64,000 bases of DNA from Planctomyces sp. (lineage in GTDB: Bacteria; Planctomycetota; Planctomycetia; Planctomycetales; Planctomycetaceae). The position numbers and the translations under genes are program-made. This document shows positions 1 through 64,000 of this stretch, in pieces; within the stretch, counting starts at the first letter, position 1, and each line of letters begins with the position of its first letter. The notes beneath the pieces are model-generated. The model was not told the origin of the DNA and did not search any database. It saw only the letters and a list, made by a program, of their open reading frames with translations. The stretch lies in assembly GCA_019636235.1 (NCBI GenBank), contig JAHBXW010000012.1:1-64000 (forward strand), read 5' to 3'.

Positions 1-539
1 GAACAGATTCCCGCTCCCTGGCGCAAATTCCATGCCGAGGTTTTTGGTCCGCTTCTTACGGACTCTTCGGCCTCCGCGATCAACGCCGGGGCGATCTTCG
101 CGGCCAGCGGACCGAGCTGATCCCGAACATCCAGCACCAACGCCCCAAAATCATAATCTCGCCGCACCGTGAAATCGCGGGGGCAGGAGTTCAACGCATC
201 TGGAAGCGCTTCCCGATCTTCATGCAGCAGCGCCCTGATCAGCACTCGCCAGGCGTCAAGGTCCCATGGACAGCTCTTGATCACTCCGCGCATGACTGAC
301 GCCGCCAACGGGTAGGCCCGCATGTCCAGGCACCAATCAGCGAAAAATTCCTGCATCAAGGGAACCCAGAGCGCAAGCGTACTTCGATCGCTTTCGGAGA
401 CTGTCGGATCGCGCTGTTTGGCCCAACACTCCCCCAGCAGAGCGATGACGACGATGATGGACTCTCGACGTACTTTCGCTTCGAACTGGGCCTCGACGTA
501 GTCGTCCCAGATCGCGTCATTGCTGCGGTGATGATTCAT
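1..539 (-). CDS. Unknown protein, 3' end cut by the window edge
   Basis: An open frame runs leftward from ATG (537-539) to the window edge with no stop: 179 codons beginning MNHHRSNDAIWDDYVEAQFE. AAGGAG lies two to three bases upstream of the ATG on the minus strand, a tight but usable Shine-Dalgarno. The visible part is soluble, acidic and helix-rich, with Trp-containing stretches (ALWVPLMQEFFADWCLDM) and a segment reminiscent of tetratricopeptide helices (WDLDAWRVLIRALLHE). I recognise no family. It is divergent from the small secreted protein at 754. The real length is unknown because the C-terminus lies outside the window. Confidence 0.7.
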   Translation of the reverse strand, partial: MNHHRSNDAIWDDYVEAQFEAKVRRESIIVVIALLGECWAKQRDPTVSESDRSTLALWVPLMQEFFADWCLDMRAYPLAASVMRGVIKSCPWDLDAWRVLIRALLHEDREALPDALNSCPRDFTVRRDYDFGALVLDVRDQLGPLAAKIAPALIAEAEESVRSGPKTSAWNLRQGAGIC

Positions 540-753
540 TGCTCCTTGCGACACTCTGATGTTCCTCCGAACTCGCCATCCGACGCTTCCATCTCGCAAA
601 CCAATCTCACCTGCCACGCACGCAGCGACTCGGCTGTCCCGGACCCAGCCTATGAACGGAAGCATGGCATGCTGCCGAGGGCGTCAAATGGTAGAATATT
701 CTGCGGATCGTGCTTTGTCGATTCGATCCTCGGCATGCCCAACGTTGTCAGCC

Positions 754-1230
754 ATGCACACATCCAGATCGCTAAAGCGGCTGGGAATCTTCGCCGGCGG
801 GATGATGGCTTTCGCCGTTGTCTGGCTGGCCGCACGGCCCGGAACTGCGGTCAGCGGCCGGACGGAGATTCGCGGACATTTGAGCCTCGTCCTGCCGCCC
901 GGTTCTCGCCACTACGCCGACGTGGGCATCGACACCTGGGTCGGGCGCATTCGGCTCGGCGGAACGCCTGTGACGCTGACCTACGACATTGGCCATGTGG
1001 CCGGCAATTATGCGACTTATGTTGATGGAAATGGGCCGTTCGTCTGGACGAAGCGAACTGAACAGGACGGAATCGCCTGCGATGTCTCGCTTCACACCGC
1101 GAACGGCTCACACACGCTGTTCGTGTCGTTTCCGGACCTCGGCCCCGCGAACTTCTGGTGCGATGTCCGGGATGACTCACAGGTCGACGGGATCTTGAAG
1201 ATCCTGAAGACGGTTCGCCCCGCACGGTGA
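754..1230 (+). CDS. Small exported protein of unknown function
   Basis: 158 residues from ATG 754. The frame stays open upstream to 559, but that extension is low-complexity and unlike protein, whereas ATG 754 gives a textbook signal peptide: MHTSRSLKR, then a hydrophobic core (LGIFAGGMMAFAVVWLA) ending near residue 32. The mature part (about residues 33-158) is short, beta-rich by appearance, with Gly-Asn patches and two Cys (CDVSLHT, FWCDVRDD) that could pair after export. No family recognised. It converges on the DTW/Tsr3-like gene with a 44-base gap and no clear terminator. Confidence 0.6.
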   Translation: MHTSRSLKRLGIFAGGMMAFAVVWLAARPGTAVSGRTEIRGHLSLVLPPGSRHYADVGIDTWVGRIRLGGTPVTLTYDIGHVAGNYATYVDGNGPFVWTKRTEQDGIACDVSLHTANGSHTLFVSFPDLGPANFWCDVRDDSQVDGILKILKTVRPAR

Positions 1231-1274
1231 GTTACGGCTCCGTCCGCTGGCACTGGCAGATCCCGGCGGCACGA

Positions 1275-1754
1275 TCATTCCCCAGCGCGGGCAGCCGCTC
1301 GGTTCAGCCGCGCCGCGTTGAGTTCCAGAAACCGCTCCCGCCACGCGTAGTCGTCCAGCAGGCCCTCGGTCGGTCGCCCCAACTGCGCGTACGCCGCGAA
1401 CAGCGCCTCGATCGTCGCCAGCCCGGCGGTCGGATCCTCGAACAGCTTGGAGACGCGCGGGTACGCCGTGCGCCAGTCCCCCAGGCTGCGCACCGGCGAC
1501 TCGGCGAAGTCGCGCTCCATGGCCGCCGCCCAGCGCCACGTGCCGTCCAGAATCAGCAGGCCGCGCTCCGCGTCCTCCGGCCCGAGCTGCGGACCGCCCA
1601 GCCCCAGCCGGACATAATTCCCCAGCGGCTCGGTCCCCCGCCGCGGATGCTTCCAGAAGACGAACCCTTCCCGCCCGCGCAGCGGCTCCACCGAGCACTT
1701 GCTGCGGCGCTCCTTCGGGTGCACGACGATGATCGTAGGCGGCCAGACGGGCAT
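1275..1754 (-). CDS. DTW/Tsr3-superfamily protein, putative aminocarboxypropyl (acp) transferase
   Basis: 159 residues. The N-terminal half has a DTW-like HPKERR motif (residues 12-17) and the core [11 protein letters not shown] (about 66-76), the Asp-x-Thr-Trp signature of DTW proteins. The C-terminal third ([16 protein letters not shown], then RERFLELN) resembles the end of archaeal/eukaryotic Tsr3. Members of this superfamily transfer the 3-amino-3-carboxypropyl group of S-adenosylmethionine to tRNA uridine (TapT/TuaA) or to rRNA (Tsr3); which RNA is used here cannot be told. It starts 23 bases after the M16 peptidase and is probably co-transcribed with it. Family call is fairly sure, substrate unknown. 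Confidence 0.7.
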
Positions 1755-1777
1755 GAATGGGGCGTCGACGAGGGGCG

Positions 1778-3001
1778 TCAGATCGATTCCAGCGGCCCGA
1801 CCCCGACGGTCGTCACCTTGGTCAGCGGATAGGCCTCCAACAGCTCCCGGATGTCGGCCAGCGTCACCCCGTCCAGGTCCCGAAGGTCGTCTTCGATCGT
1901 CCGATACTCCTGGCGATGCAGCCAGTTGCCTCCCAGCGAGGCCAGCCGCCCCATCGGCCGTTCGCTCTGCAGCACGACGCGGGAGGCGACCTTTGTCCGC
2001 GCCTGCTCGAGTTCATCGGGGGTCACTCCATCGCGGTTGACCTCGGCGTAAACCTCCCGGATCCGCGCGAGATTGCGGGCCGCCTGGTCGGGCGTGCTGC
2101 ACAGATAGGTCGACCACAGGCCGGCGCCCTGGTAGTCGTTGTACGACAGGTCGGCCGACTCGGCGTGCCCCGGATCGACGAGTTCCCAGTACAGCCGGCT
2201 GCCCGTGTCGTCGCCGACAATGACGCTCACCAGTTCCGCGGCGAACCGCAGCCGGTCGGTGGCGCTGGGTGCGGCGCCCATCGTCACCAGGTGCTGCTGG
2301 TTCAGCGGCCGTGCAAAGAGCACGGTTTTTCCGGCGGGGGGGCAGTCGCAGCGAAGTCGCTCCGGCGAACCCTGCGGCCAGTTCCCGCAGTGGGCCTCGG
2401 CCAGTTCGAGCAGTTCGTTCCAGTCGACATTGCCGGCGGCCGCCAGGGTGATGTTCCCCGCGCGGTACCGCTCTGCGAAATAGCCGCGCATCTGGTCGAC
2501 GGTCAGCCGCGACACGGTGTCGATCGAGCCCAGCACGCTCTGGCATAGCGGATGCCCCTCGAAGTGCACCTCCATCGCCTTTTCGAGGACCAGAAACGCC
2601 GGCATGTCGTCGTACATGCCGATCTCCTCAAGGATCACCTGCTTCTCGGTCTCGAAGTCCTCGGTCCGCAGCGCGGGGCGCAGCAGGTTGGCCAGCAGTT
2701 CGAACGTGCCCGGCAGGTATTCCGGCAGGATGGCCGCGTAGTACAGCGTGACCTCTTCGCTGGTCGAGGCGTTGTACTGGGCGCCGAGTTCGTCGAACAC
2801 GCGATTGACGTCGTCCGCGGTGAAGCGGTCGTTGCCCTTGAAGGCCATGTGTTCGAGGAAATGGCTGACGCCGCCGACCTCGCAGGTCTCGTCGCAGGCG
2901 CCGGTGTTGACGAAGAACCCGAGCGCGGAACTGCAGGCGCTGGGGTTGATTTCGGCGATCACCTGCAGGCCGTTGGAAAGCTGATGCTGCTGGAACGTCA
3001 T
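1778..3001 (-). CDS. M16 family zinc metallopeptidase (pitrilysin/processing-peptidase-like)
   Basis: 407 residues, the size of a one-chain bacterial M16B peptidase. The inverted zinc motif HFLEH is at residues 47-51 and the distal glutamate ligand follows in [10 protein letters not shown] (E126, the expected ~75 residues later). The R/Y-containing C-terminal half ([11 protein letters not shown], about 268-278) belongs to the inactive second domain of the clam-shell fold. There is no signal peptide, so a cytoplasmic role such as peptide turnover is likely. It is the first gene of a two-gene leftward unit with the DTW/Tsr3-like gene and is divergent from murE. Confidence 0.9.
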
Positions 3002-3392
3002 GGATGTCGTGGTGTGGGGATGCGGGTCGGGGGCCCGGAATCAATCCGGGTCCGCAGGCATTGTTGCAGGCGAGTCAATCGTGAGGGGAGTCCACGGGAC
3101 GGCGGCGGGCCGCCGCGGGGGTGTAAGTTCTACAAAATCGGGAGTTGCGTTTCGAAATCGCTCGAAGGCTTCTTGACCGGTTTGCGGGAATCCGCAGAAT
3201 CCTCGCGCTCCCCGGAGCATGTCCCGCCCCTTATCGCGGAACGACCGCCAGCGGCGCCGTTCCCGCATGTCGCTCGCCGGTTCCGGCGACACGATTCCCA
3301 GACGTCCAACCCAGGCATTCCGGCCTTCCCGAGCGGCCTTCCGGTCGCCCCAGCGAGCCTTCGGCCCGCGGACGGGAACGCTGCCCGCGTCC
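3002..3392. other. Divergent intergenic region, M16 peptidase / murE
   Basis: 391 bases without a convincing gene. The murE frame is open back to 3219, but the 58 extra residues are Arg/Pro/Ser-rich and lack the look of a Mur N-terminal domain, so I treat them as non-coding. The only base-composition change is a locally AT-richer patch near 3121-3150 (gtaagttctacaaaatcg), the best place for the divergent promoters, but no clean -35/-10 pair is visible. Confidence 0.4.
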
Positions 3393-4892
3393 ATGCAACG
3401 AACCCGGTCCCCGGCGGCTACTGTCAGTCTGCGGCGCTTGTTTCCGCAGGCCAGTTTTGTCGGCTGCGCCGATGTCGCGGTCAGCCGCGCCGTCGCCAGC
3501 AGCCAGGAATGCACGCCCGGCTGCCTCTTCGCGGCGCTCCCTGGAACCGTGCACGACGGCCGGACGCACGTGGCCGACGCCATCTCCCGCGGCGCCGCGG
3601 CGGTGCTGACTCCCACGCCGCTGGCCAACGTCCGCGTGCCGCAGTGCGTGGTCGCCGACGTCCGCGCGGCCTATTCCGAACTCTGCCAGGCCATTAGCGG
3701 CTTCCCTTCCCGCCGGCTGGGGCTCGTGGGAGTCACCGGAACGAACGGAAAGACGACCACGACCTGGCTCGTGCGTTCCATCCTCGAAGCCCAGAAGTTT
3801 GGGACCGGACTGCTGGGAACAATTGAATACAGCGACGGGCAGACGGCGGAGCCCGCTGAGCTCACGACGCCCGACTCCCGCGCTCTCGCCGACTGGCTGG
3901 CCGCCATGGTCGCCGCCCGGACTCGGTACGCGGCCATCGAACTGTCGAGCCACGCGCTCGACCAGCAACGCGCCTCGGGCGTGCAGCTCGACGTGGCGAT
4001 CGTCACCAACATCACCCGTGATCATTTCGACTATCACGGCGACCTGGAGGCGTACCGCGCGGCCAAGTCGCGGATCCTGTCGATGCTGAAACGCGGCGGG
4101 CTGATCGTCCTCAACGCTGATGATCCAGAGAGCGCCGGCCTGGCCGAGCAGGTTCCCCCCGGCGGGCAGGTCTGCCTGATCGGGCTGCAGAATGATGCGC
4201 ATGTATCGGCCCGCATCCTCGATGAATCGCTGATCGGCACGCGGTTCTCCGTGACGCACGGCTCCGAACAGTGCGAGTTCTTCACGCCGCTGATCGGCCG
4301 GCACAATGTGCTCAACTGCCTGGCGGCCGTCGCCGCCGCGCGGCACTTCGGCCTGTCCCTCGAAGCCGCGGCGGATGGCGTCGCGACGCTGACGACCGTT
4401 CCCGGCCGGTTGGAACGCGTCATCGGCCGGCAGCCGTTCCATGTGTTCGTGGACTATGCCCATACCGACGACGCACTGCGAAACGTGATCGCGGCCGTCC
4501 GCCCGATGACCCGCGGCCGCGTGATCACCGTGTTCGGCGCCGGCGGCAACCGCGACGCCTCCAAGCGGCCGCTGATGGCCCGCGCCGCCGCGGCCTCCGA
4601 TCTGTGCGTCGTCACGACCGACAACCCCCGGCACGAATCGCCAGAAGCCATCATCGAGCAGGTCTGCGCCGGGTTCGACGGCACGATGACCGGAGTCCAT
4701 GTCGAGGCCGATCGCGAAACGGCCATCGCCTGGGCGATCCGCTCCGCCCAGCCCGGAGACACGCTCCTCATCTGCGGCAAAGGGCACGAACGCGTCCAGG
4801 TCGTTGGCGATGAACGCATCCCCTTCGACGACGTCGCCGCCTGCAGCCAACACTTATTCCATTACCGGGTGCCTCGACGAGCCGCCTCATGA
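3393..4892 (+). CDS. murE: UDP-N-acetylmuramoyl-L-alanyl-D-glutamate:meso-diaminopimelate ligase
   Basis: 499 residues from ATG 3393, the usual MurE length. It adds meso-diaminopimelate to UDP-MurNAc-L-Ala-D-Glu in the cytoplasm. Visible motifs: ATP P-loop GTNGKTTT (residues 116-123), TTPDS, ELSSHALDQQR, DYAHTDDALRNV in the central and C-terminal domains, and DNPR (410-413), the signature that selects meso-diaminopimelate rather than lysine. It is followed after 34 bases by murF and then mraY, part of the dcw cluster. The longer in-frame start at 3219 is rejected because the extension is not protein-like. A functional DNPR MurE argues directly for a diaminopimelate-type peptidoglycan. Confidence 0.95.
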   Translation: MQRTRSPAATVSLRRLFPQASFVGCADVAVSRAVASSQECTPGCLFAALPGTVHDGRTHVADAISRGAAAVLTPTPLANVRVPQCVVADVRAAYSELCQAISGFPSRRLGLVGVTGTNGKTTTTWLVRSILEAQKFGTGLLGTIEYSDGQTAEPAELTTPDSRALADWLAAMVAARTRYAAIELSSHALDQQRASGVQLDVAIVTNITRDHFDYHGDLEAYRAAKSRILSMLKRGGLIVLNADDPESAGLAEQVPPGGQVCLIGLQNDAHVSARILDESLIGTRFSVTHGSEQCEFFTPLIGRHNVLNCLAAVAAARHFGLSLEAAADGVATLTTVPGRLERVIGRQPFHVFVDYAHTDDALRNVIAAVRPMTRGRVITVFGAGGNRDASKRPLMARAAAASDLCVVTTDNPRHESPEAIIEQVCAGFDGTMTGVHVEADRETAIAWAIRSAQPGDTLLICGKGHERVQVVGDERIPFDDVAACSQHLFHYRVPRRAAS

Positions 4893-4926
4893 CGGACTCC
4901 CACCGACCGGAGCCCCCTCCGATTCC

Positions 4927-6333
4927 ATGTTGAACCTGACCCTGCAGCACCTGATCGACGCCACCGGCGGCCGACTCGACGGCCCGGTCGATGCGTCCAT
5001 GTCAGTGCGGCAGGTGCGGATCGACTCGCGTCAGGTGGCTCCCGGCGACGTCTTCTTCGCCCTCCGCGGGGCCGCCACCGACGGGCACGCGTTCATTGAT
5101 GACGCCGTGCGACGCGGCGCGGCGTGCTGCGTCGTCGAACGGTCCCCTGCGGACCGCCGCCGCGTCCCGATGCTGCTCGTCCCGGATTCGCTGCAGGCGC
5201 TGCAGTCGCTGGCGCATGCCCGCCGTCGCGCTTCCGATGCGATGGTCATCGGCATCACGGGCAGCAATGGCAAGACGACCACCCGCACGATGCTGAACGC
5301 CGTGCTGTCGTCAAAGCACGTCGGCATGCAGAGTCCGGCGAACTACAACAGCCAAACGGGCGTCCCGCTGAGCCTGCTGGAGATCGCTCCGGGGGATGAA
5401 TACGCCATCATCGAGTTGGCGGCGTCGCATGCCGGCGAGATCGCGGCCCTGGCCCGCATCGCCCAGCCGGAAGCGGGGATCGTCACCAGCGTCGCGCCGG
5501 CCCATCTCGGCGAGTTCGGCTCGATCGAGGCGATTGTCGACACCAAGGGCGAACTCGTCGCGGCGATTCCTGCTGGAGGCTTCGTCGTCCTGAATGGAGA
5601 CGATCCGCGCGTGCGCGGCATGGCCTCGCGAGCCGCCTGCCGAACGCTGTTCGCGGGCGAGCAACCGGACAATTCCGTCCGCGTCTCGGCGGTCCACGTG
5701 GAGCAGGACTGGATCGAGGCGGTCGTTGACGGCGGCCGGTTCCGCGTCCGCGCGATTGGCCGACATCATGTCAATCCGCTGGTGCAGTGCGTCGCGGTGG
5801 CCCGGGAGATCGGGCTGTCGGACGCCGACATCCAGGAGGGACTGTGGACGTTCGAATCCGTCGCCGGGCGGTGCCGACGCTGTCAGATTGGCCCCTGGAC
5901 GGTCATTGACGACACATACAACGCCAACCCCGGCTCGATGCGCGCCGCCTGCGACGTCCTTGGCGGATGGCGGGGGCCGGGGAATCGCTGGCTGGTTCTC
6001 GGCGACATGCTGGGCCTGGGGCCGGGCAGCGGAGCCCTGCACCACGAGCTGGGCGAATACGCGGCGTCACAGCCGATCGACGGGATCGCGGCGATGGGCG
6101 AGCATGCCGGCGACGTCCTCCGCGCCGCGCGATTTCGAGGACTTGAGGGCGGCTGCCTGGGCGAATGCGGCAGCCTGTCGACGCTGATGCTGCAACTGGA
6201 ATGCTGGCTGGCGCCGGGGGACGTCGTGCTCGTCAAAGGCTCGCGGGGCATGCGAATGGAACAGGTTCTGGACGGACTCCGCGACCTGTGGAGCCGTCAG
6301 ACGACCACGACCGGGATCAGACAGGCGGCATGA
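4927..6333 (+). CDS. murF: UDP-N-acetylmuramoyl-tripeptide:D-alanyl-D-alanine ligase
   Basis: 468 residues from ATG 4927. It completes the cytoplasmic pentapeptide by adding D-Ala-D-Ala. The N-terminal substrate domain contains IDSRQVAPGDVFFALRG (about 36-52); the ATP domain has GITGSNGKTTTRTML (P-loop about 111-118), the YNSQTGVPLSL segment, and the C-terminal domain has IDDTYNANPGSMRAA, a MurF hallmark. The frame is open into the end of murE, but the chosen start matches the family N-terminus (LTLQHLIDATGGRL). Order murE-murF-mraY is as in most dcw clusters. Confidence 0.95.
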   Translation: MLNLTLQHLIDATGGRLDGPVDASMSVRQVRIDSRQVAPGDVFFALRGAATDGHAFIDDAVRRGAACCVVERSPADRRRVPMLLVPDSLQALQSLAHARRRASDAMVIGITGSNGKTTTRTMLNAVLSSKHVGMQSPANYNSQTGVPLSLLEIAPGDEYAIIELAASHAGEIAALARIAQPEAGIVTSVAPAHLGEFGSIEAIVDTKGELVAAIPAGGFVVLNGDDPRVRGMASRAACRTLFAGEQPDNSVRVSAVHVEQDWIEAVVDGGRFRVRAIGRHHVNPLVQCVAVAREIGLSDADIQEGLWTFESVAGRCRRCQIGPWTVIDDTYNANPGSMRAACDVLGGWRGPGNRWLVLGDMLGLGPGSGALHHELGEYAASQPIDGIAAMGEHAGDVLRAARFRGLEGGCLGECGSLSTLMLQLECWLAPGDVVLVKGSRGMRMEQVLDGLRDLWSRQTTTTGIRQAA

Positions 6334-6701
6334 CGCACCAGCGGCTTCCGCGCAGGCGGATGCCCGGCGACACACTGGAAACGGCGGTTCCCACTCGAAT
6401 CAGGAGGAGAGCGGACAACGAAACACCGATCCTGCCGTGTGCTCTCGGGTTTGCGGGAATCCGTAGCACCGTCCATGGCGTCTCGGACGGAGGCATCACA
6501 GGCTTTGGGACACGGGTGATCTCCTGGGTCGATCACCTCCCGAACCGCTTCACGGCAGGATCGGTTTTCTGTTCTCCTTGCCGGCCGCCGGGGATGCCCG
6601 GCAGTTGCGAAAGCGCTGATGCGGGGAACTCTCGCGGGTGGTAAGCTGCAACCCTCGTGCCGTCCGCAGGAGGCGGCGGGCGTCGTCCGCGGGTTGTCGG
6701 C
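6334..6701. other. murF-mraY spacer with no recognisable gene
   Basis: 368 bases lie between the murF stop and the mraY start, unusually long for neighbours that are nearly contiguous in most dcw clusters. Short open frames here overlap on all strands and show no family features. I see no strong hairpin, repeat or promoter pair. It may hold an mraY promoter or the remains of a lost gene, but nothing in the sequence proves either. Confidence 0.4.
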
Positions 6702-7808
6702 ATGCTGGTCTGGTTGCTGAATCGGTTCGCTCCACTGGCGGAACGCCTGGAAGCCGCATCCTCGGGCGACTCTCGTGTTTATCTGACGGCGCGCATCGCG
6801 TTGGCCGCCGTGCTGGCCTTCACGCTGGCCGTCGGCCTTGGCCCGCTGGTGATCGCCCTGCTCCGCAACAAACGCGTCGGCGAGCGGATCGACAGCGCCT
6901 CGCCGCAGCTCAATGAATTGCATGCGGCAAAACGCGACACTCCGACGATGGGCGGCGCGTTCATCATGGCGGCCGCGATTCTGGCGACGCTGCTGTGCGC
7001 CGATCTGTCGAATTTGCACGTTCTGCTCGCGCTGGTTGTCGGTCTTGCATTCGCCGTCGTCGGGGCCGTCGACGACTGGCAGAAGCTCCGCCGGCAGAAG
7101 CGGGGGCTCTCCGCTCGCGGCAAACTTCTCGCGCAGACGATTCTCGCCGCGGGAGTCGCCGTCGCGCTCTGGCTGCTGCAGGGCGAGCATCCGCAGGGAA
7201 CTGCACTCCGCTCGCCAATCGGAGAATGGGCGATTCGGCTCGGCGTGCTGTTCATTCCCTGGGCCGTGCTGGTGATCGTCGGCAGCTCGAATGCCGTGAA
7301 TCTGACGGACGGACTGGATGGCCTGGCGGCCGGTTGCATCGTGTTCGCGGGCGGGGCGTTCGCCGTTCTGGCGTACTTGTCGGGGCACGCGGCTATGGCC
7401 GAGTACCTGGCGATCCCCCGGGTCGTGGGCGGCGGCGAGCTGGGTGTTGTGATGGCGGCGCTCGTCGGCGCCACGCTGGGATTCCTGTGGTACAACGCGC
7501 CGCCGGCGCAGATCTTCATGGGAGATGTCGGATCGCTGCCGCTCGGCGCGCTGCTGGGATACGTCGCGCTGGCGATCCGCCAGGAGGCCCTGCTGGCGAT
7601 CATCGGCGGCGTCTTTGTCGTCGAGACGCTGAGCGTCATCGCGCAGGTCGCCAGCTTCAAAATGACGGGCAAGCGCGTCCTCGCCTGCAGCCCGCTGCAT
7701 CATCACTTTCAGTTCCGCGGAATGCCCGAGACGAGAATCGTCGTGCGGTTCTGGATCGTCGCCGCGCTGCTCGGCATCGCTGGTCTGGCCTGCCTGAAAC
7801 TACGCTGA
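6702..7808 (+). CDS. mraY: Phospho-N-acetylmuramoyl-pentapeptide transferase
   Basis: 368 residues from ATG 6702, close to the 360 of E. coli. MraY moves phospho-MurNAc-pentapeptide from UDP to undecaprenyl phosphate, making lipid I at the inner face of the membrane. Ten or so membrane segments are visible. Motifs: TPTMGGAFIM, the Mg-binding DDW after FAVVGAV, NLTDGLDGLAAG, PAQIFMGDVGSLPLGA and the loop HHHFQFRGMPETRIVVRFW. A GTG at 6657 would add 15 residues rich in Gly/Arg; ATG 6702, starting MLVWLLNRF, fits the family better. No murD, ftsW or murG follows, so the cluster stops here. Confidence 0.95.
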   Translation: MLVWLLNRFAPLAERLEAASSGDSRVYLTARIALAAVLAFTLAVGLGPLVIALLRNKRVGERIDSASPQLNELHAAKRDTPTMGGAFIMAAAILATLLCADLSNLHVLLALVVGLAFAVVGAVDDWQKLRRQKRGLSARGKLLAQTILAAGVAVALWLLQGEHPQGTALRSPIGEWAIRLGVLFIPWAVLVIVGSSNAVNLTDGLDGLAAGCIVFAGGAFAVLAYLSGHAAMAEYLAIPRVVGGGELGVVMAALVGATLGFLWYNAPPAQIFMGDVGSLPLGALLGYVALAIRQEALLAIIGGVFVVETLSVIAQVASFKMTGKRVLACSPLHHHFQFRGMPETRIVVRFWIVAALLGIAGLACLKLR

Positions 7809-7880
7809 TTCGGCCCCACGGAAGCGCTGTTGCGGACGTAAGACTGGCGGACCGCTCGCTATTTGATGACCATATTCGAC

Positions 7881-8852
7881 ATGCCTTCCCACCGATTCGC
7901 TGTGATCATGGCCCTCCTGTTGTGCGTCGCCGGATGCCAGCAGCGCGAGGCCGCGACCAGTGCGCGCCCCTCCGCTGCGGCGCCGCCGCCGGTCGCCGTG
8001 AGCAACGGCGCGCCAAAGGCGACCGGGCTGGGCCGCGTGGAAGCGCCGCATCTCCCCAATCCGCAGCGGATTCACGAGAACGTCATCTCCGGGGGCCTGC
8101 CGGAAGGGGACGAGGCCTTTGCGGAACTGGCCGCCCTCGGCATCAGGACGGTCATCAGCGTCGACGGCATGAAGCCCGATGTCGAAGCAGCCCGCCGCCA
8201 CGGGATGCGCTACGTCCACCTGCCGCATGGCTACGACGGCATCCCGGAAATCCGCGGGCAGGAACTCGCGAAAGCGGTCCGCGATCTGCCCGGCCCGTTC
8301 TACATCCATTGTCATCATGGCAAACATCGCAGCCCAGCGGCGGCCGCGGTCGCCTGCGTGGGCGCCGGGCTGATCGACCCTTCTTCAGCCGTGCCGTTCC
8401 TTACTTCGGCGGGGACGAGCGATCGGTACCAGGGACTCTACGCCGCGGCCCGCAACGCGCAGCGGTTTGAAGCGGCCCTGCTCGACGCGCTGCCGGCCGA
8501 GTTTCCCGAGACCGCGACGCTCCCCCCGCTCGCCGAAGCGATGGTCGAGCTGGAACGCGTCCATCACCGCGTCAATCTGATCGCCGCGGCGGACTGGGCC
8601 GCCCCTGCGAACTATCCGGACCTCGACCCGGCCCACCAGGCTCTGCTTCTCCGTGAGCAATACACGGAAATGCTCCGCATGGACGATTTGCAGCAGCAGC
8701 CCGAGGCGTTCCGGACGTTGATGGCCGACAGTGAATCCGCCGCGCTGGCGCTGGAAGAAGCGCTCCGAAGCGGCGACACGTCCGCCGCGGCCGCGGCACT
8801 CGGAGCGGTCAATTCCGGCTGCGCGGAGTGTCACAGGTCGTTCCGGGACTGA
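7881..8852 (+). CDS. Lipoprotein with Cys-phosphatase domain and C-terminal cytochrome c'-like haem site
   Basis: About 323 residues from ATG 7881; ATG 7866 is also possible. The start MPSHRFAVIMALLLCVAGC is a lipoprotein signal with its lipobox Cys at residue 19, so the protein should be anchored outside the cytoplasm. Residues about 55-180 form a dual-specificity-phosphatase-like domain with the P-loop HCHHGKHRS, a CX5R motif, preceded by ISGGLPEGDEAF and VISVDGMKPD. The remainder is helical, with a single CAECH (CXXCH) 9 residues from the C-terminus, the placement seen in cytochrome c'-type four-helix haem proteins. The two domains in one chain are unusual. Target and electron partner are unknown. 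It follows mraY by 72 bases and is convergent with the sulfatase. Confidence 0.75.
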   Translation: MPSHRFAVIMALLLCVAGCQQREAATSARPSAAAPPPVAVSNGAPKATGLGRVEAPHLPNPQRIHENVISGGLPEGDEAFAELAALGIRTVISVDGMKPDVEAARRHGMRYVHLPHGYDGIPEIRGQELAKAVRDLPGPFYIHCHHGKHRSPAAAAVACVGAGLIDPSSAVPFLTSAGTSDRYQGLYAAARNAQRFEAALLDALPAEFPETATLPPLAEAMVELERVHHRVNLIAAADWAAPANYPDLDPAHQALLLREQYTEMLRMDDLQQQPEAFRTLMADSESAALALEEALRSGDTSAAAAALGAVNSGCAECHRSFRD

Positions 8853-8882
8853 CGCCCCTGCGGCCCTCGAAGGTGCGGCCGT

Positions 8883-10640
8883 TCATTCCTCGACGTAATG
8901 CACGTCGACAAAGTACGCCCCGCGAACGTCGCCATTTGCATTCGTCAGCCAGGTGTCCAACGTCCGGCGGTTGAACGCGCCGCCCGCGGCATCGGCGTCG
9001 AGCACGAGCGTCAACGTCGCTGACGTCGCATCCGGATCAATGGCCGCCGTGGCCTCCTGCTCGCCGACCTTCACCCGCGCGCTGGTCGCCCGCAGCGCCT
9101 CGGCCGCGTGCTCGGGTCGCGAGCGCAGCGTGAATCGATACCCGCCCGGCCGGGCGATCTCGACCCACCAGGTTCCATTGGCCAGCGGATCGTTCCGCAC
9201 GTTGTCCTGCATGACCATCACCTGACCCGGCGGCGCGTGCCAGTCGTGCCCCGTGAGCCTCGCGGGGTTCTCGCGAGGATCGCCGATCGCGATCGGCACG
9301 TGGTCGGAGAACACCGGCTCGAGCGACGTCCACCACGCGTCATACGACTCGCGCAAGGTCGCGAGAACGTTCGGATATTCGGCCGCGACGTCGACCGCCT
9401 GGCCCGGATCCGCCGCCATATCGAACAGTTCCCGGCCATTGATCAACCGCCAGCGTTTGGTCATGACGGCCGATTGCCGCCACTTCTCCGGAAACTCGAC
9501 CCGCTGCGAATGCACGAACAACGTCCGCTCGTCGATCGGCGCGTCGTCTCCGCGGAGCGCGGCCGCAAGGCTCATGCCGTCCAGCGGCGGCCCGTCCGTG
9601 CGTTCCAGGCCGCACAACTCCACGAGCGTCGGCAGGATGTCGATGTGGGCCGTCAGCGCGTCGACGTCCCGACCGCCGCCGATGCCCCCCGCCGGCCAGC
9701 GGATGAAGCACGGCACGCGATGTCCGCCGTCGTACTCCGAGCCCTTCAGCCCCCGCATGCCGGCGTTGAATCCCGGCCAGGCGGGAGCGGGTTCTCCGGG
9801 CCGCACTCGCGCCAGTCCTTCGGCGCTGCCATTGTCCGTCATGAAGATGACGATCGTATTGTCGCTCAGACCCAGGGAATCAATGCGATCCAGAAGCCGT
9901 CCCAGGTTGTTGTCGATGTTCGCGATCATTCCGTAGAACGTCGCCATCGGCTCGGGCACGCCGGCGTCGACGTAGGGCTGCTTCCATTCGTCCGCGACCG
10001 TGTACGGAAAGTGCGGCGCGTTGGTGGCGAGATAGCAAAAGAACGGCCGCTCCTGATTGCGTTCGATGAACGCCAGCGCCTCGTCGAAGAAGACGTCGGT
10101 GCAGTATCCCGTGAACTGCTCCGGCACGCCGTTGCGGAAGTAGACATCGTCGAAGTAGTCGTTGCCGAACCAGTCCGGAACCTGGGTGATGCCGCCGCCG
10201 CCATGCGCGACCGATTCCTGAAAGCCGCGTTCGTGCGCCCGCAGCGGCGCGTTGTCACCCAGATGCCACTTGCCGAACTGCCCCGTGCGGTATCCGGACG
10301 CGGCCAACCGATCGGCCAGCGTGACCTCGCTGGCGCTGAGCATCGAGCGCCCCATGATCGTGTGCCACACGCCGGTGCGCGTCGAGTATCGCCCGGTGAG
10401 CAGCGCCGAACGCGTCGGCGCGCATGTCGGGTCGACATGAAAGTCCGTCAGCCGCACGCTCTCGCCATGCAGCCGGTCGAGATGCGGCGTCCGCAGCACC
10501 GTGTTGCCGTGCGCGCTGATGTCGCCGTAGCCCTGGTCGTCCGTGATGACCAGCACCACGTTCGGCGGCGCCGCCAGCGCCGCGCCCGTTTGGCACAACC
10601 CGGCGGCCAGCAATAGTCCGACGGCCAGCAGATGACGCAT
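8883..10640 (-). CDS. Exported Cys-type sulfatase (arylsulfatase family)
   Basis: 585 residues. A signal peptide (about 1-23, ending ALAA) precedes PNVVLVITDDQGYGD, whose Asp pair binds the catalytic calcium. The activation motif is CAPTRSALLTGR at residues 73-84: Cys73 is the residue converted to formylglycine by a sulfatase-modifying enzyme that is not in this window. Further family motifs include GKWHLGD, FMTDNGSAEGL and GLKGSEYDGGHRVP. The last ~130 residues form an extra beta-rich domain. It would hydrolyse sulfate esters, in planctomycetes often from algal polysaccharides. It lies 43 bases after the antiporter gene on the same strand. Confidence 0.93.
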   Translation of the reverse strand: MRHLLAVGLLLAAGLCQTGAALAAPPNVVLVITDDQGYGDISAHGNTVLRTPHLDRLHGESVRLTDFHVDPTCAPTRSALLTGRYSTRTGVWHTIMGRSMLSASEVTLADRLAASGYRTGQFGKWHLGDNAPLRAHERGFQESVAHGGGGITQVPDWFGNDYFDDVYFRNGVPEQFTGYCTDVFFDEALAFIERNQERPFFCYLATNAPHFPYTVADEWKQPYVDAGVPEPMATFYGMIANIDNNLGRLLDRIDSLGLSDNTIVIFMTDNGSAEGLARVRPGEPAPAWPGFNAGMRGLKGSEYDGGHRVPCFIRWPAGGIGGGRDVDALTAHIDILPTLVELCGLERTDGPPLDGMSLAAALRGDDAPIDERTLFVHSQRVEFPEKWRQSAVMTKRWRLINGRELFDMAADPGQAVDVAAEYPNVLATLRESYDAWWTSLEPVFSDHVPIAIGDPRENPARLTGHDWHAPPGQVMVMQDNVRNDPLANGTWWVEIARPGGYRFTLRSRPEHAAEALRATSARVKVGEQEATAAIDPDATSATLTLVLDADAAGGAFNRRTLDTWLTNANGDVRGAYFVDVHYVEE

Positions 10641-10683
10641 GGCGGCTCCTCTTGGCAGTCAACGAATGCGAGGCCGGCCGAAG

Positions 10684-12141
10684 TCATGCCGGCAAGGACG
10701 GCTCTTCGCTGCGACGCGTCATCGACCAGCCCAGCAGCGGCGGCGTGACGAGCGTCGTGACCATCACCATCACGACAATCGCGGTGTACACCGATTCGCT
10801 GATGACGGCATGACCGTCCGTGTGCAGTCCCCGGCCGATCGCCGCGAAAATCAATCCCACCTCGCCGCGGGGAATCATTCCAAACCCGACGCTCAGCCGG
10901 TCCACGCCCCGCTCGACGACGCCCAGCGAACACACCTGCTTGCCGATCACGGCCGCAATGGTGATCGCCGCCGCGAGCAGCAGCACCGACGGGTTCGCGA
11001 AGCTCCGCAGGTCCACCTGGAAGCCCATCATCACGAAGAAGATCGGCACCAGCAGCGTGGTGATCGGAATCACCCAGTCTTCCAGCGAGCCTTCGTCCGA
11101 TTGACGCAGCGGCGCGTAATGCCGCTCGTCGAGAATCAGGCCGGCCGCGAAGGCGCCCACGATCGGCGCCAGGCCCACCAGCCCGGCGATCCACGACAGC
11201 AGGAAGCACACCACCAGCCCCGTCACCACCAGCATGCCGTGCACCTTCAGCCGCGCGGCGATGGTGTACATCCGCGGGAACAGGAACTCTCCCAGCACCA
11301 CCGCGCCCACCAGAAACGCGAACGCCTTGCCGGTGATGATCGCCACTTCCGCCAGGCTGGCGCTGCCATTGAGAATGATCGCCTGCACGACCGCCAGCAC
11401 GATCAGGCCCAGCACGTCGTCGATGACGGCCGCACCCAGAATGATCTGCGATTCTTTGGCGTCCGTCTTGCCCAGGTCCTTCAGCACCCGCGCGGTGATG
11501 CCCACGCTCGTCGCGCACAACGTCGCCCCCAGAAACAGGTGCACATGCCAGCTCTCCTCCGGCAGCAGCCACTTGCCCACGCCCCAGCCCAGGCCGAACG
11601 GGGCCAGCACGCCGAGAATCGCCACCAGAAACGCCGACAACCCCACCCGCCGCATGTCGCCCAGGTTCGATTCCAGCCCCACCTCGAACAGCAGCAGAAT
11701 CACGCCGATGCGGGCCAGCATGTCCACCGTCGTTGAGACCGCCGAGGCGATCGTCTCCGGATGGTCGGCCGATGCCGGCCGCAGAAACTCGAACACCGTC
11801 GGCCCGAGCAGCACCAGGTTGCCCATGATCACGCCGACCAAAAGCTCGCCCAGGACGGCGGGCTGACGGAACCGGACGAGAATGGCGCCGCCGATCTTGG
11901 CCGCCGCCAGAATCAGCGACAGGCCGACGAGCAGCGGGGTGACGGGATCGTGGTGTCCGTTCGCGTGATCGTCTGCGGCGGTCTGCGCGACCTCGCCCGT
12001 CAGGGGGGGCCCCGCGGCATCGGGCGCCGCATCCTGACCGAACACATACGCGGCCGCGAGCAGGATCAGCAGAACGGGAAGCGATCGTACGGAGACAAAC
12101 CGGGGGCGGCGCCGGCGACCGGCGCGACTGTCCATCTGCAT
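10684..12141 (-). CDS. CPA2-family cation:proton antiporter
   Basis: 485 residues. A basic N-terminus and a hydrophobic segment ending YVFGQDA suggest a cleavable signal or an extra first membrane helix, followed by a polar His/Asp-rich loop (DDHANGHHD). Then come about 12 membrane helices with CPA2 signatures: [42 protein letters not shown] and [14 protein letters not shown], where the consecutive Asp residues are the ion-binding pair. There is no C-terminal RCK/TrkA domain, so it resembles Na+/H+ exchangers more than KefB/C. A hairpin terminator lies just upstream, separating it from the Gfo/Idh/MocA gene. Confidence 0.9.
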
Positions 12142-12176
12142 CTCGAATTCACCAGGTCTCGCTGGAACAAAACAGG

Positions 12177-12208
12177 AAAACCCAGCCCCGGAGGCGAAGC
12201 TGGGTTTT
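12177..12208 (-). terminator. Intrinsic terminator of the Gfo/Idh/MocA gene
   Basis: Arms 12177-12186 (aaaacccagc) and 12199-12208 (gctgggtttt) are perfectly complementary over 10 bp with a 12-base GC-rich loop. Read leftward the stem ends in a T tract (TTTTCCTGTTTTG). It sits 32 bases past the stop of the gene at 12240 and before the antiporter start, so it should end the oxidoreductase transcript. Confidence 0.85.
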
Positions 12209-12239
12209 TACGAACCGGCGCAGCGCGGGCCGGCCTGCG

Positions 12240-13637
12240 TCAGACGGGGATATTGATCTCGTAACCCTTCCGCTGTTCGCGGGTCTGCCACAGATTGGCT
12301 TCATCGTCGCCGACGATCTGCTGCTTCTCGGCGTCCCATTCCAGCCGGCGGTCGAGCCGGATGGCGATGTTCGCCAGATGGCAGGTCGTCATGGCGCGAT
12401 GATGCGAGTAGACGTCGGACATCGGCTGTTCGCGCGTCTTCAGGCATTCGAAGAAGTTGCCCATGTGGTTGCCGGGCTCCTTGCCCTTGTACAGCTCCAC
12501 AATCGCGCCGTCCGGCAGCGGATTGGATTCCAGCTCCTCGTAGGGGCGGCCCTTGATCCGCTCGCGGCTGACATGGAACCGGCCCTCGGTCCCCTCGAAC
12601 AGGATGCCGTTGCCGTCCTGCGAATGGCTGACGATGTGCATTTCCACGTCGCCGGGGCACATCACCTTCACGTCGAACGCCGTGGCCGTGTTGTACATGT
12701 CGTCCCGCGTCGGCATGCCGTTCTGGAACTCGCAGGGATGCTTGACAGTTCCCGGAACCGGCTCGACCGACGTCGGCCCGCTCTGGTCGATCCCCAGCGC
12801 CCAGCTGGCGATGTCGACGTGGTGCGCGCCCCAGTCGGTCATCTTGCCGCCCGAGTACTCGTACCACCAACGGAACTCGTAGTGCACCCGGCTGTGCGGA
12901 TACCGCGCCCGGCCGCCCATCGGCTTCGACCGGTAATCCACCATCGGCGCCTGGCCCAGCCACATGTCCCAGTTCAACGCACCGGGAACGTCCGCAACCG
13001 GAATCTCGCCGCTCTCCGGCGCGCCGCCGATGTCGCACACCACCCGCTTCACCTGGCCGATCCGGCCATGCTTGATCATCGCCACCGCCGTCAGGAACCG
13101 CAGCCCCATTTCGCTCCGCTGCTGCGTGCCCACCTGGAACACGCGCTTCGTCTCATCCAGCACCTTGATGATCTGCTTGCCCTCATGGATCGTCAGCGTC
13201 AGCGGCTTTTCGCAGTACACGTCCTTGCCGGCCTGCATCGCCTCGATGGCGATCTTCGAATGCCAGTGATCGGGCGTCACGATCGTGACGACGTCGATGT
13301 CCTTGCGGTCCAGCAGATGCCGGTAATCCTCGTACACGTCGACCGGGCGGTTCGCTCCCTTGGCGCCGTTCCGCTCCTTGGCGACCGATCGTCCCGCCAG
13401 AGCGTGATCAAAATCCACGTCGCATACCGCGGCGCACGTCGAGTAATTCATGGCCTGCCGGCCCACGTCATGCCAGCGGTCGCCGGTGCCGATGCAGCCC
13501 AGCACGGGCCGCTCGAGGGCGCTCTGGTTCTCCTGGGCCAGCGACCGGCGGCTGGTGAACCAGTAAGGCATCACCGCGCCGGCGGCGACAGCTGTGGACG
13601 TCTGCAGAAAACCGCGTCGACTGGGGCGTGCAGGCAC
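12240..13637 (-). CDS. Tat-exported Gfo/Idh/MocA-family oxidoreductase
   Basis: 465 residues from GTG 13637, chosen because AGGAGAG sits a few bases upstream and because the product then begins [14 protein letters not shown], a twin-arginine signal (Arg7-Arg8) with a hydrophobic stretch to about residue 28. The longer frame to 13730 adds residues that overlap purH by 4 bases. The Rossmann motif LGCIGTGDR (about 47-54) and the EKP motif (VYCEKPLTL) mark the NAD(P)-binding domain of this family, which oxidises sugars and related polyols. Planctomycetes encode many such Tat-exported paralogues. Substrate unknown. Confidence 0.9.
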
Positions 13638-13726
13638 GGGCGCTCTCCTCGGAGTCACGGGGATCCAACGTTGTCGCGGAGTGTAAACGAATCGCACACC
13701 CGCGACCATCGCCCGCGCGGCCGATA

Positions 13727-15310
13727 TCAATGCCGGAAATGCCGACGCCCCGTGAAGATCATTGCCAGTCCGCGTTCGTTGCAGGCCGCGATGACTTCCG
13801 CATCCCGGACCGACCCGCCCGGCTGGATCAGGGCCGTCACGCCCGCCTCGGCCGCCTGGTCGACGCCGTCCCGGAAGGGAAAGAACGCATCCGAGGCCGC
13901 GACCGCGCCCCGGCCGCGGTCCCCCGACTTGTCCGCGGCGATCCGCGCGGAGTCCAGCCGGCTCATCTGCCCGGCCCCCACGCCGAGGACCATCCCCGCC
14001 TTCGCAAACACGATCGCGTTGGATTTCACGTGCTTGCAGACCTTCCAGGCGAACTCCAGGTCCCGCCGCTCCGACTCCGTCGGCGCCCGCTCGGTGACCA
14101 CCTGAAACTCGTCGACCGGATCCGGCTGATCGTCCCGGTCCTGAACCAGCAAGCCCCCCGACACGCGCCGATACTCCGCCGCGCCGCCCGCCCCCTCAAG
14201 CAGCCCGGGGACCCGCAGCAACCGCACGCTGGCCTTCCATTTCGGCCGCGTCGTCAGGATCTCCAGCGCCTCGGGGTCGAAGCCGGGGGCGATGACAGCC
14301 TCGATGAACCGGTTTGGCTGACAAAGCCGGTCAGCCGTCGTGGCGTCCACCGCGCGGTTGAACCCCAGAATCGACCCGAACGCGCTCACAGGATCGCCGT
14401 CGTACGCCTTCTCGAACGCGTCGGCCAGAGTGTCCGCAATCGCGCAGCCGCAGGGATTGTTGTGTTTGAGAACCGTCGCCGCCGGCTCCGCGAACTCGCG
14501 GACGATCGCCAGCGCGGCATCCAGGTCCAGCAGGTTGTTGTACGACAGCTCCTTGCCGTGCACCTGCTCCGCCGCCGTCAGAGAATTCCTGGGAGCGTTC
14601 GGTTCGACGTACCAGGCCGCCGACTGGTGCGGATTCTCGCCGTACCGCAGCGCCTGCCGCAGTTCGAACGCCAGTTCCAGCCTCTTCGCCGGGGCCGCCT
14701 CAGAAATCACATCCACTTCCGCGGCCGTGCGGGCCGTGCCCGCGAAGTGCTTCGCGATCGCCGCGTCGTACCGCGCCGTGATTTCAAAGGCGGCCTGCAT
14801 CAGCCGACGCCGCAGCGGCAGCCCCAGCGAGCCGCCGCGAAGGGCCTCCAGCACGGGGCCGTACTGGTCGGGGGACGTCACGATCCCGACGTATGCGTGA
14901 TTTTTCGCCGCGGAGCGGACCATGCTCGGCCCGCCGATGTCGATCTGTTCCACGGCTTCGTCGTGCGTGACGCCCGGCCGGGCGACCGTCTGCTCGAATG
15001 GGTACAGATTCACCACGACGAGTTCAAACGGCACGATCCCGTGCGCGGCGATCGCCGCCGCGTCCGCGGGCAGATCGGGGCGCCCCAGGATCGCGCCATG
15101 CACCTTCGGGTGCAGCGTCTTGACCCGGCCATCCATGATTTCGGGAAAACCGGTGTATTCCGAAACGTCGACGACCGGAATGCCCTGGTCCCGCAGGAAC
15201 CGCGCGGTCCCCCCCGTGGAGACGATTTCAAATCCGAGCTGATGCAGCTCGCGGACGAAGCTCTCCAAACCTGATTTGTCACTGACGCTGATCAGCGCGC
15301 GGCGCGGCAT
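13727..15310 (-). CDS. purH: Bifunctional AICAR formyltransferase / IMP cyclohydrolase
   Basis: 527 residues, full length for PurH, which carries out the last two steps of IMP synthesis. The N-terminal IMP cyclohydrolase domain shows [32 protein letters not shown] and [15 protein letters not shown]. The AICAR transformylase domain shows [10 protein letters not shown], the catalytic Lys-His in LKHNNPCG, and the C-terminal PGGSVRD and GRRHFRH, the usual ending. A 116-base gap with a terminator-like hairpin separates it from the DUF1080 gene upstream. Confidence 0.97.
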
Positions 15311-15376
15311 CGACTAAGACTCCCTGGCGACGAAAGCGCGGGACTCTATTCCGCAGGGGGGAGGCCGTCAAATGCC

Positions 15377-15404
15377 GCGACCCGCGGCGGAAACCGCGGG
15401 TCGC
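15377..15404 (-). terminator. Probable terminator hairpin after the DUF1080 gene
   Basis: Perfect 11-bp stem: 15377-15387 pairs with 15394-15404 around a 6-base loop (cggaaa). It is 22 bases past the stop of the DUF1080 gene, reading leftward. Only a short T-containing run (GGCATTTGAC) follows, so termination may be weak or Rho-assisted. Confidence 0.6.
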
Positions 15405-15426
15405 CGTTGCCGCAATCGCGTCTGCG

Positions 15427-16338
15427 TCACTTCTTGACGGCCCAGATGTTCCGGAACCGCACGGGATTGCCATGATCCTGCAGGAAGATCGGGGCCGCCT
15501 TGCCATCCTCCGCGCCCACGACGCCGCCGGGAGTGTGGTTCGGAAGCTCCAGGTTCTCATGAATGGCCACGCCGTTGTGCCGGATCGTCACCACCGCGTT
15601 CTTGACCTTCTGCCCGTCCTCAAACACCGGCGCTTTGAATTCGAGATCGTACGTCTGCCACTGCAGCGGCGGCAGGCACATGTTGATCCGCGGCCGCGCA
15701 ATCGAATAGATGCCGCCGCATTCGTTGTTCTCCCCTTCCAGCCCGAACGAATCCAGAATCTGGCACTCGTAGCGGCCGTGCACGTACAGCCCGCTGTTGC
15801 CCCGCGCCTGGCCGCGCGATTCCGGCATGTAGGGCAGCAGGAACTCCAGGTGCAGCTCGTGGTCGACAAACGTCTCGGTCGTCGTCGCCCCCGCGATCAG
15901 CAGCCCGTCCTCCGTCATCTTCGTCCCGTCCCGCCAGAATTTCTTCAGCGTCTCCGGCTGGCCGTCGAACAGCACGATGGCTCCGGCCGGCGGCTCGGCG
16001 CCCAGGGTCGGGCTCTCGCGCTCGATCCGCTTAAGGCCCTCCGTCGCGTGCTCGATGTGTGCGGCGTCCCCTTCCGAGGCGGACTTGGATTTCTCATCCC
16101 AGCCCGCGCCCGGCAGGCCCCCTGCATACGTCACCGCCCGAAACTTGCCTCCGCCGAGCGCGATGACCTGCACGCCCTTCCCTTCCCCGGCGTATTCCCC
16201 CTGGACCGCGAAATCGGGGTCGGCCTGCGCGGCCTTGACGGTCTCGTACGTCAGATGCCCCTCTTCGGCGGACAGCGGCAGCGCAGGAACGCTGATCAGC
16301 GCGGCCAGCAGGCAAGCGGAAGTGATGCGGGACGGCAT
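15427..16338 (-). CDS. Exported DUF1080 (3-keto-disaccharide hydrolase-like) protein
   Basis: 303 residues from ATG 16338, with AGGA about 9 bases upstream. The start MPSRITSACLLAALISVPAL is a signal peptide ending about LSAEE. An N-terminal region (about 30-110) precedes the DUF1080 beta-sandwich: IVLFDGQPETLKKF, GNSGLYVHGRYECQILDSFG, ECGGIYSIARP, and the ending GNPVRFRNIWAVK, all typical of the family. Members hydrolyse 3-keto-glycosides formed by Gfo/Idh/MocA-type oxidation, which fits the oxidoreductase gene 1.8 kb away, though purH separates them. The frame extends to 16515 but without a signal peptide at that start. Confidence 0.88.
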   Translation of the reverse strand: MPSRITSACLLAALISVPALPLSAEEGHLTYETVKAAQADPDFAVQGEYAGEGKGVQVIALGGGKFRAVTYAGGLPGAGWDEKSKSASEGDAAHIEHATEGLKRIERESPTLGAEPPAGAIVLFDGQPETLKKFWRDGTKMTEDGLLIAGATTTETFVDHELHLEFLLPYMPESRGQARGNSGLYVHGRYECQILDSFGLEGENNECGGIYSIARPRINMCLPPLQWQTYDLEFKAPVFEDGQKVKNAVVTIRHNGVAIHENLELPNHTPGGVVGAEDGKAAPIFLQDHGNPVRFRNIWAVKK

Positions 16339-16547
16339 TGCGAATTCCTGATCAAGTGCGTGGAAGGGTCGTAACCGGAGCCCACTGCCGCCCTCCGCAG
16401 GCCCCGCGTCTCTCTCGAACCCGGACGCGGCGAGCCGGCGGACAGGCAGCCGACAGACCTTCAAAATCAAAAATGGCACAATGGCGGGCGGCCGGCAAGG
16501 CTCCGCGACTCGCAAAGCCGACTGGAATCAACGGCCCCCCCAAACGA

Positions 16548-16585
16548 CCGCAGGCCGACGTTTCCTGGGGAACGCCGGCCTGCGG
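16548..16585 (-). terminator. Long hairpin terminator after the S41 protease gene
   Basis: Arms 16548-16562 and 16571-16585 contain the perfect inverted repeat CCGCAGGCCG/CGGCCTGCGG, then one mismatch and CGTT/AACG, closing on an 8-base loop. It is 57 bases past the protease stop on the minus strand. The rest of the 303-base interval 16339-16641 holds no gene I can support; the 5' region of the DUF1080 gene starts at its left end. Confidence 0.7.
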
Positions 16586-16641
16586 ATTTGCGGCCAGTTC
16601 GTGCGGGGTTGCCGGCCGAACGTGCCGTCCAGGCGTCGATG

Positions 16642-18444
16642 TCACCGCCCCGCCTGCTCCGCCAGCTGGGCAGGCCGTCCGGTACGGACGATCTGCAGGG
16701 CAGCGTGCAGGTCAGGATCGCGGGCGTCATCGACGTCGATCGCCCCCGGAGCCTTCGCCACATTGTGGTCCGGCGACACGCCGGCTCCGGCCATCACTCG
16801 GCCCGAAGGACCGTAGAAGGCCGCGGTCGTCAGCTTCAGCTCCCCCGCCGCCGACTGCAGCGGGAAGTGCGTCTGCACCGACCCCTTCCCGTAGGACCGA
16901 CGTCCCACCACCATGCCGCGGCCGTTCTCCTGGATCGCGGCCGCAAAAATCTCGCTGGCGCTCGCGCTGTTCTCGTCGATCAGCACCACCAGCGGCGTCT
17001 TCCACGTCTCCTGCCACTTCGCGGAGAACACCGAGTTGTCCGACTGCGTCCGACCCCGCGTCGACACGATCGTGCCCGAAGGCAGGAAAATGTCGCACAC
17101 GTCGACGGCCACGCTCAGCAGGCCCCCCGGGTTGCCCCGCAGGTCCAGCACCAGCGACTCCATCCCCGCGTTGTGCAACGACCACAGCTCCTTCAGCAGA
17201 TCGTTGGTCGTCGACTCCGAGAACTGCTTCACCCGGACGTAGCCGACCTTCCGCTGTGAATCCAGGAACTTCGTATCCACCACGCTGCTCACGTACACCT
17301 GCCGCCGCTGCATGTTCATCGACAGCGACCGGCCCTGGCGAACCAGAGTCAGGCTGACCGTCGAGCCGGCCGGCCCGCCGATCAGATCCGCGGCCTGGTT
17401 CAGGCTCATGCCGCGCAGCTGCCGGTTGTTCACCGCGATGATCACGTCTCCCTTCTGCACGCCGGCCCCATGCGCGGGTCCCCCCGCGATGACTCCGGTC
17501 ACCAGCACGCCGTCCGCGTCGGTTTTGAGCTCAACGCCGATGCCGACGATCCGCTCTTCCAGGCTGGCGCTGGGGCCGAACTGAGTCCGTGAGGGCACGA
17601 AGCTCGAATACCGGTCCAGCGAATCCAGCATGCTGTTGACGAACTCCAGCCCCGCCGCCTCGCGACGCAGGCCGATCCGCTGCTGCGACACTTCCGCGGC
17701 CCACTGCATCAGGCCCAGCGCCTCGCTGGACTGACGGGCCGGCTGCGACTGCGCCATCTGCAGGAGTTCCTGCCGCAGCCCCTGAATGGCCGTCGGCGAC
17801 GGATTGATCCGGTTCGCGGACAGAAACTCGGGCAGCGTCACCGCATCCGCGAGTCCCCGCAGCGCCGCGGCGGTGCGGACCTCGTAGCCGGGCGGATTCA
17901 CATGCCGCGTGTCGATCAGCCGCGACGTTTCATTCAACAGCGACGCGACCTGGTTGAACGTGACCTGTCCGAGGTAGCCCAGCATCCGCGAATCGGTGTA
18001 CCGGCCGCGAATCCGGGTCAGGTTGGAATCCGGCTCCGTCGGAGCGACGGGCGCAGGGTTCGTCCAGGGCGCCTGGCCGGGCAGCGCGTTGCCGCCGTCC
18101 CAGCCCGCGGGCTGCGTGGGCTGAGGCGTCCAGCCGCCGGGCGCCGGCGTCGCGTTCCAGGGATCGCCGATGCCCAGCTCATTCGCGGGACGGACGGCGG
18201 TCCGCAGATACGGCGGCCCGATCCCCACCTCGGGATGAAACTCCGCGAGGACGATGAGGGCCGCGTTCTCGGTGGCAGTGGCGCCCGCGACGGGGACGAC
18301 GACCGTGTGGCTGGAAGCCGGCGTCGGGGCGAGGTCGGCCGCCTGAACATCGTCGGTCGCGGTCGCCGTGACGGCGAACGCAGCGACGAGCATCATCAGG
18401 CCAGCCATGAAGTTCTTACGGAAGTCAAAGGTTCGAGCAGTCAT
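16642..18444 (-). CDS. S41-family C-terminal processing serine protease with PDZ domain
   Basis: 600 residues. A signal peptide (about 1-36) precedes a Pro/Gly-rich segment and a ~150-residue region of unknown role. A PDZ domain follows (GVQKGDVIIAVNNRQLRGMS), then the S41 catalytic domain with YVRVKQFSE, LVLDLRGNPGGLLS, the Ser motif ENSASASEI (about 491-499) and the general-base Lys in YGKGSVQ (K520). Such Ctp proteases cut the C-termini of exported proteins. AAGGA sits 8 bases before the ATG. It follows csrA by 56 bases on the same strand and probably shares its transcript. The hairpin at 16548-16585 ends the unit. Confidence 0.92.
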   Translation of the reverse strand: MTARTFDFRKNFMAGLMMLVAAFAVTATATDDVQAADLAPTPASSHTVVVPVAGATATENAALIVLAEFHPEVGIGPPYLRTAVRPANELGIGDPWNATPAPGGWTPQPTQPAGWDGGNALPGQAPWTNPAPVAPTEPDSNLTRIRGRYTDSRMLGYLGQVTFNQVASLLNETSRLIDTRHVNPPGYEVRTAAALRGLADAVTLPEFLSANRINPSPTAIQGLRQELLQMAQSQPARQSSEALGLMQWAAEVSQQRIGLRREAAGLEFVNSMLDSLDRYSSFVPSRTQFGPSASLEERIVGIGVELKTDADGVLVTGVIAGGPAHGAGVQKGDVIIAVNNRQLRGMSLNQAADLIGGPAGSTVSLTLVRQGRSLSMNMQRRQVYVSSVVDTKFLDSQRKVGYVRVKQFSESTTNDLLKELWSLHNAGMESLVLDLRGNPGGLLSVAVDVCDIFLPSGTIVSTRGRTQSDNSVFSAKWQETWKTPLVVLIDENSASASEIFAAAIQENGRGMVVGRRSYGKGSVQTHFPLQSAAGELKLTTAAFYGPSGRVMAGAGVSPDHNVAKAPGAIDVDDARDPDLHAALQIVRTGRPAQLAEQAGR

Positions 18445-18500
18445 TGCCGTGATCCTTCTGGGAGTTGTCCTTGGGAAGTTGAGGGGAAACGCGTCTCGGC

Positions 18501-18725
18501 TCAGCCGGCGACAGGGCGGGGAACAGCCGCGGAATGCTCGTGAGCGAGATTCCGCTTGAGGGTGGCGAGGAGTCCCGTTTCGGCCACTTCGCCGCGGAGG
18601 ACACGCACATCGGTGGGGGCGTCGATGCCGATCTTGACTCGGCCGCGCCCGCAGGAAATCACTTTGATGACAACGTCGTGTCCAATCCGAATCGTTTCAG
18701 CCGTCTTGCGAGTCAGAACCAACAT
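18501..18725 (-). CDS. csrA: Carbon storage regulator, mRNA-binding protein CsrA
   Basis: 74 residues from ATG 18725, chosen because AGGAG lies 9 bases upstream and because CsrA proteins start MLVLTRK. The rest (ETIRIG, VKIGIDAP, VRVLRGEV) covers the beta-strand dimer that binds GGA in RNA hairpin loops and controls translation. A longer frame to 18878 reads through non-conserved sequence. The tail beyond residue ~60 is longer than the E. coli protein. It heads a two-gene run with the S41 protease. Its own leader contains several GGA motifs, so autoregulation is plausible. Confidence 0.95.
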   Translation of the reverse strand: MLVLTRKTAETIRIGHDVVIKVISCGRGRVKIGIDAPTDVRVLRGEVAETGLLATLKRNLAHEHSAAVPRPVAG

Positions 18726-19132
18726 GTCGCACGCTCCTGTCCTTGGAAAAGTTTCTCTGGTTTCCCACCAGGCCTCGCTTTCGGTCTTGACTGACCGTCG
18801 CGTCCTGGCGACGCAAGATGCACATTGCACTAGGCATGCCAATCCTCGACAAGTCGCTTCTGGAACACCGACACACACTGCAAATTATAGACTTACGACG
18901 AAACGCAAGCTCCCAGCTTCTCACTCCGGCTGTTCCAGCGCGTGGAATTGCCAATCCGCCTTGCAGCCGATTCAATGTCAGTGCGACGACATTCAATTTG
19001 CATCCGATCACTTCGACGTCATTTCCGGCAGGTTCTGCCGTTGGGGGCGCGCGGCGCCGCTCACACTGGCCGGCCTCCGGTCGCGCCGCGGGCTTTTCTT
19101 TCGATGGCGATTCTGCGAAGAGACCACGTGGC
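18726..19132. other. csrA leader and divergent intergenic region
   Basis: 407 bases between csrA and the composite gene at 19133. Leftward there is a perfect TATAAT at 18884-18889, giving csrA a leader of about 150 bases. GGA occurs several times in that leader, including in ACAGGAG just before the csrA start. The frame of the rightward gene is open across this stretch to 18818, but the extension is unlike protein and overlaps the csrA promoter. Confidence 0.5.
18884..18889 (-). promoter_or_regulatory. Candidate -10 box for csrA
   Basis: The plus-strand attata reads TATAAT leftward, a consensus sigma-70 -10 box, about 160 bases before the csrA ATG. The -35 region is weak (TTGCGT-like at a short spacing), so this call rests mainly on the -10 box. 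Confidence 0.4.
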
Positions 19133-20608
19133 ATGAACCCTCCCACGCTGGCCTTTGAACCGCAGCGGATCGCCGCCGCCTGCGTTGGCCGTCGGCCCGC
19201 GTCTCAACTGCTGGCCGGCGCCTTTCCCTCCGGCATGGACTGGACGCAGTTCCCCACACTCCCGACGCTGCTTGCGGAAAACGTCATCCGGCCGCCCGCA
19301 CTGATCCTCGTCGACCTCGAGTGGCCCGATCAGCACGAGCGCCGCGAGGTCGAAACGCTCCTCGCGGGGTTCCCCGCCTCCCGCGTGATCGGCCTCGCCG
19401 GCCCCTGGTCAGCCTCGTTGAATCGCTCCCGCAGCGTGTGGCCGATCGCCGCCATCGTCTTTCCCGAGCAACTGCCCGCGCGGCTGGCCATCGAGCGGGA
19501 ATTCATTCAGGGGCGCCGCCCGCCGTTTCCGCTCACGAGCGGCCGCGAGGAATTGCCCGTCGCCGGCTCAGAGTCAGCACTGAACGGCGTTCGGGCCGGA
19601 GTCCGCAGGATCGCCGTTATCGGGTGCGATTCCGCGATCCGGGTCTGGTGGGGCGATGTGCTCCGCGATGCGGGGCACGTCCTTGTCGAAGACCCGCAGG
19701 GCGCGATCGATGGCCTGCTGTGCGACGGCGACCCCTGGAGCGCTGAACTCGCCAATCAGCTCGCCCGCAGGGGAACCGAATGTCTGCGCCGGCCTGTCGT
19801 CCTGACGGATCAGCTCGAACCGAAGGAACACCCGGCCGTGTCGAGCGGCGCGGACGTGCGGTCGAAATTCGAACCGACCTCCGCGTGGCTTCGAGCCATC
19901 TGTCTGGGCGCGTGCTTGTTGGCCGTCATGACCGGCTGCCGCGAGTCCGCGTCTCCCCCCAGCGCGTCAACGCCGGAGGCGGCGGCCACCGAAGCGCGCG
20001 TCGAGCCCGCCTGGATGGATCAGATCGAGGCCGTCCGCAGCGGGGCGTCGCTCCGCATCGCAACGGAAGCGCTGATCTCGGTCGAGGACTGGAATGAACT
20101 GCGGACCGGCTGCGAAGCCCTGCAGGTGCTCGAAGTCCCGCAATCGACGATCGGTGACGCCGATCTGGACCTCGCAGAGGCCCTGCCGAACCTGCGGCGG
20201 TTGATGCTGGGCATGCCCCTGACGGATGCCGGCGCTGCGGGCCTGTCCCGTTGGCCGGCCCTGTCCGAGCTCAATCTGCCGATGACGAAGATCACCGATG
20301 CGGGGTTGCAATCGCTGGCCGAGCGGCCGCTGCGACAACTTCGACTGGGCAGCCCGCATGTCACTGATGCGGGACTGGCCGCGCTCGCCGGTCAGGATCG
20401 ACTGCGATTCCTGCACCTCATCGGAGTTCCGATCACCGACGCCGGCCTCGAGTCGTTGAAGCCGATCGAGTCTTTGCAGTCTCTGTATCTGGATGGCGGG
20501 CGCTGCACGGAGGAGGGGTTGTCGGCGTTCCTCAAAGCCCGACCCGAGATCCATTTCCACCGCGATCAGTTGCACCTCCCGAACGATCCGCAGGCGCACG
20601 AGCACTGA
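19133..20608 (+). CDS. Composite ORF: receiver-like N-terminal half and leucine-rich-repeat lipoprotein half
   Basis: 491 residues from ATG 19133. Residues about 1-235 contain two segments resembling degenerate response-regulator receivers (ALILVDLEWPD; RRIAVIGCDSAIRVWWGDVL), with no convincing phospho-acceptor set. Residues about 252-269 are a lipoprotein-type signal (LRAICLGACLLAVMTGC), followed by a Ser/Ala/Pro-rich linker and then leucine-rich repeats of the planctomycete 'TDAGL' type (KITDAGLQSL, HVTDAGLAAL, PITDAGLESL). An internal GTG at 19838 has AAGGA 10 bases upstream and would begin a normal lipoprotein. No stop codon separates the halves. This may be two genes fused in frame, or one ORF with two starts. 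Function unknown. Confidence 0.6.
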   Translation: MNPPTLAFEPQRIAAACVGRRPASQLLAGAFPSGMDWTQFPTLPTLLAENVIRPPALILVDLEWPDQHERREVETLLAGFPASRVIGLAGPWSASLNRSRSVWPIAAIVFPEQLPARLAIEREFIQGRRPPFPLTSGREELPVAGSESALNGVRAGVRRIAVIGCDSAIRVWWGDVLRDAGHVLVEDPQGAIDGLLCDGDPWSAELANQLARRGTECLRRPVVLTDQLEPKEHPAVSSGADVRSKFEPTSAWLRAICLGACLLAVMTGCRESASPPSASTPEAAATEARVEPAWMDQIEAVRSGASLRIATEALISVEDWNELRTGCEALQVLEVPQSTIGDADLDLAEALPNLRRLMLGMPLTDAGAAGLSRWPALSELNLPMTKITDAGLQSLAERPLRQLRLGSPHVTDAGLAALAGQDRLRFLHLIGVPITDAGLESLKPIESLQSLYLDGGRCTEEGLSAFLKARPEIHFHRDQLHLPNDPQAHEH

Positions 20609-20685
20609 CGTCCCAGCGATCGAGTCGTCGCGTGCGGCGACTTTGCGTTCCACGCCCCCGCCGTTTCCTCGAGCCGAAGCACGCG

Positions 20686-22269
20686 ATGGAAGAGCCCGTC
20701 CTCTCGACGCGCGGACGCCGATGGATGGCCCTTTTGGGCATCGCCCTGGCCATCGCGGCGTGGGGACTCGCGCGGGGCGCCGAGCTGCCGCCGGCAGCCT
20801 GCCATCTCGCGGCCACCACGGTCCTGATGGCCGTCTACTGGGCGACGCAGCCGATCCCCATCGCGGTCACCAGCCTGATCCCCATCGCCCTGTATCCCCT
20901 GCTGGGAATCGCCGGAGCCCGGCAGGTCTGCGCGGCATACGGCGAATCGAACGTGTTTTTGTACCTGGGGGGATTCGTCATTGCGCTGGGTCTCGAGCGC
21001 TGGGACCTGCATCGCCGCATCGCGCTCAACATCGTCAGCGCGATCGGCACGAGCACGAAACGGCTGGTCTACGGCTTCGCCTTCGCGACGGCCGCGCTGT
21101 CAATGTGGATCAGCAACACGGCGACGACGCTGCTGATGCTGCCGATCGCTCTGTCGCTGGTGCAGATGCTGGAAGAGGAGCTGCCGGGGCTGGCGGGCAG
21201 CGCTCGCGGGGAGGCGTTGTCCGGATCGCTGTCGCGGTTTACGGTGGCGCTCCTGCTGGCGGTCGCATTCGGGGCGACGTGCGGGGGTCTGGCGACGTTT
21301 GTCGGGACGCCGACGAACACGAGCTTCCGGGGGTTCTGGGAGCGGATGGTCGAAGCCGGCGCTGAACCGATCTCGGCGGGCGAGTGGATGCTGGCGTTCA
21401 TCCCGCTGTCGGCGGCCATGCTGACGGGCGTGTGCGTGATGACGACCTGGCGGCTGCGTCCGTTGCCGGGCCTGGATCGCCTGGGGCGGGAGTTCTGCCG
21501 GTCACGGCTGGCGGAACTGGGACCGATGTCGTCGGGAGCGCGCTGGATGCTGGCGGTGTTCCTCGCGGCCGCAACGCTCTGGATGACGCGCGAGCCCATC
21601 GCGCTCTCCAGGGGCTGGGAGATTCCCGGCTGGCGGGCGCCGCTGACGGAGTTCATCGCCCGCCGGACCAGTATCCCTCCCGCATCGTTCCCGGCCGTGG
21701 ACGACTCGACCGTCGCGATCCTGCTGGTGCTGGCGATGTTCGTGCTGCAGGGCCGCCGTCCGGGGGACGCCGAACCAAGGCCGCTGATGGACTGGGCGAC
21801 GGTTCAGGAGCGGCTTCCCTGGGGCGTGCTGCTGTTGTTCGGCGGCGGGTTCGCGATGGCCGACGCATTCCGGACGACGGGACTGGCCGACTGGCTCGGG
21901 GGGCGGATGTCGTCCCTGTCCGAGGGGACGCCGCTGTGGGCGATGACGGCGGCGGTGTGCAGCCTGGTGACGCTGCTGTCAGAATTCACATCGAACGTGG
22001 CGACGGTGAACACAGCCCTGCCGATGCTGGCGCCGCTGGCGGACGGGGCGGACGTCGATCCGCGACTGCTGCTGATCCCGGCGGCGATTTCCGCGAGCTT
22101 TGGATTCATGCTGCCGGTGGCGACGCCTCCCAATGCGATTGTGTACGGGACGGGGCGGGTGCCGGTGCGGCAGATGATGCTCTACGGTTTCGCGCTCGAC
22201 GTGCTGGGGGTCGTGCTGATCGTCCTGTTTTCGATGACGATCCTGCCGGCGGTGTTTGTCGGCGGCTGA
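20686..22269 (+). CDS. DASS/SLC13-family anion:sodium symporter
   Basis: 527 residues from ATG 20686, with about 11-12 membrane segments. The family's two substrate/sodium-binding motifs are present: WISNTATTLLMLPIAL in the first half and SEFTSNVATVNTALPML in the second, plus YWATQPIPIAVTSLIPI near the start and the C-terminal PVATPPNAIVYGTG. DASS proteins import dicarboxylates, citrate or sulfate with Na+. The substrate cannot be read from sequence. It follows the composite ORF by 77 bases on the same strand and precedes hisI by 171 bases. Confidence 0.92.
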   Translation: MEEPVLSTRGRRWMALLGIALAIAAWGLARGAELPPAACHLAATTVLMAVYWATQPIPIAVTSLIPIALYPLLGIAGARQVCAAYGESNVFLYLGGFVIALGLERWDLHRRIALNIVSAIGTSTKRLVYGFAFATAALSMWISNTATTLLMLPIALSLVQMLEEELPGLAGSARGEALSGSLSRFTVALLLAVAFGATCGGLATFVGTPTNTSFRGFWERMVEAGAEPISAGEWMLAFIPLSAAMLTGVCVMTTWRLRPLPGLDRLGREFCRSRLAELGPMSSGARWMLAVFLAAATLWMTREPIALSRGWEIPGWRAPLTEFIARRTSIPPASFPAVDDSTVAILLVLAMFVLQGRRPGDAEPRPLMDWATVQERLPWGVLLLFGGGFAMADAFRTTGLADWLGGRMSSLSEGTPLWAMTAAVCSLVTLLSEFTSNVATVNTALPMLAPLADGADVDPRLLLIPAAISASFGFMLPVATPPNAIVYGTGRVPVRQMMLYGFALDVLGVVLIVLFSMTILPAVFVGG

Positions 22270-22440
22270 ACCGGACGGGTGGCACGACCCAGAGCGCAGC
22301 GATGGGCGTGGTCGCAGGACAGTCAGCCGCACGGGACCTATGATGCCGTCCGCCGAACCGCCGCCGCCCGCCGCGTGTCCCGGCGACATGGCCGGATCGG
22401 ACCGGCGCGACCCTGACCTGCAGCTGATCGAGCGAGACCC

Positions 22441-22827
22441 GTGGACGGCCCCGATTTCTCCAAGCACGAACTGATTCCCGTCATCGCCCAGGACGATGCG
22501 ACCGGGGACGTCCTGATGCTGGCCTACATGAACCGTGAGGCCTACGAGGAAACCCTGACGAGCGGCCGCGTCGTGTACTACAGCCGCAGCCGCCGCAAGC
22601 TGTGGCGGAAGGGGGAGGAAAGCGGCAACGTGCAGCGGTTGCGCTCGCTGTGGTACGACTGCGACGCCGACACGCTGTTGGCCCGCGTCGAGCAGATCGG
22701 CGGGGCCGCCTGCCACGAAGGCTACCGCAGTTGCTTCTTCCGGCGGATCGATCCGGCGACGCGCACGACGACCGTCGTGGGCGAGCGGGTCTTTGATCCC
22801 CAAAGCGTCTATGGCAAGCAGGGTTAA
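22441..22827 (+). CDS. hisI: Phosphoribosyl-AMP cyclohydrolase
   Basis: 128 residues from GTG 22441. HisI opens the purine ring of phosphoribosyl-AMP in histidine synthesis. Visible motifs: [29 protein letters not shown], the metal-binding DCDADTLL, and [12 protein letters not shown], whose Cys residues bind zinc. It is the stand-alone form, with no fused HisE domain. No other his genes are in the window. It converges on the small ORF at 22834 with a 6-base gap. Confidence 0.95.
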
Positions 22828-22833
22828 CCGGGC

Positions 22834-23046
22834 TCAGGCGCCCGGCATCAGCTGACGGTAAGCCGTCAGAACGTCGTACAGGTCTTCAGGGACCTGGAGT
22901 TCGTCGCTGTCGAAGTCGCGAAGCCAGGACCGCTGAACGTGCTGGGCATCCAGCACGATCCGCCGGAACTCGCCGAAGCTGATCGAAACCGTCGGAGTCG
23001 AGGTTTCAAACTGCTCGCCGTTGAACAGGCGCAGACGCTGACGCAT
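22834..23046 (-). CDS. Small conserved-looking hypothetical protein
   Basis: 70 residues from ATG 23046, with AAGGAAG correctly spaced upstream; a longer frame to 23115 lacks a better site. The protein begins MRQRLRLFNGEQFETSTPTV and ends YRQLMPGA. It is acidic towards the C-terminus with no signal, membrane segment or Cys. I do not recognise the family. The strong Shine-Dalgarno and the tight packing against hisI support a real gene. Confidence 0.6.
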   Translation of the reverse strand: MRQRLRLFNGEQFETSTPTVSISFGEFRRIVLDAQHVQRSWLRDFDSDELQVPEDLYDVLTAYRQLMPGA

Positions 23047-23454
23047 GGGACTTCCTTCCGTGGAACCGTCGCGGAGACAGACCGTCTCCGTCGTGCCGTG
23101 CGGCACACTCTTCACGCAGAAGGTTTCGGCAGAGTCGGCCGCGCGTCTTAACGGAATCTGCCCGGCATTCCCGTCAGGGGGCGGCGGTGAAGGCTGCAGG
23201 TCGCGCCAGCCGGACTATCCGACCGCCGGCAGTTCCCGCCGGCCGGGGTCGAACCCTCCTCCGCCGGCGGCCGCCGTTCGAAATCGCAAACGCAATCCGC
23301 AGGGGCGGTTAGCGCGGGAATCCGCCAGCCGGCATTGCCAGTTCCGCCCCCTGAGACTAGAACTCCCGACACTTCCGCGATTGAACGCGGGGGTGCGGAA
23401 AGCCCCGGCGCACGGCGGCTGACCCGCCTCCCGAATCGGGCAAGGATGCCCCTG
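23047..23454. other. Divergent intergenic region upstream of the P450 gene
   Basis: About 400 bases between the small gene (leftward) and the P450 (rightward). It contains GC-rich inverted patches (for example near 23220-23275, gccggcagttcccgccggc) but no hairpin with a terminator tail. The open frames that cross it are shadows of the P450 or of no family. Promoters for both genes should lie here; I cannot place them. Confidence 0.35.
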
Positions 23455-24891
23455 ATGATGAACGCCTCTGGATACCCCCGACTCGCGTCGCCGCAGGGCC
23501 TGCCGGTGACGCAGGGCGAAATCGCCGACTTCGCGCGCGATCCCGTCGACTGCATGCGGGCTTTGAGGCGGCAACACGGAGAAGTCGCCGCTCTGCAGGA
23601 AGACACGCAGCGGCTGCACTTCGTGTTCGGCCCGGAATACACCAAACAGGTGCTCAGCGATCCGCAACGCTTCCACTCGCGGTTCTTCGCCGTCCGCGGG
23701 TCCCGCAACTCCGCCCAGCGGCGCGTCTCCAGCGGCCTGTTGAGCATGAACGGAGACCAGCACAAGGCCCATCGCCGAACGGTCATGGAGCCGTTCCAGA
23801 AGCGGTCGATCGTCGGTTATCACGACTCGGTGATCGCCGTCGCCGACGAAATGATGGGCGACTGGGCGGCGGGCGAGGTCCGCGACATCAACGCGGAAAT
23901 GACCCGCTACATGCTCCGGCTGACCAGCCTGATCGTGTTCGGACTGGACTGCACCGACCTGGCGATCCGCATCGGCGAACTAACCGAACGCTGGGTGGCG
24001 CTGAACCATCGCGTCGGACCCGCGGCGCTGGTGTCCGACCGGCGGATGACGAACGAATACGACGAGCTGCTGGCCGCCGCCGAGGAACTGGAGGTGGCGG
24101 TCAAGGAAATGATCGCCATGCGGCGCGCGGGCAAGCTGGGGCATGACGTCCTGTCGCTGCTGCTGCGGGCTCACGAGATGGGAGCGCACATCACTGATGA
24201 CGACCTCGTCGGGCACATCGCCCTGATGTTCGGCGCGGCGCACCTCACGTCCGCGCACACGCTGAGCTGGACGCTGTTTCTGCTGGAACAGCATCCCGAA
24301 ACGCTGCGGGAACTGACGCAGGAACTCGCCGAGCGGCTGGAGGGCCGCCCGCCGACCCCCGAGCAGATCGACGAGCTGCCGGTCCTGGACCGCGTGCTCA
24401 AGGAAAGCATGCGGGTTCTGCCAGCCTCGGCCTACTCGCAGCGGATCGCCGCCGAACCGGTGGAACTCGGGCCGTTCCAACTGTCGCCCGGGTCGATCGT
24501 CATTTTCAGCCAGTTCATCACCCATCACATGCCCGAGCTGTACGATCAGCCGGAGCAGTTCCGTCCGGACCGGTGGAAGACGATCACGCCGTCGCCGTAC
24601 GCGTATCTGCCGTTCGGGGCCGGTCCGCGGATGTGCATCGGCGCGGCGCTGGGCACGATGCAGCTGAAGATCTCGCTGTCCGTCCTGCTGCAGCGCTGGA
24701 AGCTGTCGCTGGCTCCGCAGACGCCCGTGAACGCGAAGGTCATGTCGACGATGCTGTTTCCGGACGGCCGGATGCCAATGCGGCTGGATCGCCCGGACGG
24801 CACGTGGAGCGCGGCGCCCGTATCCGGGAACATTCACCGCTACATCGAGCTGCCGTCCCGGTCGTCGATCGACGTCAAGCGCGCCGCCTGA
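23455..24891 (+). CDS. Cytochrome P450 monooxygenase
   Basis: 478 residues from ATG 23455, preferred because AAGG lies 9 bases upstream; ATG 23446 and 23458 are alternatives. Family motifs: I-helix FGAAHLTSAHTLSW with the oxygen-activating Thr, K-helix ExxR (KESMR), the PERF-like region FRPDRW, and the haem-Cys loop FGAGPRMCIG. No membrane anchor is present, so it is a soluble bacterial P450. No ferredoxin or reductase gene is adjacent, so electron supply comes from elsewhere. Substrate unknown. It converges on def, 15 bases away. Confidence 0.95.
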   Translation: MMNASGYPRLASPQGLPVTQGEIADFARDPVDCMRALRRQHGEVAALQEDTQRLHFVFGPEYTKQVLSDPQRFHSRFFAVRGSRNSAQRRVSSGLLSMNGDQHKAHRRTVMEPFQKRSIVGYHDSVIAVADEMMGDWAAGEVRDINAEMTRYMLRLTSLIVFGLDCTDLAIRIGELTERWVALNHRVGPAALVSDRRMTNEYDELLAAAEELEVAVKEMIAMRRAGKLGHDVLSLLLRAHEMGAHITDDDLVGHIALMFGAAHLTSAHTLSWTLFLLEQHPETLRELTQELAERLEGRPPTPEQIDELPVLDRVLKESMRVLPASAYSQRIAAEPVELGPFQLSPGSIVIFSQFITHHMPELYDQPEQFRPDRWKTITPSPYAYLPFGAGPRMCIGAALGTMQLKISLSVLLQRWKLSLAPQTPVNAKVMSTMLFPDGRMPMRLDRPDGTWSAAPVSGNIHRYIELPSRSSIDVKRAA

Positions 24892-24906
24892 GTCGGCGCC
24901 GCGCCG

Positions 24907-25506
24907 TCACGCGGTCGGGGCCGCCAGCATGCCGCCCGAAGCCATCCGGTCCAGCTCCCGCGCCAGCTCCTCATCTCCGGGGAATCGCCCGGCGGACTGC
25001 TCCTGCCGGTAGGCGGACGTCATCTCGTTCAGCTTCGCGTTCAGTTCGGCCCGCGTGAGATCGTCGACGCGGTCGATGAACAGCACGCCGTCGAGGTGAT
25101 CGGCCTCATGCTGGACGACGCGGGCGGGAAGATCGTCCAGCTTCACACGGAAGCCCTGCCCGTCGAGATCGAAGGCCTCGACGACGATCTCCTTCGAGCG
25201 GACGACGTCGCCGTACAGGCCGGGGAGACTCAGGCAGCCTTCCTCGCCGACGACTTGCCCCTTGCGTTTCTGGATCACCGGGTTGATGAACACCAGCTCC
25301 TCCTCGGGGTTGTCTTTCTCTCCCGAGGGGTTGATGACGAACAGCCGGATCGGCAGCCCGACCTGGTTCGCGGCCAGACCGATCCCCCGGGCCTCGTACA
25401 TCAGGTCGAACATCGACCGGACGATCGCCCGCAGCGTGTCGTCGATGCGGGCGACGTCGACGGACTGGCGGCGGAGAGCGGGATGCGGGAACGGGACAAT
25501 CTGCAT
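24907..25506 (-). CDS. def: Peptide deformylase
   Basis: 199 residues. Def removes the N-formyl group from new proteins. All three motifs are present: GIGLAANQVG (about 41-50), EEGCLSLPG with the metal-binding Cys, and QHEADHLDG with the two His ligands and the catalytic Glu. The C-terminal tail of about 40 residues is longer than in E. coli. No fmt or rsmB neighbour follows. A perfect 9-bp hairpin lies 23 bases upstream of the start. Confidence 0.95.
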   Translation of the reverse strand: MQIVPFPHPALRRQSVDVARIDDTLRAIVRSMFDLMYEARGIGLAANQVGLPIRLFVINPSGEKDNPEEELVFINPVIQKRKGQVVGEEGCLSLPGLYGDVVRSKEIVVEAFDLDGQGFRVKLDDLPARVVQHEADHLDGVLFIDRVDDLTRAELNAKLNEMTSAYRQEQSAGRFPGDEELARELDRMASGGMLAAPTA

Positions 25507-26125
25507 ATCGAGGCGGACCTTCTTTCAGCGGCCGCACGGTCGTGCGGCCGAGATTCGCAAACCCGTATGTTGACGGTTGCGGGGGCATCATGGCAAACGA
25601 CCGACGGCGCTGTGCGGCCCGTTTCCCGAGTTGTGTGCCACGGTCGGCTTGTCCGGCCGTGCCGGGCGGCACGAGGCGCCACGGTCGGCTTTGTCCGACC
25701 GTGTTTCGTTCGGCGGGGGCGCCGCGAGAACTCGACCGCACGGCGTCCGATGGCAAATCCGTCGGCTCGGACAGGCGTCATTCCATGACAAATGACCAAT
25801 CCGCAATGACCATTGATTAATCCGATTCGCGACCGGGCATCCAGGCTGTGCCCTCCAACCGCCGGCCGCACGGCACGCCGATCCCTGTTCCCCGGCCCCT
25901 GATCCCTCTTCGTGGTGGGTCATCGCTGATTCGCCCTGCGAGCTCGCCGCCTCAACGCCACATTCCTGCGGGCGACGTCTCCGGCGTTCCGGGGAACATC
26001 CGGCCCGAATGCTTCCGGTTTTCGGCGAATCCGCATAGCATCCCGCCCGGTCCGGCCCGCGGCGCGCCGCGGAACGGACGCAGCCCATCGCCCCCTGTCA
26101 TTTTCGATCCGCCGCAAGCGTTCCC
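25507..26125. repeat. 619-base intergenic region with three palindromes and a 7-base periodic tract
   Basis: No gene is supported between def and the phosphofructokinase. Contents: a perfect 9-bp hairpin at 25529-25550 (CGGCCGCAC/GTGCGGCCG, 4-base loop); two similar palindromes about 40 bases apart at about 25638-25661 and 25679-25703, both built on CACGGTCGG...CCGNCCGTG; and a degenerate heptamer tract at 25785-25826 (atgacaa atgacca ...). The two related palindromes look like REP-type dispersed repeats. The tract is AT-richer than its surroundings. Confidence 0.55.
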
Positions 26126-27412
26126 ATGGCCAAGAACATGATCGTCGCCCAGTCGGGCGGCCCCTCCCCCGTCATCAACAACACGCTCCGCGGGATTGTC
26201 GAAACGGCCCGGCAGATGAGCGAGATCGGCACGGTCTATGGCGGCTGGCATGGCATCGAGGGGGTGCTGAAGGAGGAGTTGATCGACCTGACGGCTCAGG
26301 ACGCGGACGAGATCGCCCTGCTCCGCACGACGCCGGCCGCCGGCTCGATCGGCACGTGCCGCTACAAACTGAAGGACAAACAGGCCGAGGATTTCGACCG
26401 CATCCTGGAGGTCTTCAAGGCGCACAACGTCGGGTACTTTTGCTACATCGGCGGCAACGACTCGATGCACACGGCGCACACCGTGGCCAACCTGGCCCGG
26501 TCGAAGGGGCTGGATGTCGTCGGCATCGGCGGACCGAAAACGATTGACAACGACGTCGGCGACAGCGAGTTCAAGCTCGTCGACCACACTCCCGGTTACG
26601 GTTCGACCGCCCGCTACTGGACCCACTACGTCCAGCAGGCGAACGAAGAGAACAACGGCAGTTGCCCGGCCGATCCCGTGCTCGTCATGCAGGCCATGGG
26701 CCGCAAGATCGGCTACATCCCGGCCGCGGCCCGGCTGGCCGACCCGAACCGCGAGCTGCCGCTGCAGATCTATCTGGCCGAACGCAAGACGTCGCTGGAA
26801 CAGATTCACAGCAACGTCAACGACAGTCTCCGCGAGCACGGGCGCTGCATGATCGTGCTCAGCGAAGGGCTGGACGTCGGCGACATCGGCGTTCGCAAGG
26901 ATTCCTTCGGCCACGCCCAGTTCAGCTCATCGCAGATGACCGTCGCGCAGATCGTGACGAACTACCTCAACGAACAGGGGCTGGCCGTCAAGGGCTCGGC
27001 CCGCTGCAACGTGCCGGGGACCGATCAGCGGCACTGCATGGCGTACGCCTCGACGGTCGATCTTGAGGAAGCGTATTACGTCGGCCAGAAGGCGGCCCTC
27101 TTGGCCGCGGCCGGGGAACACGGCTATATGGCGACGATTCTTCGGGCCGACTGGGACAATTACCAGGTGCGGTACGACAAGGCCCCGCTGGCTGAAGTCG
27201 CCGAGAAGGATCGCAAATTCCCCGACGCGTGGATCAGCCCTTGCGGGACCGACGTGACGGATGATTTCATCAAGTATGCCCGGCCGCTGATCGGCGATGA
27301 CTGGGTCAGCGTGCCGCTGGTGAACGGCCGGATGCGGTTCGCCCGTCTGAAACCGATCTTCGCCTCCCGCAAGCTGGCCGATTACGTTCCGCAGGCGGAT
27401 CGCGGCAAGTAG
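26126..27412 (+). CDS. 6-phosphofructokinase, PPi-dependent type
   Basis: 428 residues. The fold starts MIVAQSGGPSPVINN, the usual phosphate-binding loop. Two residues separate PPi- from ATP-dependent enzymes: the motif here is GGNDS, with Asp where ATP enzymes have Gly (GGDGS), and PKTIDNDV, with Lys where ATP enzymes usually have Gly. Both favour pyrophosphate as phosphoryl donor, making the step reversible between glycolysis and gluconeogenesis. Other motifs: GYGSTARYW and MQAMGRKIGYIP. It converges on the FHA gene with a shared terminator hairpin in between. No pfp regulator or pyrophosphatase gene is nearby. Confidence 0.9.
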   Translation: MAKNMIVAQSGGPSPVINNTLRGIVETARQMSEIGTVYGGWHGIEGVLKEELIDLTAQDADEIALLRTTPAAGSIGTCRYKLKDKQAEDFDRILEVFKAHNVGYFCYIGGNDSMHTAHTVANLARSKGLDVVGIGGPKTIDNDVGDSEFKLVDHTPGYGSTARYWTHYVQQANEENNGSCPADPVLVMQAMGRKIGYIPAAARLADPNRELPLQIYLAERKTSLEQIHSNVNDSLREHGRCMIVLSEGLDVGDIGVRKDSFGHAQFSSSQMTVAQIVTNYLNEQGLAVKGSARCNVPGTDQRHCMAYASTVDLEEAYYVGQKAALLAAAGEHGYMATILRADWDNYQVRYDKAPLAEVAEKDRKFPDAWISPCGTDVTDDFIKYARPLIGDDWVSVPLVNGRMRFARLKPIFASRKLADYVPQADRGK

Positions 27413-27453
27413 CTGCCGGGGAAGCCATCCCAAGCCGGGACCGTGGAATGCGA

Positions 27454-27487
27454 ACGGGCCGCGATGCCATTCGGCGCCGCGGCCCGT
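27454..27487. terminator. Bidirectional terminator between phosphofructokinase and FHA genes
   Basis: Arms 27454-27463 (acgggccgcg) and 27478-27487 (cgcggcccgt) form a perfect 10-bp stem with a 14-base loop. It lies midway between two convergent stop codons (27412 and 27512). There is no strong T tract on either side. Confidence 0.6.
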
Positions 27488-27511
27488 GCCCGTTCGAACT
27501 GTGTGGAAGCG

Positions 27512-30500
27512 TTACTCGTCGGAGGTCGCGGCGTCAGCGGCGGAGTTCGGCTCGGTCGTCGCTGTCGGCGCGGGCTGAGCCTTCTGCTCGGAACCAGCGA
27601 TGGCCGCCGCATCAGCCGCGGGATCGTACGTCGGGATCTCCCCCGACGACTCCAGGCCGCTGTCCCGCTGAACTTCCTTCAGCTTGCGCAGCTTCAGACC
27701 GCTCAGGAAGATGTGCAATCCGACGCCGCCCGCGACGATCAGCGCGATGACTCCCTCGCGGAGGTACGAGCGGTTGCTCCACAGCCCGGCTGTCAGCAGT
27801 ACGATGGCAACGACGCCGATCAGCGCGGCGATCACCGACGTCAACTGCAGCCCGGACTTGAGCTCGGCCGACTTGTGTTTGGCGACGGCGGCCCGGGCCT
27901 GCTTGTTCGCCAGTTCGCGGAAGGAACTCAGGTTGGCCCGCAGCGCGACCTTCTCCTCTTCGTTCAGTCGTCGCGGCTGCCGCTGCGCACGGGCCTCCTC
28001 GTCCTCCTGCGGCTCGGGCTCGTGCGTGGCAACGGGAGCGACGGGCGCGGCCTTGGGCGCCGGCGCCTCGGGCGTGCGACCGAGAATTCGATTCAGGTAG
28101 GCCGACATCACCTCCTGGTGGTCGGCTTCGTTGTGATGTTCCTCGCCGAACTTGCCGGCCTCCGAGTACGCGCCGAACCCGTCCGCGGCATCGGCGGGCT
28201 GTTCGAATGTCTGGTCCTCGAACGCCTGCTCTTCAACGGCGTGTTCCTCAGAGTCCGCAACTTCGGCGTCGAGACGCTCCTCGGAAATGGATTCGGCGTC
28301 GTAGCCGACTTCCGCTTCCACTCCGGCCTCGACCTGGGCATCGGCATCGGCCGACTGGTTTATGTCGTCGTCCGCGATGACCGCCTGGCCCTCATCCCAT
28401 TGCTGCTCGTCCCAGCGGACGTCGCCGGAGATGGCTGCGTCCTCATGGTGCGCGGCTTCTTCGTGACCGTGCCAATGATCCGCGGGTTCCTCGGCTTCGG
28501 CGTCGTATTGGTACGGCGACTCTTCCAGCTCCCGGCGGGCCGCCTCATCGCGCTGGAACCCGAACATCTCCGCGAGCTGAGCCCGCAGCCGCAGGACCTC
28601 CGCTTCCGGCGACTCCTCCTCGAACGCGGCATGAGCGTCGGATTCGCAGGCGTCCTGGTTGTACGCGCCGCTGTCGCCGTGAATCGCGTCGGCGTCATAT
28701 TCGACGGCCGACTCGGCCCCATACCCCGCCTCCGGCGCGTCAGCCTGCCAGTGCTCGTCCAATGACGATTCCCCGGCGGCGCCGTAACCACGGGCCGACT
28801 CGTACGCATCAGGGTTGTCTTCGTACGGGCGATCGTCGACGGACGCGCCCGAATCATAAACGTGCTGGGGCGCCGGGGCGGCGGGCATGGAACGCAGCTC
28901 TTCGACGCGCTCCTCCAGCCGCCGCCACTCGGTCTCCAGCGCCATGCGGTCGCGCAGCAGCAGGTCGTGCTCCGAGTCCCACGTGTCGCGAGCGATGCGA
29001 TACGCTTCGCGCTCGTCCGTCAGTTGTTGCGTCAGCGCGGCGACCATCTCCTCGAGTTCATCAAGTTTGCCGGAGACATCCGCTTCGACGGAGCCGCGGT
29101 CTCCGAGATCGGCCGTCAACGACGGATCGATGAGCGGACTTGCCTGGGAGATCCCAGCCAGTTCGTCCCGCAACCGCCCGGCTTCCTCGTCCGCCGCCGC
29201 CGTTCGGGCCTGCCATGCCTCAAGCTGAGTCCGCAGCCCATCCGCCTGATCACGTTCCCGGGCCAGTTCCAGGCGAAGCTGATCGGCAGCCTGGACCAGT
29301 TCCGACTCACGCTCCTCGATCGCCGCGAACCGGTTGGCGTGCACGGTCTCGTCGGATTCGATTCGCCGCAGTTCAGCCTCGCGGTCCGCCAGCGCGGCCG
29401 ATTCGGCGGCGAGTTCGGCGATCCGCTGTTCGAGCGCCGCCGATCGTTCAGCGAACAATGCTTCGCCGGCGGCAAGCGCCTCTTCGCGACGAGCCAAATC
29501 GACGCGGATCGACTCGATCGCGGACGAACGCCCGTCAACATCCGCGGCCTCGGATTCCAGTTCGCGCCGGCGCTCCAGCAGCTCGCGGCGCTGGTCCTCC
29601 AGCGCGGACAGTTGTTCCAGGACCGCGCTGTTCTGTTCCGACGCCGACGACTCGCAGATCGCAATCGCGTCGACGCGCGCGGCGAGTTCCCGCTCAAGTT
29701 CCGTCAGCCGCTGACGATCCTGGTCCAGCGCCCCGCGCGATTGCTCCAGCTCGCGCCGGGCTTCCGCCAGTTCCGCCCGTTGCTGGTCCATCGCGCTGCG
29801 GCCATCCGCAAGCTCTGCAGCGCGCGCCTGCAGCTCCCGTTCGATCTGATCCAGCCGTTCGCGATCCGCGTCGAGCGCCGCAATCCGACGGGCAATGTCC
29901 GCGGACTGACTCGCGATGTCCTCCGCGCGTTGTTCGAGGTCGGCCGACTGACGCCCCAGTTCGGCGGCCCGCTGGTCCAGCAGAGCAGCGCGTTCGCTCA
30001 ACTCCGCGGCTCGACGGTCCAGCTCTTCCGACTGCCGTTCCGCGTCCGCCTGCCGGGCGTCAATTTCCGCAGCCCAATTGGCGATGTCCGCCTCCAGCGC
30101 GTCAACCGCGGACGCCCGCGCCGTCAGTCCCCGTTCCCATTCGGTCAAACGCCGGGCCTCCGCGTCGCAATGCGCGTTCCGCATGTCGATGGCGCTGGCC
30201 TCGCGGATGTACGTCGACTCCTTCTCCTCCAGTTCAGCGAGCCGTCGCCCGATCCAGTCCCGCTGGCCCAGGCACGCCTCTTCCTGGCCCGCAATGGCGG
30301 CTTCCCGCTCGGCGATCTGGCTCTGCAGCTCTTCAAGGCGCGCCCGCTCCTCGCGAATCGCGGCCTGTTCAGATTCCATCGCCGAGGCGCGTTCCGCGAC
30401 GTCGGCGGATTGACGATCCAGTTCCGCGGTCCGCGCTTCGAGGTCCGACCGCCGCTGCTCCAAGTCCAGCAACCGCGCCGCAAGTTCCGCCGACCGGGAG

Positions 30501-32686
30501 TCCGCTGTTTCCGCCTCGGCAGCCAGCGACGCGGCCCGCTCCGTGAAATCGGCGGCCAGTATCGTCACCCGGTCCGATTCCGCGCGAACCGCCTCCTCCC
30601 GTGCGACCAGCTCGTCCGCACGCCGCGCCAGCTCGGCCGACGTCGCATCCAGCGCCGCCGCCTGATTCCTCAGTTGCTCACGCTCAGACTCCAGCTCCAG
30701 CGATTGCTGAACCAGCTCGGCCCGCCGATCGGCGATGGCGACTTCGCTGGCGGCCACTCCTTCCGACCGGCCCGTCAGTTCCTGTTCGTAAACCGTCAGT
30801 CGCACGTCGACGGCATCCAGGGCGGCCGCCCGCTCATCCAGCGCCGCCGACTGCCGCAACAGTTCGACCGACTGCTCGTCGATTTCCGCGCCCCGGGCCG
30901 CAATCCCGGCCGACTCAGAAGCCATCTGCTCCCGGAGCGCCGCCAGCGACGCCTGCTCCTGCGAGAACGACAGTCGCTCCAGCTCAAGCGCTTCCCGCTC
31001 GCGCCGCAGTTCCTCGGCCTGCTGATTCCAAGCATCCTGCGTCGCCTGCGTTTCGGCGTCGCGCCGCTCCTGCTCCTCATGAAACCGGATTTCGGCGGAG
31101 ATCAGAGTCTGCTCCCGATCGGCGATGCTCGCCTCCCGGGCCTCCAGTCCCTGCAGCCGGGCTTCCACCTGCTGCAGCGCCTCCTCCAGCGACCGCGATT
31201 GCAACTCCCACTCCCGCCGCCGTTCGGCGAGAGACTCTTCGGCCTGCGTCGCGGAGGCGCAGCGCTGTTCAGCGTCGCGGATTCTGGCTTCGTTTTCCAG
31301 CCGCTGAACGTCGAGGTCCCGCCGCTCGCCCTCCAATGCGACGCGTTCTGTCTCCAGTTCCGCTCGCACAGCCGCCAGCGACTCCCGTTCGCTGCGGGCC
31401 TGCTCGGCGCAGGCGCCGTCCGTCGCGATCCGTGTTTGCGACCAGGCGTCCCGCTCGCCCACGAAACTCGCCATCGATTCCTGCAACTCCGCCTCCTGGC
31501 GGCGCAGCTCCTCCAGCTGTTGTTCCAAAGACAGCCCGCGTTCCTCGAGTTCCGCGGCGCGCTGCTCGATCCGCGCCTGGCGGGCGTCGAGTTCCTGAAA
31601 TCGTTCCGCGATCCGGCTCCGCTCTTCGTCGAGTTGAGCGTTCCGCTCGGCGACTGCCTGGCGCACCCGCTCCGTCGAGTCCTGTTCTTCGCGCAGCCGC
31701 TCCTGATCGGCCCGCAGGGCCTCGCGCAAACGGTTCAGTTCGTCGGACTGCGACTGAATGCCCGCGCGCTCCGCATCGAGTGCGGCGGTCTGCTCGGCGA
31801 CTTCCCGGCGCAGCCGTTCGGAGGCCTCGCGGTCGCCGCGAATGCGATCCTGATCGGCATGCAGGGCATCCCGCAGCCGCTGCAGCTCATCCGCTCGGGC
31901 CTGCACCCCCGCCCGATGCGCATCGAGGCCCCGCTGCTGCTCGTCCAGCCCGCTGCGGATCCGGTCGAGTTCGCGGCGATCCTCTTCGAGCGACTGCCGT
32001 CGGACATCAATGCGGGCCGATTCTTCCAGTTGACGACGCTCACGCTCCTGCGAACGCGCCTCCCGCCCCGTCAGCTCGCCGAGGTGTCGCAGCAGCTCGC
32101 CGTTCAAATCTCCCAGCAGGCTCTCACGCCGACGAAACGACTGTTCGGCGGCGCGCAGCGCGGACTGATCCACGGGCTGCAGCGCCGGGGCGTCGCTGCC
32201 CTCGAACGGCGGCATCCGCGATTGCGATTCCAGACCCGCCAGCTGGTGTTGCGTCGCGGCGAGCGCCTCCCGCAGCGACGACTGAATGGCCGCCTGCCGG
32301 AGAAGTTCGTCGACATCTCCGGAGCTGGTCCGGGCTCGGCCCTGGACGAACCGCGCGGTCCGCACGTTGAATTCGATCGGTCCGATCGTCAGCCGGTCGC
32401 CTGACCGGAGCGGCGCTTCGCGGACGAGTCCGTCATTGATCCAGGTGAACCGGGATGACGCCCGTACAACGGCGCCCGCTTTGCGAACGATGATGACGCA
32501 GTGCCGGGGCTCGATGCCCGGCACCGGCAACTGGATGTCGCAGGCGGGATCCGAGCCGATTTCGTAACGGCCGGGCATCAGCCTCAATGTCTCGCGCCCT
32601 GACCCCTGCCGGGCGGGCTTGAGGATGAGGCCGCGATCGCTGCGCCCCGACTTGCGGGGACGGGCCAGTTCGGCTGAACGCTCCAT
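27512..32686 (-). CDS. Giant FHA-domain, coiled-coil, membrane-anchored protein
   Basis: 1,724 residues. Residues about 35-110 form an FHA domain (GRYEIGSDPACDIQL, then EPRHCVI), which in known cases binds phosphothreonine peptides. About residues 150-1,280 are a nearly unbroken coiled coil rich in Glu, Arg, Ala and Gln with recurring AELxxR heptads. About 1,290-1,560 is an acidic, Tyr/Asp/His-rich, probably disordered linker. A second basic helix (EEEKVALRANLSSFREL) precedes two membrane helices at about 1,613-1,635 and 1,645-1,662, then a short Ala/Pro tail. The layout suggests a rod anchored in the membrane with the phospho-binding head far away. It has its own transcription unit. I know no characterised homologue; a structural or cell-organising role is inference. 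Confidence 0.85.
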   Translation of the reverse strand: MERSAELARPRKSGRSDRGLILKPARQGSGRETLRLMPGRYEIGSDPACDIQLPVPGIEPRHCVIIVRKAGAVVRASSRFTWINDGLVREAPLRSGDRLTIGPIEFNVRTARFVQGRARTSSGDVDELLRQAAIQSSLREALAATQHQLAGLESQSRMPPFEGSDAPALQPVDQSALRAAEQSFRRRESLLGDLNGELLRHLGELTGREARSQERERRQLEESARIDVRRQSLEEDRRELDRIRSGLDEQQRGLDAHRAGVQARADELQRLRDALHADQDRIRGDREASERLRREVAEQTAALDAERAGIQSQSDELNRLREALRADQERLREEQDSTERVRQAVAERNAQLDEERSRIAERFQELDARQARIEQRAAELEERGLSLEQQLEELRRQEAELQESMASFVGERDAWSQTRIATDGACAEQARSERESLAAVRAELETERVALEGERRDLDVQRLENEARIRDAEQRCASATQAEESLAERRREWELQSRSLEEALQQVEARLQGLEAREASIADREQTLISAEIRFHEEQERRDAETQATQDAWNQQAEELRREREALELERLSFSQEQASLAALREQMASESAGIAARGAEIDEQSVELLRQSAALDERAAALDAVDVRLTVYEQELTGRSEGVAASEVAIADRRAELVQQSLELESEREQLRNQAAALDATSAELARRADELVAREEAVRAESDRVTILAADFTERAASLAAEAETADSRSAELAARLLDLEQRRSDLEARTAELDRQSADVAERASAMESEQAAIREERARLEELQSQIAEREAAIAGQEEACLGQRDWIGRRLAELEEKESTYIREASAIDMRNAHCDAEARRLTEWERGLTARASAVDALEADIANWAAEIDARQADAERQSEELDRRAAELSERAALLDQRAAELGRQSADLEQRAEDIASQSADIARRIAALDADRERLDQIERELQARAAELADGRSAMDQQRAELAEARRELEQSRGALDQDRQRLTELERELAARVDAIAICESSASEQNSAVLEQLSALEDQRRELLERRRELESEAADVDGRSSAIESIRVDLARREEALAAGEALFAERSAALEQRIAELAAESAALADREAELRRIESDETVHANRFAAIEERESELVQAADQLRLELARERDQADGLRTQLEAWQARTAAADEEAGRLRDELAGISQASPLIDPSLTADLGDRGSVEADVSGKLDELEEMVAALTQQLTDEREAYRIARDTWDSEHDLLLRDRMALETEWRRLEERVEELRSMPAAPAPQHVYDSGASVDDRPYEDNPDAYESARGYGAAGESSLDEHWQADAPEAGYGAESAVEYDADAIHGDSGAYNQDACESDAHAAFEEESPEAEVLRLRAQLAEMFGFQRDEAARRELEESPYQYDAEAEEPADHWHGHEEAAHHEDAAISGDVRWDEQQWDEGQAVIADDDINQSADADAQVEAGVEAEVGYDAESISEERLDAEVADSEEHAVEEQAFEDQTFEQPADAADGFGAYSEAGKFGEEHHNEADHQEVMSAYLNRILGRTPEAPAPKAAPVAPVATHEPEPQEDEEARAQRQPRRLNEEEKVALRANLSSFRELANKQARAAVAKHKSAELKSGLQLTSVIAALIGVVAIVLLTAGLWSNRSYLREGVIALIVAGGVGLHIFLSGLKLRKLKEVQRDSGLESSGEIPTYDPAADAAAIAGSEQKAQPAPTATTEPNSAADAATSDE

Positions 32687-33264
32687 GATGCTCGTATCCC
32701 TCGAGGGGTGCGGAGGCCGATTCGCGAATCCGCGGACTTCAGACGCTGAAGCCCTGCGCCGTCCGGACCCGGACTGTGCGCGCGGAATCCCGCCTCCGAG
32801 GGTACGTAGCTCACCCTGCCGGGAGGGTCAAAACGCGTTCCCGGCCGCGTCCCCCTTTTTCAACGAAACGGCAGAGCATGCGCCGCCGGTCCGGTCTTCC
32901 ATGCGGCGCCCGGCGCGCAAGGAATCGAGAGTGGCGCGTGCGCCGAATTCACGGGTTGTCCCGGCCCTGCGACATCCCCGGGGCCGCGTCCGCTGAAGCC
33001 CCCGAGCAAGGCCGGAATCGGGCGAAAGCAAAACGCCCGTCGCCGCGGCCTCGCCGACGCTCGCGCCGCCGTCTCAACCGGAACGGCAGCGCGTCGTCTG
33101 GAAAGGTCGCGGCGACGCGGTGCAGCAATCGCCCCCGGAAATGCCCAGCGTGGGTGACTGCACCTGGCGAAAAACGCGATCCGGCCTCACGCCGCCCATC
33201 CGTACGCGAACCGCGATAGCGGTCCGCGGGCCCTGGGAGCGGCGGGGCCGTCAGCCAGTCGGCC
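32687..33264. other. 578-base gap upstream of the FHA gene
   Basis: No frame here has family features. The interval should hold the FHA promoter and the end of the Tat-protein transcript. The visible structure is an imperfect 13-bp inverted repeat, 33038-33050 with 33105-33117 (CGTCGCCGCGGCC against GGTCGCGGCGACG, one G-T pair), enclosing 54 bases. Confidence 0.4.
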
Positions 33265-33936
33265 TCATTTCTTGACAGGCGCCTGAAACTTCGAATCGTT
33301 GGCGGCGGCCCGGGTCGCATTGGCCGAAGGCGAGGCCGGATTCGCCGGCCCGGCCGCATTGGCCGGCGCAGCGGCGTCCGCGGTGGCGCCTGCCGCCGGA
33401 GCGGCCGTCGCATTCCAGCCCGCGACGGACCACGTGGGATACGTCTCGACGACCGTCGTCCCCAGGTCCTGCAAAATCATCTTGAACTTCGCAGAAGTCA
33501 TATCCTCATTCGCCACGACGCGCTGCAGCACGAACCGGCGATTGTTCGGGATGTATGCGAAGAACTTTCCGCTGCCCAGCTTGTCGTTCTCGGCGAGCAG
33601 CCGCAGCAAAGCCGTTCGCGGCACGTCGGCGGCCGCTTTCGGGCATTCGTCGAGCCAGGCCATGACCCAGACCGACTGCGCGTCCTGGCTGAGGACGGCC
33701 GACATGGACAGCTCCCACTTCTGCTCATCGAGCGTCGCGGCGAAGGCGAAGTCATAGCGCTGCTGCTGCTTGTCGGGCTTGAGTCCGATCGCCTGCAGCA
33801 GTTCGCCAAGCTGGTCCTCGTTAATGGCGCCGGGCGCGGGGGCCGTGGCTTCCTGCGCTTTGAGCGTCGTCGCTCCCAGCAATCCCGCCGCCGCTCCCGC
33901 CAACACGCCTCGACGAGTGAAAGCCATCTGTGACAC
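33265..33936 (-). CDS. Tat-exported protein of unknown function
   Basis: 223 residues. The start MSQMAFTRRGVLAGAAAGLL is a twin-arginine signal. Residues about 35-165 look like one alpha/beta domain (DQLGELLQAIGLKP, YDFAFAATLDEQKWELSMSAVL, MILQDLGTTV), loosely like the YbjN/secretion-chaperone fold, but I cannot make that firm. The last ~55 residues are Ala/Pro/Asn-rich and low-complexity, ending KFQAPVKK. It is the last gene of the leftward run beginning at rluB, 94 bases after the Nudix gene, and may have its own promoter. Confidence 0.7.
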   Translation of the reverse strand: MSQMAFTRRGVLAGAAAGLLGATTLKAQEATAPAPGAINEDQLGELLQAIGLKPDKQQQRYDFAFAATLDEQKWELSMSAVLSQDAQSVWVMAWLDECPKAAADVPRTALLRLLAENDKLGSGKFFAYIPNNRRFVLQRVVANEDMTSAKFKMILQDLGTTVVETYPTWSVAGWNATAAPAAGATADAAAPANAAGPANPASPSANATRAAANDSKFQAPVKK

Positions 33937-34030
33937 TCCTTTGTCAATCGTCGCCTGTTGCCGCTGCGCGCAGCGGCATTTCCGCCGACCAGCGCCCCTC
34001 GCGAGGCGTTCCGGACGACGCCGCCCGGCG

Positions 34031-34684
34031 CTACTCCTGTGCGCCGGCGCGGTTCAGGTAATCCAGGCAAATCTGCGACCACGTTTCGAACTGGCCGCTG
34101 TCGCGCGCCAGTTCTGACGGTTCTGCGAATCCTGAGAGTATAATCGACTCTTCCCGGGGCCGAACTTGCGGCGCTTCAAGCTCAAAAACGTGGACCACCC
34201 CCAGGTGCACGCGCCCGACGTCTGTCGCGTCGTCGTTGATCAGGCCCACGCAACGCTCAGTCCAGGCCGACTCCAGGTGCACTTCCTCCTGGATTTCCCG
34301 CCACATCGCCTCGCGGTAGACGTCCGAGCCGCCGTCCCGGTCGACGCTTGAAATGTGACCGCCGATTCCCACCGACCGCTTGCTGCGCAGCCGTCCGTCG
34401 CCCTGCAGCTTGCCGCGCGTGTAATGGAACACCCGCCCCTGCCAGCGGAAAATGCAGTACGGGATCAACTGCTTGAACGACGGATCCTCTTCGACCTCGT
34501 GCCGCGGGCGGTAGCTCGTGTAGGCCGGGTCCAGCAGCGACTTCAGATAGGGCTCGATGTTCGGCTGGAAGCCCTGAAAGTGCCCGAGGTCGTGGAACAG
34601 CGACGTCGGGACGACGAGCACCTGCTCGAGGGACGTGGACGCGGGGTCGGCCGCGCCAGCTTCACGTGCGGAGGCTTCACTCAC
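34031..34684 (-). CDS. Nudix-family hydrolase-like protein
   Basis: 217 residues from GTG 34684; this start has AAGGA about 9 bases upstream and avoids overlapping trpC, unlike the frame's first start at 34765. The Nudix box is recognisable as [10 protein letters not shown] with a short insert, then [13 protein letters not shown], i.e. the RE-x2-EE metal-binding core. An N-terminal region ([17 protein letters not shown]) of about 90 residues precedes it. Nudix enzymes cleave nucleoside diphosphate derivatives; the substrate is unknown. It follows trpC by 13 bases. Confidence 0.8.
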
Positions 34685-34697
34685 AGGGGGAGATCCT

Positions 34698-35501
34698 TCA
34701 GGCAGGGGAATCCGTTCGGCGTCCGGCCAGCAGCGCAGCGGCCGCCCGGCCGATGTCCGGCTCACGCATCAGCGATTCGCCGACGAGCATCGCATCGATG
34801 CCGGCGACCCGCAACCGCTCCACGTCCGCCGCGGTCCGAATCCCGCTTTCCGCAATAAACACCACCTCCGCCGGCGTCTTCGGACGCAGCGCGATCGCAT
34901 GCCCCAGGTCCGTCACGAACGACCGCAGGTCCCGGTTGTTGACACCCACCAGTTCCGGACCCAGCGCCAGCACGCGGTCCAGATGCCGCTCCTCGTACAG
35001 CTCCACCAGCGACTGCATCCCCCAGCCGCGAATCGCGCTGTCCAGCTTCGCCAGCTCCTGTCCCGGCAGGCATTCCGCGATCAATAGCACGGCGTCGGCC
35101 CCCGCAGCCCGGGCCTCCACGACCTGGTATTCGTCCAGAATGAAGTCCTTGCGAAGCACGGGCAGATCGACGGCGGCCCGGATCGACCGCAGGAAATCCA
35201 GATGCCCCTGAAAGAACCGTTCGTCGGTCAGCACGCTGAGGCAGGTCGCCCCATGGTCCGCGTAGATCCGCGCGATCGCGACCGGATCGAAGTCCTCGCG
35301 GATGACGCCGGCGGACGGCGACGCCTTCTTCACTTCGGCGATCAGCGCGACCGGCCCGGCGGTCCGCAGCGCGCCCGCGAAGTTCCGCGGCGGAGGCGCC
35401 GCATGCGCCTGCCGCTTGAGTTCATCGAGCGATGTCCGCGCGCAAGCCGCGGAAATCTCCTCGCGCTTGTGTTCGACGATCTGCTGGAGAATGTCGGCCA
35501 A
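34698..35501 (-). CDS. trpC: Indole-3-glycerol phosphate synthase
   Basis: 267 residues from TTG 35501, chosen because AAGG lies 9 bases upstream and the product then starts as TrpC does ([16 protein letters not shown]). A TTG at 35531 gives 10 more residues. It closes the indole ring in tryptophan synthesis. Motifs: [14 protein letters not shown] with the catalytic Lys, [34 protein letters not shown] and IAESGI. It is the free-standing form with no TrpF domain. It sits between an ECF sigma gene and a Nudix gene rather than in a trp operon. Confidence 0.95.
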
Positions 35502-35533
35502 ATTCAAACCGCCTTCAGGGGGAATCCACAAAT

Positions 35534-36178
35534 TCAGTCGTCGGCGCCGGCGAAGTCCTCGCCGGAGGCCAGCAGCTGTTCGAGCTTTTGAATCGCACGC
35601 GTCCAGAGCATCTGGACCGCGGGCCGCGTCCGGCCCATCCGTTCGGCGATCTCCTCAAACGGCAGCCGCTGCAGGTTGCGGAGAATAATGACTTCCTGGT
35701 GGTCGGGCGACAGCCGCGCGATCGCATCCGCGACGGCGATTTCCCGTTCGCGGGCCGAAACGAGCTGACTGGGCGTCGCCTCGTCCGCGGCCGGCTCCGC
35801 GAAGAACGACCCCGAATCGTCCCCCGGGGACAGCGACCGCTCGATCGCCCCCCCGCCCCGCTTCTCGGTCCGCAACTGACGAATGAAGTCCTGTGCGTTG
35901 TGAGTCAGGATCTGACGCAGCCACGCCAGCCACTCCCCCTCGCTGCGCCCCTGAAAATTCTGAAACCCGCGATACGCTTCGAGCAGCGTCTGCTGGACGA
36001 GGTCCGACGCGTCAACTTTGGTGCGCATCCAGCTTTCGACCTGCGCCCGCGCGACCAGCGCGATGTAGTTGCGGCACTTCGCGAACAGCTCCTCCTGCGC
36101 GGCGATGTCCCCCTGGCGGGCGCGGTCCAGCAGCGGTCGGAGAACGGAGGCCTGCGATTCGTCGGAATGGTCGCTCAT
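35534..36178 (-). CDS. ECF-type RNA polymerase sigma factor, planctomycete subfamily
   Basis: 214 residues. Region 2 is clear (DASDLVQQTLLEAYRGFQNF, then EGEWLAWLRQIL), as is region 4 with its helix-turn-helix (LSPDHQEVIILRNLQRL, FEEIAERMGRTRPAVQML). The ~45-residue linker between them contains a run of acidic and Gly/Ser residues. The wording of region 2 matches the Planctomycetaceae-specific sigma-70 subfamily. No anti-sigma factor gene is adjacent; neighbours are rluB (18 bases upstream) and trpC. Its regulon is unknown. Confidence 0.9.
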   Translation of the reverse strand: MSDHSDESQASVLRPLLDRARQGDIAAQEELFAKCRNYIALVARAQVESWMRTKVDASDLVQQTLLEAYRGFQNFQGRSEGEWLAWLRQILTHNAQDFIRQLRTEKRGGGAIERSLSPGDDSGSFFAEPAADEATPSQLVSAREREIAVADAIARLSPDHQEVIILRNLQRLPFEEIAERMGRTRPAVQMLWTRAIQKLEQLLASGEDFAGADD

Positions 36179-36196
36179 TGACGGGCGCTCCCGATC

Positions 36197-37174
36197 TCAA
36201 CGGCGCGGCCGACGCGACGGCTTTTTGCGAGGCCCGCCGCCCGGCCGGCCCGCCGGCTTCCGGAATCCGCCGGAAGGATTCGCCCCCGCCCGTCCGCCGG
36301 GCTGCTTTGCGGGGCGTTTGCCCGGACGCTTTCCAGGACTGCGGCCGGGCCCCTTGTCCGCCGGCCTCCGACCGCCTGGTTTGCGCGGCGCGCGACGCGC
36401 CTCTCCCCCCCGCTCGACCATGCCATGCAGGTCCGCCAGTTCCCGAACCGTCAGGGGACGGAACTCTCCCATGTTCAACCGGCCCAGCCGGATCGGGCCG
36501 AACGCCATCCGCGTCAGCTTCAACACCTTGTGCCCGACCCGCGCGAACAGCCGCCGCAGCTCCCGGTTGTGTCCCTCCGACAGCACGACCTCCAGCCACG
36601 CGCTCTGTCCAACCTTCTTCAGCGTCTTGACCGTCCGCACCCGGAACCGCCCGTCCGAGAAATGCAGCCCCTCCTTGAGCGATTCGTAGACCTCCCGCGT
36701 CGGCACGCCCGCCACCTGCACGTGATACGTCCGGAAGATCTGATTGCGCGGATGCGCCAGCTTCTCCGCCAGGTCTCCGTCGTTCGTCACGAAGATCAGG
36801 CCCGTGCTGTTCTCGTCCAGGCGCCCGACGGTGAACATCCGCGGCCCCCCGGGGGGCATCAAGTCCAGCACCCTGCGCCGGCCGGCCGGATCGCGGGCCG
36901 TGCACAGATAACCGGGGGGCTTGTTGAGCGCGTAGTAGCGTTTCCGCTCCATCCGCAGCCGCTCGCCGTCGAGCAGGATCTTCTGAGCCGACGGGTCGAC
37001 CGTGGCGCCCAACTGATCCACGGTCACGCCGTCCACTGTCACGCGGCCATCCGTGATCAATTCCTCGCAGGCGCGGCGCGAGCCCAGTCCGCAGGCGGCC
37101 AGAAACCGCTGCAGCCGGATTCGCGCGGGCGACGCTTCGGCGGAATCGTCGAGAGGAAGGTCTTCGTCGTTCAA
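36197..37174 (-). CDS. rluB: RluB/RsuA-family rRNA pseudouridine synthase with basic tail
   Basis: 325 residues from TTG 37174; no Shine-Dalgarno is evident, so the start is uncertain by a few codons. An S4 RNA-binding domain (RLQRFLAACGLGSRRACEEL) precedes the synthase domain: YYALNKPPGYLCTARDP, the catalytic Asp in VGRLDENSTGL, and SEGHNRELRRLF. These enzymes isomerise one uridine of large- or small-subunit rRNA; RluB (23S) is the closer match. The last ~75 residues are a Lys/Arg/Gly/Pro tail that would bind RNA non-specifically. It is the first gene of the run that continues with the sigma factor and trpC. Confidence 0.88.
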   Translation of the reverse strand: MNDEDLPLDDSAEASPARIRLQRFLAACGLGSRRACEELITDGRVTVDGVTVDQLGATVDPSAQKILLDGERLRMERKRYYALNKPPGYLCTARDPAGRRRVLDLMPPGGPRMFTVGRLDENSTGLIFVTNDGDLAEKLAHPRNQIFRTYHVQVAGVPTREVYESLKEGLHFSDGRFRVRTVKTLKKVGQSAWLEVVLSEGHNRELRRLFARVGHKVLKLTRMAFGPIRLGRLNMGEFRPLTVRELADLHGMVERGGEARRAPRKPGGRRPADKGPGRSPGKRPGKRPAKQPGGRAGANPSGGFRKPAGRPGGGPRKKPSRRPRR

Positions 37175-37217
37175 GGCTGTCGTCCAGTCATCAGGCCGAC
37201 TCGGCGTCGGCCATCGA

Positions 37218-37236
37218 GTTCAAAACGCTGTTGAAC
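37218..37236. promoter_or_regulatory. Palindrome GTTCAA-N7-TTGAAC at the rluB promoter
   Basis: Perfect 6-bp inverted arms (37218-37223 and 37231-37236) lie immediately downstream of a leftward -10 candidate, where a repressor would block the start of transcription. Operator function is inference. Confidence 0.35.
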
Positions 37237-37239
37237 CAC

Positions 37240-37270
37240 ATGATAGCAGGTTCGCGGCAGGCTCGCGCAA
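37240..37270 (-). promoter_or_regulatory. Candidate promoter of the rluB-led run
   Basis: Reading leftward, TTGCGC (37265-37270) and TATCAT (37240-37245) are separated by 19 bases, a sub-optimal sigma-70 pair. The predicted start is about 60 bases before the rluB TTG. Confidence 0.35.
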
Positions 37271-37402
37271 GACGATCTCCTCGGCCCCACAGCCCGCTCG
37301 CCCCCCCGCTCCGTCTCCGCATCCGTTTCCGGAGACGGCCCCTTCCGGTACACCATCGGCCGGATCGATTCGTGGCCAGCCCACGTCGGGAGAAACAGCA
37401 AC

Positions 37403-38407
37403 GTGCAGACGCTCGTCACTGGAGGCGGCGGCTTTCTCGGACGCTACATCGTCGAACGACTCCTGGATCGGGGGGACGACGTCCGCATTTTCTCGCGTTC
37501 CCGATATCCGGAGCTGGAGAACCAGGGCGTGGAGTGCCTCACGGGGGATCTCCGGGACGCCGATGCCGTCGCCGCCGCGTGCGCCGGTCGGGACGCGGTG
37601 TTTCACACGGCCGCGGTTCCGGGAGTCTGGGGGCCCTGGAGCCTGTATTACGAAACGAACACGGTCGGCACGCGAAACGTCGTCGCCGGATGTCGTCAGC
37701 ACGCCGTTTCCAAGCTGGTTTACACCAGTTCGCCCAGCGTCGTGTATGACGGCCGCCCGCATGAGGGCGCAGACGAATCGCTCCCCTATCCCCGCCGGTT
37801 CCGCTGCCACTATCCGCATTCCAAGGCGCTTGCCGAACAGGCGGTCCTGGCAGCGAATGATCCCGCGACGCTGCGGACAATCGCGCTGCGTCCCCACCTG
37901 ATCTGGGGGCCGCGCGACAACCATCTGCTGCCCCGGTTGATCCTGCGGGTGAAGTCCGGGCGGCTCCGGCGGATCGGGAACGGAGTGAATCGGGTCTCCA
38001 TGTCGTACGTTGAGAATGTCGCCGCCGCCCACATTCAGGCCTGCGATGCGCTGGCGGCGGGCCTCCCCTGCGCCGGCCGGGCCTACTTCATCAATGAGCC
38101 CGAACCGGTCCGATTGTGGGACTGGGTCGCGGACCTGCTGGCGCGGGCCGGCCTGCCGCCTGTGCAGCGATCCGTGCCCTATCCTGTCGCCTACGGCGCC
38201 GGCGCCGTGCTGGAAGGGCTGTTCACGCTGGTCCGCTTCCCGTATGAGCCCATCATGACGCGATTCGTGGCCTCGCAACTGGCGACGTCGCACTGGTACC
38301 GGATCGATGCGGCGATCCACGATTTCGGTTACGCGCCCCCGGTCTCCACGGACGAGGGCCTGCGCCGCACCGAGCCCGATCTCCGTCGCTGGGCCGCGGA
38401 ACTCTAG
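37403..38407 (+). CDS. NAD(P)-dependent epimerase / 3-beta-hydroxysteroid-dehydrogenase-type reductase
   Basis: 334 residues from GTG 37403, with GGGAGA 9 bases upstream. It is an extended short-chain dehydrogenase: the cofactor loop is TLVTGGGGFLGRYIV at the N-terminus, the catalytic Tyr-x3-Lys is YPHSKALAE, and VYTSSPSVVYDG carries the Ser. The sequence (AAVPGVWGPW, HLIWGPRD, YFINEPEP) is nearest to 3-beta-HSD/OleD-type enzymes that reduce keto groups on lipids or sterol-like compounds. Substrate unproven. It meets the SDR gene tail to tail, sharing the four bases ctag. Confidence 0.88.
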   Translation: MQTLVTGGGGFLGRYIVERLLDRGDDVRIFSRSRYPELENQGVECLTGDLRDADAVAAACAGRDAVFHTAAVPGVWGPWSLYYETNTVGTRNVVAGCRQHAVSKLVYTSSPSVVYDGRPHEGADESLPYPRRFRCHYPHSKALAEQAVLAANDPATLRTIALRPHLIWGPRDNHLLPRLILRVKSGRLRRIGNGVNRVSMSYVENVAAAHIQACDALAAGLPCAGRAYFINEPEPVRLWDWVADLLARAGLPPVQRSVPYPVAYGAGAVLEGLFTLVRFPYEPIMTRFVASQLATSHWYRIDAAIHDFGYAPPVSTDEGLRRTEPDLRRWAAEL

Positions 38408-39222
38408 TCCGTCGCCTCGCGCCGATTTGCGATCCGGTCCAGCTTCTGGGCGATCCTCGAGAAATTGTGCAGCCAGCGGTCGTAGTCCTCGCCCTTGAAG
38501 GCGAAGAACTCGGCCACCTGGTGGTGCGGCAGAATCAGGAACCGCTCGTCGGCGAGCCCCTGAATGACCGCTTCCGCCACATCCTCGGGCGTGAGCGCGC
38601 TGGTCGCCAGGAACTGGTGGATCGCGTCGTCCTCTTTGAGGAACTCCGTCGCCACGCCCGCCGGGCACAGACAGCTCACCCGGATGCCCCGCCGCCGGTA
38701 TCGCACCGACAGCCATTCCGCGAACGCGACCGCCCCGTGCTTGGTGACGGAGTACGCCGCCGAACCGATCTCCGTCAGCAGACCGGCCGCTGACGATGTC
38801 TGCAGCAGGTGCCCCTCGCCGCGCTCCAGCATCGACGGCAGTACGGCCCGGGCCGCGTAGACGTGCGACATGACGTTCACATCCCACAACCGCTGCCAGT
38901 CGTCGTCCGGCGTCTCTTCCGTCCCGGAAACCGTGATGCCTGCATTCGAGCAGAACAGGTCGATTCGCCCGTGTCGCTCCCGAGTCGCGCGAACCAGTTC
39001 GACAATCGAGGCTTCGGACCGGACATCGCATTCCCGGGCCGTCGCCGGAGCCCCGAGCTGCCCGGCGAGTTCCTCGGCCGCCGCGCGATCGAGGTCCGCA
39101 ATGATGATCGCCGCGGCGCCTTCCTCGGCGAATCGGCGACAGAGCGCCGCCCCGATTCCCCGGGCGCCCCCCGTGACAACGGCCACTCGATCTCGCAGTT
39201 CCACGTCGGCTCCGTCTCCCAC
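38404..39222 (-). CDS. Short-chain dehydrogenase/reductase (SDR)
   Basis: 272 residues, a classical SDR: cofactor loop VVTGGARGIGAAL, NAGI (about residue 93), the catalytic Ser in QTSSAAGLL and the Tyr-x3-Lys in YSVTKHGA. The Asp at the end of beta-2 (IIADLDRAAA) favours NAD(H). The C-terminal part (HHQVAEFFAFKGEDYDRWLHN) is family-typical. The stop codon overlaps the stop of the opposing epimerase in the palindrome ctag (38404-38407). The shared location hints at related substrates, but this is only inference. Confidence 0.9.
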   Translation of the reverse strand: MGDGADVELRDRVAVVTGGARGIGAALCRRFAEEGAAAIIIADLDRAAAEELAGQLGAPATARECDVRSEASIVELVRATRERHGRIDLFCSNAGITVSGTEETPDDDWQRLWDVNVMSHVYAARAVLPSMLERGEGHLLQTSSAAGLLTEIGSAAYSVTKHGAVAFAEWLSVRYRRRGIRVSCLCPAGVATEFLKEDDAIHQFLATSALTPEDVAEAVIQGLADERFLILPHHQVAEFFAFKGEDYDRWLHNFSRIAQKLDRIANRREATD

Positions 39223-39464
39223 AAATACAGTCGCTCATTCCGGATGCGGAGGATACGCAACGGATCAATCCGCGACAGTGTTGATTTCCTTCATCAGCGC
39301 ATGCGGCGCACATTCGCCGCAAACCGCTTCTGAAACACGCGTTACGCAATGTTTCCGAAATGCAACGTGGCCGCGGCGCGGCCGGATTCCATGACGTAGG
39401 CTTGGACGCACGGCCTTTCCCGGCCGGGGCTTCGCCATTGGTCTCCCCGCTTGCGGCTGTCCCC

Positions 39465-41228
39465 ATGTCCGAATCCGCTCCCGCCGACCGTCCTTCGAAC
39501 GCACCCGCTCCCCGCCCGCGCCATTGGCTGTGGCCGACATTCGCTGTGCTGTTCGCCGCGGTGGGAGTGATGACGTCGAACGGCGCCGACCCCGATCTGT
39601 GGGGCCACTACCAGTACGGCAAAGAGGCCCTCCGCGACGGCGAACTGGCGACGACGACGACCTGGTCGTATGCCGTCGAGGGGCATCCCTGGGTCAATCA
39701 TGAAAATCTCGCCGAGATCGCGACCGCCTGGACCGCGGACCGGTTTGGCATTCCCGGTTTGACAATCGGCAAGCTGCTGCTGGCGATCGTGATCTTCGGG
39801 TGTGCGATCTGGAGCTGTCGGCGACGCGGCGCCGGTTGGGCGACAATCGGTCTCGTCGCCATCCTGGCGGCGGACAACATTCGTTTCCACTGGCAGTTCC
39901 GCCCGCACGCATGGACCTACGCGTACTTCGCAGTGATGGTGCTGATCCTTGGTGAGGCGTTTGCGGGGTGGCAGGGCGTCGCCCGCCGCTGGCGGGAAAT
40001 GTTCAGCCTGCAATCGGTCGATCCCGATCCGCCGTCGCTGCCCCGGCTGCGGCTGCTGTGGCTGTTGCCTCCGCTGATGTTCGCGTGGACGAACACGCAT
40101 GGCGGGTTCGCGGCAGGGCTGGCGATCGCCTGCTCTTACCTCGGCATGAGAATGCTGCAGGGCTGGAACTGGTGGGGACGGGCCAGCATTCCCCGCCAGC
40201 TGCGGATCGGCATGATGATCGCAGCGACGATTCTCGCTTCGCTGATGAACCCGTACGGCCCCGGGCTGCACCTGTGGATGCTCGATACGCTGGGCGCCGC
40301 GCCGCCGGAAATTGGAGACTGGGCTCCGCTGCCGATCTGGACCCGGCAGGCGACCGGGTTCTGGCTGCTGATCGCCGTCGTGGGCTTCAGCCTGTTGCGG
40401 ACGTCGCGCCGGCGGGACCCGGTGCAGCTCTGCCTGTTGGCGCTGACGCTGTGGCAGGGACTGTCGCACTGCCGGCATATCTGTTTCTTCGCGATCTTCT
40501 GCGCCTTCTGGATGCCTGCGCACCTGCAGTCGGCCATCGAGCCGATCCGGAACTCCTGGCGGGCGACGCTGCAGGGGCGCGAGCCTTCGCCGGTGATCCG
40601 CCGCGTCCTGGGCGGCGTGTTCGTCCTGTGGCTGGGAATGCTCGCGCTGCGGCTGGGCCCGCAACTGTCGACGATCCCGGTCGAGCGGTCCGAGTATCCC
40701 GTATCGGCGATGCAGTTCCTGCGGCAGCACGATCTCCGCGGCCGCACGATGGTCACGTTCAACTGGGCCCAGTATGCGATCGCCTGCTTCGCGCAGGACT
40801 CAACTGACGAGCCATCGCGCGTCGCGATCGACGGCCGTCTCAATACCTGCTACCCCCGCCCGGTGCTCGACATCTACCTCGACTTCCTGCTCGGCGAACC
40901 GCAGCCCGGCGCGCGGCTCCGGGCGCGCGACTCCGCGCCCTACGATCCGACGCGCGCGTTGACCTATCAGGAGCCCGATCTGTTCCTGCTCGACCGCGGC
41001 CAGCAGCCGGCGATCCGAACAATCATGGCCAGCCCCGAATGGGTGCTCCTGTATCAGGATTCGCTGGCGCAGGTCTGGGGCCGTCGCGACCGGTACGATG
41101 ACCCGGCCAGCCCGGACTACTTTCCGCCGCAACGGCGTTCGATCGGCGAGATGCCGCAGGTCGGCGCGGTCGCCTGGCCGGCGTTTCCGAAGTCGCCACG
41201 CGCAGCGGTCGTCGCGTCGCGTCCGTAA
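39465..41228 (+). CDS. Polytopic inner-membrane protein of unknown function
   Basis: 587 residues from ATG 39465; the frame is open to 39360 but the added residues are not conserved-looking. After a polar Pro-rich N-terminus there are about 9-10 hydrophobic helices between residues ~25 and ~415 (for example TFAVLFAAVGVMT, LLLAIVIFGCAIW, LLWLLPPLMFAW), then a soluble C-terminal domain of about 165 residues (FNWAQYAIACF, DGRLNTCYPRPVLDIYLDF). A membrane-plus-soluble layout with an early acidic loop (NGADPDLWGHYQYG) recalls polyprenol-linked glycosyltransferases and their relatives, but no diagnostic motif is clear. Not recognised further. Confidence 0.75.
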   Translation: MSESAPADRPSNAPAPRPRHWLWPTFAVLFAAVGVMTSNGADPDLWGHYQYGKEALRDGELATTTTWSYAVEGHPWVNHENLAEIATAWTADRFGIPGLTIGKLLLAIVIFGCAIWSCRRRGAGWATIGLVAILAADNIRFHWQFRPHAWTYAYFAVMVLILGEAFAGWQGVARRWREMFSLQSVDPDPPSLPRLRLLWLLPPLMFAWTNTHGGFAAGLAIACSYLGMRMLQGWNWWGRASIPRQLRIGMMIAATILASLMNPYGPGLHLWMLDTLGAAPPEIGDWAPLPIWTRQATGFWLLIAVVGFSLLRTSRRRDPVQLCLLALTLWQGLSHCRHICFFAIFCAFWMPAHLQSAIEPIRNSWRATLQGREPSPVIRRVLGGVFVLWLGMLALRLGPQLSTIPVERSEYPVSAMQFLRQHDLRGRTMVTFNWAQYAIACFAQDSTDEPSRVAIDGRLNTCYPRPVLDIYLDFLLGEPQPGARLRARDSAPYDPTRALTYQEPDLFLLDRGQQPAIRTIMASPEWVLLYQDSLAQVWGRRDRYDDPASPDYFPPQRRSIGEMPQVGAVAWPAFPKSPRAAVVASRP

Positions 41229-41256
41229 ACCAACACCACGGCGACTCAATTGGCCG

Positions 41257-42597
41257 TCACGCCGACCAGTGATTCTTCTCCCACAGGAAGTGGCCGACGC
41301 TGACCGCTCGCTCCAGGAATGCGGCCTCGCAGTAGCAGAAGTAGTACTCCCACATCCGCAGAAAGCGCTCGTCGAAGCCCAACTCGCGAACATCCTTCCG
41401 TCGCGTTTCGAATCTCCGCCGCCATTCTCTGAGCGTCAGCGCGTAACTGTCCGGAAACTGCTCCGCGAACAGGAACCGCAGTCCCGGCGCCGCGGCGACC
41501 GCATTCAGCATCTCGCGGACCGACGGCAGATGCCCGCCGGGGAAAATGTACCGCTGAATGAAATCGACCGACCGCGAGTACGCTTCATAACGCTGCTCCG
41601 GCATGGTGATGGCCTGAATCAACATCCGGCCCTCGGGCTTCAGCAGACTCGCGCATTTCGCGAAATACCTCGGCAGGAATTCTCGGCCGACCGCCTCCAC
41701 CATCTCGATCGAGACGAGCGCGTCGTACGTCCCCCGGAGGTCGCGGTAATCCTCGAGCAGTACGGTCACCCGGTCGGACAGGCCCTGGGCCTCGATCCGT
41801 TGCGTCGCGAACTCGTACTGCTGGCGGGAGACCGTCGTCGTCGTCACGCGGCAGCCGCATTCCCGGGCCGCGAAGGCCGCCAGGCCGCCCCAACCTGTTC
41901 CGATTTCGACCAGGTGCTGCCCCGGCTGCAGCCGCAACCGCCGGCACACGGCGTCCAGCTTTCTCTGTGACGCTTCGTCCAGCGACATTCCCGGTTCGGC
42001 GAACAGGCCGGACGAGTACATCAGGTCGCGGTCCAGAAACAGCGAGAAGAACTCGTTGCCCAGGTCGTAATGCGCGGCGATGTTCCGGCGGCTTCCCCGC
42101 TGAGTGTTGCGGCTCAGCCGGTGCCGCAGTCTCAGGGCGGCCATCAGCGGCGCGGCCGGTCCGCGATCGAGCCGCATCAGACTGTCATAGTTCCGGCAGG
42201 CGATCCTGAGGAACGCGACGAGATCATCGCAGTCCCAGCTTCCCTGCAGGTAGGCCTCCGCCGCGCCCAGGCTGCCGCCAAACAGCAGCTCCCGGTAGAG
42301 GGCCGGGTCGCGCACGGCGACACGCGCTTGCAGGCCGTCCTCGGCCGGACAACCCAGCCGTTCCCTGTCGGCCCCTTCCGTCAGCAGAATCTCGCCGCCA
42401 ACGAGGCCGCGCAGCACGTTGAGCACCCGCCCGCGGACCCAACCGTCGATGAACCCCGGTCGGGCATCGTGGGCGAACTTCGGGGCCTGCGCATCGCCGG
42501 GGAATTCGTCCCCGGGCAGGGGCTCGCGCCGCAAACCGCCCGCCCGGCGATCCCGCGCCTCGTCCCTTCGCTCCTCCGCCACATCGAATCCACGCAT
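41257..42597 (-). CDS. Cyclopropane-fatty-acyl-phospholipid synthase family methyltransferase
   Basis: 446 residues from ATG 42597. The SAM-binding loop is VEIGTGWGGLAAFAA; other family motifs are HYDLGNEFFSLFLD, MYSSGLF, the acidic SIEMVEAVGREF, YIFPGGHLPS and the ending FLERAVSVGHFLWEK. The enzymes add a methylene or methyl group from S-adenosylmethionine to unsaturated acyl chains in membrane lipids. It starts two bases after the DUF1365 stop, so translation is probably coupled. In other bacteria this trio makes modified (cyclopropane, methyl-branched or furan) fatty acids under light or singlet-oxygen stress. Confidence 0.92.
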   Translation of the reverse strand: MRGFDVAEERRDEARDRRAGGLRREPLPGDEFPGDAQAPKFAHDARPGFIDGWVRGRVLNVLRGLVGGEILLTEGADRERLGCPAEDGLQARVAVRDPALYRELLFGGSLGAAEAYLQGSWDCDDLVAFLRIACRNYDSLMRLDRGPAAPLMAALRLRHRLSRNTQRGSRRNIAAHYDLGNEFFSLFLDRDLMYSSGLFAEPGMSLDEASQRKLDAVCRRLRLQPGQHLVEIGTGWGGLAAFAARECGCRVTTTTVSRQQYEFATQRIEAQGLSDRVTVLLEDYRDLRGTYDALVSIEMVEAVGREFLPRYFAKCASLLKPEGRMLIQAITMPEQRYEAYSRSVDFIQRYIFPGGHLPSVREMLNAVAAAPGLRFLFAEQFPDSYALTLREWRRRFETRRKDVRELGFDERFLRMWEYYFCYCEAAFLERAVSVGHFLWEKNHWSA

Positions 42598-42599
42598 CG

Positions 42600-43421
42600 T
42601 CAGGGGGTCCTCTCGGGGGGGCTGGTCAGGACGCCGGCGACGGATGCCGCGCCGGCCGGCATGGAATTCGGGTGCGGATGAAACGGCGCGCCCTTCCACC
42701 ACAGCTTCAGCGCCTGCCAGTAGATCGCGGCTCCAATCTGTGCCGAGACCCACGGATGCCGCAGCAGGCAGCGGGAAATCACGGACGTCGTCAGCGGAGA
42801 CCGCACGAGGTCCAGAGAGGACTCGAACAGCAGCTTCCGCTCGCGCCAGGCGTCGATCCGCAATTCGAGGCGGTTGCCCGGCGGCGACACGACCCAGCGG
42901 TATTCCGAGTCCATGCCCATGAAGGGCGAGACATGGAACGCCTTGCCGTTCGAGAACCGGGCGGGTCCATCGGCGTCGCGTGGCCAGTCGAACGCGTAGC
43001 AATGCTGCTCACGCCAGGGAGTGTTCGTCACTTCAGCGACAAGCGCGTCCGGCCGCGCCGCCTCGCCGCCGCAGAAGTAGAAGCTGACGGGATTCATCAG
43101 GAAGCCCCACCAGCGAAGCTGAGTCAGCAACTGGATCCGCCCGGGGACTTCGCGGCCGAGACGCTCGCGCAGCAGGGCTCGAACCGCGTCCGCCAGCGGC
43201 AGCTTCGGATCCCCCAGATGATCCGCGCGGCGGAACCAGGCCGGGGCGGGACGCGTCGCCGACGACAGCCAGCGGCCGGCGAACAGCGGCTCGATCTCAT
43301 CCAGATCGAGGCCCAGCAGAAACACTGGATACTCGAACTGATGGACGCACGGCATCGTGCGTCGATGACGGACGATGCCGCGATACACGCAACTGCTGGC
43401 CGACGCGGCGTCAGGCGACAC
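42600..43421 (-). CDS. DUF1365 family protein
   Basis: 273 residues from GTG 43421, giving an 11-base overlap with the upstream FAD gene and hence likely coupling. Family features include YRGIVRHRR, FEYPVFLLGLDLDE, LLTQLRWWGFLMNPVSFYFC, EVTNTPWREQHCYAF and FHVSPFMGMDSEYRW. DUF1365 proteins are almost always found between an FAD-dependent oxidoreductase and a CFA-synthase homologue, and are thought to act in fatty-acid modification. The biochemical role of the domain itself is not established. Confidence 0.9.
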   Translation of the reverse strand: MSPDAASASSCVYRGIVRHRRTMPCVHQFEYPVFLLGLDLDEIEPLFAGRWLSSATRPAPAWFRRADHLGDPKLPLADAVRALLRERLGREVPGRIQLLTQLRWWGFLMNPVSFYFCGGEAARPDALVAEVTNTPWREQHCYAFDWPRDADGPARFSNGKAFHVSPFMGMDSEYRWVVSPPGNRLELRIDAWRERKLLFESSLDLVRSPLTTSVISRCLLRHPWVSAQIGAAIYWQALKLWWKGAPFHPHPNSMPAGAASVAGVLTSPPERTP

Positions 43422-44748
43422 AGAGTTCCCCCGCGGTCGGGCGGCCTTCGTCGCAGGCCTGTCGCGCCGGGGCCCACTCCGGAACGATGCCAAAGGCCCG
43501 GCCGACCGCCAGCGCGCTGTTCACGCCGTCCTCGTGAAAGCCATTTCCCCAGTACGCCCCGCAGTATGATGTCCGGCGATTGCGGAGCATTTCGCCATGC
43601 CGCCGCTGGGCCGCGTCCCGGCGCGTCGAGAACACCGGATGGCTGTACTGGTATGTCCCAAGCACACGTTCCGGGCGGATCGAGCCGGAGTCGTTCAACG
43701 TCACGCAGAAAATGTGCTGCGACTCTATCCCCTGCAGGATGTTCATGCAGTAGGTCAGCGTGGGGCGCGACGCGTCGTGCCGCGCCCGATCGTAGTTCCA
43801 ACTGGCCCACAGCCCGCGATGCTCGGGCAGCAGACGCTCGTCGGCATGCAGGACGGCGTCATTTCGGCCGTACCGGAATGCCGACAGCAGATCGACCTCC
43901 GTCGGCGTCGGATCGGCCAGCAACCGCAGCGCCTGATCGCTGTGGCAGGCGAAAATGACCTCGTCGAACCGCTCGACGCCCCGCGCCGTGGCGACGTCGA
44001 CGCCGAGATCGTCGCGGCGGACCTGCAACACGGGGGAATGGAGCCGAATGGCGCCGCGGAACGGCGCCGTGAGTCGACCGACATACTCTCGCGAGCCCCC
44101 GCAGACGATCCGCCACTGCGGCCGGTCGTTGTACGAGAGCAGCCCGTGGTTGCGATAAAACTCGACGACGAACCGCGCGGGGAAATCGGAAAACTCATCC
44201 GCAGCGCAGGACCAGATCGCCGCGCCCATCGGCAGCAGATAATGTTCCGCGAATTCCGGTCCGTACCGCTCCCGCCGCAGGAACCGTCCCAGCGTTTCCG
44301 TTTCTTCCAGTTCCGTTAGCCGCCGAGGAGCATCCCGGTTGAACCGCACGATGTCGCGCAGCATGCGGTAGTAGGACGGCCGAAACAGGTTCCGCCGGCG
44401 GAGAAACATGCCCCGCAGCGATGAGCCGTTGTATTCGACGCCGCACTGCCGGCAGCGCATCGAAAAGCCCATGCTCGTCGGCCGCGTTCGCACGCCCAGA
44501 TCGCGAAACAGGGCCGACAGGTTTGGATAGTTCCGTTCGTTGTAGACGACAAACCCCGTGTCGACGGCGTGCGACTCAGCGCCCACGGCCACGTCGACTG
44601 TGTTCGCATGACCGCCGACATGGCCGTCGGCTTCGAAGACGGTGATCTTCGCCCGGCGGTGCAGCAGCGCCCCGCACACCAGTCCGGAGACTCCGGAACC
44701 AATGATCGCGATCGTTTGTCGCGGGGTCTGTTCGAGAGGGGCGATCAC
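43411..44748 (-). CDS. FAD-dependent oxidoreductase of the lipid-modification cluster
   Basis: 445 residues from GTG 44748; the frame is open to 44835 but only the shorter form starts right before the Rossmann strand. The dinucleotide loop is IIGSGVSGL (about 15-23), then FEADGHVGGHANTV, typical of NAD(P)/FAD-binding amine-oxidase-like proteins. DTGFVVYNERNYPNL, GAAIWSCAADE and the C-terminal CGAYWGNGFHEDGVNSALAVG are hallmarks of the subgroup that travels with DUF1365 and CFA synthase. It likely acts on acyl chains after methylation. First gene of the three-gene operon, divergent from the MerR/B12-type regulator. Confidence 0.9.
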   Translation of the reverse strand: MIAPLEQTPRQTIAIIGSGVSGLVCGALLHRRAKITVFEADGHVGGHANTVDVAVGAESHAVDTGFVVYNERNYPNLSALFRDLGVRTRPTSMGFSMRCRQCGVEYNGSSLRGMFLRRRNLFRPSYYRMLRDIVRFNRDAPRRLTELEETETLGRFLRRERYGPEFAEHYLLPMGAAIWSCAADEFSDFPARFVVEFYRNHGLLSYNDRPQWRIVCGGSREYVGRLTAPFRGAIRLHSPVLQVRRDDLGVDVATARGVERFDEVIFACHSDQALRLLADPTPTEVDLLSAFRYGRNDAVLHADERLLPEHRGLWASWNYDRARHDASRPTLTYCMNILQGIESQHIFCVTLNDSGSIRPERVLGTYQYSHPVFSTRRDAAQRRHGEMLRNRRTSYCGAYWGNGFHEDGVNSALAVGRAFGIVPEWAPARQACDEGRPTAGELCVA

Positions 44749-44890
44749 GAGGGCGACGGGGCGCTGGCGGGGTGCTGACGCTGACTGAGGACGGGCCTTT
44801 CCTGAGAACCTAGACCGGCGCTGGCTGGCGGCCACTGCCGCTGCGCGCGGAAAATCGGCGAGAGGCCGGTAGACGACGCCCCAACCCCGC

Positions 44891-44896
44891 TAGAAT
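44891..44896 (+). promoter_or_regulatory. Candidate -10 box for the MerR-type regulator
   Basis: TAGAAT lies 72 bases before the GTG start of the regulator, in the 220-base divergent region. No good -35 is visible at normal spacing, which would fit an activator-dependent promoter, but the evidence is thin. Confidence 0.3.
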
Positions 44897-44968
44897 CTCG
44901 ACGTGGGCGTCCCTGCGGCACTTCGGGCGGGGGCCGCGTCACTCCGCCAGGACGGTTGAGGGCACTCA

Positions 44969-45907
44969 GTGAGACGACTCATCTCTCCGAAACAGGTCGC
45001 CCGCGCGATCGGGGTCAGTGAGTCGTCGCTGAAACGCTGGTGCGATTGCGGGCTGATTCGGGCCGAACGGACGGCCGGGGGGCATCGCCGTTTGCCGCTC
45101 GATTCCGTGATGTCGTTCCTCCGGGAGCGCGGCATCCGCCTGGTCGAACCCGAGGTTCTCGGACTCCCCGTCTCCGCCGGCACGACGGAATGGACGATCG
45201 AGCGCGCCCAGACCCGATTCCAGGAGGGACTGGTCAGCGGCGACGAAGAGACCTGTCGCCAGATCGTCCATGACCTGTTTCTCGGGCGGCACGATCTTGC
45301 CCGGATTTGCGACGAGGTGTTTGCCCGCTCGTTTCATGCCATCGGGGACTTGTGGAGCTGCGGAGAGGTCGAGGCCTACGAAGAACGCCGGGCCTGCGGC
45401 ATGGCGCTGCGGCTGATTCATGAACTGCGGAGCATCATCCCGCCCCCGGACGCCGGAGCCCCGGTGGCGATCGGCGGCACGGTCGAAACCGATCCCTACA
45501 CGTTGCCGACGGCGATGGCGGAAATCGTCCTCCGCGGCCAGGGTTGGGATGCGACTTCGCTGGGAACGCTGCTGCCCTTCGAGACCGTCGTCGCCGCGGT
45601 CGAGCGGCTGCGACCCGGACTGGTGTGGCTGAGCGTCTCGGCGATCGCAGATGAGGCCCGGTTTCTGGACGGCATGCGGGCCGTGCATCAGGCGATCAGT
45701 GCGAGCGATTCCGCGCTCGTCCTGGGGGGTTGCGCGCTGACCCCCGAACTCCGACGACGAATGGCCTGCGGCGCCTTTGGAGACACGATCCAGCACCTGG
45801 CGTCAATCGCGGCCCCGCTGATCGCCGCCCGCCGGCTGGCTCAGGCCGCCCCCGCCTCGTCCGGATCAGAAAACGCCGCGCGGCGGGACGCGGATTTGAA
45901 CGCGTGA
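44969..45907 (+). CDS. MerR-type regulator with degenerate B12-binding domain (CarH/LitR-like)
   Basis: 312 residues from GTG 44969. The MerR helix-turn-helix is at the N-terminus (LISPKQVARAIGVSESSLKR, then CGLIRAERTAGGHRRL). A helical bundle (about 75-160) and a Rossmann-like B12-binding domain (about 165-285: GGTVETDPYTLPTAM, SLGTLLPFETVVAAV, LGGCALTPEL) follow, the architecture of light-sensing CarH/LitR. Two cobalamin contacts differ: the W-x9-EH motif reads W-x9-ER, and the lower-axial His position reads Tyr (TDPYTLP). Light sensing by adenosylcobalamin may therefore be lost or altered. It is divergent from the FAD-DUF1365-CFA operon, its probable target. Its last 42 bases overlap the opposing HlyD-like gene. 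Confidence 0.82.
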   Translation: MRRLISPKQVARAIGVSESSLKRWCDCGLIRAERTAGGHRRLPLDSVMSFLRERGIRLVEPEVLGLPVSAGTTEWTIERAQTRFQEGLVSGDEETCRQIVHDLFLGRHDLARICDEVFARSFHAIGDLWSCGEVEAYEERRACGMALRLIHELRSIIPPPDAGAPVAIGGTVETDPYTLPTAMAEIVLRGQGWDATSLGTLLPFETVVAAVERLRPGLVWLSVSAIADEARFLDGMRAVHQAISASDSALVLGGCALTPELRRRMACGAFGDTIQHLASIAAPLIAARRLAQAAPASSGSENAARRDADLNA

Positions 45908-47011
45908 GCCGGCCGGCAACTCGGGCCAGACGGCGCCCGTCGGTTCAATCCGCACCTCGATGTATGACTCGCCCCCCGTCGCCCCCGCCGGGACCACCGC
46001 CTGCGGAGCAATGTCAAACACCCGGCCTGCACGGAGTTCGCGCCCGGCAAACGTCAGCGACACCTCGCCCCCCTTGCGGAACGAGCGAATCTGCTCCGAG
46101 GGCACGTTGACGACGATCACCCGCTCCACGTCGTCCAGCACATCGACAATCGGCGTTCCCGGCGCCACGGAGCAGCCCGGGGTGACACGCATCAGTCCCG
46201 CGGTACCGACCGCCGTCGACTTGATCTCCAGTTCTTCCCGGGCGGCCGCCAACTGGCCGAGGTCGATGCGGGACTGCTCGAGCTGAGCGGCCAGGACATC
46301 GATGCCGGCCGACCGCTGCACGACGTCCGGCAGCCGTTCCTTGTGCTTCTCCAGCCGCTTCCTGTTCCACTCGCACCACTCGATTTGCGCGGTCGAAACT
46401 TCGACGGCGTTTTCGGCGGCCTCAAGCCGGAGCACGGTGACGACCCGGTCCTGCGGGTTGTCTTCCGCGTGCATCAGGTAGGACGTCATAAACTGGTCGG
46501 TGTCGCCGAACAGGGCCCACTGGCTGCTCGCCAGCGCGTCCTTGAGCATGTTCCGCCGCAGCTCGATGTCGTACTTCTCCTGCTGAAACTCGGCGGTGCG
46601 CAGCTGCACCAGCCAGAGCTCGTCCTCGATGTCCCGGACATGCCGGTCGAGATCGAGTTCCGCCTGGGCCTGGGCGGTCTTGAGCCGCGCTACGGCAGCC
46701 GCGATTTCCCCCTGCTTGGCCAGGTACCGCGTTTCGAGCGTTTCATCGGCCAGCCGGGCGACAGGCGTGCCGGGCGTCAGGCTGTCTCCGCTGCGGGTCT
46801 CGATGTTGGAGATGACGCCGCCGCGGGGCGCGACGATCGTCGTCGTCCGCGGATACACATACCCGTAGAACTTCGGAGACCGCCCGTCCGTCAGCCACCA
46901 GGCGAGGACCAGGCCGCACCCCAACGCCGCCACGACCACCGCCAGAACCTGCAGCGGCGCAACGCTCACTCCGGAGCGCATGTGTCGCGGCGGTTTCGGA
47001 ACCAGCTTCAT
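45866..47011 (-). CDS. HlyD-like membrane-fusion (periplasmic adaptor) protein
   Basis: 381 residues from ATG 47011, which puts a single membrane helix near the N-terminus (about 16-38, VLAVVVAALGCGLVLAWWL). Next come a half lipoyl domain (IVAPRGGVISNIETRSGD), a long coiled-coil hairpin (about 100-250), the second lipoyl half and a beta-barrel domain (PGCSVAPGTPIVDVL; FRKGGEVSLTFAGREL). Such proteins link inner-membrane transporters to outer components, but no ABC, RND or TolC gene is adjacent. No Shine-Dalgarno is obvious, so the start could be upstream. Its 3' end overlaps the regulator gene by 42 bases. Confidence 0.82.
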   Translation of the reverse strand: MKLVPKPPRHMRSGVSVAPLQVLAVVVAALGCGLVLAWWLTDGRSPKFYGYVYPRTTTIVAPRGGVISNIETRSGDSLTPGTPVARLADETLETRYLAKQGEIAAAVARLKTAQAQAELDLDRHVRDIEDELWLVQLRTAEFQQEKYDIELRRNMLKDALASSQWALFGDTDQFMTSYLMHAEDNPQDRVVTVLRLEAAENAVEVSTAQIEWCEWNRKRLEKHKERLPDVVQRSAGIDVLAAQLEQSRIDLGQLAAAREELEIKSTAVGTAGLMRVTPGCSVAPGTPIVDVLDDVERVIVVNVPSEQIRSFRKGGEVSLTFAGRELRAGRVFDIAPQAVVPAGATGGESYIEVRIEPTGAVWPELPAGSRVQIRVPPRGVF

Positions 47012-47283
47012 GGGAGGCAACGATGCCCGCGGGATGTGACACGCCATCGGAATTCGGATCGGGTCGCCATCGTGTCCCGGTCCAGCGGAAACGGGCCGGT
47101 CCTCGCTTTCGCGGGCGATGCCGCGGTTCGCACGACAGAACTCCACCGGGAGGCGCGAAACGGCCGGCCGGCAGGTTTGCCGCGACGTCGAGCATTCGGC
47201 GGCGATCCGATAGAATTCCCTCAAGTCTCCTGGCGTCGGCGACCCCTGCCGCCGCGCTTCATCACCGCCCGCCGATCCGTGCA

Positions 47284-49104
47284 ATGCCCGGAACCGAACA
47301 TTCCGCTGGTCAGCCTTACACCGTTCTGGCACGGCGTTTCCGTCCGCAGACGTTCGACGAAGTCGTCGGCCAGGAGCAGATCGGACAGGCGCTCCGCAAC
47401 GCCATCCAATCCAGCCGCGTCGCCCACGCCTACCTGTTCACCGGCGCTCGAGGCGTCGGCAAGACATCGACGGCCCGCATCTTCGCCAAAGCGCTCAATT
47501 GCCCGAACGTCCGGGACGCGGTCCCCTGCAACCGCTGCGAAATCTGTCAGGCGATCGGCGCGGGATCCGACGTCGACGTCCTCGAAATCGACGGCGCATC
47601 GAACCGCGGCATCGATGACATTCGCACCCTGCGGTCGAACGTGAACGTCCGTTCGATGCGGTCCGCCTGCAAGGTGTACATCATCGACGAAGTCCACATG
47701 CTGACCAAGGAGGCCTTCAACGCGCTCCTCAAGACGCTCGAAGAGCCCCCGCCGAACGTCAAATTCGTGTTCTGCACGACCGAGCCGAACAAGGTCCCCG
47801 ACACCATCCTGTCCCGCTGCCAGCGGTTCGATTTCGGCACGATCGCTCCCGACAGCATCGCCCGCCGGTTGACGGAAATCGCTGTCCAGGAAGGAATTGA
47901 GGTCCATCCGGACGCCGTCGATCTCGTCGCCCGCCGGGCCGCCGGCTCCATGCGGGACAGCCAGTCGCTGTTCGATCAACTGCTCGCGTTCGGCGGAGAA
48001 ACCGTCACCGCGGTGGACGTCCACCGGCTCCTCGGCACGGCCCCCGACAGCCGTCTCGTGGAACTGTTCCAAGGCGTCATCGTGCAGGACCGGTCCGGCG
48101 TGCTCGAACGCCTGAACGGCTCGCTGGACGAGGGCGTGCAGATCGGCAGCCTGGCGGACCAGTTGCTGAACTATCTGAGGGATCTCCTGATTCTGAGCGC
48201 CGGAACGACCACGGTGCCGCTCTTGTCGGTGGCGGAAGGGTCGCGCGGGGACGTCGCGAAGCAGGCGGAGGCCTGGGGGCTGCGAAACATCTCCGCGGCG
48301 ATGCAGGTGATGACAGAGTGCCGCGCCCGGATGCAGCGGGCCACGCACGCCCGGGCGCTTGTGGAGTTGGCGCTGGTCAGAATGACGTTGCTGGCGGACC
48401 TGGATGCGATCGCCGCTGTCGTGGACGGGCTGGCAAGCGGCGCAGCCCCCCCCGCGCGGCCGCCTGCCGCCGGAACGGCCCCCGGGGCCCCTCTCCGCCC
48501 GCTGACAGCCGCGTCCGACGTTTCAAAAAAAAAAGCTCCCGGTCTGCCGGATGAGCATTCGCCTCGCGATCGTCTGGTTGATGATCGATCAGCGAGCAAA
48601 AGCGCGGCGAATAGCGGCGCCACTCCTGAACCCGTTCACAGCGCGGCGATGCAAGAGAAGCCGGCGCAGGTCTTTACATTTGAGAACTTGGAGCAGGCCT
48701 GGCCTTGGCTGCTTGCCCAATTGCCCGATCCGGTGGCCGGTCATTTGAGGAATTGCACGAAACATGCAATTTTTGGGCCAAATACTCTAGAGGCATCGTT
48801 CGGAGCGAGTTACTTTCTGAGCAAGGCGTATTGCGAACGCCCGGAGGTCGTCAGCCGCCTGGAGGCGGCGGCCACCGCGACGTTCGGTCGACCGATGTGC
48901 GTCCGCTTCCGCATGGACAGCGCCGCGCACCGGGAGTCTGCCGCAACTCGCAGTCCTGCTGCGAGTTACGAGCGACGCCCGACCTCCGCCACGGCGAACG
49001 ACGCATTTGTGCAGTCGGTCCTCGCCACGTTCGGCGGAAGTGTCGTTGAGGTCCGGGAGCTGCCTGCCGCTGGACCGGCGGCGCAGGATCCGGCCGATGC
49101 CTGA
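47284..49104 (+). CDS. dnaX: DNA polymerase III subunits gamma and tau
   Basis: 606 residues from ATG 47284, the clamp-loader ATPase. Motifs: LARRFRPQTFDEVVGQ, P-loop GARGVGKTSTARI, the zinc module Cys residues (CPN...CNRCEIC), the Walker B IIDEVHML and the sensor FCTTEPNKV. Domain III ends near residue 390; a Pro/Ala linker and a tau-like C-terminal domain follow. A run of ten A at 48525-48534 sits in the linker; slippage into the -1 frame meets TGA at 48552-48554, giving a gamma-like product of about 423 residues. The extension upstream to 47023 is not conserved-looking. dnaX-ybaB-recR is a widely conserved order. Confidence 0.95.
   Translation: MPGTEHSAGQPYTVLARRFRPQTFDEVVGQEQIGQALRNAIQSSRVAHAYLFTGARGVGKTSTARIFAKALNCPNVRDAVPCNRCEICQAIGAGSDVDVLEIDGASNRGIDDIRTLRSNVNVRSMRSACKVYIIDEVHMLTKEAFNALLKTLEEPPPNVKFVFCTTEPNKVPDTILSRCQRFDFGTIAPDSIARRLTEIAVQEGIEVHPDAVDLVARRAAGSMRDSQSLFDQLLAFGGETVTAVDVHRLLGTAPDSRLVELFQGVIVQDRSGVLERLNGSLDEGVQIGSLADQLLNYLRDLLILSAGTTTVPLLSVAEGSRGDVAKQAEAWGLRNISAAMQVMTECRARMQRATHARALVELALVRMTLLADLDAIAAVVDGLASGAAPPARPPAAGTAPGAPLRPLTAASDVSKKKAPGLPDEHSPRDRLVDDRSASKSAANSGATPEPVHSAAMQEKPAQVFTFENLEQAWPWLLAQLPDPVAGHLRNCTKHAIFGPNTLEASFGASYFLSKAYCERPEVVSRLEAAATATFGRPMCVRFRMDSAAHRESAATRSPAASYERRPTSATANDAFVQSVLATFGGSVVEVRELPAAGPAAQDPADA
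48525..48534 (+). promoter_or_regulatory. A10 slippery tract in dnaX
   Basis: Ten consecutive A, read in frame as tcA AAA AAA AAA Gct (Ser-Lys-Lys-Lys-Ala). Both ribosomal -1 slippage and transcriptional slippage could occur on it. The -1 frame ends six to seven codons later at TGA 48552-48554. About 30-60 bases downstream there is a modest stem (TCGCGATCG against GATCGATCAGCGA with one bulge). Confidence 0.65.
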
Positions 49105-49125
49105 AGCAACAGAAAGTCACGTCCG

Positions 49126-49476
49126 ATGTTCAAAGAGATCAGCAACATTGCCCAGCTCTTCCGGCAGGCACAGGAGATGCGCTCGCGGTTTGGAGAGCTG
49201 CAGGCGCAACTGGCCGACGTCCGCGAACAGGGGGAGGCCGGCGGCGGCCTTGTGCGGATTGAGGCGACCGGCGAACTGCGGGTCGTCGCCTGCCAGCTGG
49301 ATCCCACGCTGATGCCGGTGGAGCGCGATCGGGAGTTTCTCGAGGAGCTGCTGGTCGCGGCCATTAACCAGGCTCTGGAGAAGGCGCGTCAGTCGGCGAC
49401 CGAGCGCATGCAGAGCGCCACGTCGGACATCCCCGGAATGAGCGACCTGATGTCGCGGCTGAATCCGGGAAGCTGA
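49126..49476 (+). CDS. ybaB: YbaB/EbfC-family nucleoid-associated protein
   Basis: 116 residues. It has the family layout of a long N-terminal helix ([20 protein letters not shown]), a central beta sheet ([21 protein letters not shown]) and a C-terminal helix ([17 protein letters not shown]). YbaB dimers bind DNA with little sequence specificity. It lies 21 bases after dnaX and 50 before recR, the standard order for this trio. Confidence 0.93.
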
Positions 49477-49526
49477 CGCCGCCCCGGCGGCGCGGCGGTC
49501 ATCAATCAGGGGTACGGATACGGCAT

Positions 49527-50153
49527 ATGGCGCGGCGAGATTTTCATCCGGAGGAGCACCCCTTCGGCCCGGCGGTCGGTCGACTGGTCAACCGGCTCGC
49601 GGATCTGCCCGGCGTCGGGCGGAAGTCCGCGGAGCGGCTGGCGAACCATCTGGTGAGTTGCAGCAAGCGGGAGGCGCTGGAACTGGCTGATGCGATCCGC
49701 GACGTCAAGGAGCGGGTGCATCGCTGTCAGCGGTGCTTCAATTTGACAGACGGCGAATTGTGCCCGATCTGCCGCGATTCCAGGCGGGATGCGGCGGTTG
49801 TGTGCGTCGTCGAGCAGCCCCGAGACGTGGCGTCTCTGGAGGCGACCGGCGTGTTCCAGGGCGTGTACCACGTACTGGGAGGACGCCTGGCCCCGCTGGA
49901 AGGCATCACCCCTGGCGACCTGACGATCGACTCCCTCGTCGAGCGCGTCCGGAATCAGGGGGTGCGGGAACTCGTGATGGCCACGAATCCCACGCTGGAA
50001 GGGGACGGAACTGCGTTGTTCATCACCAATCTCCTGGAGGGCAGCGGCGTGAAAATCACCCGCCTGGCGCGTGGCATCGCCACCGGCAGCGTCCTGGAGT
50101 TCGCCAATCGAGAGATGCTCGCGGACGCCCTCCGCGGCCGACAGTCGTTTTGA
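49527..50153 (+). CDS. recR: Recombination mediator RecR
   Basis: 208 residues, normal for RecR, which with RecF/RecO helps load RecA on gapped DNA. Motifs: helix-hairpin-helix [19 protein letters not shown], the zinc finger [16 protein letters not shown], and the Toprim domain with [12 protein letters not shown] and [16 protein letters not shown]. The 18 or so N-terminal residues extend beyond the E. coli protein. It completes the dnaX-ybaB-recR group, and rpoN begins 80 bases later on the same strand. Confidence 0.95.
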
Positions 50154-50233
50154 ACTGCTTTCGCCCCTGCCCGACCGGGAAGGGAGACCCGCGGCCGCCC
50201 CGCGCCGCAGCCTGCCAAAGTTTCGTGTGAATC

Positions 50234-51730
50234 ATGCACCTGCACGTTTCCCAACAAATGCGAATGAGCCAGCAGATGAAGCTGGCGCCGCGCATGATTC
50301 AATCGATGGAGATCCTGCAGCTCCCCACGATGGAGCTGCAGGAACGCATCGATCAGGAGCTGTCCGAAAACTTTCTGCTGGAACAACTGCAGCCCGACGT
50401 CGGCGGTTCGGCCCCCGAGGAAACCGACGGCGAACCGTCCATCAGCGAGCCGATCGACGCTCTGCCGGCCAAAGACGTCGAAGACCGGGAACTCGTCGCC
50501 GGCGACGACAACAACGTCAGCGACTTCGAACGCCTGCTGGAGATCTCCCAGGACTGGCCCGACGACAACTACACCTCCGGCACCAAGCCCTCGGGCAATC
50601 GGCTGGACGAAGAGGCCGATCGCCAGCACGACGTCATGGCGAACGCCGAAACCCGGCCCCAGACGCTCCACGAATATCTGCTCGACCAGTTTCACTATTT
50701 TGACAGCTCCGGCCTGACGCGCGAGTTCGGCGAGTATCTGATCCAGAACCTGGACGCCAACGGCCGACTGCAGAGTTCGCTGCCCGAACTCGTGCAGGTG
50801 TTCGGCCGGCCGATCTCGCAGGAACAGGCGGACACCGCGCTGCGGCTGATCCAGAAACTCGATCCCCCCGGCGTCGGCGCGCGAGACCTCCGCGAATGCC
50901 TGCTGCTGCAGATCACCCCCGAAACGCCGCTTCGGGACGTCCTGTACACGCTGATTTCCCAGCATCTCGACGACGTCATCCAGAACCGCCTGCCGCTGAT
51001 CGAGCGCAAGACGGGCTATCCCATGGATGCGATCAAGTCGGCGATCGAGCAGATGCGAACGCTGAATCCGTATCCGGGCCGCGGCTTCGCGCAAGCCCCC
51101 GTGCAGACCATCACGCCGGAACTCGCCGTCGACAAGGATGACAACGACAAGTGGGTCATCCGGCTGCTCGATGAACACGTCCCGCAGCTCCGCATCAGCC
51201 GCCGCTACCTGCAGATGCTGGAACAGAACCCCGACCCGGCCACCAGGGAATTCATCAAACGGAAGGTCGAATCGGCCCGCTGGCTGATCGATGCCATCGA
51301 GCAGCGCTACAACACGCTCCGGAAGGTGGCCCAGACGATCGTCGACAAGCAGATCGACTTCCTCGATTACGGCCCGGAGCACATCCGGCCGCTGAAGATG
51401 GAGGACGTGGCCCAGGTGGTCGGCGTGCACGTGACGACCGTTTCCCGGGCCGTCGCGGACAAATACATCGCCACGCCCCGCGGCATCTTCCCGCTCAAGC
51501 GGTTTTTCGGCGGAGGCACGACCACCGAAAGCGGCGAAGAGGTCGCCTGGGACATCATCCGCATCAAGCTCAAGGAAATCGTCGACCAGGAAGACAAGAA
51601 GGATCCGCTCAGCGACGACGCCCTCGTCGAGGAACTCGCCAAGCAGGGCTACCAGCTCGCCCGCCGCACGGTCACGAAATACCGCAAAGCGCTGAACATT
51701 CCCTCCAGCCGCCAGCGCCGCGAATACTGA
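50234..51730 (+). CDS. rpoN: RNA polymerase sigma-54 factor
   Basis: 498 residues. Region I begins at once with Gln/Met-rich sequence ([20 protein letters not shown]), the activator-interaction region. An acidic linker follows (about 55-140). The core-binding region ([31 protein letters not shown]), the helix-turn-helix ([20 protein letters not shown]) and the C-terminal RpoN box ([14 protein letters not shown]) are all present, so it should be functional with -24/-12 promoters. No enhancer-binding protein is adjacent. The transcript may continue from recR. Confidence 0.95.
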
Positions 51731-51875
51731 TTCGTCTCCGCGCCGCGGCGGCTCATCTTGAGCAGGGCCGGGGGCGCGGCGTAGCATCCCGCCCGAATCG
51801 CCCGAGCCGGCCGCACGTCCGCCGCAACCACAGCGCCGTCGAGCTGGCCGCCGGGCACGATCCAGGGAGGGGTCC

Positions 51876-52730
51876 ATGTCGAATGCCCGCGAGACGCCGT
51901 CCGACGACCGGCCCTTCTCCGTTCGCGTTCACGCCCCCGAACCGGACAGCCCCGATCCCGTCGACCCGCCGGACGACGGCGGCATCACGGCCGAGGATCT
52001 GGAGGCCGAATGGCAGCGGGCGGTCGAAGCGTCCGACCAGGCCGAGTTGCTCTCCGAGTTGACGTTCGAAGCCCTGGGCGCGGCGCCTGTGGAGTCCTCG
52101 GACGACCCGCCGCCGCAGTCCCCGGAGGACTCCGCGGATCCCGCCGCGACGCCCACGCCCCGCAAACCGCGGGAAGCGCGCGGCCCACGCGCCGCGTCGG
52201 ACCCGGAGTCGGACTTCAGCGGCGTCGACATCGCACAGGTGCTCGAGGCGGTCCTGTTCGTCGGCGGCGGCGCGTTCACGTCGCGAGCGCTGGCGGATCT
52301 CGTCGGCACGTCCGCCGAGCGGATCGACGAGCGCCTGGGCGCGCTGAATGCCCGCTATCGGCACGAGGCCCGGCCGTACGAGATTCAGCTCGTCGACGGC
52401 AGCTACCGGCTGTCGGTCACCGCGGCTTACGAGGGGGTCCGCAACCGGGTCTACGGCCATGCCCCCAAAGAGGTTCGGCTGGGCCCCGAGGCGCTGGAGA
52501 TCCTGGCGTTCGTCGCGTATCAGCAGCCCGTCGCCCGCGAACAACTCGAAGAGACCGGCAAGACGGACGCGGATTCGCTCGTGCGGCAGCTCATCCGTCG
52601 CGACCTGGTGGCGATCGAGCGCGGCCCCGAAGGCGAAGTCCGGTACCGCACGACCCCGCGGTTTCTCGAACTGTTCGGCCTGCGGTCGCTGAATGACTTG
52701 CCCCGGGCCGAGGACGTCCGGTTCAAGTGA
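51876..52730 (+). CDS. scpB: Segregation and condensation protein B with acidic N-terminal extension
   Basis: 284 residues, against about 180-200 for most ScpB. A strong Shine-Dalgarno (GGGAGGGG) sits just before the ATG. Residues 1-110 are a low-complexity Asp/Glu/Pro/Ala extension. The ScpB core follows: IAQVLEAVLFVGGGAFTSRALADL (first winged helix) and VRLGPEALEILAFVAYQQPV, LVRQLIRRDLV, YRTTPRFLELFGL (second). ScpB binds the ScpA kleisin of the SMC condensin. ScpA is not in the window. The gene follows rpoN by 145 bases and is convergent with the polyacidic gene. Confidence 0.92.
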   Translation: MSNARETPSDDRPFSVRVHAPEPDSPDPVDPPDDGGITAEDLEAEWQRAVEASDQAELLSELTFEALGAAPVESSDDPPPQSPEDSADPAATPTPRKPREARGPRAASDPESDFSGVDIAQVLEAVLFVGGGAFTSRALADLVGTSAERIDERLGALNARYRHEARPYEIQLVDGSYRLSVTAAYEGVRNRVYGHAPKEVRLGPEALEILAFVAYQQPVAREQLEETGKTDADSLVRQLIRRDLVAIERGPEGEVRYRTTPRFLELFGLRSLNDLPRAEDVRFK

Positions 52731-52786
52731 GCGGGCGCCGTCCGGCCCCTGACGGGGAGCGCGCGGTCGGCATACGAAGCGGAGAA

Positions 52787-52820
52787 CAGCCGCGACCTCG
52801 ATTCAGCGAGGCCGCGGCTG
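52787..52820. terminator. Bidirectional terminator between scpB and the polyacidic gene
   Basis: Stem 52787-52800 / 52807-52820 (CAGCCGCG-a-CCTCG pairing with CGAGG-c-CGCGGCTG, one mismatch), 6-base loop. The rightward side is followed by cgtttctc. Placed between convergent stops at 52730 and 52867. Confidence 0.75.
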
Positions 52821-52866
52821 CGTTTCTCAATTCCGGCGCGGCGCAGGGCGAAGGCGAGTCGAGGGC

Positions 52867-53202
52867 TCAGTATTCGCCGTCGTCGTCGTCGTCGAGGTCA
52901 TCGTCGTCATCCTCGTCCTCATCGTCGTCGTCGAAGTCGTCTTCGTCATCGAAGTCGTCTTCGAATTCCTCTTCGTCGTCGAACTCCTCGTCGTCGAACT
53001 CTTCCTCTTCGAATTCTTCCTCTTCGGCGTCGTCCTCGCCGTCGTCTTCATCGTCGGCGAACTCCTCTCCCTCTTCGGCGAACTCCTCCTCCGCGGCCAT
53101 TGTGACCGCGGCGAATCCGTCCCCGGGCTCACCCGTCACGGAATCCGACGCGCCCCATGCCACATCGAGTGTGCAGACGGCGTCAAGGCTGGTCTTCGTC
53201 AT
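52867..53202 (-). CDS. Small protein with polyacidic C-terminal tail
   Basis: 111 residues from ATG 53202, with AAGAGG about 10 bases upstream; an in-frame start at 53283 is less likely. Residues 1-~40 (MTKTSLDAVCTLDVAWGASD) look like a short folded module; the remaining ~70 are almost only Glu and Asp with regularly spaced Phe and a final Tyr (for example EEEEFDDEEFDDEEEF). The DNA coding this tail is a long run of tcg/ctc/ttc triplets, a natural place for expansion or contraction. No signal peptide. A comparable design occurs in charge-bearing chaperones and RNA polymerase delta subunits, but homology is not shown. Function unknown. Confidence 0.7.
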   Translation of the reverse strand: MTKTSLDAVCTLDVAWGASDSVTGEPGDGFAAVTMAAEEEFAEEGEEFADDEDDGEDDAEEEEFEEEEFDDEEFDDEEEFEDDFDDEDDFDDDDEDEDDDDDLDDDDDGEY

Positions 53203-53741
53203 CGGCGGCAACCTCTTACTCTTCGATTTATGCGGGTCGGAACTGGACGGGAATCCGTCTGAGGGTTCGATCAGTGATCCCATCGAACGGCGGCGCCGGC
53301 TCCCTCGGGGAGTCCGGTTCCGTCGCGATCAAACCCGGCCGCGCTCATCCGGAACGTCGATCCGTGGCTCTTACGCCCGTTCATAACTGCGCGTCTGGTA
53401 GCCGATGGACCCGCGCTGTGTCAAGCGCCCGAAAACCGGCAAACCCAGCCGCGATTCGCGAGTTGTGCATCGGCCGCCGCCCGGCCGTTCCGCGAGCCAT
53501 TTTTCGATCGCCGACGCGGTTCTGCGGAGAGCGGCGGGAAAGGTCCGCTCAGCCCGCCGCGCCGCGTTCGCCCGCCCGATTCCCGCGCCGCCCTCGAACA
53601 CTGATTGCCCGACGGACCGCGTTGCCCTATGTTCGTTCCGGTTTCCCTCACGCCGCGCCGCGTCTGCGGCCGGAGGTCGCCACGGTTGGCCGCCCCGGAC
53701 GTCCCTCTGCTGCGCCGCCCGTTCGCTGACGACCCTCGGAC
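53203..53741. other. 539-base region upstream of ileS with no supported gene
   Basis: Several open frames cross this stretch but none has a signal, motif or Shine-Dalgarno. I looked for a T-box leader ahead of ileS (AGGGTGGNACCGCG-like box plus terminator) and see none. It must hold the promoters of ileS and of the polyacidic gene. Confidence 0.4.
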
Positions 53742-56700
53742 ATGTTTCAGAAAGCCGACGACCCGAACTTCATCCTCGGCGAACACGAGGTCCTCCGCTT
53801 CTGGAGCGAACGCGACGTCTTCCACCGGCTGCAGCGGAAGAACGCCGGCGGCCCCCGCTGGTCGTTCCTCGACGGCCCCATCACGGCCAACAACCCCATG
53901 GGCGTGCACCACGCCTGGGGCCGGACGTACAAGGACGCCTTCCAGCGCTACTTCGCCATGCTGGGCCGCGACCAGCGGTTCCAGAACGGGTTCGACTGCC
54001 AGGGCCTGTGGGTCGAGGTCGAGGTCGAAAAGGAACTCCAGCTGGGGACCAAGCGGGCCATCGAGGAGTACGGCATCGACCGCTTTGTCCGGGCCTGCAA
54101 GCAGCGCGTCCTGCGGTTCGCCGCCCGCCAGACCGAGCAGTCCATCCGCCTGGGCTACTGGATGGAGTGGGACGATCCCGACGAACTCCGGAAACTCGCC
54201 GAGGCGATCGGCTCGGACACGCCCGTGTCGTACACGACGGCCCGCGGGCAACAGGTCTCGGCGCCCGCCGAGGACGTCGTCGCCCGGCTCGGCAATCCCG
54301 AATGGGGGGGCAGCTACTTCACGTTCTCGACTGAGAACAACGAAACAATCTGGGCGTTCCTGAAGAAGTGCTTCAACCGCAGGAAGATCTACCAGGGTCA
54401 TGACGTGATGCCCTGGTCGGGCCGGGGCGGCAGCGCGTACTCGCAGATGGAGGTCGCGGACGGCCGCCGGCTGACGGTGCACCGCTCGTGCTTCGTGCGG
54501 TTCCCGATCACCTCCAAACCGGCGGCTTTGTCGGAGACGAGTCCCGTGGACACGAGCGGCGCGGACTCGGCCCGGGGGGATAAACCCCCCGGCTCGGAGG
54601 GGGAGTATCTGCTGATCTGGACGACAACCCCCTGGACGCTGACGTCGAACGTCGCCGCCGCCGTGAACCCCGATTTGACGTACGTTCGCGTGCGGGCGAA
54701 GCGGGACGGCGCGGTGTACTACCTCGCGAAGGACAACCTCGAGTCCAAGCGGATGGAAAGGGAGTTCAAGGAGGGCTTCGGACGTCCGGAATGGCAGTGG
54801 CCGGAGGGCGTGCCGAAGCTGAAGACGCTGGCGCAGATCTTCAAGGAACAGGGGGGGTACGAGGTCGAGGGAGAGCTGCTCGGCCGGGAGATGGTGGGCT
54901 GGCGGTACGCGGGACCGTTTGATGAGTTGAAGGCGCAGCAGACGCCGGGTGGATTTCCACCGGCCAGGATTCAGGACCTTCCGCCTGATGTCTCTCAGCA
55001 GCTCCTCGGATGGGACGCGTTGCAAGGCGACGCGTCCCCCGGGGCTCCTGCTGCCTTGGAGTCACACCGCGTCATCGACGGCGGGCGTGACTCCAAGGGT
55101 TCGCCCAACGTCACCGCCGGCGAGGGCACGGGCATCGTCCACATCGCCCCCGGCTGCGGCGATATCGACCATAAGATTGGAGTCGAACTCGGACTGCCGA
55201 TCATCGCCCCGCTCAAAGAAGACGGCACGTTCGACGACGGCTTCGGCCCCTTCACCGGCCGCAGCTCCATCGACCCCGCCACCGCTCAGCTCGTCTTCGA
55301 TTCGCTCAAGGAGCAGGGGCTGCTGGTCTATGTCGAGCAGTATCCGCACATCTATCCGCACTGCTGGCGGACGGGGGATGAGCTGGTGTTCCGGCTCGTC
55401 GACGAGTGGTTCATCAACATGGACTGGCGGGACGAAATCAAGGACGTGACCCGCGCCATCGAGTGGCTGCCCGAATCGCTGCAGGGACAGGAGCGCGAGC
55501 TCGACTGGCTGACGACGATGCGCGACTGGATGATCTCGAAGAAACGCTTCTGGGGGCTGGCGCTGCCGATCTGGGTCAATCCCGACGACCCGACCGACTT
55601 CGAGGTAATGGGCTCGCTGGCCGAACTCAAGCAGCGGGCCATTGAGGGCTGGGAGGAACTGGAAGGCCACACGCCGCACCGGCCCTGGATCGACCGCGTG
55701 AAGATCAGAAGCGAGCGCACCGGCGCCACGCTGACCCGCGTCCAGGACGTCGGCAACCCCTGGCTGGACGCCGGCATCGTCCCCTTCTCCACGCTGAACT
55801 ACAACGAGCGGTTCTCCAGGGACCTTCTGAACTGGAGCGACTGGTATCCCGCCGACCTGGTGACCGAGTCGTTCCCCGGCCAGTTCCGCAACTGGTTCTA
55901 TTCGCTGCTGGCGCTGGCCACGATGATGCGCTTTCAGGAGCGCGGCGCCGCCCCGAACGATCCCCCGATCACCGATCCCGAGCGGAAGAAGCCCTTTCGC
56001 AAGCTGTTCGGCTACCGCCTCGTGATGAACGAGGAAGGCAAGCCGATGCACAAGTCGGACGGCACGGCCATCTGGTTCGAAGAGGCCGCCGAACAACTCG
56101 GCGTCGATGCGCTCCGCTGGCTGTACCTCTCGCAGAACCCCGCCCAGGACCTGCGGTTCGGCACCCGGCATCCCGACCAGCCGGTCACGGTCCCCACGCC
56201 GGACGGTCCCATCGCCGAGACGAAGGAAGGCGTGCCGGTCTGCCGCGTGACGAGCAAGCCCGTCGACGAAGTCCGTCGCCAGGTATTGATTCCGCTGTGG
56301 AACAGCTACGCGTTTTTCGTGAACTACGCGCGGCTCGACGGGTTTGATCCCGGGCTGCCGACCGTGCCCGCGGCGGAGCGACCGGAGATCGACCGCTGGC
56401 TGCTGAGCAACCTGCAGTCGCTGATCGCCGACTGCCGCTCGGGCTTTGAGGCGTTCGACACGGCGCGGGTCTGCCGGGCGGCGGAAGCGTTCATCGATGA
56501 TCTGTCGAACTGGTACATCCGCCGGAACCGGCGGCGGTTCTGGCGTTCGCGCTCCGAGCCGGGCGCCGGCGCCGCGTGGGACGCTGACAAGCTCGCCGCG
56601 TATCAGACGCTGTACGAGACGCTCGTCACGTTGACGAAACTGCTGGCGCCCTGCGTTCCGTTTCTCAGCGAGCGGATGCACCAGAATCTTGTCGTCGCGG

Positions 56701-57518
56701 CCGGCGGCGCGGACGCGCCCGATTCGGTGCACCTCTGCGACTACCCGCAGGTCGATCCGGCGCTGCTGGATGAGTCGCTGAACCACCGCATGGCGACGGC
56801 GCAGCGGGTCGTCACGATGGGGCATCGTTTGCGCGAGACGGCCGATCGCCGCGTGCGGCAGCCGCTGGCCGAACTGCGATATGCGGCGGCCAGCCCGCAG
56901 GACGCGGACGACATTTCCCGGCTGGCGGACGTCATCGCCGACGAGCTGAACGTCAAACAGCTCACGCGGAGGGACAATCTCGACGACCTGGTGCGGTATT
57001 CGTACAAGCCGAATCTCAAAACGCTGGGGCCCAAACTGGGCAAGCTTCTGAATGCGGTTCGCACGCAGTTGCCGGCGCTGCCCGAGGCGTCGCTGGCGCC
57101 GCTGCGGCGCGGGGAATCGGTGACGGTGACGATCGACGGGCAGCCCGTGACGCTGGCGCCGGAGGACGTGCTGGCGACGACGGAGCAGGCGACGGACTGG
57201 GCCTGTGCGGACGACGCGGGGGTGCAGATCGCGTTGTCGACGGTGTTGACGGATGGCCTGGTGCGCGAAGGCGCGGCGCGGGATTTCATCCGGCAGGTCC
57301 AGCAACTCCGGAAGGACCTGGACCTCGACGAGAACGAACGGATCGCGATCGTGTGGTCCGGCGGCGAGCAGGCGTCCCTGGCGCGGGCGCTTGATGAATG
57401 GCGGGACGCGATTCAGTCGGAGACCCGCGCGGACCGGATCGAACAGCGTCCGGACGTGACTGGCAAAACTGTCCCAGTGGGCGACGCCGATATCACCTTG
57501 GCGATCGCCCGGGCATGA
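53742..57518 (+). CDS. ileS: Isoleucyl-tRNA synthetase with unusual signature motifs
   Basis: 1,258 residues, longer than the ~940 of E. coli IleRS. The class-I HIGH region reads [18 protein letters not shown], so HIGH is replaced by HHAWG, and KMSKS is replaced by PMHKSDG. The CP1 editing domain ([32 protein letters not shown]) is intact and typical of IleRS. The synthetase core [14 protein letters not shown], the anticodon-binding domain and a long C-terminal region follow. Two low-complexity inserts (near residues 262-285 and 415-455, rich in Ser/Asp/Gly/Pro) interrupt the editing domain. The gene ends one base before the REP cluster. It resembles the eukaryote-like second IleRS group, but I cannot settle that by eye. 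Confidence 0.92.
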
Positions 57519-57651
57519 TCAGCCTGCAGGGTGGGTCAAGCCTGTAGGGTGGGTCAAGCCTGCGCAGACCCACCGTCTCAAGGCCACATCGCATTGGCTT
57601 TCGCACGCGAGCGCAATCAATGGTGGGTCTCCTGCGTCGACCCACCCTACA
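57519..57651. repeat. REP/BIME repeat block left of the RAYT
   Basis: It begins directly after the ileS stop. Two 18-base direct repeats (agcctgcagggtgggtca, agcctgtagggtgggtca) lead into a REP with the stem GGGTGGGTC/GACCCACC (57546-57574), then about 50 unrelated bases, then an inverted REP (57621-57650, ending GACCCACCCTAC). The outer ends gtagggtgggtc and gacccaccctac are inverted copies of each other. Confidence 0.8.
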
Positions 57652-57772
57652 ATTTCGTGGGCCAACTTTGCTGACCCGTCGCCTCGACTGTGCAACGTTC
57701 GACGGACATAGTAGGTTATCATTTTGAACCTCTTTCCGTTCGATGCCAGCCACACTCCCCAGGGCCGGGAAC

Positions 57773-58321
57773 ATGTCGCAATATCGAAGAAACCTCGTGG
57801 CCGGCGGGGCCTACTTCTTCACAGTCGTCACTGCAGATCGGAGGCCGATTTTGACGACCCCGGTCGGCCGTGCGTGCCTGCGATACGCAATTCACACAGT
57901 CAGAAAGAAGCACCCCTTCACGGTCTTTTCCTGCACTCTGCTGCCGGATCATTTGCATGCAGTCTGGTTCCTGCCTGCCGACGACGCCCGGTATCCCCTC
58001 CGGTGGCGCCGGATCAAGGAAGTTTTCACGCGAACGTTTCTGTCGTCTGGCGGCCAGGAAGCCGTGGTTTCAGCCAGGCGCGCGGCCAGGCATGAACGCG
58101 GCGTCTGGCAGCGCCGGTACTGGGAGCACACCATTCGGGACGATGACGACCTGCGACGCTGCGTCGACTATTGCCATTGGAATCCAGTAAAGCACGGGCA
58201 CGTGTCGACGCCACGAGACTGGCCGTGGTCGACGTATCACCGGTTCGTAGCCTCGGGCGATTATGAAGAGCGCTGGGGGCAACACGATCCCGCCCCTGGT
58301 TTTGAATACGCCGGCGAATAA
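57773..58321 (+). mobile_element. REP-associated tyrosine transposase (RAYT)
   Basis: 182 residues from ATG 57773. It belongs to the Y1/IS200-type HUH transposases: GGAYFFTVVTADRRP at the start, the metal-binding His-x-His in LLPDHLHAVWFLP, and the RAYT tail WQRRYWEHTIRDDDD with the likely catalytic Tyr region CVDYCHWNPVKHG. RAYTs cut single-stranded DNA at REP hairpins and are normally single-copy, vertically inherited genes that move REP sequences rather than themselves. It is flanked on both sides by matching REP repeats, which is the defining arrangement. Confidence 0.9.
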
Positions 58322-58597
58322 GCCCGCAGGGTGGGTCAGACCTGCAGGGTGGGTCAAGCCTGTAGGGTGGGTCAAGCCTGCGCAGACCCACCGTCCTATC
58401 GCCACAGCGACTCGTCTTCATCGGCGCGTTATCACAGGTGGGTCTCCTGCGTCGACCCACCCTACGAACTGCCGGGCAGTTCAAGCCTGCAGGGTGGGCC
58501 AAGCCTGCGCAGACCCACCGTCTTATCGCCACAGCGATTCGTCTTCATCGGCGCGTTATCACAGGTGGGTCTCCTGCGTCGACCCACCCTACGAATC
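58322..58597. repeat. REP/BIME repeat block right of the RAYT, with tandem duplication
   Basis: It begins at the RAYT stop with three 18-base direct repeats of the agcctgcagggtgggtca type, then two near-identical copies of a ~114-base BIME (58355-58468 and 58483-58595, differing at about four or five positions). Each copy has a forward REP (gtagggtgggtc...gacccacc) and an inverted REP (ggtgggtctcctgcgtcgacccaccctac) around the same 40-base core. Any transcript would fold into several strong hairpins. Confidence 0.85.
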
Positions 58598-58632
58598 TAC
58601 GAATCTGCGCCGCCCTGCCTGACGCCGCGGCG

Positions 58633-59742
58633 TCAGCGCAACAGGGACACGGCCGTACGGCGGATGCGATCAAAATCGATCTCGCCTCCCAGGCCCGGGC
58701 CGCCCGGGGGACGCGCGAAACCCTCCGCGTCAATTTCGACGTCGCACAGCAATCCGAACTGGTGCGCGGCCGAGGGCTGCAGGACCTCATAATAACCGCA
58801 ATTCCGGATCGCCAGAATGACGTGCAGATTCGCGACATCGTTCAGCGAATTCGCCCCCATGTGCACCTCATAACGCATTCCGAACGCCTCGGCGAGATGC
58901 GCGGCCTTCAGCAGTGTTGTGATGCCGCCCTTCATTGCCACATCCCCCCGCAGGAAATCGGTGGCGCGTCTGGTGATCCAGGCCGCGTAATGCGTCAACC
59001 CGTTGGGAGGCGCCTCCGTCGCCATCACGGGCACCTTCAGCGCGGCGCACAGCGGCGGATAACTGTCGATCTGCGTATAAGGCAGCGGATCCTCATACCA
59101 TTCGAAGTCCAGCGCCTCGATCGCCCGACCCAGTTCCAGCGCGTCATCGCTGTTGTAGCTCCATACCGAATCCAGCATCAGCGCGAACTCGCCGCCTGCG
59201 GCCTGGCGCACGGCCTCGCACATCGCGGCCGCCTCCCGCCACGGATGCGAACTGTGCAGCTTGTACGCCTTCCAGCCCCGGGCCTGAAACGCGAGGGCCT
59301 GCTCGACATACGCCTCCGGCGAATCGTGCATCTGCGAACTGCAGTACGCGGGAACCTTGTCCCGGTATGCTCCCAGATACTGATACAGCGGCAGCCCCGC
59401 GGCTTTGGAGGCCAAGTCCCACAACGCCACGTCCATCGCGCCGATGGCGCGGACCGTCGTCCGCAGCCGCCGGGCCCACAGCGCCGCATTCAGACGCTCC
59501 CGCTCGAAGGGATTCTGCCCCAGGACCACCGGTTTCAGCACGCGGATCAGCGACTCCGCGTCCAGATCGACCGAATGCAGTGCGGAACCCAGAAACGCAT
59601 GCCCTTCCAGCCCGTCCGAAGTCGTCAGCGTCAACAGTCCCAGACGGCTGGGCGCGCCACCCACCTTGATGCTGGACGAATAATACGTGGTTGGTATGTT
59701 GTCCCAGGGGAAGACCTGCAGCGTAACGTCATCAACATGCAT
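58633..59742 (-). CDS. Enolase-superfamily (mandelate racemase/muconate lactonizing type) enzyme
   Basis: 369 residues from ATG 59742. The capping domain is N-terminal and the barrel carries the metal ligands Asp in LMLDSVWSYN, Glu in WYEDPLP and Glu in ATEAPP, then a His in VHMGANSLNDVANLH. At the KxK position of mandelate-racemase-type enzymes the sequence is YKLH, so the second Lys is replaced by His. These enzymes abstract a proton next to a carboxylate, as in sugar-acid dehydration or racemisation. It may act on a sugar acid. Divergent from the OpgC-like gene with an 79-base gap. Confidence 0.87.
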   Translation of the reverse strand: MHVDDVTLQVFPWDNIPTTYYSSSIKVGGAPSRLGLLTLTTSDGLEGHAFLGSALHSVDLDAESLIRVLKPVVLGQNPFERERLNAALWARRLRTTVRAIGAMDVALWDLASKAAGLPLYQYLGAYRDKVPAYCSSQMHDSPEAYVEQALAFQARGWKAYKLHSSHPWREAAAMCEAVRQAAGGEFALMLDSVWSYNSDDALELGRAIEALDFEWYEDPLPYTQIDSYPPLCAALKVPVMATEAPPNGLTHYAAWITRRATDFLRGDVAMKGGITTLLKAAHLAEAFGMRYEVHMGANSLNDVANLHVILAIRNCGYYEVLQPSAAHQFGLLCDVEIDAEGFARPPGGPGLGGEIDFDRIRRTAVSLLR

Positions 59743-59821
59743 CGGTTGACAGCCTGTCAGTAGCGATTCCCCGGGCGCGGAAGGCGGGATTCTAGCGGGC
59801 CGCTGACGGCGGGGCCACCAA

Positions 59822-60928
59822 ATGCTCAAACGCCGGAAACAGCCTCATGTCCGGTTCAAGACGCCTCCCGGCGAGCCAGCGTGCGCGGCCAGCGGCGCTC
59901 GCGACGATCGGCTGGACCTGATTCGCGGGCTGGCCCTGTTGATCATCATCGTGGATCACTGGCCGGACGCGGGCCTCGCTCGATTCACGCCGCGGGCGAT
60001 GGGGCTGTCCGACATGGCCGAAGCGTTTGTCTTTGTGTCGGGCGTCAGCCTGGGACTCGCTGGCATGCGGCGTCTGCTGCGGGACGGCTGGTGGGCGACG
60101 GCGTCACGGGCCGTGCGGCGGGCTCTGCAGATCTGGGGCGCGTTTGTGCTGACCACGGTCGGCTTGGTGCTGCTGCGCTCTGGCCCGGGCGAATGGAAGT
60201 GGGCTGACTGGGGGCGGCCGGGGAGCGATGCGCTGCTTCTCCGTTCCGGCGCCGGGAACCTGGGCATCCTGCCGATGTACTTTGTGCTGGTCGTGGCGGC
60301 GCCTCTGCTGTTGCGGGGGGCGCGGACGCATCCCGGGGCGCTGACGGTTAGTTCGCTGGCGATGTGGGCCTGCGTGCAGGTCTGGCCGGAGGCCACCGCG
60401 CTGCCCGAGCCGTGGCGAATCGCCTGGGGATACCACCCTGCGGCGTGGCAGACGCTATTCGTCCTGGGACTGCTGATCGGCAGCCGATTGGCGCGGAAGC
60501 GAAGCGAGTTGTCAGCGGCGTTGCCGTGGAGAGCGCTCGCGGCACTCGCCGTCGTGGGGACGATGCTCGTGATGGGCACGAGCGTCTTGAGGGACGCGGC
60601 GCCGGAGACGACGACCGCCTGGGCGCGGAAGTCGACTCTGGGTCCGTTGCGGCTGGCGCATTTCGGAGGTCTGGCGGCGCTGGGCGTTGTGGCGTGTTCG
60701 TTGTGGCCGACGTTTGCCAGACGCTGGTGGCTGGCCCCGTTGCGTCGCTGCGGGCAATGGCCGTTGACGGTGTTCTGCACGGGGGAGCTGTTCGTGGCCA
60801 TGGCGATAGCTCGCCGATCGCCGGACGCTGACGGAGGGGGACCTGGGCTGGCCGCCGCATTGGTCGCGTGCATCGCGGCGGCGGAGATCGCGCAGGTGAT
60901 CCGCGGTCGGTTCAAACGCACTGCCTGA
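59822..60928 (+). CDS. OpgC-like membrane acyltransferase
   Basis: 368 residues. The opening RDDRLDLIRGLALLIIIVDHWPD contains the Arg-Leu-Asp...Arg-Gly...Asp-His pattern of OpgC/acyltransferase-3 type proteins; about ten membrane helices follow. OpgC transfers succinyl groups to periplasmic glucans in proteobacteria; relatives acylate other sugars. GTSVLRDAAPE and WWLAPLRRCGQWPLTVFCTGEL are further conserved-looking segments. No opgG/opgH glucan genes are nearby, so the acceptor is unknown. It converges on the photolyase gene with an 11-base gap. Confidence 0.82.
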   Translation: MLKRRKQPHVRFKTPPGEPACAASGARDDRLDLIRGLALLIIIVDHWPDAGLARFTPRAMGLSDMAEAFVFVSGVSLGLAGMRRLLRDGWWATASRAVRRALQIWGAFVLTTVGLVLLRSGPGEWKWADWGRPGSDALLLRSGAGNLGILPMYFVLVVAAPLLLRGARTHPGALTVSSLAMWACVQVWPEATALPEPWRIAWGYHPAAWQTLFVLGLLIGSRLARKRSELSAALPWRALAALAVVGTMLVMGTSVLRDAAPETTTAWARKSTLGPLRLAHFGGLAALGVVACSLWPTFARRWWLAPLRRCGQWPLTVFCTGELFVAMAIARRSPDADGGGPGLAAALVACIAAAEIAQVIRGRFKRTA

Positions 60929-60939
60929 CGACTTCGACG

Positions 60940-62364
60940 CTACTTCGACAGCCCCGCGAAGATTTCGAGCGCCCGAGTCCGCGCCTCGGCGTGGTCGACA
61001 ATCGGTCGTGGGTAGGATGCCCCCAGTGCGACCCCGGCGGCGGCCAGCACGTCCTCCGGCGCGTTCCAGGGCTCGTGAATCCAGCGGGTCTCCAGCGCCG
61101 CCAGCTCCGGGACCCAGCGGCGGACGTACTCGCCTTCATGATCGAACTTCTTGCCCTGCAGCACGGGATTGAAGATCCGGAAGTATGGAGCGGCATCGGC
61201 GCCGCAGCCGGAAACCCACTGCCAGCCCAGAGTGTTGTTGGCCAGGTCGGCGTCGACGAGCGTGTCCCAGAACCAGCGCGCCCCCTCGCGCCAGGAGATC
61301 AACAGGTCCTTCGTCAGAAATGATCCGACGATCATCCGCACGCGGTTGTGCATCCAACCCGTACGCCACAACTCACGCATGCCGGCGTCCACGATCGGGT
61401 AGCCCGTCCGGCCCTGCTGCCAGGCGTGAAGCGGCCGTCGCCCCCGGCTCCAGGGGAACTCGCGAAACTCCGACCGCAGCGGCACGAAGGCGGTCTCGGG
61501 AAAGTGGTGCAGGATGTAATGGGCAAACTCGCGCCAGCCGATCTCCGAGAGATAGACGCGCGCCGCCTCGGGGTCTTTCGCGCGCTGTCGAACGGCCGCC
61601 CAGATCTGGCGCGGGCTGATCTCTCCGAAATGAAGATGCGGCGAGAGGCGGGATGACCCGCGGACGGCGGGCAGGTTTCTCTGCGCGGGATACTCATCGA
61701 GGACGTCGAAGAACTGCGTCAGCGCCTGCCGGGCGCCGGCCTCGCCGGGCGTCCACCGGTCGGGGAACTCCGCGTCCCAGGGGATCTTCGGGAGCAGCCC
61801 GAATGACTCCAGCGGTTCGGACTCGGGCCAGGCGGAGGGCGGCGACAGGTCCTTCGGCGGGGGCAGCGGCGGCTCCGGTTCGCCCGATGCCAGGCAGGCC
61901 TTCCAGAACGGCGTGAACACCTGAAACGGGCGCCCCTGCCGATTGCTGATCGTTTCCGGTGGATACAGCAGCGAAGAGTTCAGTCGCCGCGCGACGAGGC
62001 CGCGGCGCTCGAGCGCCTCGGTCAGCTGGCGGTCGCCGACGCGCCCCTGCGGATCGGAGCGGCAGCTCCACACGACGCCCCGCGCACCGCTGTCCTGAAC
62101 CAGCTGCAGCAGCCCTTCTTCAGCCGCGCCCGATCGGAGAATCAGCCGCGAGCCGCGTTCGCGAAGTTCACGGTCCAGTGCGTTCAGCGAGTGGTGCAGC
62201 CACCAGCGGCTCGCGGCCCCCGGCGCCCAGTCGTTTCCAGAGTCGGCCATCGGAAGCGCTACGGGGATGACGGCACCCCCCTGCTCCTGCGCGGCGAACC
62301 AGCCCGGGTGGTCGTGCAGCCGGAAGTCGTTGTGCAGCCAAAGCAGGAGGGGCGCGGCATTCAT
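60940..62364 (-). CDS. phrB: Deoxyribodipyrimidine photo-lyase (class I cryptochrome/photolyase family)
   Basis: 474 residues from ATG 62364, with GGGGA upstream; the frame's longer start at 62424 lies inside the first operator-like palindrome. The N-terminal antenna domain starts LLLWLHNDFRLHDHPGW. The FAD domain carries SSRLSPHLHFGEISPRQIW, TGYPIVDAGMRELWRTGWMH, RMIVGSFLTKDLLISW and DADLANNTLGWQW; the Asn-rich NN and the Trp residues are those of DNA-repairing photolyases, so it should reverse cyclobutane dimers using blue light. It is divergent from a sigma-70 family factor, a pairing that suggests stress- or light-controlled expression. Confidence 0.94.
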   Translation of the reverse strand: MNAAPLLLWLHNDFRLHDHPGWFAAQEQGGAVIPVALPMADSGNDWAPGAASRWWLHHSLNALDRELRERGSRLILRSGAAEEGLLQLVQDSGARGVVWSCRSDPQGRVGDRQLTEALERRGLVARRLNSSLLYPPETISNRQGRPFQVFTPFWKACLASGEPEPPLPPPKDLSPPSAWPESEPLESFGLLPKIPWDAEFPDRWTPGEAGARQALTQFFDVLDEYPAQRNLPAVRGSSRLSPHLHFGEISPRQIWAAVRQRAKDPEAARVYLSEIGWREFAHYILHHFPETAFVPLRSEFREFPWSRGRRPLHAWQQGRTGYPIVDAGMRELWRTGWMHNRVRMIVGSFLTKDLLISWREGARWFWDTLVDADLANNTLGWQWVSGCGADAAPYFRIFNPVLQGKKFDHEGEYVRRWVPELAALETRWIHEPWNAPEDVLAAAGVALGASYPRPIVDHAEARTRALEIFAGLSK

Positions 62365-62403
62365 GGTTCCCCGATTGAACACAATGGCCTGCCGACTGAA
62401 CAG

Positions 62404-62418
62404 AACGTTTTGAACGTT
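62404..62418. promoter_or_regulatory. 15-bp palindrome, phr-proximal operator candidate
   Basis: AACGTT-TTG-AACGTT is a perfect palindrome around a 3-base centre; it can also be read as a tandem direct repeat of gaacgtttt. It lies 40 bases before the photolyase ATG in the divergent region. A second, closely similar palindrome follows 52 bases away. Confidence 0.6.
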
Positions 62419-62455
62419 TTTCACTCGACAGAGGAAATTTCTGTGTTATCGTGTG

Positions 62456-62470
62456 ACCGTTTTGAACGGT
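62456..62470. promoter_or_regulatory. 15-bp palindrome, sigma-proximal operator candidate
   Basis: ACCGTT-TTG-AACGGT is a perfect palindrome sharing 13 of 15 bases with the copy at 62404. It sits just downstream of a candidate rightward promoter (TCGACA at 62425-62430, 16 bases, TATCGT at 62447-62452), where a repressor would overlap the start site. It is 44 bases before the sigma-factor ATG. Confidence 0.6.
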
Positions 62471-62514
62471 TTTGAGGCCAGTCCGTTTATTCCTCGTCGA
62501 CTGGAGCAGAGACC

Positions 62515-63411
62515 ATGGCCGCCCGCTTGAAAGTACGTTCCCGGTCCGCGGATCCGGACCTGATCGCACGCGCCGAACGGCTCCTTGACCGGGAAATCTC
62601 GTTCATCTACAGCCGATCGTTCGAGCAGCTCAGCGAACAGCACGTCGCCCTGCCCGCGGCGCAGCAGCTGTTCCGGAGAGACGCCGGCAGCCCGCCGGGT
62701 TCTTCCGGCGTGGGGGACCTGCTGACCGCCGAGGGGGAGGCGGCGCTGTTCCGGCGCATGAACTTTCTGAAGTTTCAGGCCAGTCGGCTGCGGGCGCGGT
62801 TGTCGCGGAGACGGCCCAGCCGGGCCGCCGTCGAGAGGATGGAACGGCTGCTCGCCGAGGCTGCGGAAGCCCGGGCGATCATCGCCGAGGCGAATTTGCG
62901 GCTGGTCGCCAAGCTGGCCCGCAAGCTGGGGCGGGGCGACTGCTTTGACGACTTCCGCAGCGAAGGGCACGCCATCCTGCTGTATTCCATCGACATGTTC
63001 GACGTCGATCGCGGGTTTCGGTTCAGCACGTACGCGACGCACGCGGTGCAGCGGCATCTGTACCGGCAGTTGCAGCGGCGATCGCGTCGGCTGCAGCGGG
63101 AGACGTCGACGCCGGCGGACGTGCTGGCGGATTCCGTGCCGGCGGCGGATGTCGATGAAGGGCTTCCGGAGGTGGACCCGCAACTGGCGCGGCGGATGCT
63201 GGCGATGATGCATGAGCATCTCGAGCCGCGAGAGCTGTCGATTCTGCGATCACGATTTGGCCTGGGGGGCGGCCCGGGGCAGCCGCTGCGAGCCGTGGCC
63301 CACCAACTGGGGCTGAGCAAGGAGCGGGTGCGGCAATTGCAGAACCGGGCGCTCGAGAAGCTGCGTGTGCTGCTGGCTCCGCTGGGCGGGCAGTCGCTGG
63401 CGTTGGGCTGA
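62515..63411 (+). CDS. Sigma-70 family RNA polymerase sigma factor divergent from photolyase
   Basis: 298 residues, with GGAG 9 bases before the ATG. It has a ~110-residue N-terminal part, region 2 (EANLRLVAKLARKLG, DCFDDFRSEGHAILLYSIDMFD, FRFSTYATHAVQRHLYRQ), a short linker and region 4 with the helix-turn-helix (LRAVAHQLGLSKERVRQLQ). Region 2.4/4.2 wording is that of RpoD-related group factors rather than ECF. Region 1.1 is absent and region 3 is short. Its location next to phr and the shared palindromes suggest a stress-induced alternative sigma factor (inference). Confidence 0.9.
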   Translation: MAARLKVRSRSADPDLIARAERLLDREISFIYSRSFEQLSEQHVALPAAQQLFRRDAGSPPGSSGVGDLLTAEGEAALFRRMNFLKFQASRLRARLSRRRPSRAAVERMERLLAEAAEARAIIAEANLRLVAKLARKLGRGDCFDDFRSEGHAILLYSIDMFDVDRGFRFSTYATHAVQRHLYRQLQRRSRRLQRETSTPADVLADSVPAADVDEGLPEVDPQLARRMLAMMHEHLEPRELSILRSRFGLGGGPGQPLRAVAHQLGLSKERVRQLQNRALEKLRVLLAPLGGQSLALG

Positions 63412-63537
63412 GCGGCCGCGAGTCAGCTGGCGGCGCAGAATTGGCGCTCGTCGCTGGGCCAGCGCGTGCCGGCCGAGAGTCAGCGCGGCGTCCTCCCGGA
63501 CCCTGAGGCCGCCGCGCGCCGTCCTGAAAACACGAAC

Positions 63538-63565
63538 AGCCCGCTTCGGCGTCACGAAGCGGGCT
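63538..63565. terminator. Bidirectional terminator between sigma and Tyr-rich genes
   Basis: Perfect 11-bp stem, 63538-63548 (agcccgcttcg) with 63555-63565 (cgaagcgggct), 6-base loop gcgtca, flanked rightward by ttgtcgtct. It lies between convergent stops at 63411 and 63592. Confidence 0.8.
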
Positions 63566-63591
63566 TGTCGTCTGGTCATCGCCCCCGGAAA

Positions 63592-63891
63592 TCAGAACAC
63601 GTCAAGCACGTAGTGGTACCCGGAGTGGTACGGCTTCTTGGACGGGTAGAAGTTGTGCCAGCTCGAGTTGTACACCGGAATCTGCTTCTGGACCGGGTAC
63701 TTGTAGTACATGTGGTCGTAGCTCTCCGGCAACTTCTGGAAGTTGTGCGGGTAGTAGACGTACGGGTAGTAATAGAACCGCTGCCAGTTCGACGGCTGTC
63801 CGGGCGGAGCGGCCTGAGCCTGGCTGGCGATGGCCGCCGTGACGGCGACGACCGCCACGATGACGCATTGGGAAAGTGCTCGCTTCAACAT
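63592..63891 (-). CDS. Small Tyr-rich exported protein
   Basis: 99 residues from ATG 63891, with AGGAG 9 bases upstream. A signal peptide (MLKRALSQCVIVAVVAVTAA, cleavage after about AQA) precedes a mature chain of about 70 residues packed with Tyr, Pro, His and Phe (RFYYYPYVYYPHNFQ, YDHMYYKYPVQKQ, HSGYHYVLDVF). There is no Cys in the mature part. Tyr/Pro-rich exported proteins of this kind recur in planctomycetes with no known function; a surface or wall-associated structural role is a guess. Confidence 0.75.
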   Translation of the reverse strand: MLKRALSQCVIVAVVAVTAAIASQAQAAPPGQPSNWQRFYYYPYVYYPHNFQKLPESYDHMYYKYPVQKQIPVYNSSWHNFYPSKKPYHSGYHYVLDVF

Positions 63892-64000
63892 GCACCCGTG
63901 CTCCTGCGACCAAACGTGAGCCGCTCTTGAGGGTTGACCGGCCACGACTTCCGGCGGCGTTCGCCCGCAATCCGAAAGGCATTACCCTCAGTACAATCGG

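Follow-up and report, generated by a model that had tools for sequence, protein, structure and literature searches.

Cysteine-dependent phosphatases are well known to be redox-sensitive. Among the four-helix-bundle cytochromes, the haem of cytochrome c′ is five-coordinate, natural cytochrome b562 holds its haem without covalent attachment, and b562 and c-556 have a Met of helix 1 as distal haem ligand. The systems closest to the locus described here carry one or the other of these two modules. TpbA of Pseudomonas aeruginosa is an exported dual-specificity phosphatase of the PTP fold with an HCX5R loop, for which Asp105 is proposed as the general acid (PMC4409338). AtPFA-DSP1 and Siw14 are plant and fungal inositol pyrophosphatases, and AtPFA-DSP1, whose P-loop residues are K154, H155 and R156, is described as an enzyme without a general acid (PMC9038691). 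On the haem side, cytochrome c′ and b562/c-556 are stand-alone four-helix bundles with the haem His near the C terminus, and NaxLS (Kusta0087/0088) of anammox planctomycetes is a cytochrome complex described as NO-binding (PMC11897245).

Here we describe a locus of Planctomyces sp. at which both modules occur in one gene. The window, that is, the whole 64,000-nucleotide stretch analyzed (assembly GCA_019636235.1, contig JAHBXW010000012.1, positions 1 to 64,000), encodes a 323-residue product that, judged from sequence and models, is a real exported two-domain protein joining a Cys-phosphatase fold to a domain with a haem c motif. It resembles TpbA in fold, loop and export and in aligning D119 with Asp105, whereas the matched 162-residue TpbA chain lacks a haem domain. 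AtPFA-DSP1 and Siw14 are alike in fold (Z 14.5–14.8), and the P-loop of AtPFA-DSP1 likewise ends in K-H-R, but their matched chains have no cytochrome and the window member, unlike AtPFA-DSP1, has a candidate general acid. NaxLS, also planctomycete, is structurally the closest match to the C-terminal domain; it is not fused to a phosphatase, and mutant titles indicate a Cys at residue 32 of one subunit where the window protein has Met. Literature searches, with most subscription papers and one superfamily survey outside their reach, returned no description of a phosphatase–cytochrome fusion, and we know of no Cys phosphatase with a covalently attached haem.

Results

A Cys-phosphatase P-loop and a C-terminal haem motif lie in a single open reading frame (Table 1), which bears out the preliminary description of this locus, where a CX5R loop and a CXXCH had been placed in one chain. 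The frame starts at ATG 7881 and stops at 8850–8852, with in-frame alternative starts at ATG 7866 and TTG 7863. AlphaFold2, run for the full chain on a 23-row alignment, gave a mean pLDDT of 87.7 and a pTM of 0.76, with low confidence in the stretch between the signal peptide and the phosphatase domain. The chain had also been called lipid-anchored. This stands for the window member, whose predicted lipobox, VAGC19, was read by eye from the sequence rather than called by a dedicated predictor, but it does not extend to the family: a crude scan of 87 aligned rows (see below) found a lipobox in 49, a hydrophobic N terminus without a lipobox in 32 and neither in 6, so that the predicted lipid anchor is not family-wide.

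Table 1. Features of the fusion gene, given in positions of the window
Feature	Position	Strand	Basis
Whole ORF, exported phosphatase–cytochrome fusion (323 aa)	7881..8852	+	Sequence and homologues
Putative signal peptide and lipobox-like VAGC (Cys19, 7935–7937)	7881..7937	+	Sequence, family N-termini
DSP/PTP-fold domain, residues 55–204	8043..8492	+	AlphaFold2, TpbA Z 15.7, Pfam sub-threshold
D119, candidate general acid, aligned with TpbA Asp105	8235..8237	+	Alignment; D in 57/87 rows
P-loop H143-C144-HHGKH-R150-S151 (HCHHGKHRS, CX5R)	8307..8333	+	Sequence, conservation
Class II cytochrome c domain, about residues 214–323	8520..8849	+	Pfam, models, structural matches
M221, proposed distal haem ligand near start of helix 1	8541..8543	+	Conservation, structural-alignment ranges
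CAECH (314–318), haem c attachment motif, proximal His318	8820..8834	+	Conservation

Catalytic and haem residues are conserved together. Conservation was read from an alignment of 87 distinct rows, one of them the window protein, all picked by a P-loop pattern (L107, which failed this pattern, and L054–L057 were left out). CX5R and CXXCH are kept in 87/87 rows, a figure that for the P-loop reflects the choice of rows by its pattern. The residues invariant in 87/87 are G71, P74, P99, P115, Y118, H143, C144, G147, H149, R150, Y183, G185, M221, C314, C317, H318 and R322. Seven further members, including L107, all have C144, R150 and M221, and five of the seven have CXXCH, with L145 and L150 ending or diverging before the motif at a contig end; L148 lacks R322. 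No conserved Cys besides C144, C314 and C317 was found among the family rows, which argues against a classic disulfide switch. L107 has a divergent loop, TCETGRDR, that retains CX5R, and its stop-free frame (G270:C1:1254496-1255350) runs upstream into an apparent membrane transporter.

The peptide patterns used to fetch loci included the P-loop. With phmmer (E ≤ 1e-10), 116/128 loci match, many of them duplicate fetches of the same genes, and 114 of these, L107 among them, hold a CX5R loop and CXXCH in one frame; the rest, L056 and L057, have the phosphatase alone. The 12 that phmmer left unmatched are L002, a chance find, and 11 loci fetched on weak matches in Verrucomicrobiota, which are phosphatase-only. 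Among 23 family members scanned, Cytochrom_C_2 was detected in 20 and PTP-SAK in 16 (E ≤ 0.01).

The PTP fold of the phosphatase domain is clear from structure comparison, even though the Pfam scores of the window protein are below threshold (PTP-SAK 21.4 vs. a cut-off of 27; Y_phosphatase3 17.2 vs. 22.2). TpbA (4r0s) matches residues 46–204 (Z 15.7, rmsd 3.3, 156 aligned, 19% identity), followed by DUSP23/VHZ (Z 15.6), DUF442 (14.9), Siw14 (14.8) and AtPFA-DSP1 (14.5). In the model, periplasmic TpbA is therefore the nearest fold, within a ranking whose top rows are nearly tied. The candidate general acid is not kept throughout the family: Asp stands at position 119 in 57/87 rows, and 25/87 lack an Asp there as well as an Asp or Glu at 117. 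R150 is followed by Gly in 59 rows, by Ser in 26 and by Ala in 2. The window member keeps both D119 and S151. Given the missing acid and the Gly or Ala after Arg, some members may be something other than ordinary phosphatases. Loss of the acid is nevertheless no proof of lost activity, since AtPFA-DSP1, which shares the K-H-R of the P-loop, works without one.

Assignment of the C-terminal domain to the class II cytochromes is well supported by the CXXCH motif together with Pfam, profile and structural matches. The window protein scores 35.1 bits against Cytochrom_C_2 (cut-off 26.5), and profile matches of the domain reach E 2e-6 for cytochrome c′ and E 9e-5 for cb562. Modeled alone, the domain forms four long helices and one short one (pLDDT 94.5; main helices 217–236, 250–265, 275–297 and 300–322), in agreement with the c′-like four-helix bundle envisaged earlier. 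Neither of the two outcomes that the preliminary description had named as fatal to a haem, a C-terminal region that does not model as a helical bundle or homologues lacking CXXCH, was seen. By Z, the domain lies closest to NaxLS chain A (13.1, over 103 aligned residues at rmsd 2.4); cytochromes c′ reach about 12 and cb562 11.4. The fold alone is not decisive, because unrelated or designed helical bundles also score Z of about 12 and Foldseek, while ranking cytochromes c′ at the top, gives them E 0.028 at best and no match at E ≤ 0.001.

Structural alignments put M221 (domain residue 17) opposite two residues whose positions we take to be those of distal haem ligands, number 7 in cb562 and number 32 in the NaxLS chain, and H318 opposite residue 102 of cb562; these placements are arithmetic from alignment end ranges and, for M221, presuppose that helix 1 starts ungapped. 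The profile alignment instead sets Met7 of cb562 against L224, three residues off M221. The Met-to-His spacing across the family is 91–115, most commonly 97. Structure entries of the NaxLS complex are titled as C32M/C101M and C32G mutants, and we assume that Cys32 sits in the matched chain as a haem ligand. Since the invariant M221 falls at presumed distal-ligand positions, the alignments and model favor a six-coordinate redox haem over the open gas site of a cytochrome c′. Such a haem may bind NO nonetheless, as is described for NaxLS, the closest match by structure.

By sequence matching, the fusion family is mostly planctomycete, and the domain pair, whose wider occurrence in this group the preliminary description had left to be sought, is conserved across many of its genomes. 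A whole-protein query matched 163/392 Planctomycetota genomes (E ≤ 1e-5), a count that takes in partial matches as well as phosphatase-only ones. A cytochrome-only profile (E ≤ 1e-6) gave 139 rows in 137/392 genomes. Compared by eye, 132/139 rows fall at whole-protein matches; the 7 weakest lie elsewhere, are other cytochromes and have no phosphatase domain nearby within the stretches fetched. A related class II cytochrome domain also occurs behind a class I-looking CXXCH domain in one chain (L155:1022-1942 and L157:1023-1976 (-)), an architecture hinting at an electron-transfer role for the class II module.

Outside Planctomycetota the search covered Verrucomicrobiota alone, where 16/288 genomes match; L054 and L055 are fusions, L056–L068 (13 loci) are phosphatase-only, and the sixteenth match, in G538, lies outside this classification. 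Lentisphaeria and Akkermansia appear among the loci as MAG labels. Named strains with fusion loci include Stieleria sedimenti, Neorhodopirellula pilleata Pla100 and TBK1r. The fusion is also found on two plasmids, from Aquisphaera giovannonii and Planctomyces sp. SH-PL62, in copies annotated "dual specificity protein phosphatase" and "hypothetical protein" that both retain the P-loop, CXXCH and the Met in the expected place.

Partial or weak matches numbered 34 loci (20 Planctomycetota stretches and 14 from Verrucomicrobiota). They comprise 4 fusions (L055, L148, L149 and L151), 4 contig-end pieces (L145, L146, L147 and L150), 3 split pairs and 23 phosphatase-only loci, for which the cytochrome domain is absent from the fetched stretch; 18 of these 23 have a loop of a distinct type, HCxHG[AS]DRT. 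In each split pair (L132, L133 and L134) a cytochrome gene lies downstream of a phosphatase gene in the same orientation; their adjacency as separate genes in three genomes is evidence that the two halves work together. The cytochromes of these pairs have their own apparent signal sequence and CXXCH and, by eye, the Met in the expected place. The phosphatases of L132 and L133 have their own apparent lipoprotein signal, and the two genes of L133 overlap by a few bases if the start is GTG. L134 is the weaker case, with a cytochrome match of E 4.5e-4 and a phosphatase frame near a contig end in which other sequence replaces the signal. Behind its first phosphatase-like repeat, the phosphatase ORF of L134 (G143:C171:10428-12952) carries another, which is degenerate.

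Setting aside the fusion gene and a cluster that is mostly its antisense shadow (73/89 ORFs), no neighbor family occurs in more than 7/81 loci. A MraY-like ORF ends 72 bp upstream of the fusion gene in the window; we rejected an operon with cell-wall genes, as neither the MraY-like nor the MurF-like ORF finds a blastp match (E ≤ 1e-5) within roughly 6 kb to each side of the gene, as far as sequence was available, in the other 80 loci. A sulfatase-like ORF (8883-10640, minus strand) is convergent with the fusion gene and has matches nearby in 6/80 other loci (E ≤ 1e-5). The host genome contains a gene of the c-type cytochrome assembly family PF01578. A candidate second copy of the fusion in the host came down to a CcoO-like chance match and a weak, separate cytochrome (L130, G000:C42:146909-147058), an exported protein that matches Cytochrom_C_2 weakly and has CNACH close to the C terminus.

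Discussion

Tentatively, we read the fusion as an exported, redox-coupled Cys-dependent phosphatase of the DSP fold that shares its chain with a class II cytochrome c, a reading that ranks first among the explanations considered even though we put it somewhat short of an even chance. Haem would be attached outside the cytoplasm, with His318 and Met221 as ligands, and would trade electrons with an envelope redox chain. Its redox state would control the C144 thiolate, or keep that thiolate usable, and dephosphorylation of an envelope substrate would then follow the respiratory state of the cell. The conserved fusion and split pairs, the invariance of C144, R150, M221, C314, C317 and H318, the matches to both folds, the retention of D119 and S151 in the window member and the PF01578 gene of the host all count for this reading. 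Against it count the absence of a conserved neighbor pointing to a substrate or partner, the lack of further conserved Cys, the missing acid in 25/87 rows, the Gly or Ala after Arg in 61/87 and the profile alignment of cb562 Met7 with L224.

Second in rank, and unlikely in our view, is an electron-coupled thiol or oxyanion enzyme, in which the P-loop Cys itself performs redox chemistry (sulfur transfer or arsenate-type reduction) with electrons supplied by the cytochrome. A haem domain adjoining a nucleophilic Cys would suit such an enzyme, as would the general acid and post-Arg Ser missing from part of the family, and sulfur transferases of NCBIfam are matched weakly (E 0.007 and 0.04). However, the score against the sulfur transferase family TIGR01244/DUF442 is 13.9 bits vs. 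a curated cut-off of 85.85, the CX5R loop is one residue longer than the aligned loop of the DUF442 chain 3gxg, a second conserved Cys is absent, and no recurrent neighbor family presents itself as a sulfur or arsenic partner (families not annotated singly).

Two further explanations stand behind these. Gas gating, which the preliminary description had put forward, would have a five-coordinate c′-type haem take up NO or CO and thereby switch the phosphatase. It accords with the Cytochrom_C_2 match, the Foldseek ranking and the NO binding described for NaxLS, the closest match by Z, but is weakened by the invariant M221, whose presumed distal position suggests a filled sixth site, and by the presence among Foldseek titles of L16 variants of one gas-binding cytochrome c′, whose Leu16 presumably faces its haem; we now consider it quite improbable. 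Equally hard to credit is acid-independent phosphoanhydride hydrolysis of the AtPFA-DSP1/Siw14 kind with a cytochrome serving mainly in targeting or partner docking: K148, H149 and R150 match K154, H155 and R156 of AtPFA-DSP1 and the fold agrees, but TpbA matches equally well or better, docking alone needs neither an invariant M221 nor an invariant CXXCH, and we know of no inositol pyrophosphates from the bacterial periplasm.

Beyond the redox-coupled phosphatase as such, these proteins might constitute the first known haem-wired family, in which a covalent His/Met haem swaps electrons with the P-loop Cys or the pocket has become that of a redox enzyme, a proposal that we regard as doubtful. 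If true, it would mean that the respiratory chain drives or switches an envelope P-loop catalyst. With its wide spread, its export and its unvarying catalytic and haem residues, the family may be well suited to testing whether extracytoplasmic dephosphorylation in planctomycetes is under the direct control of respiration.
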